Shown: in pieces, positions 1 through 24,909 of the stretch
How positions within the stretch are numbered: position 1 is the stretch's first letter
How the letters are laid out: the number at the start of each line of letters is the position of its first letter
Virus record (IMG/VR): IMGVR_UViG_3300009129_000085
Coordinates: 1 to 24,909 of that record
Length of the DNA stretch: 24,909 bases
Direction: 5' to 3' (one strand)
DNA from: a virus
Translations under genes and position numbers: made by a program
Notes under the pieces: model-generated
The model's input: the letters and a program-made list of their open reading frames with translations, nothing else
Database searches by the model: none
Told to the model about the DNA's origin: nothing

Positions 1-20
1 CATTGATATGCTTAGGATAA

Positions 21-63
21 ATAAGTTTATTGTTTATTATTATCTTTTAAAACAATAACTTAT
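21..63. repeat. AT-rich imperfect inverted repeat (hairpin)
   Basis: The arm at 21-35 (ATAAGTTTATTGTTT) pairs with the arm at 50-63 (AAACAATAACTTAT). This gives a 14-base-pair stem with one bulged T and a 14-base AT-rich loop. No T-run follows the 3' arm on the + strand, so it is not a typical intrinsic terminator in that direction. An AT-rich palindrome next to iterated short motifs resembles an origin or a protein-binding site, but this is inference. Confidence 0.55.
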
Positions 64-88
64 GAGTGGATACATAGCTTAGTGGTAG

Positions 89-527
89 ACTATGCAATGA
101 GTTGCAATTACGGGTACGCTAATTATATTATATAGTTGCAACCAGTTGCATAATCGGGTGGTATTTTATGATACTTGTTGCAGCACTCATGGCTACCCTT
201 GCAACTAGGTGAGTATGCAAGCATGTGACTATGCAACTTGATGACAGCAATCGTGTGCCGTCAGGCGTAGGTATACAAACCCATTGCATATGCCATAGCA
301 CACATAAGCAACCACATGATATGATACTTAATGTATACTATGCAAGGAGCAGAGCAACAGCACGCATAAGGAGCATGTTGCATACTGTATGGATGCCAAT
401 GATACCAAGGGCTGTGACACTGTATGCCTATGCAAATGAATGAGTATGTGTGATGGTGTATAGTGTGTAGGTGCATGGCACTCACTTGCAGTGAAACGTG
501 TTGCACACTGGCATTATACCTATGCAA
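89..527. repeat. Array of TATGCAA / TTGCATA heptamers
   Basis: Exact TATGCAA occurs at 91, 214, 230, 339, 429 and 521. Its reverse complement TTGCATA occurs at 146, 284 and 378. That is nine copies in under 440 bases, against about 0.05 expected by chance in a random sequence of this size. Five of the six forward copies are preceded by CT or AC in a longer form, (A/C)CTATGCAA at 89, 228, 337, 427 and 519 for four or five copies, and a near copy ACTATGCAG lies at 652-660. Related TTGCAA/TTGCA words fill in between (102, 136, 178, 199, 486, 501). Only a few scattered copies were noticed in the coding part of the window. The density and both orientations suggest binding sites for a phage protein. 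Confidence 0.7.
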
Positions 528-704
528 TTGTGTGTGGGCATACGAATGATGTGCCACATGGGGCATAAGGGGGGCATACCCCAGTCCGTATTGGTGCATT
601 ACCCCTCAAAACTTTCTCGACCAAATTACGGGGATTTGAGCTAAGGCACATACTATGCAGAGCCTACTCCTTCCCCACGCTAAATAAATATATAGGAGTC
701 CATT

Positions 705-1508
705 ATGGGCGATATAACACTACTCTCGGTAGCTAGTGGGTATAACCTCACTTCTATCAATGCAAACTTTACAACTTTGAAGAATAGTATCAATGATGAT
801 GTGCTTCACCTTAACGGTGGCAACAATGTAATGGCACAAGACCTTGATATGAACTCAAATCGAATATTAAATCTAACGGCTGCGGTAGATGCAGCAGACC
901 CAGTACGGAAAGCCGAGTTTGATGCTTACTTGCTGTCGGTATCATCACTAGCGGTAGTACCACTCCAACAAGCACGACAAACAGGTAACGGTAGTACGAC
1001 AGCCTTTAATGCTCCTTCTACTGCGTACCAAAGCGAAGCGTCATTCTTTATTCAAGTTGATGGCGTAACTCAACGTCCTGCAACTGACTATACTTGTAAC
1101 GCAAGCGGTAATATCGACTTCACTACTGCTCCACCTAATCAAGCGGATATTGACATCCGACTATTCCAACCAACCACTACTCCTTTTGCGGTAAGTCTTC
1201 AAATAACTACTAAAGCGGCAAATACTATCAATGCTGGTGTTGTTGCTCTTGGTAACTATAACTACCTTGAAATTGATACGGCTGGTGCGGCAAGTACGGA
1301 CGACCTTGATACTATCACAGGCGGAATTTTCGACGGACAGATTATTATCGTCAAAGCGGCTGATTCGGCTCGAACAGTGGTATGTAAAGATGGAACGGGC
1401 AACTTACGACTTGCTGGTGACTTCTCACTCGACCATGCAGATGACCGTATTCAGTTAATGTATGATGGGACTAATTTTGTAGAACTATCACGTTCTAGCA
1501 ACGCATAG
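705..1508 (+). CDS. Tail fibre / adhesin adaptor protein
   Basis: This 267-residue virion protein probably connects the tail to the spike encoded next. Residues about 43-73 contain the pattern MDMNSNRILNLTAA followed by DPVRKAEF, the short repeat-like motif common near the N-terminus of phage tail fibres (known from the family). Residues about 88-156 match a frequent phage-fibre module with the landmarks GNGSTTAF, VDGVTQ, TDYT and APP. The last 70 residues look like a beta-rich tip with GQIIIVKAADSARTVVCKDG. AGGAG seven bases before the ATG supports the start. It stands at the head of the structural operon, 8 bases before the spike gene, so the two are likely made together. Which of the two touches the host receptor cannot be told from sequence. 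Confidence 0.7.
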   Translation: MGDITLLSVASGYNLTSINANFTTLKNSINDDVLHLNGGNNVMAQDLDMNSNRILNLTAAVDAADPVRKAEFDAYLLSVSSLAVVPLQQARQTGNGSTTAFNAPSTAYQSEASFFIQVDGVTQRPATDYTCNASGNIDFTTAPPNQADIDIRLFQPTTTPFAVSLQITTKAANTINAGVVALGNYNYLEIDTAGAASTDDLDTITGGIFDGQIIIVKAADSARTVVCKDGTGNLRLAGDFSLDHADDRIQLMYDGTNFVELSRSSNA

Positions 1509-1516
1509 GAACTATT

Positions 1517-3085
1517 ATGACTACTAAAGTAAATCTAAGAATGATAGACCAGTCATTCGATTCAGTTAAGGACTTCGGTGCTGTAGGTGATGGTGTAACA
1601 GACGACACCACATCAATACAACTAGCCCTTGACACAGGCAATGATGTTATCTTCCCTGCTGGTCAATATTTGATTACAGCACAGCTAAACGCTAGTGCAG
1701 GTTCGGTATTACACGGGCAAGGTGACTGTGAGCTAATCTTCCAAGGTGCAATCTCTGGTATCGTATTCGATGACCCGACTGACCACGCGAAGTTAGCAGG
1801 GATGGTGGGATTTGAAATTACTAAGACTACAGCTCAGGGAGTGGCTTGTATTACTACTCCTCGCGGTGCTGGCTTCAATGACTTCCGACCTATGTATATT
1901 TTTGATAAACTACGGTTTGGGGGAGCTTATACAGCTAGTGGCACGGATGGTTTTGCAGTCGATTATTCTTGGGCAACCTTCTTTGAACTAGGTGACTCTT
2001 GGCTGACACTACTACAGAACATTGACGCTCTAGGTGAGTACGATGCACTGACCGACCCTGCAAGCCAGAACCTTGATTTGTTCTGTCACTTGGATGCGGT
2101 ACAAGGTATCTTGTCAATGCGTATGCTGAATGTAACAACGCACAACATTGCAGACTTTATCTCTATTGAGGAGAAGGCGTACTTCCACTTAGACAACGTA
2201 GATGTATCGTTAGCCCGTCGAGGTATTGTTGACCATACCAACCGTGTATTTGAGGCAACTCCTACGGACTATGGCGAGTGTGGTATGCACAAGGTAATCT
2301 TGAACTGTCAGGATTATTGTATCGACCTCAAGAACCGTTTTGCTACATCAATGGTATCAGTATTATGTCACCGCGCTGTTGGCTACAACATCGGTACAAA
2401 CTGGTACGGTATTCGTTTAGAGGAGGCTGTATCCTGTGATATTGCTGGTGTCGAAGTTTCTGTCAACACGACCAACACTGATACGGCTATTGGCATTGAG
2501 CTTGCTAGTAGTTCTAATTGTTCTATTCGTGGGGCTAAGTTTAGCTCAGTTGATACTTGTGTTCGTCTCGATGATTCTGGGGCTGGTGCTTGTCAAGGTA
2601 ATACACTTAATGGAGTCGGTATCCATTCTAATGTAACCACTATCTTTGATTTAGCAGAGGCACGTTCTACTTCTATCTCGAACTGTGAATACAATGATGC
2701 TCACACTGTCACAAATGAAATCCTATACGGCAATACAGCAACCAAAGTACAGACCACTATATCCAATGTATTTGGCAACAGTGCAAGTATTGGTTCTTAT
2801 TCGGAGTACATGATTGATGGTACTAACGGCTATCGCTACTACATTGATTCTGCTTCTGGCTCTATGCGTCGTGCCTTGGTCGATTCGAGTTTTGGTAGCA
2901 CTACTAACTTTGAGTTGGTTACGCGAACTGGAACAAACATTGACGGTATCGAGTGGCGTGGTGATTTGCTATTCTTGAACTGTAGTGCTGGTGGTAATGT
3001 GCGTATTGGTAACATTCCTACTTCTTCTGCTGGTTTAAGTTCAGGCGATGTCTGGGCAAACGCTGGCGTACTGACAATAGTGTAG
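1517..3085 (+). CDS. Tailspike with pectate-lyase-type beta-helix
   Basis: This 522-residue protein is probably the receptor-binding spike, and may degrade or bind surface polysaccharide. Residues about 13-75 carry the hallmark start of the pectate-lyase-3 superfamily: SVKDFGAVGDGVTDDT, then IFPAGQYLI and SVLHGQG. These mark the first turns of a right-handed parallel beta-helix as found in many phage tailspikes. The first dozen residues (NLRMIDQS) are a short anchor of the type that docks a spike on an adaptor. The end, with RIGNIP and SGDVWANAGVLTIV, resembles the C-terminal trimer tips of phage fibres. No catalytic residues can be named with confidence, so enzymatic action is inferred from the fold only. 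The gene lies directly before the small terminase gene, unlike T7, where the fibre gene follows the internal proteins. Confidence 0.8.
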   Translation: MTTKVNLRMIDQSFDSVKDFGAVGDGVTDDTTSIQLALDTGNDVIFPAGQYLITAQLNASAGSVLHGQGDCELIFQGAISGIVFDDPTDHAKLAGMVGFEITKTTAQGVACITTPRGAGFNDFRPMYIFDKLRFGGAYTASGTDGFAVDYSWATFFELGDSWLTLLQNIDALGEYDALTDPASQNLDLFCHLDAVQGILSMRMLNVTTHNIADFISIEEKAYFHLDNVDVSLARRGIVDHTNRVFEATPTDYGECGMHKVILNCQDYCIDLKNRFATSMVSVLCHRAVGYNIGTNWYGIRLEEAVSCDIAGVEVSVNTTNTDTAIGIELASSSNCSIRGAKFSSVDTCVRLDDSGAGACQGNTLNGVGIHSNVTTIFDLAEARSTSISNCEYNDAHTVTNEILYGNTATKVQTTISNVFGNSASIGSYSEYMIDGTNGYRYYIDSASGSMRRALVDSSFGSTTNFELVTRTGTNIDGIEWRGDLLFLNCSAGGNVRIGNIPTSSAGLSSGDVWANAGVLTIV

Positions 3086-3092
3086 GTGGCGT

Positions 3093-3590
3093 ATGGACAG
3101 AGATAAACTAAAGGATTCGAGGGGGCGACCCCTCACTCAATCCTTATTTCTTGAGATAGGATATAAAACAGAGTTCGCTGTATACACACTGGACGATGTG
3201 GACAAGAAGTATAAAGGTAAGACTTATCCATCCCTGAAAGCCCTATACTTAGAAATGGAAGACCCCATTGAGTACAACTTCGCAACCACACACCTGCTAG
3301 GGTGGCAACATTGGCAACGCTTGTGTGCAAACAAAATCGTTGGTAAACATGTTGCAGAATGGAGAGAAGAACTTGAACTCAAATTACGGTCTGACGCTAT
3401 TAGTGAGATTATTGAAATCTCTACTACAGAGAAAGGTTTTCAAGCAGCGAAGTTCGTTGCGAAGAAAGAGTGGGAAGTCAAACAGGCAGGTCGCCCGAAA
3501 GTCGTTGACCAAGAGAAGGAGGACAGGATTCAGGAGAAACTAGAGGACGAGTTTTCGGCAGACATCATACGACTTGGAGATAGGAAGTAA
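3093..3590 (+). CDS. Terminase small subunit (DNA-recognition)
   Basis: This 165-residue charged protein is placed directly before the large terminase, with a TAATG stop/start overlap. By position and size it is the small terminase, which recognises the packaging site and hands DNA to the motor. An N-terminal region with SLKALYLEMEDPIEYNFA and LLGWQHWQRL is followed by a mostly helical, Lys/Glu-rich C-terminal half (EKLEDEFSADIIRLGDRK) that would suit oligomer formation and motor contact. It is longer than T7 gp18 (89 residues). The repeat-rich leader at 1-660, some 2.4 kb upstream, is a candidate target, but nothing in the sequence proves it. The assignment rests mostly on gene order and general character. 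Confidence 0.7.
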   Translation: MDRDKLKDSRGRPLTQSLFLEIGYKTEFAVYTLDDVDKKYKGKTYPSLKALYLEMEDPIEYNFATTHLLGWQHWQRLCANKIVGKHVAEWREELELKLRSDAISEIIEISTTEKGFQAAKFVAKKEWEVKQAGRPKVVDQEKEDRIQEKLEDEFSADIIRLGDRK

Positions 3591-5197
3591 TGGCAGAACT
3601 AGACTGGCTTGAAGAAGCCAAACAGAAACTAAAGTTAATGCCAAAAGCTGCTAAGGAAGTACGGGAACGAGCGTTGGAGGACTTACCCTTCTTCGCCCGA
3701 CTCGTTAACGTAGGTTACATGTACGGACAAGTGCATGATGAATGTTATCGCTGGATGCAAGACTATACCCTGTTTGGTCAGGGCGGCTCTGAACTCACGG
3801 CAAACAAACTAATCATGTTACCTCGCGCACACTTGAAGTCACACATGGTGGCAACTTGGGTAGCTTGGATGATAGCACGACACCCCGAAGTAACAATCCT
3901 TTATGTATCAGCAACGGCAGAACTTGCAATCACTCAGCTATACGCAGTACAGAACATCTTGGCTGGTAGCACATTCATGCGTTACTTCCCTGAGTATGTA
4001 CACCCACAAGAGGGTAAGCGTGAGAAGTGGAGTAGTGTTAAAATATCGGTTGACCATGAGAAGCGTAAGAAAGAAGGCATCCGAGATTGCACTATCGCTA
4101 CTGCTGGACTTACAACAAATACGACAGGCTGGCACGCAGACATCGTGGTGGCTGATGACTTGGTTGTTCCAGAGAATGCCTACACAGAGGAGGGCAGGGA
4201 CAGTGTTAAGAAAAAATCGTCGCAATTCACTTCTATCCGTAACGCTGGTGGTTTTACTATGGCGTGTGGAACGAGATACCATCCTAACGACATTTATGCA
4301 ACGTGGAAGACACAGATATTTCCAACCTACACAGATGAAGGTATCATCGAAGACTACCTCCCTGTCTGGGAAATCAAAGAGTATGTTGTAGAAAAAGATA
4401 ACATATTCACTTGGAAACGTGCGATACGAGAAGATGGTAAGGCATTCGGATTCGACCTGCGTACACTAGCCCGTATCAAGGCAGAGTACGAGGATAGAGT
4501 TCAATTCTATGCTCAATATTACAATGACCCTAATGACCCACACAGTGAGCGTATAGGTCGAGACAGCTTCCAATACTACAGCCCACAGTTCTTGAATAGA
4601 CAGACTGGCACATGGTATTTCAATGGACGCAAACTCAACGTGTATGCAGCAGTCGATTTCGCATTCAGCTTGAACAAGGCTGCGGATTACACGGCTATCG
4701 TTGTTATTGGCATTGACAGTGAACGTAACATCTATGTCCTAGATATAGACCGATTCAAATCTGACCGTACAACAGAATACTTTAAGCACATTAAGGAACT
4801 TCACGCGAAGTGGGGATTCAAGAAGCTACGGGCAGAGGTAACGGTTGCTCAGAAAGTAATCGTAAACGACATTAAAACCTACTGTGCTAAAGACGGCTTA
4901 CGCCTATCCATTGATGAATTCCGACCTAGTAAGAAGGAAGGCTCGAAGGAAGAACGTATAGCGGCTGCATTGGAACGTAGGTATGAAGACTTAGAGGTTT
5001 GGCACTTTGAGGGTGGATGGATACAGATTCTTGAAGACGAGCTAGTACAGGCACGACCAGCACACGATGATGTGAAGGATGCCCTAGCATCGGCAGTAGA
5101 GATAGCAGTACCACCAGCAGGACGTAAGAGTTCCTTCTTGTCAGACATTCAAACAAAATCTAAGAAGCGTAATCGCTTCGGAGGAGTATCGTACTAA
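3590..5197 (+). CDS. Terminase large subunit (packaging ATPase/nuclease)
   Basis: This 535-residue motor protein pumps DNA into the prohead and cuts it. The N-terminal ATPase has a deviant Walker A, PRAHLKSH (residues 78-85), in place of the usual GxxxxGKT. It is followed by a beta-strand with ILYVSAT and a Walker B region IVVADD (acidic pair D189-D190). The C-terminal RNase-H-like nuclease is marked by AAVDFAF (D356), a central glutamate-bearing strand near LRAEVTVAQ and HDDVKDALASA (D493, D494, D497), consistent with a three-carboxylate metal site. Its length is close to T7 gp19 (586). It overlaps the small subunit and the portal by one base at each end through TAATG junctions, so the packaging genes are translationally coupled. 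Confidence 0.93.
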   Translation: MAELDWLEEAKQKLKLMPKAAKEVRERALEDLPFFARLVNVGYMYGQVHDECYRWMQDYTLFGQGGSELTANKLIMLPRAHLKSHMVATWVAWMIARHPEVTILYVSATAELAITQLYAVQNILAGSTFMRYFPEYVHPQEGKREKWSSVKISVDHEKRKKEGIRDCTIATAGLTTNTTGWHADIVVADDLVVPENAYTEEGRDSVKKKSSQFTSIRNAGGFTMACGTRYHPNDIYATWKTQIFPTYTDEGIIEDYLPVWEIKEYVVEKDNIFTWKRAIREDGKAFGFDLRTLARIKAEYEDRVQFYAQYYNDPNDPHSERIGRDSFQYYSPQFLNRQTGTWYFNGRKLNVYAAVDFAFSLNKAADYTAIVVIGIDSERNIYVLDIDRFKSDRTTEYFKHIKELHAKWGFKKLRAEVTVAQKVIVNDIKTYCAKDGLRLSIDEFRPSKKEGSKEERIAAALERRYEDLEVWHFEGGWIQILEDELVQARPAHDDVKDALASAVEIAVPPAGRKSSFLSDIQTKSKKRNRFGGVSY

Positions 5198-6951
5198 TGG
5201 CTAACAAAATTGCTGTAGCAGAACTACAAGGGTTACTTGTGCAAGACAATGAAGCACAATGGGTAGCCCACCTATGGGATAAGTTCCATAGTCAACGTCA
5301 AGGTTGGTTAGCGGAGAAAGACGAGTTAAGGAACTTCATCTTCGCAACAGACACAACCACTACCACGAACCAAGAACTACCTTGGAAGAACTCGACTACG
5401 CTACCTAAGCTGTGTCAGATTCGTGACAACCTACACTCTAACTACGTTTCGGCTCTGTTCCCTAATGACCAATGGTTACGTTGGGATGGGTATCAACGTG
5501 GGGATGCCACTAAGAAAAAGGTACAATCTATCCAGTCATACATGGAGAACAAGACGCGAGAAGGTCACTTCCGTACTGAGACAAGTAAACTCCTGTATGA
5601 TTATATTGACTTTGGTAATGCGTTTGCAATGCCAGTGTTTGAGGCATCATACCGTGAATTGGCTGACGGTCAAGTTGTTGCTGATTTTGTGGGCTGTAAG
5701 GCTCGTCGAATCTCCCCTCTTGACATTGTATTCAATCCATTAGCGGCTACATTCGAGGACAGCTTCAAGATTATCCGTTCAGTTAAGACAATGGGTGAAC
5801 TCAAGAAGCTGGCAGCTACACACCCAGAGGAACACTTTTGGGAAGAAGCCCTACAGCGTCGGACTGATATACAGAACCGCTTAGGTGCATTTAACAGTGA
5901 GGATACTGAGAAAGCTGTAGCGTACAGCGTAGACGGCTTCGGTAACTTGCATGAATACTATATGTCCAACTTCGTAGAGGTGTTAGAATTCTATGGCGAC
6001 TACCATGACAATGCGACAGGCGAACTTAAAACTAATCGTCTTATCACTATTGTTGACCGTAGTTTTATGGTTAGGGATGTGGAGCTTCCCAACTGGTTTA
6101 GCCACGCATCAATATATCACGTTGGATGGAGACTCCGCCCAGATAATCTATATGCTATGGGTGCTTTGGATAACCTAGTTGGTATGCAATATCGTATTGA
6201 CCACCTAGAGAACTTGAAAGCCGATGCTATGGATTTGATTGTACACCCACCTCTAGTAATCGCAGGTGAGGTTGAGGAGTTTGAATGGAAACCTAATGCG
6301 GAGATTCATATCGACGAGAATGGTTCTGTATCGGAAGTAGCGAAGAATGTGAACAACATTCTCATTGCTGATAACCAGATTGCAGAATTGGAAGGTCGTA
6401 TGGAGTTATTCGCTGGTGCGCCCCGTGAAGCAATGGGTGTCAGGACAGCAGGTGAAAAGACAGCATTCGAGGTTCAGCAATTGAGCAATGCGGCAGGAAG
6501 AATTTTCCAAGAGAAGATTACACACTTCGAGCAGGAAATGTTAGAGCCGTTGTTAAATGGAATGTTGGAGACATCTGTAAGGAACATGGATGGCAGTGAC
6601 ATCATAAGAGTGTTGGACAACGAGCTAGGGTTTACTCAGTTCTTGACCATCACTAAAGAAGACATTACGGCAAATGGAGTCATACGCCCAATAGGTGCAA
6701 GACACTTTGCGAAACAGGCGACAGACTTGCAGAACTTGATTGGTGTGTTCAATAGCCCTATCGGGCAGATGGTAGCACCTCATACGTCAGGTAAGAACAT
6801 GGCACGCTTCGTAGACGATGTGGTAGGCTTAGATGCTTACAATATCTTCCAACCTAACGTAGCTATTGACGAGCAAGCTGAAACGCAATCACTAATCAAT
6901 CAAGGTGCAGAGGACTTGGAAGTTCAACAAGATGTACCAGTAGAGGAGTAA
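5197..6951 (+). CDS. Portal (head-tail connector) protein
   Basis: This 584-residue portal protein forms the ring through which DNA enters and leaves the head; T7 gp8 has 536. It is recognised by the pattern PWKNSTTLPKL plus QIRDNLHSNYVSALFP (residues about 62-92), by DFGNAFAMPVFE near residues 139-150, and by the C-terminal helical GVRTAGEKTAFEVQQL near residue 415, all typical of the T7-type portal family. The acidic tail ends in VEE. It begins inside the stop of the large terminase (TAATG), and the next gene starts one base after its stop. The packaging gene trio is therefore in the classical small terminase-large terminase-portal order. Confidence 0.92.
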   Translation: MANKIAVAELQGLLVQDNEAQWVAHLWDKFHSQRQGWLAEKDELRNFIFATDTTTTTNQELPWKNSTTLPKLCQIRDNLHSNYVSALFPNDQWLRWDGYQRGDATKKKVQSIQSYMENKTREGHFRTETSKLLYDYIDFGNAFAMPVFEASYRELADGQVVADFVGCKARRISPLDIVFNPLAATFEDSFKIIRSVKTMGELKKLAATHPEEHFWEEALQRRTDIQNRLGAFNSEDTEKAVAYSVDGFGNLHEYYMSNFVEVLEFYGDYHDNATGELKTNRLITIVDRSFMVRDVELPNWFSHASIYHVGWRLRPDNLYAMGALDNLVGMQYRIDHLENLKADAMDLIVHPPLVIAGEVEEFEWKPNAEIHIDENGSVSEVAKNVNNILIADNQIAELEGRMELFAGAPREAMGVRTAGEKTAFEVQQLSNAAGRIFQEKITHFEQEMLEPLLNGMLETSVRNMDGSDIIRVLDNELGFTQFLTITKEDITANGVIRPIGARHFAKQATDLQNLIGVFNSPIGQMVAPHTSGKNMARFVDDVVGLDAYNIFQPNVAIDEQAETQSLINQGAEDLEVQQDVPVEE

Positions 6952-6952
6952 T

Positions 6953-7204
6953 ATGAAGCAGTCTTGGACTAAAGGACTGGATAAGGAGTTGGCGGCTGAG
7001 ATTAGAGCCAACTTCAAAGCCAGCTTGGTAATGCGTAAGAAGCTGTGCCAGATACTAGATAATAAAGGTAACGCTTCTATTAAAGAATCACGCTCGAAGA
7101 ACGCCTACAAAGAAACTAACTGGGCTTATAAACAAGCCGATGCTAGAGGATATGAGAGGGCAATACAAGAAATAATAGATTTAATTGATGAAAATGTAAA
7201 ATAA
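6953..7204 (+). CDS. Unknown 83-residue protein after portal
   Basis: I do not recognise a family. The protein is basic in its first half and mostly helical by composition, with KELAAEIRANFKASLVMRKK and a C-terminal stretch AIQEIIDLIDENVK. It has a single Cys and no signal peptide or membrane segment. It starts one base after the portal stop, and GAGGAG lies just before the ATG inside the end of the portal gene, so it is very likely translated. It is the last gene before the 197-base gap that precedes the scaffold. Position between portal and scaffold suggests a small head-assembly or accessory role, but this is only context. Confidence 0.6.
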   Translation: MKQSWTKGLDKELAAEIRANFKASLVMRKKLCQILDNKGNASIKESRSKNAYKETNWAYKQADARGYERAIQEIIDLIDENVK

Positions 7205-7236
7205 AATCGGACAAAACGTATTTTCTATCGGATATT

Positions 7237-7246
7237 ACTATAGAAG
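7237..7246 (+). promoter_or_regulatory. Possible phage-type promoter core (ACTATAGAAG)
   Basis: The ten bases ACTATAGAAG are identical to the initiation end of the SP6 RNA polymerase promoter, with the start at the G (7243). The upstream 11 bases match SP6 poorly (about 3 of 11), as expected if the phage polymerase has its own specificity. It lies in the only sizeable gap inside the head genes, just before scaffold and capsid. No RNA polymerase gene is in the window, so this is a candidate only. A TTGACA at 7257-7262 has no well-spaced -10 box (nearest TATATT is 21 bases away). Confidence 0.35.
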
Positions 7247-7270
7247 CTACTTAGAATTGACAAGTAGTTT
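7244..7270 (+). other. Stem-loop at predicted 5' end of capsid mRNA
   Basis: AAGCTACTT (7244-7252) pairs with AAGTAGTTT (7262-7270) to give nine pairs including one G-T, with a nine-base loop. If transcription starts at 7243, the RNA would begin with this hairpin, a position where T7-like late messages carry stabilising or RNase III-processed stem-loops. There is no T-run after it, so a terminator is unlikely. The role is inferred. Confidence 0.45.
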
Positions 7271-7388
7271 AGAAGTAGATGGTTATATTATTTACCCCAT
7301 CATTCATAATTAACACATCAATATATACTTCTAAATTTGGTTTCTTCCCCTACTCTCAGATTCCTGCACTTGTCTCCCAATTATTATT

Positions 7389-7394
7389 AGAGGA
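7389..7394 (+). promoter_or_regulatory. Ribosome binding site fixing the scaffold start
   Basis: AGAGGA lies seven bases before the ATG at 7402. The frame is open further upstream to an ATG at 7279, but that ATG has no matching site, and the extra 41 residues are hydrophobic and unlike a scaffold. The start at 7402 is therefore preferred. Confidence 0.75.
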
Positions 7395-7401
7395 TATTCT
7401 A

Positions 7402-8175
7402 ATGCCAGATTTATTTACTGACCCTGCTGACCCACAGGTAAAGCCAGTAGAACCAAATTCAGTAGACCCACAGGTTAAACCCCAACCTGATGCGGTTGCT
7501 CCTACTAATCTCTTTACAGACCAGTTAAGCATGATTACGAATGAGCGTGGTGAACAGAAATACAACACTGTAGAAGATGCGTTGAAAGCTCTTGCACATT
7601 CACAGCAGCATATTGCAAACTTGGAAGCGGAAAAAGCAACCCAAGATGCGAAGTTGAATAGCGTACAGAGTCAGCTTGATAAGCTCGGTGACATTGATAC
7701 TTTAGTTGAACGTCTGAACCCACAGACTCCACCAGTTGAACCAGTTGTACCAGCAGCAGGATTAACCGAGGAGAAAGTTTTAGAACTCTTGAACTCTCAG
7801 CAAGCCAAATCCCAAGCGGAACAAGTCGCTGCTGCCAATGTTCAACAAGTTCATACAGCACTCGTAAATTCGTATGGCGAAAAAGCACAAGAAATGGTTG
7901 TAGCGAAAGCTGCCTCCCTCAATATGACTCCTGCGGATTTGGGTAAGCTGTCAGAACAGAATCCTGACCTAGTGTTAGAACTGTTCGGCAAACAGGCTGC
8001 ACCTGTTGTGCAACCTACAACCTCCAATCTCAACATACCACCTATCAATCCTACTACGGAAAAGTTAGGCAAGCCAGAGAAGTCTTTACTTGCTGGTGCG
8101 ACCTCGGCAGAACAGACCGAATTTATGCGGAAAATTCGAGCAGAGGTATACGCGGAGAATGATGTTGAGGTCTAA
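7402..8175 (+). CDS. Capsid assembly scaffold protein
   Basis: This 257-residue protein is expected to sit inside the prohead and guide capsid assembly, then leave. It has the usual scaffold character: acidic, rich in Pro, Gln and Ala, with a long helical coiled-coil-like part (residues about 55-100, AHSQQHIANLEAEK and onward) and a Gln/Ala-rich helix around residues 115-160. A basic/aromatic C-terminal helix (EFMRKIRAEVYAEND) is where scaffolds of this type often touch the shell. The N-terminus has a short internal repeat, DPQVKP, twice (residues about 10-15 and 22-27). It lies immediately before the capsid gene, as in T7 (gp9, 307 residues). The start at 7402 is chosen over an upstream in-frame ATG because of its ribosome site. 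Confidence 0.85.
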   Translation: MPDLFTDPADPQVKPVEPNSVDPQVKPQPDAVAPTNLFTDQLSMITNERGEQKYNTVEDALKALAHSQQHIANLEAEKATQDAKLNSVQSQLDKLGDIDTLVERLNPQTPPVEPVVPAAGLTEEKVLELLNSQQAKSQAEQVAAANVQQVHTALVNSYGEKAQEMVVAKAASLNMTPADLGKLSEQNPDLVLELFGKQAAPVVQPTTSNLNIPPINPTTEKLGKPEKSLLAGATSAEQTEFMRKIRAEVYAENDVEV

Positions 8176-8192
8176 ACCATAGGACTTAAACT

Positions 8193-9137
8193 ATGCAACT
8201 CACAACGAACACAACAGCGTTTATTGAGAGCCAGCAATATAGTAAGTTCATCTTATTGAATTTACATGACGGCTTACTCCCAGAAGCGTTCTATCGTAAT
8301 GTTCAGGATTTCCTACATGGTTCAACCCTGAATATTAAAACAGTTGGTACAGTCACGCTACAAGAAGCGGAAGAAGATGTGCCACTAACCTACAACCCAA
8401 TCGAAACAGGTACAATTACCTTTAGTATCACTGAATACAAAGGCGATGCGTACTATGTAACTGATGACCTTCGTGAAGATGGTGCAGACATTGACCGCCT
8501 ATTGGCAGAACGTGCAGCAGAATCTACCCGTGCGATTCAGGAAGTGTTTGAGACTGATTTCTTAGCAACTGCTGGTGAGTATTACACTACCAACACTGGT
8601 GCTAACAACATCAATGGTCATCCACACGCTGTAGTTTCGGCTGGTGCAAACAACGCTGCTCAGTTGAGCGACATCATTCAATTACGTCTATCTTTTGACA
8701 AGGCTAATGTGCCAGCAGAAGGTCGAGTAATGATTGTCGATCCAGTAGTTGAGGCAACCTTGAATGGTCTAGTTACCATTACTCATGACGTTACACCATT
8801 CGGTGCTGACCTTGTGCAGAAAGGTATGGCACGCGGTATGCGTTTCGTAATGAGCATCTTCGGATTTGACATCATCATGTCTAACCGCTTGCATGTTGGT
8901 ACTTACGATGACGGTACTACATCTGGTTCTTTCGTTGGCAACATTGTTATGTGTATCTTAGACGACCAATGCAAACCTATCATGGGTGCATGGCGACGAC
9001 TACCGAAGTCAGAAGGCGAACGTAATAAAGACCGCGCACGCGATGAGCATGTGGTTCGCGCACGCTACGGCTTTGGTGTACAACGTGTAGATACAATGGC
9101 TGTGTACGCAACATCTGCGACAGCAATTTCTAACTAG
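8193..9137 (+). CDS. Major capsid protein
   Basis: This 314-residue shell protein is slightly shorter than T7 gp10A (345). The gene follows the scaffold and precedes a small head protein, the standard place for the capsid gene. Residues about 55-85 (ETGTITFSITEYKGDAYYVTDD) fit the extended strand/P-domain region of the HK97-type coat family. A long helix follows (RLLAERAAESTRAIQEVFE), then ANVPAEGRVMIVDP, common in coat proteins of this kind, and near the end ARYGFGVQRVDTMAVY, a typical closing beta region. The ribosome site AGGA lies eight bases before the ATG. The bases around the start codon, ACTATGCAACT (8190-8200), are identical to 228-238 in the leader array, possibly by chance. Confidence 0.9.
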   Translation: MQLTTNTTAFIESQQYSKFILLNLHDGLLPEAFYRNVQDFLHGSTLNIKTVGTVTLQEAEEDVPLTYNPIETGTITFSITEYKGDAYYVTDDLREDGADIDRLLAERAAESTRAIQEVFETDFLATAGEYYTTNTGANNINGHPHAVVSAGANNAAQLSDIIQLRLSFDKANVPAEGRVMIVDPVVEATLNGLVTITHDVTPFGADLVQKGMARGMRFVMSIFGFDIIMSNRLHVGTYDDGTTSGSFVGNIVMCILDDQCKPIMGAWRRLPKSEGERNKDRARDEHVVRARYGFGVQRVDTMAVYATSATAISN

Positions 9138-9155
9138 ACATAGAGGATTAATATT

Positions 9156-9626
9156 ATGGCAGGTTTTGAAAACAGCGCAGGTCTTGGTGTCAACAACCAT
9201 TACGGAGCGCGTGAGTCTGGTCAGACGGCTGGACACATCAAAACAGAAGGTGTTAAGTCACAAATGAGCATCCAAGTTGATGCTCCTGACATTGACGTAG
9301 CACTATTTAGTTCACCTGTACTACCAGCAGATTGTCTGCCAGTAGCGGTGTACTTCAAAGTAACAGAAGCATTTGCACTAGGTGGAACTACCCCTACCAT
9401 TCTGATTGGTACGGATAGCTCAGAAGTGACAAATGGTTGTGTGGTAAGTGAAGCACAAGCAGAGGCAGTTGGTGTATATGACATCAGTGGCACTTTGACT
9501 GGTACTTGGGCTGCTAACCTAGTCGCTGAAACCGATATTGCTATCGTGTTAGGCGGTACTACTCCTACGAAAACTGCTGCTGGTAAAGCAGAAGTAATCA
9601 TCGAGTATGTTAAATTAGCAGTATAG
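9156..9626 (+). CDS. Small head protein, possible capsid decoration
   Basis: This 156-residue protein lies 18 bases after the capsid gene and before the strong terminator, so it is probably made at capsid level. The N-terminus is Gly/Asn rich (GFENSAGLGVNNHYG), which suits a flexible arm. The rest is beta-rich with a short duplicated motif: LGGTTPTILIG (about residues 73-83) and LGGTTPTKTAAG (about residues 132-143). There is no membrane segment and there are only two Cys. Position, copy level and composition suggest a decoration or head-completion protein, but I cannot name its family, and a minor-structural role is equally possible. Confidence 0.6.
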   Translation: MAGFENSAGLGVNNHYGARESGQTAGHIKTEGVKSQMSIQVDAPDIDVALFSSPVLPADCLPVAVYFKVTEAFALGGTTPTILIGTDSSEVTNGCVVSEAQAEAVGVYDISGTLTGTWAANLVAETDIAIVLGGTTPTKTAAGKAEVIIEYVKLAV

Positions 9627-9643
9627 CACACAGATAATCAATG

Positions 9644-9677
9644 GGGCTGGTCAGTTTATTCTGGTCAGCCCTTTTTT
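9644..9677 (+). terminator. Intrinsic terminator after the capsid unit
   Basis: GGGCTGGTCAG (9644-9654) pairs with CTGGTCAGCCC (9661-9671), eleven pairs with two G-T, around a six-base loop. TTTTTT (9672-9677) follows directly. This is a textbook rho-independent terminator. It stands after the capsid-decoration pair, where T7 has its late terminator, so downstream tail genes would depend on read-through or a further promoter. Confidence 0.9.
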
Positions 9678-9680
9678 ATT

Positions 9681-9684
9681 GGAG
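9681..9684 (+). promoter_or_regulatory. Ribosome site fixing the head-fibre start
   Basis: GGAG lies seven bases before the ATG at 9692. The same frame is open back to an ATG at 9641, but that codon sits at the edge of the terminator stem and would translate through the hairpin. The start at 9692 gives a protein beginning with the known MAEHNVITDPELHEPKG-type motif. Confidence 0.8.
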
Positions 9685-9691
9685 AAAAACT

Positions 9692-10300
9692 ATGGCAGAA
9701 CATAATGTAATCACCGACCCTGAACTGCATGAACCGAAAGGTGTCTCAGCCGCAGGTAGTGGTCAGGTGTATGTAGCCGATGGTGTTGGTTCAGGTACTT
9801 GGACTACACTAGCTGCTGGTACAATCATAGGATTTTTAGACTACAATGATGCTACCACAGCAAGTACGCCTATCTCGTTTACTGGCGGAGGAGGTTATGT
9901 GTACTTAACAAACGATGGTGCAGGTGCTTACACGAACAAAACGTATACGCCAGTAGGTGTAACCGATGTGTGGGATGCAGCAACCAATAAGTTTGATTGG
10001 AATGAACTAGAACTAGGTGACATGCTTGATATTCGTCTTGACTTAGATGTGACTACCACAGGTGCTAATGCAGCGTTTGATGTAGTTCTTGAGTTAGCTA
10101 CGGATGCAAGTGCATACGATATACTGTTTGACCAACAACTTGTTAAATCGGCATCTACAGTTAAGGTAAATAAGTTCAACGGTATCTACATGGGAGATAC
10201 AAACACACTTAACAACAAAGCAAGATTTAAGATTCAGTCAGATGCTAACGGCACTGTAGTTGTAAATGGCTGGTATTGTAAAGTCTTAATTAACCGATAG
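9692..10300 (+). CDS. Head fibre-like virion protein
   Basis: This 202-residue protein has an N-terminal motif, ITDPELHEPKGVSAAGSG then VYVADGVGSGTW (residues about 6-36), familiar from phage head-fibre proteins and related virion proteins of phages with icosahedral heads, where it anchors the protein to the shell (family knowledge). The remainder (residues 45-202) is beta-rich with many Thr, Asp and Gly and looks like a jelly-roll or lectin-like knob, suited to sticking to host or surroundings. It sits between the terminator after the capsid unit and the tail adaptor gene. The chosen start omits 17 upstream residues that would be encoded by the terminator. A minor capsid or tail role cannot be excluded. 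Confidence 0.65.
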   Translation: MAEHNVITDPELHEPKGVSAAGSGQVYVADGVGSGTWTTLAAGTIIGFLDYNDATTASTPISFTGGGGYVYLTNDGAGAYTNKTYTPVGVTDVWDAATNKFDWNELELGDMLDIRLDLDVTTTGANAAFDVVLELATDASAYDILFDQQLVKSASTVKVNKFNGIYMGDTNTLNNKARFKIQSDANGTVVVNGWYCKVLINR

Positions 10301-10308
10301 GAGGATGT

Positions 10309-11070
10309 ATGGCTAAGATGACTCTACTTGAGTTGACACAAGACATCCTTAATGACCTAGACTCAGATGAAGTGAACAGTATTGATGATACTTTTGAATC
10401 AGCACAAGTCGCACAGATGGTTAAGTCCACTTACATTGCGATGATGTCCAACAGGAATTGGGCGCACTTACGGAAGTCCATTAAGCTAGTAGCGTCAGGT
10501 AGTGCAGCCAACCCTACACACATGACACTAGACACAGGCGTTAAGGAAATTTGTTTCATTAATTATAACAAGATTCAGGAAGGTGAGACTCGCAAGCGTT
10601 ACACTGAAATGAAGTACCTACACCCAGACGACTTTTTACGTCTGACAAACCAACGCAATAACGACGAGACAAACATTGATGTAATCATTGATGCCACTAC
10701 TACTGTTGAGCTATTGATTAGGAATGATTTGAATCCGACTTATTACACATCATTTGACGAAGAAACGATTGTATTTGATTCTTATGACTCAGCAATTGAG
10801 AATACACTACAGCAAAGTAAGATACAGGCAGTAGCATTTGTTATGCCAGAGTGGACACATGTTGATGCTCACATCCCTGACTTACCAGAGGAAGCATTTA
10901 CAGCGTTACTCGAAGAAGCAAAGAGTCGTGCCATGTTTAAGCTAAAGCAAACTAATGATGCTAAGGCAGAACAAGAAGCAGGGCGACAAAGTAGATGGTT
11001 AGCTCGTAAGAACTGGACTGTCAACGGTGGGGTACGTTATCCCAATTATGGTCGAAAGAGTAGGAAATAA
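10309..11070 (+). CDS. Tail tubular protein A (head-tail adaptor)
   Basis: This 253-residue protein is the adaptor ring under the portal; T7 gp11 has 196. Characteristic is the N-terminal helical part, MTLLELTQDILNDL then TFESAQVAQMVKSTYIAMMS and NRNWAHLR (residues 4-60). Further on come DDFLRLT and LIRNDLNPTYYTSFDEETIVFDSYDS (split at about residue 140). The C-terminal part is rich in Lys/Arg/Trp (SRWLARKNW), as in other members of this family. AGGAGG precedes the start. A 55-residue gene separates it from the tail nozzle gene, whereas in T7 these two are adjacent. Confidence 0.88.
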   Translation: MAKMTLLELTQDILNDLDSDEVNSIDDTFESAQVAQMVKSTYIAMMSNRNWAHLRKSIKLVASGSAANPTHMTLDTGVKEICFINYNKIQEGETRKRYTEMKYLHPDDFLRLTNQRNNDETNIDVIIDATTTVELLIRNDLNPTYYTSFDEETIVFDSYDSAIENTLQQSKIQAVAFVMPEWTHVDAHIPDLPEEAFTALLEEAKSRAMFKLKQTNDAKAEQEAGRQSRWLARKNWTVNGGVRYPNYGRKSRK

Positions 11071-11072
11071 AT

Positions 11073-11240
11073 ATGAAAGAGACTTATAAAGGTTACAACA
11101 TTCAAGGTGACGGTTCATTCGGACACAAGCGTATCTCTTGCAGTAAGGGTAGCTTGCCTAAATGTCTAGTGGGAGGCTTCACCACTTCACAATTTGCTAG
11201 GTCTGCTATTGACCAGTATCTAGCGAGTAAGAAAAAGTAG
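11073..11240 (+). CDS. Unknown 55-residue protein between tail genes
   Basis: This small gene begins three bases after the adaptor stop, with AGGA eight bases before its ATG, and ends eight bases before the nozzle gene start. It encodes a basic protein with MKETYKGYNIQGDG, a pair of Cys (residues 23 and 31) and a C-terminal SAIDQYLASKKK. The MKxTYKGYxI beginning resembles small phage proteins often seen near structural genes, but I cannot give a function. The tight packing and ribosome site make it very likely real. No membrane segment is present. Confidence 0.6.
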   Translation: MKETYKGYNIQGDGSFGHKRISCSKGSLPKCLVGGFTTSQFARSAIDQYLASKKK

Positions 11241-11248
11241 GAGGCTTT

Positions 11249-13558
11249 ATGGCTCGTCAAGTACAGGCAGCAGAAGTTAATACTTTCGTCAAAGGTTTTA
11301 TTACGGAAGCTAGTCCATTGACGTTTCCAGCCAACGCAACCATTGATGAACAGAACATGGTACTGAACAGGGATGGTTCTCGGCACAGACGACTAGGGAT
11401 GGATTTTGAAACTAACTATAATATCCGTACAGTATTGAACCTCAACGAAGATGCAGTTATAACTGTATTCCAGTGGGAAGATGCTGGTGGTAACGCAGAT
11501 GCAACCATCCACTGTATTCAGATTGGTAAGTTCCTGTTGTTCTTTAGTAACGATGCAGCTACCCTCAGTGCTGGTATCAAACATACACATACGTTTACCA
11601 CGATGGACGAAACACGACACATGGACTTCACAGAAATCGGTGGGTTGTTGGTTGTCTGTAATGGGGAGCATGACATAGCAACATTCGAGTACGACCTAGC
11701 AACAGATACAATCACTCATGCAGCGCACACTATTCATGGTCGTGATGTATGGGGTGTAGAGGATGGTTTGCTAAACCAAGAGGATATTTTATTCCGACCA
11801 ACAACACTATCAGATGCACACGTTTATAACTTGCGTAACCAGACATGGGCATTGCCCCGTATGTATCATGGTGGTGGTGTTTTAGTAGATGACCCTATTG
11901 AACGATTATTCCTTGAGCGTGGCACATACCCCTCTAATGCAGATAGCATTTACTTTGCATTCTACCCCGATGCTAATGATGCGTCAGACAGGTTATCAGA
12001 CCGATTCAATGCTGGTGACTTAGACCGTAACCCATCAGGTAACGCACATGCACCACAGGGACACTTCATTATAGATGTGTTACTACGAGGTGCTGACCGA
12101 ACTTCACAAATAAACGACCTACACTCAATCTATCCAGCACTGAACTATCAACCTGCCTCATTACCACAGGATTACTCCGATGGTGGGGCTACATCATGTG
12201 CTGAGTGGGCAGGACGTATCTGGTATGCAGGGTTTGAAGGTAGCGTAACCAACGGGGATGACAAGTCACCTCACTTGAGTTCGTATGTATTCTTCTCACG
12301 ATTGGTACAGAACTTCTCAGATATTGGTGAGTGTTACCAGATTGGCGACCCAACATCAAGGGAAGGTGCAGACCTATTAGCAACAGATGGTGGTTTCATT
12401 CGACTAGAAAATGCCTTTGGTATTGACCGTATGATTAACATCGGTTCAAGTCTAGTATTCCTATGTCGTAATGGTGTATGGCGTATTACAGGTGGTACAG
12501 AAAAAGGATTCGATGCCACAGGTTACATAGTTGAGAAGCTGACAGAACATGGTGTGGATGCTCGTAACTCAGTAGTTGAAGTGGATAGCACAATCTTCTA
12601 TTGGTCAGACGACGGTATCTATCACATTGCAGCTAATGAATTTGGTGATTTGAAAGCAACGAACATAACACAAGGTAGTATCCAGAAACACATAGATGGT
12701 ATTGATGCAATAGATAAGGTTGAGGTAATTGGTATTGCCGATAGTTTTGAGCGTCAAGTACATTGGATTTACCATAATCACTTGGAAGACACAGGTAGTT
12801 CAAAGGAACTGATACTGAACCTAAACCTAGAGGCGTGGACGATATTCAACATTGAAGCAACAGGTGCGATGGACAAGTACCCAAGAGTGATTGCACCTAT
12901 CAAAGTGCCAGCATTCAAACTAGGTGATGTCGAGAAAGACGTAACGGTTGGTGGGTTTACAGTCACAGTTAACGGTGATGATGTTGTTATAACAAGCAAG
13001 GCAACTATTGCAGGTAAGCGTGAGTTGGAGTATCTGGTAATGACAGAGTTCAGTCCAGTTACAGGCACGAAGTACACCTTTGCTAAGTACCACGACCTAG
13101 ACTTTGTGGACTGGATTAGTTTTGACACTGTAGGTGTTGATGCTGATGCGTACATGTTGACAGGTTGGGAAGGTGCAGGAGACTACCAACGTAACAAACA
13201 GATTCCATATCTGACCATGCACTTCCGCAGAACTGAGTCAGGCTTTGAGGATTTACTAGGTGATGGTAACTTAACACCGAAGGATGAATCAAGTTGTATG
13301 GTTCAGGTACAGTGGGAATGGGCAGACAATGTGGCGAGTGGACGCTGGACTTCTGAGTTTGAAGCGTATCGCTATCGTAGACAGTATATGCCAACAGGCG
13401 TAGGCGACCCATACGAGACAGGGTTCGAGTTAATCTCAACCAAGAACCGTATTAGAGGTAAAGGTAGAGTGTTCAGCTTCTTGATGAAGTCAAGTCCGAA
13501 GAAGGATTTGAATATTCTAGGGTGGTCAATGGCTATCGGGAGCAATACTAATGTCTAA
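11249..13558 (+). CDS. Tail tubular protein B (tail nozzle)
   Basis: This 769-residue protein forms the long tail-tube nozzle; T7 gp12 has 794. Its N-terminus, with NTFVKGFITEASPLTFPANA then TIDEQNMVLNRDGSRHRRLG (residues about 10-50), is the classic opening of this family. The middle holds repeated beta-blades, and near residue 390 FLCRNGVWRITGG, as expected of a propeller. The C-terminal part has RWTSEFEAYRYRRQYMP and ends with NILGWSMAIGSNTNV. GGAGG precedes its start. It overlaps the next gene by eight bases, so translation of the small downstream gene is coupled. Confidence 0.92.
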   Translation: MARQVQAAEVNTFVKGFITEASPLTFPANATIDEQNMVLNRDGSRHRRLGMDFETNYNIRTVLNLNEDAVITVFQWEDAGGNADATIHCIQIGKFLLFFSNDAATLSAGIKHTHTFTTMDETRHMDFTEIGGLLVVCNGEHDIATFEYDLATDTITHAAHTIHGRDVWGVEDGLLNQEDILFRPTTLSDAHVYNLRNQTWALPRMYHGGGVLVDDPIERLFLERGTYPSNADSIYFAFYPDANDASDRLSDRFNAGDLDRNPSGNAHAPQGHFIIDVLLRGADRTSQINDLHSIYPALNYQPASLPQDYSDGGATSCAEWAGRIWYAGFEGSVTNGDDKSPHLSSYVFFSRLVQNFSDIGECYQIGDPTSREGADLLATDGGFIRLENAFGIDRMINIGSSLVFLCRNGVWRITGGTEKGFDATGYIVEKLTEHGVDARNSVVEVDSTIFYWSDDGIYHIAANEFGDLKATNITQGSIQKHIDGIDAIDKVEVIGIADSFERQVHWIYHNHLEDTGSSKELILNLNLEAWTIFNIEATGAMDKYPRVIAPIKVPAFKLGDVEKDVTVGGFTVTVNGDDVVITSKATIAGKRELEYLVMTEFSPVTGTKYTFAKYHDLDFVDWISFDTVGVDADAYMLTGWEGAGDYQRNKQIPYLTMHFRRTESGFEDLLGDGNLTPKDESSCMVQVQWEWADNVASGRWTSEFEAYRYRRQYMPTGVGDPYETGFELISTKNRIRGKGRVFSFLMKSSPKKDLNILGWSMAIGSNTNV

Positions 13559-13859
13559 TATCAATCGCCAGAGTTTTACCTATTATGAGGATAAGGACTT
13601 CGAGGCAATCTTAGAGGACATAGATGGTTACTTGTTTATTCATGTAACCGTCCACAGCTACAACAAGCACATTAAAGCACGCATGAAAGATAAGTGGAAT
13701 GAAATAAGAGTTTGGGCAGAGGTGCAAGGGTATGATGGTATTAACTGTTATACCCCTAATCCTAAGTTCGTTAAACTATTGGGTGGGGAGTGTGAACTTC
13801 TCAGAACTATTGAATCAGGTGATGACACCTATGAGGTATTAAGATGGGCATTGAAATAA
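13551..13859 (+). CDS. Small gp13-like protein, possible GNAT remnant
   Basis: This 102-residue protein lies between the nozzle gene and a gp14-like gene, overlapping both (8 and 16 bases). In T7 the same slot holds gene 13, a small protein resembling a GNAT acetyltransferase. The C-terminal half here, with WAEVQGYDGINCYTPNPKFVKLLG then GECELL, has the shape of the last strands of a GNAT fold, but the N-terminal acetyl-CoA loop (Q/RxxGxG/A) is not seen. Its role might be in assembly of the internal virion proteins, by analogy. The function is inferred from place only. Confidence 0.55.
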   Translation: MSNINRQSFTYYEDKDFEAILEDIDGYLFIHVTVHSYNKHIKARMKDKWNEIRVWAEVQGYDGINCYTPNPKFVKLLGGECELLRTIESGDDTYEVLRWALK

Positions 13860-14359
13860 TTGTCGGCATCGCCTCCTTAGCTGTATCTGCCGTGTCAGCC
13901 GTTGCTCAGAATCGAGAACAACGTAAGAATCGTGAAGCCCAACAACGGGCAGCCGAGACACAAGCAGCAGCAGATAAAGAAGCACAAGCCATTTCCAGCG
14001 CACAAGAAGGCGCACGCAACGCAGCAACCAGACGACAGAAGGTTCGGGAAGAACGTGTACGTCGAGCAAGAATCCAACAAGCAGCACAGAATCAAGGTGC
14101 GTCAGGCTCTAGTGGTGCAGCAACAGCAGGTTCAGCAGGACAACTACACTTAGGCTCACAGATTTCTGACATAGCAGGTCAGGAGAAAGCAGCAAGAGGT
14201 ATCACAGCACAGAACCAACGAGCAGCAGACGCAGTAGCCAGTGTGCCACGCGGTAGTTCTGGTAACGCAGCAGCTATTGGTAACTTTGCTGGAACAGTCT
14301 TTGGACTAGCAGCAGGAACAAGCGGTTTCCAAAGTGACTTTGATAATCTATTTAAGTAA
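13844..14359 (+). CDS. Internal virion protein, gp14-like
   Basis: This 171-residue protein matches the T7 gp14 type (196 residues) in size and composition: a hydrophobic N-terminus, IIVGIASLAVSAVSAVAQ (residues about 5-22), then a long Arg/Gln/Ala/Glu-rich helix (residues 22-80, EQRKNREAQQRAAETQ), and an Ala/Ser/Gly-rich end (SGSSGAATAGSAGQLHLG). In T7-like phages this small protein forms the first outer-membrane part of the ejection channel. The start overlaps the previous gene, with GAGGT six bases before the ATG. Two much larger internal proteins follow, as expected for an ejection module. Confidence 0.8.
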   Translation: MGIEIIVGIASLAVSAVSAVAQNREQRKNREAQQRAAETQAAADKEAQAISSAQEGARNAATRRQKVREERVRRARIQQAAQNQGASGSSGAATAGSAGQLHLGSQISDIAGQEKAARGITAQNQRAADAVASVPRGSSGNAAAIGNFAGTVFGLAAGTSGFQSDFDNLFK

Positions 14360-14369
14360 GGAATAAGTA

Positions 14370-17300
14370 ATGCCAAGTTTAGACGATTTTAATATGGTGA
14401 ACAAGACTCTAGGCTTAGAGGACTTTGTTGCACCACTACCTAACGTGGGCGGCACGAATAAGGCATCTAACCAAAATATGGCTGCCCAAGTCGCAAGCAT
14501 GTCCCAAGATGGGACTCAAGTATACGACAACTATGTAGCAGTACGCGATGAACTAGGGATGGAAGGGCAGTCAGATGTAGGTCAGCAACTTGCAGAGGAA
14601 GCACGCAGAGAACATATGAAAGGGAATCGTGAAGGGTTGATTAGCCTACTATCTGACCCAACCATTTCAGACGAGGACAAACAAAACATTGCGCTAGGCG
14701 CGGTGGACAAGGCTAATGAGGCATGGAAGTTTGAGAATGTAATCTCAGATAATGCCCTGATGCAACCGTCAGAAGGTGAGACACCAGACCAAGAGTTTGT
14801 GCGTGTATCACTAGCAGACGAAGTGGAGAAACTAAACCACATCAAACGTGAAAAGCAAAAGATGTTGATGGCAGAGATTAACAAAAATAACGTAGGGTTT
14901 GGTGAAACTGTAGGAGAGATTGCGGAATTGTTAGTTCCATTTGTGGAAGGTCAGTTCGTAGCAGACGTTATGCAGGAGCTAGGGATTGAAAGTGACAACC
15001 CAATTATCGGTTCTGATAAAGCAATAGCTTTCTTGGGACACGCTAAGATGGACATCAAGGAATTGATAGCCAATGCACCAGCACACCTACAGCTTGAACT
15101 AACTCAGAAGGTAATTGACGCTGTGAATAAATCCAGTGGGATTGCACTTCAAGGCGAGAATGACTTTGCCCGTGTTGATTTCCTACGCTCAGTTCTTGAG
15201 GATGGATATTACGAGGATGGTTTGAAGTGGGTTGATACAGTAACTAGCGTACTAGACCTACTAGGTATCGGTGGTTTAGCCCGTAGTATTAACAAAGGTG
15301 CTAAGGCAGCAGACGCTCTATCGAATGCAAGCCGTGAGGCAGCACGTTCTGGCGTACAGCCAGCATCACTATCACAGAACCTAAAGGACACTAACCCTTC
15401 TAAGGCACGCGCTGCACATGAGACAGCAGCAGCCGATGAAACAGGGGAGGCAGCAGAAGCTCTATATGGCTCAACACGGGAAGACGCAGTAGCCAATGAC
15501 CTTATGCCACAGATTCCAAAAGACGACGGCTCTATGGTTGTTCGTGTAGAGGGAGCAGATGGTTTCCACAACCAGACTATCACACCAGACCCAGAGGTTA
15601 TGGACTTGGTTAAGTCAGATGGTGCTATCTACTACTTTGAGTCTGAGAAGATTCAGATGCGTTCACATGCAGTAAACGACTTTGCCAATGCTATTGGTAT
15701 GAAAGCTCGACCTGAACTGTCAAGCCACGCTGTAACAGGTGATGGTGTTATGATTAGGCAAGTCTATGGTAGCAATGGTAGCTCACCTCAAGAACTTCTT
15801 GACCGTACCAAAATGGCATTACGAGGCTACGATGTACCCGATGATGCTATCACATTGATGCGTCGAGAAGGTGACGAGTATGTACCAACTACTATCCGTG
15901 AGATAGAGGCAATGGAGTCAGTAACTAAGGTTATGAAAACTAAGGGTAAACAGCCACGCAACGTAGTGGTGACACAACCTAAAGATTTCGTAGTACAGGT
16001 ACGACACGACTACAAATTCAATCCAGCAGACATTACAACCTATGCACAGGCAAATGTTAAGTGGAATCTCTTTGACCGCATACCATTCTTCAATGGCAGC
16101 TTAGGTGGTGGTAGCCTAATGCAACATGCACTAGACGCACACTCAATGCTACATCCTAACCTTACACTAGGTGCAAACGTAGCAGTTGACCGAGCAGCAG
16201 GACTAGAGAAGGTACTACTCGATTCTGGTAAGCAATTCTCAGACGGGTTTGCTAAGTCTAAGAACCAACAACTTATGGAACGCCACATCAAAGAGGCGAA
16301 TGAGAAAGGACAATCATTTGACTTTGCTAAGATGCGTGCAGATGGTATGTCTGATGCAGATATAGCCGCCATGAGAAACTGGGAAGACTATTGGGAGAAC
16401 ATGTACATCCTAGAGAACCGAGATATGGCTAAGACCTTATCGGCTAGAGGATACCAAGAGTTTGCCAACAATCTTACAGGCACTAGACTATTTGCCAAAC
16501 CTGTAGTACGCCAGCGTGCTAAGGCAGGAGTGCAAGTATGGGATGATGATGCAGGGGCGATTGTTAAGCTAGACGAACCACAATTGAAAGACTTATATGC
16601 TAACCAAGGCAATATTGCACACCTACGCCAACCTATGTTGGTAGGTACAGATGCAGTAGAGTTTGTCTTGAACAAAGCAGGAAGCAAGAACATGAAAGCC
16701 ATTGGTAATAACTCACAGGTGTTGAACCACCGTAAGGGTTACTACTCGGTTAAGTACCAAGACCCACAGTTCGTTGTCAAGGTAGTATCAGATGCACAAG
16801 GTAACACGCTATACGAACAGGCAGTAGCCACAGCAGGTAGCATCGGTGATGCTGACACTATGGTAGCCCGTATGCAAGGTGCAGACCAAAACGGTTTCAA
16901 ATACTATCGTCGTGGTGATGTTAAGAAAGAGATAACATCCTCGGATGATAACTGGGACTTGCAAGTAGCAGGTGGACGTTCAGCACAACGGATTCGTGGT
17001 AAGCGTTTGGAAGATGGTACAGGTTCTTCACATGCAATGCAACAAAACATTCTGTCACCAGTGGACAGCTTGGTAAATGCAGCACGTTCTACGGCTCGAC
17101 GAGTTGAAATGCGTAACTACTTGGAAGCAACCAAAGCACGATTCATGGCACAATACAAAGATGTATTGCCAGTGGATAAGTTTGGTAATCCACGCTACCC
17201 TAACAAAATCGACGAGGTTCATTGGAGAGGTGGAGTTAGTGAGAACCAGAAGAACTTAGCAGATGCTAAGACTACATTCAACTACATCCAATCACTAGAG

Positions 17301-19031
17301 CATGGCTGGCAGAATGCCATTGATGATGGTTACAAAGCTATTGTCAAAGCAATCGGTCACGCAGCAGGTGAACATGGAGGGAAGGCAGGGAAGGCAATTG
17401 AGAAAGGAGCGCAAGTAGCAGGTCGTGGGTTGAAATCTACACCGATGGGCTTCATGCGTAACACAGCATTCCAGTTGTACTTGGCGTTGAACCCAGTACG
17501 TCAGTTCATCGTACAGTCACATCAGGCAGTTCAACTACTAGCAGCGTACCCACAAGGTATGGCTAAGTCGGTTGCCAACGGTGAGGTTGCAGCATTGTTC
17601 CAGAATGCTATGGGGTTTGGTCAGCAAGCCAAACACGCAGAGGTAATCAAAGACTTCGAGCGTTCAGGTCTATCAGCAGCAGTAGATAAGAATAACCTTA
17701 TCAGTGGTTCGCTGACAGATATGGCAGACAGCCGAACAATACTACCTAAGCCTTTAGTGAAAGCAGGGCAGTTGGCAGGAAAGGCAGTTGGTCAAGTTCG
17801 TAAGTATGGCTTCGATGCTGGTGAGAATATGAACCTCATTACAGCATGGACAGCAATACGTCAGGATATGTTATCTAAGTTACCTAAAGGACACAAGCTG
17901 ACTGACACAGAACTAGACGAGATTGGAGGTCTAGCTCGTAACTACACATACAACATGAACAAAGCAGGAGATATGCCTTACAACCAGAACGCACTGAACG
18001 TAGTGTTACAGTTCGCTCAAGTTCCACACAAGGCTATCACGCAGATGCTATTCAATCGTGCATTGACACCAATGCAGAAAGGTCGCATTGCGATGTTCAA
18101 CTTGGCAATGTATGGTGCGCCAGCAGGTCTAGTGTATAACCACATGGGACACATACTACCAGAAGACCAAGCAACCCGTGACCTATTAGTAAATGGGCTA
18201 GAGGACTTCACTTTCAACTACATTGCACAGACAGCATTTGGTGATAACACCCGTATAAACTACGGCTCACTAGCACCTACAGATTTCATGGGTGTACAGG
18301 AGACTATCATTAGGGCGTTGACTGAGGATATAGGTACTCTAGTAACAGAGTCACCATCAGGTCGATTGTTCTTCGGTAACAACCCTAAAGTATCAAATAT
18401 GGTACGAGACATTGGACGTTACACTAACCACATAATAGACCCTGACGCTACACCAATTGGCTTAGACCAGATTGGGTTAGACTTCATGAAACTTTCATCA
18501 GGTTTCTCAAGTGCTTACAAAGCTGCTTATGCACTCAAGAGAGGTATTAAGCTAGGTAGCACTGGTGGTGTTACAGACCCAGAGATTACCACAGCAGAAG
18601 GATGGGCGCAATTAGCTGGCTTCGAGACACATGACGAGGCACAGAAACGTGCAGTCAACACGGCTACCTACGAGAAGTCTAAGGCTTTCGAGGAAGATGT
18701 TGGCGAGTGGTACACTGAGTTCAAGCGGCACTTAATGAAAGAGGGTGTTTCTAACCTAGATAGGGAGTATTCACAGAAGGTATTGAGCGAGGCTTGGAGT
18801 GTGTGGGGTAACGACAACTACAAAGCGAAGCAAATCATCGTTAGGAAAATCCAACGGGATGTGAAGGATGGTGATATGCGTGTTATTAACCAACTACTAA
18901 AAATGACTGGATTCATGAGCGCGACTGACTTGAAGAAGATGGTAATGCAACTTCCTAATGTCACAGAGGAACAGCGCAAAGAAATCATGGGTACAATCAA
19001 CTCAATAGAATCACATAAGGAAACAGAGTAA
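14370..19031 (+). CDS. Very large internal virion (ejection) protein, 1553 aa
   Basis: This is the largest gene in the window and probably the counterpart of T7 gp16 (1318 residues), an ejected channel component. The N-terminal part is acidic and helical (residues about 1-280, with LSDPTISDEDKQNIALG). It is followed by a hydrophobic helix around residue 290 (VTSVLDLLGIGGLARS), a mixed region near residues 380-540 with VKSDGAIYYFESEKI, and a long helical C-terminal part. Hydrophobic stretches near residues 1030-1060 (FQLYLALNPVRQFIVQ) and 1245-1260 (AMFNLAMYGAPAGLVY) could enter a membrane. I see no catalytic lysozyme motif here; that activity appears in the next gene. It is followed by a TAATG overlap, so the pair is likely coupled. 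Confidence 0.75.
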   Translation: MPSLDDFNMVNKTLGLEDFVAPLPNVGGTNKASNQNMAAQVASMSQDGTQVYDNYVAVRDELGMEGQSDVGQQLAEEARREHMKGNREGLISLLSDPTISDEDKQNIALGAVDKANEAWKFENVISDNALMQPSEGETPDQEFVRVSLADEVEKLNHIKREKQKMLMAEINKNNVGFGETVGEIAELLVPFVEGQFVADVMQELGIESDNPIIGSDKAIAFLGHAKMDIKELIANAPAHLQLELTQKVIDAVNKSSGIALQGENDFARVDFLRSVLEDGYYEDGLKWVDTVTSVLDLLGIGGLARSINKGAKAADALSNASREAARSGVQPASLSQNLKDTNPSKARAAHETAAADETGEAAEALYGSTREDAVANDLMPQIPKDDGSMVVRVEGADGFHNQTITPDPEVMDLVKSDGAIYYFESEKIQMRSHAVNDFANAIGMKARPELSSHAVTGDGVMIRQVYGSNGSSPQELLDRTKMALRGYDVPDDAITLMRREGDEYVPTTIREIEAMESVTKVMKTKGKQPRNVVVTQPKDFVVQVRHDYKFNPADITTYAQANVKWNLFDRIPFFNGSLGGGSLMQHALDAHSMLHPNLTLGANVAVDRAAGLEKVLLDSGKQFSDGFAKSKNQQLMERHIKEANEKGQSFDFAKMRADGMSDADIAAMRNWEDYWENMYILENRDMAKTLSARGYQEFANNLTGTRLFAKPVVRQRAKAGVQVWDDDAGAIVKLDEPQLKDLYANQGNIAHLRQPMLVGTDAVEFVLNKAGSKNMKAIGNNSQVLNHRKGYYSVKYQDPQFVVKVVSDAQGNTLYEQAVATAGSIGDADTMVARMQGADQNGFKYYRRGDVKKEITSSDDNWDLQVAGGRSAQRIRGKRLEDGTGSSHAMQQNILSPVDSLVNAARSTARRVEMRNYLEATKARFMAQYKDVLPVDKFGNPRYPNKIDEVHWRGGVSENQKNLADAKTTFNYIQSLEHGWQNAIDDGYKAIVKAIGHAAGEHGGKAGKAIEKGAQVAGRGLKSTPMGFMRNTAFQLYLALNPVRQFIVQSHQAVQLLAAYPQGMAKSVANGEVAALFQNAMGFGQQAKHAEVIKDFERSGLSAAVDKNNLISGSLTDMADSRTILPKPLVKAGQLAGKAVGQVRKYGFDAGENMNLITAWTAIRQDMLSKLPKGHKLTDTELDEIGGLARNYTYNMNKAGDMPYNQNALNVVLQFAQVPHKAITQMLFNRALTPMQKGRIAMFNLAMYGAPAGLVYNHMGHILPEDQATRDLLVNGLEDFTFNYIAQTAFGDNTRINYGSLAPTDFMGVQETIIRALTEDIGTLVTESPSGRLFFGNNPKVSNMVRDIGRYTNHIIDPDATPIGLDQIGLDFMKLSSGFSSAYKAAYALKRGIKLGSTGGVTDPEITTAEGWAQLAGFETHDEAQKRAVNTATYEKSKAFEEDVGEWYTEFKRHLMKEGVSNLDREYSQKVLSEAWSVWGNDNYKAKQIIVRKIQRDVKDGDMRVINQLLKMTGFMSATDLKKMVMQLPNVTEEQRKEIMGTINSIESHKETE

Positions 19032-21502
19032 TGGCTAACATTTTTGACACATCAGATGTAAGTGACCAAGCTCAGTCAGCCCTTACACCAAAGGCAGGGG
19101 CAGCAGCCCCTCGCCCTGTTGAGGGTCAGTCAGACTTCGCAGCATTTTTAGGTGTAGCGGAGAGCGTACTTGAGGTTGGGGCTAACCTGTATAACCAGAG
19201 CCAAAACCGTATTGCAGCAGAGCAGCAGGACGGGGCTGTGGCATCATTCGCACAAGCACAACTAGACGTAGCCGAGGCTGTATCTCAAGGTTCACTAACC
19301 ACAGAGAATGCACGCAGACGTATGCGTAAGAACTATAAGGAAGCTATTGGCAGCAATCCAGCACTGGTAGCTGACTTAGGTAAAGTCCACAAGGACATTA
19401 TCAACACAGCAGGACTAGGCAAGATAGTAGAGGAAGGTACAGCAGAAGCACAGGAAGCGGCATCACGGGTTAAGAAAGCCTCAGATGCAGGTTGGGTTAA
19501 GCCTGATATGACACCTGAGCAGAAAGTATCCATGACTGATAAATTCTTTGAGCATGAACGTGCAGTTGCAGAACTAGCACATGTGCAGAAGAAAGCAACA
19601 CTACAGTCTACACATCTAGGGATGGCGAAAACACAACAGTCAATCGTGACTGGTAACATCACACAGCAGACAGCACAACATAACCTCAACCAGCTTGAGA
19701 AGAAAGTTTCATCACAGACAGCGTTAGGTAAAGTATCTAACACATTCATTGAGAAGATGAAGTCTGACTATGTTGCTATTGAAGCGCGACTAGCGAAAGG
19801 TGAAATGACACAAGAGGAAGCTAAGATTGAGGCTGACCAAATCTTCGCTAACCTACAGCAAGTATCCACTCAGATTGGTGGGGATGCAGGTAGTGATTAT
19901 GTAGCGAACATGACTGCACCTATGCGTACCATTCATGAAATGTACAGCAAGCAGTTTAGCGGTGAACTTAGTGCAGACATTGCAGCAACTAACATTGAGA
20001 AAGCAGTTGCTCTACAGAAACTACTACTGGTAGGCGACCCGAATGTTGCACGAATGGTAGCGTTAAGCGCACTTCTTCCTAATGCTAACCTAGCCACTAT
20101 CCCTAAGATTACTGGTATGGTTACACGCATATTGGAAAAGAATACTGTTGACCCTGCGGAGAATAAGAAGCCAGCAGACGTTGTGGCTGATACACCAGAA
20201 GAAGCTAAGGACTTGGATGCATACTTGAAGACAGTTCAACAGAACATGGCTAGTGTTTTCAGTTCAGCAAGCGCAGCAACTAACCCAGAGGTGCATCTAA
20301 AGCAACTAAACAACAACGTAGTGAACATCTTACGCAGTACAGTTATCAACGGCAAGGCTACTGAGAATCCAACTGAGTTCAATCAGGTAATGGAGTTCTT
20401 CGGAAGTGCCGAGTTTGGTAACTACGCAAGTAAGGTAGGTGGTATTCCAGCACAGGTTACAGCCGAAGCTGCTACCGTGTTGTCAGAAAACTATCAACAG
20501 TTCGTTAACGAGTTGATGGTGAAAGAATACAAAGAGAAAGTAGTACAAATCAAACCACACGTTAGCTTAGGTGCGAGTGCAAGACAACCTCGAATCAACA
20601 CAGAAACTAGCGTACCTATTACGGAGGTGGTAGATGCACAAGAGTCATTTAGCGTTGTTCCTCAGTTTAATGGTGTTGGTGTGACGTTCACCCTAGACGA
20701 AAGTAAGGTTGACCCTACACAACTACCAGCAGTTAAGGCATCAGTAGCAGAGTTGAATAAGAACATTGCTCCTATCCTTAACCAATCAGTACGAGCAGCA
20801 GCACACCTAGAAGGACATAAGAACTACCAGAAAGTCTTTGACACCAACTTCGCAGAGTTGTTTAACCTCGATGCAGAAGGTCGCCAAGAGTTCAAAGACA
20901 CATTGCCTAACACACAAGGTAAGCCAGCACCAACAGGAGATAGCCCATCACCTTTCGTATCAGCGAAGGCAGCGAAGGCAAACGCTAACCTTCCAGATAT
21001 TCCAGAAGCAGACGGTGTACGTCAACGTGGTGGATACAGCGAATACTCAGATATTCTAGGTAAACGTGAATCAAGTGGTCAGTACAACATTGAGAACGAC
21101 ATCGGTTACATTGGTAAGTATCAATGGGGCAGCCTAGCGTTGCAAGACTTAGGTATGGTAACACACGGCATTGGTTCTTCTAACAGGAAACTAAACGGTG
21201 ATGTATGGACAGGTAAGTTCGGGATTAACTCTAAAGAGGAGTTCTTGAACTCACCAGAAGCTCAAGAGAAAGTCATGATTGAGTGGAATAAAATACTTGA
21301 CAAACGTATGAAGAAAGCAGGTATGCTTGAGTTCGTAGGTAAAGTCGTCGGTGGTGTTACACTAACCAAAGATGGTCTACGAGCAGCGTCCCACTTACTA
21401 GGTGCGAGTGCAGTAGCTAAGATGCTCAAGAGAGGTAACTTAGCAGCTAAACAAGATGCTAACGGTGTGAAAGCACTTGACTACATCAAACTATTCAACT
21501 AA
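19031..21502 (+). CDS. Internal virion protein with C-terminal lysozyme-like domain
   Basis: This 823-residue protein is probably ejected with the 1553-residue one. Residues 1-640 are helical and Ala/Gln/Thr rich (IAAEQQDGAVASFAQAQLD), like a T7 gp15-type channel protein. The C-terminal part (about 665-823) carries a muramidase/transglycosylase-type motif, LGKRESSGQYN with E680 as the likely acid, then GYIGKYQWGSLALQDLG. This pattern is familiar from phage lysozyme-like domains that cut peptidoglycan. In T7 the transglycosylase is at the N-terminus of gp16, so here it has a different place: end of the second large protein. The gene overlaps the preceding one through TAATG and is followed by a ribosome site for the lipoprotein gene. 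Confidence 0.78.
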   Translation: MANIFDTSDVSDQAQSALTPKAGAAAPRPVEGQSDFAAFLGVAESVLEVGANLYNQSQNRIAAEQQDGAVASFAQAQLDVAEAVSQGSLTTENARRRMRKNYKEAIGSNPALVADLGKVHKDIINTAGLGKIVEEGTAEAQEAASRVKKASDAGWVKPDMTPEQKVSMTDKFFEHERAVAELAHVQKKATLQSTHLGMAKTQQSIVTGNITQQTAQHNLNQLEKKVSSQTALGKVSNTFIEKMKSDYVAIEARLAKGEMTQEEAKIEADQIFANLQQVSTQIGGDAGSDYVANMTAPMRTIHEMYSKQFSGELSADIAATNIEKAVALQKLLLVGDPNVARMVALSALLPNANLATIPKITGMVTRILEKNTVDPAENKKPADVVADTPEEAKDLDAYLKTVQQNMASVFSSASAATNPEVHLKQLNNNVVNILRSTVINGKATENPTEFNQVMEFFGSAEFGNYASKVGGIPAQVTAEAATVLSENYQQFVNELMVKEYKEKVVQIKPHVSLGASARQPRINTETSVPITEVVDAQESFSVVPQFNGVGVTFTLDESKVDPTQLPAVKASVAELNKNIAPILNQSVRAAAHLEGHKNYQKVFDTNFAELFNLDAEGRQEFKDTLPNTQGKPAPTGDSPSPFVSAKAAKANANLPDIPEADGVRQRGGYSEYSDILGKRESSGQYNIENDIGYIGKYQWGSLALQDLGMVTHGIGSSNRKLNGDVWTGKFGINSKEEFLNSPEAQEKVMIEWNKILDKRMKKAGMLEFVGKVVGGVTLTKDGLRAASHLLGASAVAKMLKRGNLAAKQDANGVKALDYIKLFN

Positions 21503-21514
21503 TAGGGAGGCGAC

Positions 21515-21769
21515 ATGCGAGTAATTTTTATTGTTACCGTGTCACTTTTCCTTATCATGGGTTGTGGTACTCTGGGTGAGTCAATCACTCAGGGTTCTAC
21601 CATGAATGAGTTTTTTGGAGGTGGCAACAAGGCAGATGAAATGACTATTGAACAGAACATAAGTCCAATGATGATGGTACTGATGATTGCTGGTTGGGTT
21701 CTCCCGACACCGCAGCAAATGATTGGTAGTATCGGTGACTTTGTACTCAGACTATTCGGGAGAAAATAA
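21515..21769 (+). CDS. Small lipoprotein with second hydrophobic segment
   Basis: This 84-residue protein has an N-terminal signal (RVIFIVTVSLFLIMGC) with a lipobox-like IMGC, Cys17 being the expected lipidated residue; the Met at -2 is unusual. After a polar stretch comes a second hydrophobic segment at residues about 49-66 (ISPMMMVLMIAGWVLP). Small phage lipoproteins near the end of a structural operon are often outer-membrane spanins that help lysis, but the extra hydrophobic segment and the lack of a clear inner-membrane partner make this only one option. Other options are superinfection exclusion or an envelope effector. GGGAGG precedes the ATG. The gene overlaps the next by TAATG. Confidence 0.6.
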   Translation: MRVIFIVTVSLFLIMGCGTLGESITQGSTMNEFFGGGNKADEMTIEQNISPMMMVLMIAGWVLPTPQQMIGSIGDFVLRLFGRK

Positions 21770-23304
21770 TGTCAAACTTACATGACGAGAAACTTAAAGG
21801 GTTAAATGTTCTCGCCACAGGAACGCACACAAACATTGCAGATGCAGAACGTGATGCGTATTCAAACTTCTTAGGCACTGACCGTCCAAACAGCTTGGAT
21901 GATATGCGTAACAGATTCTTCTATCGTATCTCTACCCGTAACGTACCCCTAGTACATCACCTCGATATGAAACGAGCAGCGATGTTGGAGTATGCAGGTA
22001 GTGGTGATATGTCTACCAACGATATTGAGAAGTTGTTTTGGGAAGGTGTGGCAGACACAAGCATTACCCTAGTGAATAACAAAGTGTATGCACCATTGTT
22101 CGTGCGTACAACACAGACACAAGTAGCACTGGACGCTAACTGGATTCCAACTACACAGAACTTCTCTATTGAGTTCCAGTTGAATCCTAATACTATCGTA
22201 GGTACTAACATCATTTGTGGTGGTGAGTACGACCAGACCGACAGCTTCTACATGAACTACACATCAAGTGAGATTGCTCTTTGGCATAACTCAATTAAGA
22301 CTTCCATCCCTTGTGGTGGGTTGATTAATGATACCAAAGCTCTCTTACGATTTGACTTCTACGCAGATAGGGTAGAAGTGCTTCGTGATGGTATCATGCA
22401 CTGTTCACATAACCGTTCATTCGCACTTATGTCAGCAGGTATTGCCTACTTAGGTAATGCAGAGACAGGGGCAACGAACTTCTCAGGTGATGGTACGTTC
22501 ACACACTTCAAACTAATTGACCGTGATGACAGTACAAACAACAGCTACTATCATCTGCGTGAGCGTGGGGCATCAGTACCAACATCGACAGCAGTACCAC
22601 ACAACTACGGTGCAGATGCAGACGGCACGCTAGAGAACTTCACAGGGGCTAACTACGTTGAGGTTGACCCGTTGCCAGCAGCACCAGCAGGAGGAGGTGA
22701 GAGCCTGTGGGTTGTCAACTTCAAAGACACAGGTAATGAGCATTGCTTGATGCCTAGTGCATTCGCTACCTTTGGTGGTAACTTTGAGTTTGAGTTCTTC
22801 CTGTACGTTAAAGACTTGACACAGACTAACCATCTGTTCGGTGGTACTGGTAATAGTTCCTCAGAAATGGCTATCTCTGTAGATGGTACAAACCTTATCT
22901 TCCGATACAACAGTGTTGATAAAGAGTTTGCTCACAGTATGGTTGAGGACACATGGTATCTAATCAAGTTCGTGAATACCAATGCTGTATCGCTAGAGTG
23001 TTTTGTTGACGGAGGTTCACTAGGTACAACCACAGCATCAGCTAAGATTCAGAACATGGATGAAATTGGTGGTCGTGAAGGAACTACAGCAGGGCTAGAT
23101 GGTTACATGGTTGATATTCACTTGCGAGATAGTGCATTGAGTTCAAATAACCGAACATATCTAGGTACTATTGACAGTGGTTCAGAGCCAACTACTACAT
23201 TATTTGAGGACAGTGAGGCAGGTGGCGATGATGCAACCTTAACTAACTTCACTGGAAGCAAATGGGTGTTAGTTGAAATGCCAGCAGGTTATCCTATCGC
23301 ATAA
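21769..23304 (+). CDS. Virion-type protein with two lectin-like modules
   Basis: This 511-residue protein has a unique N-terminal part (residues 1-100) with GTHTNIADAERDAYSNFL and FFYRIS. Two modules of concanavalin/LamG-like character follow (roughly residues 110-280 and 305-480), each with typical strands such as NFSIEFQLNPN and, in the second, NFEFEFFLYVK and WYLIKFVN. Both modules close with a similar motif, GTLENFTGANYVEVD (about 286-300) and ATLTNFTGSKWVLVE (about 488-502), suggesting an internal duplication. Such domains bind sugars, so it may be an adhesin or appendage on the virion or an exterior head or tail protein. It lies in the rightward structural unit, last but one. Evidence that it is in the virion is contextual only. 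Confidence 0.6.
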   Translation: MSNLHDEKLKGLNVLATGTHTNIADAERDAYSNFLGTDRPNSLDDMRNRFFYRISTRNVPLVHHLDMKRAAMLEYAGSGDMSTNDIEKLFWEGVADTSITLVNNKVYAPLFVRTTQTQVALDANWIPTTQNFSIEFQLNPNTIVGTNIICGGEYDQTDSFYMNYTSSEIALWHNSIKTSIPCGGLINDTKALLRFDFYADRVEVLRDGIMHCSHNRSFALMSAGIAYLGNAETGATNFSGDGTFTHFKLIDRDDSTNNSYYHLRERGASVPTSTAVPHNYGADADGTLENFTGANYVEVDPLPAAPAGGGESLWVVNFKDTGNEHCLMPSAFATFGGNFEFEFFLYVKDLTQTNHLFGGTGNSSSEMAISVDGTNLIFRYNSVDKEFAHSMVEDTWYLIKFVNTNAVSLECFVDGGSLGTTTASAKIQNMDEIGGREGTTAGLDGYMVDIHLRDSALSSNNRTYLGTIDSGSEPTTTLFEDSEAGGDDATLTNFTGSKWVLVEMPAGYPIA

Positions 23305-23313
23305 GGAGGTAAC

Positions 23314-23547
23314 ATGAATTACCTCAAGAAAGAGACTATCTTGGGTAGCGTATTACTCGCTGCCTTTGGTTGGGCTTTGATTATGATTGTGGGAATGCAG
23401 TCAGATGTGACCGCTTTACAGGTAGGAGATATGGAGGATAAGCGTGTCAACCAAATCGTATATGAAATGAATGACACACTTATTAGGTTGGAGGAAGGTC
23501 AGAAAGGAATTAAAGAACACTTAGAATACATAAAAACAAAGGATTAG
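23314..23547 (+). CDS. Small one-pass membrane protein with coiled coil
   Basis: This 77-residue protein has one transmembrane segment (residues about 9-28, ILGSVLLAAFGWALIMIVGM) and a charged helical end (EMNDTLIRLEEGQKGIKEHLEYI) that looks like a coiled coil. AGGAGG precedes the ATG, 5 bases upstream. The form, one membrane helix with a coiled-coil tail, occurs in phage membrane proteins of the lysis or exclusion type, including some spanin and holin-like proteins, but no family can be named. It is the last gene of the rightward unit, and its stop codon lies inside the stem of the terminator at 23540-23564. Confidence 0.55.
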   Translation: MNYLKKETILGSVLLAAFGWALIMIVGMQSDVTALQVGDMEDKRVNQIVYEMNDTLIRLEEGQKGIKEHLEYIKTKD

Positions 23548-23569
23548 GCATTGCGCCTAGTCCTTTTTT
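23538..23569. terminator. Two-way terminator between converging operons
   Basis: AGGATTAGGC (23540-23549) pairs with GCCTAGTCCT (23555-23564), ten pairs with one G-T, around a five-base loop. The + strand ends in a T-run (23564-23569). On the minus strand the complement of the A-rich flank gives TTTGTTTTT after the stem. It can therefore stop the rightward virion operon and the leftward operon, which end only 30 bases apart. Confidence 0.85.
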
Positions 23570-23577
23570 ATTGCCTG

Positions 23578-23790
23578 TTATTCACCGTCGTCCTCATTCT
23601 TAGATTTAGGTTCGCCTAGATGTTTCTCTAGGGCATTGAGTAGTTCTTCTTCACCCACTTCTTCGGACACTACGTTCTCGATTATGTATGATGGTAGGAA
23701 TCCGTAGATGATAGCTAGACGCTGCGCCCAAACAAACAAGCAAACGAATGCCACGATTTCTAATACTGAAAAGAATATTGAATCAATCAT
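23578..23790 (-). CDS. Unknown small membrane protein
   Basis: This 70-residue protein has a hydrophobic N-terminal segment (MIDSIFFSVLEIVAFVCLFVW; residues about 5-28) followed by a Leu/Ile-rich linker and a very acidic end (EEVGEEELLNALE, then a Lys/Asp/Glu tail). The ATG at 23790 is preferred over a GTG at 23802 because AAAGGTG (23800-23806) lies at a good distance of nine bases from it. It starts one base after the stop of the preceding minus-strand gene and is the last gene of that unit. A holin-like or other membrane role is possible but not shown. Confidence 0.5.
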   Translation of the reverse strand: MIDSIFFSVLEIVAFVCLFVWAQRLAIIYGFLPSYIIENVVSEEVGEEELLNALEKHLGEPKSKNEDDGE

Positions 23791-23791
23791 A

Positions 23792-23980
23792 TTAATGTAC
23801 ACCTTTAGTTATTATTTCAACGTGGCAATACTGGAATGCCTGTGCGTTGTGTATTTCTTCTTTGATGAATTTCTCTATCATGTTGATTGCATCTTGGCAC
23901 TCGATACCTACAATCTCTATCTCCATGACAGCGTGTTGTTTGTCAGGCTCAGGTAGCCCTTTAAGATTCAGCCAGTTCAT
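23792..23980 (-). CDS. Unknown 62-residue protein
   Basis: This small acidic and helical protein has EIEIVGIECQDAINMIEKFI and no membrane segment; I do not recognise a family. The ATG at 23980 is chosen over an adjacent GTG at 23983; GAGG lies seven bases before it. The start lies inside the end of the preceding gene (20-base overlap), and the next gene starts one base after its stop. Compact packing within the leftward unit suggests it is real and translated by coupling. It could serve nucleotide metabolism or host takeover, but only the context of the ribonucleotide reductase gene suggests it. Confidence 0.5.
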   Translation of the reverse strand: MNWLNLKGLPEPDKQHAVMEIEIVGIECQDAINMIEKFIKEEIHNAQAFQYCHVEIITKGVH

Positions 23981-24242
23981 CACGAAACCTCGCTATGCCA
24001 CGCACCGCTAGTTCCTCGGTGGTTCGGCAGTTCATTTTGCATGACACCACTGTATAAAACAACAGGTCAGCTAAGTAACCTTCGATGTCTTCATCACTCC
24101 CTTGCTCGTCACACAGTTCAAAGTACATGTCATCAACAATCTCCTGTATCTTATCGAGTGCAGCCTTGCGATTGTCGTGTTCCAACGCACCAAACTTCTT
24201 CGTTGCTTCATTTAGTATCATATCTTTAGTTACACCGTACAT
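23961..24242 (-). CDS. Unknown 93-residue protein after reductase gene
   Basis: This 93-residue protein is acidic and mostly helical (VTKDMILNEATKKFGALE, DKIQEIVDDMYFELCDE), with three Cys among residues about 44-71, including CKMNC near residue 68. It begins two bases after the ribonucleotide reductase stop, with GAGGG six bases before its ATG, so it is very likely translated together with the reductase. The family is not recognised. The neighbourhood suggests a small accessory protein of the nucleotide-metabolism or early region. Confidence 0.55.
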   Translation of the reverse strand: MYGVTKDMILNEATKKFGALEHDNRKAALDKIQEIVDDMYFELCDEQGSDEDIEGYLADLLFYTVVSCKMNCRTTEELAVRGIARFRDELAES

Positions 24243-24244
24243 AA

Positions 24245-24909
24245 TTAACCCTCACATGCTTTGCATTCTTCCTTAGAGGCTTGAACGCCAGCTAAGGTTC
24301 GTAGGTAGTAAACGCCTTTCACACGCTTATCAAGTATTGCAGCCTTCATTACCTTCATAATGTCAGCCTCAGTCGCCTCGGTGGACATAAAGAAGTTGAG
24401 TGACTGTGATTGGCAGATGAACATCTGTCTAGCAGAGGCTAGGTTTAGGATGGACATCTGATTTACTTCGTATGCTGTCTTGAATACCTCCTTCTCATGG
24501 TCAGTTAACCAGTCAAGATGCTGTACACTACCCTCTGTGTCGAGTAGGTCAGTCACCAGTGCCTCGTCAAAGCGACCTTGCTTCTTAGCCAACTCCAAGA
24601 ACACTGGGTTGACTCTGTATAATTCCCCTGCTGCGGTAGGTTGGTTGTAGATGTTAGCTACCACTGGCTCTATCCCTTGAGAAACACCTCCACATATGAG
24701 AGCAGAAGATGTGTTAGGGGCAATAGCCAGAAGATGAGAATTCCTGCGCTCACTACCTCTGCATAGTTTTGGGACACCAAACCACTTAGCCATTTGCTCG
24801 GATGCACGTTTGGCACGGGTATGTATATTCCAGAAGATGTCAAAATTAATCTCGTATGCCCTGAACGAATCGAATGGCACGCTCTCTTGTTGTAGGTATG
24901 TATGAAATC
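24245..24909 (-). CDS. Ribonucleotide reductase large subunit, class I (C-terminal part)
   Basis: This gene runs off the right edge of the window: the frame stays open past 24880 to the edge, so the 5' part is missing. About 221 residues are visible. The product makes deoxynucleotides for DNA synthesis from ribonucleotides, together with a radical-supplying small subunit not in view. Features seen: LLAIAPNTSSALICGGVSQG followed by IEPVVANIYNQPTAAGEL, the conserved substrate-pocket loop; the Tyr pair in VYYLRT (near 24305-24310), the counterpart of the radical-transfer tyrosines of class I enzymes; and a C-terminal CKAC (CxxC) used as the swinging disulphide for re-reduction. The catalytic cysteine motif lies beyond the window. 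Such reductases are common in lytic phages. Confidence 0.85.
   Translation of the reverse strand, partial: FHTYLQQESVPFDSFRAYEINFDIFWNIHTRAKRASEQMAKWFGVPKLCRGSERRNSHLLAIAPNTSSALICGGVSQGIEPVVANIYNQPTAAGELYRVNPVFLELAKKQGRFDEALVTDLLDTEGSVQHLDWLTDHEKEVFKTAYEVNQMSILNLASARQMFICQSQSLNFFMSTEATEADIMKVMKAAILDKRVKGVYYLRTLAGVQASKEECKACEG

Follow-up and report, generated by a model that had tools for sequence, protein, structure and literature searches.

What nine copies of one heptamer, TATGCAA, do within a short stretch of gene-free DNA is the question raised by the left end of the virus fragment studied here. The window (i.e. the whole stretch of DNA that was analysed) is the 24,909-base record IMGVR_UViG_3300009129_000085, which carries no end repeats. 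A first-pass annotation, made from the letters alone, had read the array as iterated binding sites serving as an origin of replication, a packaging or terminal-repeat site, or promoter/operator sites.

The window and its leader

Judged from its predicted proteins, the window is part of the genome of a marine-type bacterial virus, a Zobellviridae podovirus: the terminase large subunit (TerL), portal and capsid proteins are related to those of PA11, O4, CVT22 and VpV262, and the late genes stand in a matching order. The TerL protein is approximately 75% identical to those of the Pseudomonas phages PA11, O4 and TC6 (GenBank Zobellviridae records), and TerL relatives also occur in Zobellviridae phages of Vibrio, Salinivibrio and Klebsiella. 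From position 705 on, the late genes point rightward, and genes of early type (ribonucleotide reductase) occupy the right end of the window in leftward orientation. The left part is organised as follows:

1-704, no strand: gene-free leader, which in relatives lies between leftward early and rightward late genes and has the terminal repeat within it
705-1508, plus strand: first late gene, tail-fibre protein with a T7 tail-fibre N-terminal domain
3093-3590, plus strand: conserved protein directly before TerL (PHROG 8035), a small-terminase candidate by position only
3590-5197, plus strand: TerL

In PA11 and in Vibrio phage 1.264, the place matching 1-704 is a divergent intergenic region, and 1-704 was therefore interpreted as a divergent leader, truncated by the contig end. 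The array region had been described as free of genes, and this was upheld: neither of the open reading frames found there, 225-443 (+) and 261-599 (-), matched a PHROG family. Scans of the window or leader for tRNAs, Rfam families, promoters and terminators gave nothing useful, a DNA search with the leader as query returned chance hits only, and an IMG/VR search with the exact cut element of the window phage (see below) found no closer relative. The sister contig L002 (TerL 100% identical) begins inside TerL, so that it has no leader. At the left contig end, positions 1-60 are very AT-rich (18% GC), with a 16-nt imperfect inverted repeat at 21-36/48-63.

The TATGCAA array

The recount of the heptamers agreed with the first-pass annotation, which had reported six forward and three reverse copies:

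91-527, both strands: nine exact TATGCAA heptamers, forward at 91, 214, 230, 339, 429 and 521, reverse at 146, 284 and 378
88-155: strongest inverted pair in the array, arms 88-110 and 133-155 (23 nt, 78% complementary), each arm being a doublet of TATGCAA and TTGCAA

Copies elsewhere are indeed few and scattered, with just four in the remaining 24.4 kb. Counted along the whole window, the 13 exact copies compare with a shuffle mean of 4.7, and none of 100 shuffles reached 13. Within 60-700, there are nine copies, where 2000 dinucleotide-preserving shuffles of the same stretch averaged 0.53 and did not exceed 4, and a single one of these 2000 shuffles held any 7-mer with nine copies. The partial TTGCA words, noticed earlier as numerous, are likewise in excess: the TGCAA core occurs 18 times versus 3.7 expected (shuffles of 60-700). 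Because one-mismatch copies of TATGCAA are not enriched over the window (107 versus 98.8), the signal is the exact word. The spacing is irregular (16-92 bp between copies), and no helical phasing of the nine copies was detected (p 0.5).

Among 119 Zobellviridae-type loci (1.45 Mb), this is the densest dispersed 7-mer array: no other non-simple 7-mer has nine dispersed copies in 440 bp, and comparable cases were confined to repeats in L118, L139 and L078. In L118, near position 2988, GAGTGCA/TGCAGCA words are very dense (up to 27 copies in 440 bp), and this repeat sits approximately 1.9 kb from the cut predicted for that locus, towards the early genes.

Nowhere else in the window do pyrimidines and purines alternate as much as in the leader, and 33 of 35 genomes show an excess of flexible pyrimidine-purine steps in their leaders (mean z 1.66, with no control from other intergenic DNA). 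The words might accordingly be a by-product of a leader that was selected for such alternating steps (TA, TG, CA), or that drifts in their direction, with no specific binding. We consider this very improbable, since shuffles that keep the local dinucleotides yield 0.53 copies (maximum 4 in 2000 trials) and not nine.

As a replication origin, the array would consist of iterons for a phage or host initiator, placed beside the AT-rich stretch 1-60; dense iterated short words in gene-free DNA, next to such a stretch, are a likeness to the iteron origins of phages and plasmids. As a rule, however, iterons are evenly spaced and largely point the same way, whereas the copies here lie 16-92 bp apart in mixed direction, the leader has no DnaA-box-like site, and no initiator gene was seen beside the array, the early genes being off the contig. 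An origin is thus unlikely, and is kept alive, by analogy only, by two unrelated phage contigs. In these (L169:483-690 and L183:12954-13225), dense TATGCAA/TTGCATA arrays, mostly with 9-65 bp spacing, lie directly against the 3' end of genes for DUF3987 helicase/primases and look like origin iterons.

The word was also met in other settings. A gene for a Lin1244-type replisome organiser lies near a 120-bp stretch with 10-11 copies of TATGCAA in two related contigs (L214:598-717 and L191:4826-4935), and many of these copies form the palindrome TTTGCATATGCAAA; in L178:5790-6026, TTGCATATGCAAATTCC is repeated within tandem units of 52-63 bp.

A regulator of phage or host origin could also bind the words and control divergent early and late promoters. 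The leader is divergent, relatives encode a sigma-70-type factor, and the TTGCAA word forms the -35 of two weak promoter-like matches; but such matches are approximately as many as in shuffles (8 versus 4.9, sd 2.4), and nine sites across 440 bp exceed the usual operator. We therefore rate an operator array as improbable.

The conserved cut element and the predicted DNA ends

Direct terminal repeats are annotated in the leaders of ICBM1 (172 bp), VpV262 (138 bp) and RIO-1 (121 bp), and were confirmed as identical ends of the records. For the Cobaviruses, direct terminal repeats have been described in the ORF-free region between the modules, with a conserved G+C-rich part common to their 5' ends (PMC6775973), and a 711-bp terminal repeat in the leader region has been reported for Klyazma (PMC9960094). 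The 74-bp repeat of O4 is located elsewhere, and neither it nor the 127-bp repeat of Asterion was taken as an end (assemblers often use a k-mer length of 127).

A pattern common to PA11, Vibrio phage 1.264 and the window was extended to a 35-bp element and converted to a weight matrix, which found the element ahead of TerL in 36 loci and scored it at 17-49 (best reverse-strand score 12.8). Loci with the element are the window (560-627), L083, L088, L129, L014, L122, L016, L024, L031, L038 and approximately 35 more. The consensus of 46 sequences consists of three G-tracts approximately 9-10 bp apart, then TGCA/TTnCnCCTnAAAATTTCTC (the slash marks the cut), then AAATT; in the TGCA that precedes the cut and the TTTCT that follows, every position is kept in at least 43 of the 46 sequences.

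In RIO-1 and VpV262, the distance from the annotated end to the following TTTCT is exactly 14 nt. Written in the orientation of the window, the repeat edges read GGGGTGCA/TAGCACCTCTAACATTTCT in RIO-1 and GGAG/ACACACCTCGAATATTTCT in VpV262, and the counterpart in the window reads GGTGCA/TTACCCCTCAAAACTTTCTC. The annotated end of ICBM1 is 11 nt before TTTACT, i.e. within 3 nt of the predicted spot. Because the RIO-1 and VpV262 ends lie 14 nt before the TTTCT of the same element, the cut of the window phage was predicted at 598/599:

560-582, plus strand: G-tracts GGGG (560-563) and GGGGGG (569-574), with CCCC (579-582) replacing the third tract
593-627, plus strand: cut element GGTGCA/TTACCCCTCAAAACTTTCTCGACCAAATT, score 48.6 (best reverse-strand score 12.8)
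598-599: predicted terminase cut, at 14 nt before TTTCT, which would also be the late-gene-side limit of the direct terminal repeat
427-598: likely direct terminal repeat, with a left edge at 427-478 if it measures 121-172 bp as in RIO-1, VpV262 and ICBM1

The G-tracts at 560-582 are the counterpart of the conserved G-tracts found 20-40 nt before the cut in relatives. With the cut element at annotated ends between early and late modules, as for T7-type terminal repeats in Zobellviridae, a direct terminal repeat is strongly indicated for the window phage, with its late-side edge predicted at 598/599. Relative to their own predicted cuts, the record of TC6 begins 18 nt and that of Asterion 9 nt further left. 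Unlike RIO-1, VpV262 and ICBM1, Klyazma (L038/L041, OP125547) disagrees with the prediction: its reported 711-bp repeat stops short of the edge expected from the element, 81 bp to the left of it. For many Zobellviridae, among them metagenomic ones that have never had their ends mapped, the element allows the DNA ends to be predicted to the base.

The array at the packaging junction

Relative to the predicted cut, the whole array lies towards the early genes. With a repeat of 121-172 bp, the copy at 521 and, at the long end, also the copy at 429 would fall inside the repeat and the rest just beyond it; a Klyazma-like repeat (711 bp) would cover the whole array.

When the array was sought at the same position in related phages, no relative's leader was found to have TATGCAA repeats, the sole exception being the hexamer TATGCA, with 4-5 copies in the leader of Vibrio phage 1.264. 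The array therefore need not be a terminase recognition site. It is the cut element (approximately 560-627), and not the array, that tracks the DNA ends, so that the family-wide terminase signal most likely lies there. The first-pass proposal of a packaging or terminal-repeat site is thus well supported for the neighbourhood, where relatives have their repeats and the cut element predicts a DNA end at 598/599, but the sequence that tracks the cut is distinct from the array.

Private iterated words were found in a few leaders (ACCAGT, seven copies, in VpV262; ACATGTC in L043; ATGCAGG in L145; ATATATA-type words in L016), and a strong iterated word is absent from most relatives' leaders. The idea of a strong private array in every relative was not supported: only few leaders pass, and the leader is mostly not the most repeat-dense stretch of its genome. 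It is quite unlikely, in our estimate, that the junction has two parts, a family-wide cut element that fixes the end and a fast-changing, lineage-private array with an equally fast-changing partner protein; were this true, every lineage would mark its own genome ends.

The Pac protein of phage P1 binds repeated hexamers at pac. In a P1-Pac-like system, the small terminase subunit would bind the TATGCAA words and direct the large subunit to a nearby cut. As at P1 pac, a short word is clustered in both directions near the terminase cut: only 71 bp separate the end of the last copy from the predicted cut, pac arrays are compatible with mixed orientation, and a small conserved protein is encoded directly before TerL. 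P1 is, however, a headful packager with methylation-dependent, GATC-bearing hexamers, whereas a direct terminal repeat is predicted for the window and TATGCAA contains no GATC. In addition, the cut element is conserved in the family without the array, which places the recognition signal common to the family elsewhere, and the small-terminase candidate is 49-62% identical to proteins of relatives that lack the TATGCAA word. A pac recognition array is possible, but unlikely. The candidate protein (3093-3590) gave an AF2 model with a pLDDT of 75.5; a fold search in the PDB returned no match with an E-value below 3, and a profile search gave no clear assignment.

The best explanation, which we hold tentatively and at somewhat less than an even chance, is that the array is a short-repeat array in a Zobellviridae terminal leader, similar in its layout to the T7 SRL, with iterated protein-binding sites at the packaging junction. 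The nine TATGCAA words would be the putative binding sites of one protein, most likely phage-encoded, with a possible part in end processing. This protein would assemble at the junction of the concatemer, or at the genome end that enters, and help in converting the junction into two ends, with the terminase cutting at the separate G-tract and TGCA/TT element. Besides the terminal repeats of relatives and the cut element, points in favour of this reading are the density of the array, the private words in a few relatives' leaders and the excess of flexible pyrimidine-purine steps; points against it are the lack of TATGCAA repeats in relatives' leaders and the deviating repeats of Klyazma and O4.

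Measured in the same way, T7 has 11 copies of CCTAAAG in nt 1-340: those at 17, 41 and 60 lie inside the 160-bp repeat, and eight copies lie at 175-338. In T7 as in the window, a gene-free leader thus holds a heptamer approximately ten times, next to the terminal repeat (a predicted one in the window) and with some copies within it, towards the early genes. The two arrays differ in that the T7 copies point in one direction and are approximately 13 bp apart where tandem, whereas the window copies are mixed and irregular; T7 also has two more copies left of the right repeat, and the word and the family are not the same. VpV262, RIO-1 and ICBM1, ICBM2 and ICBM3 share with the window the intergenic position and the cut element, with annotated ends 0-3 nt off the prediction, but their leaders lack the TATGCAA word. 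To our knowledge, the role of the short repeats in the T7 SRL is still unsettled, and a second, unrelated array at the same place in another family would make the function of such repeats a comparative and testable question.
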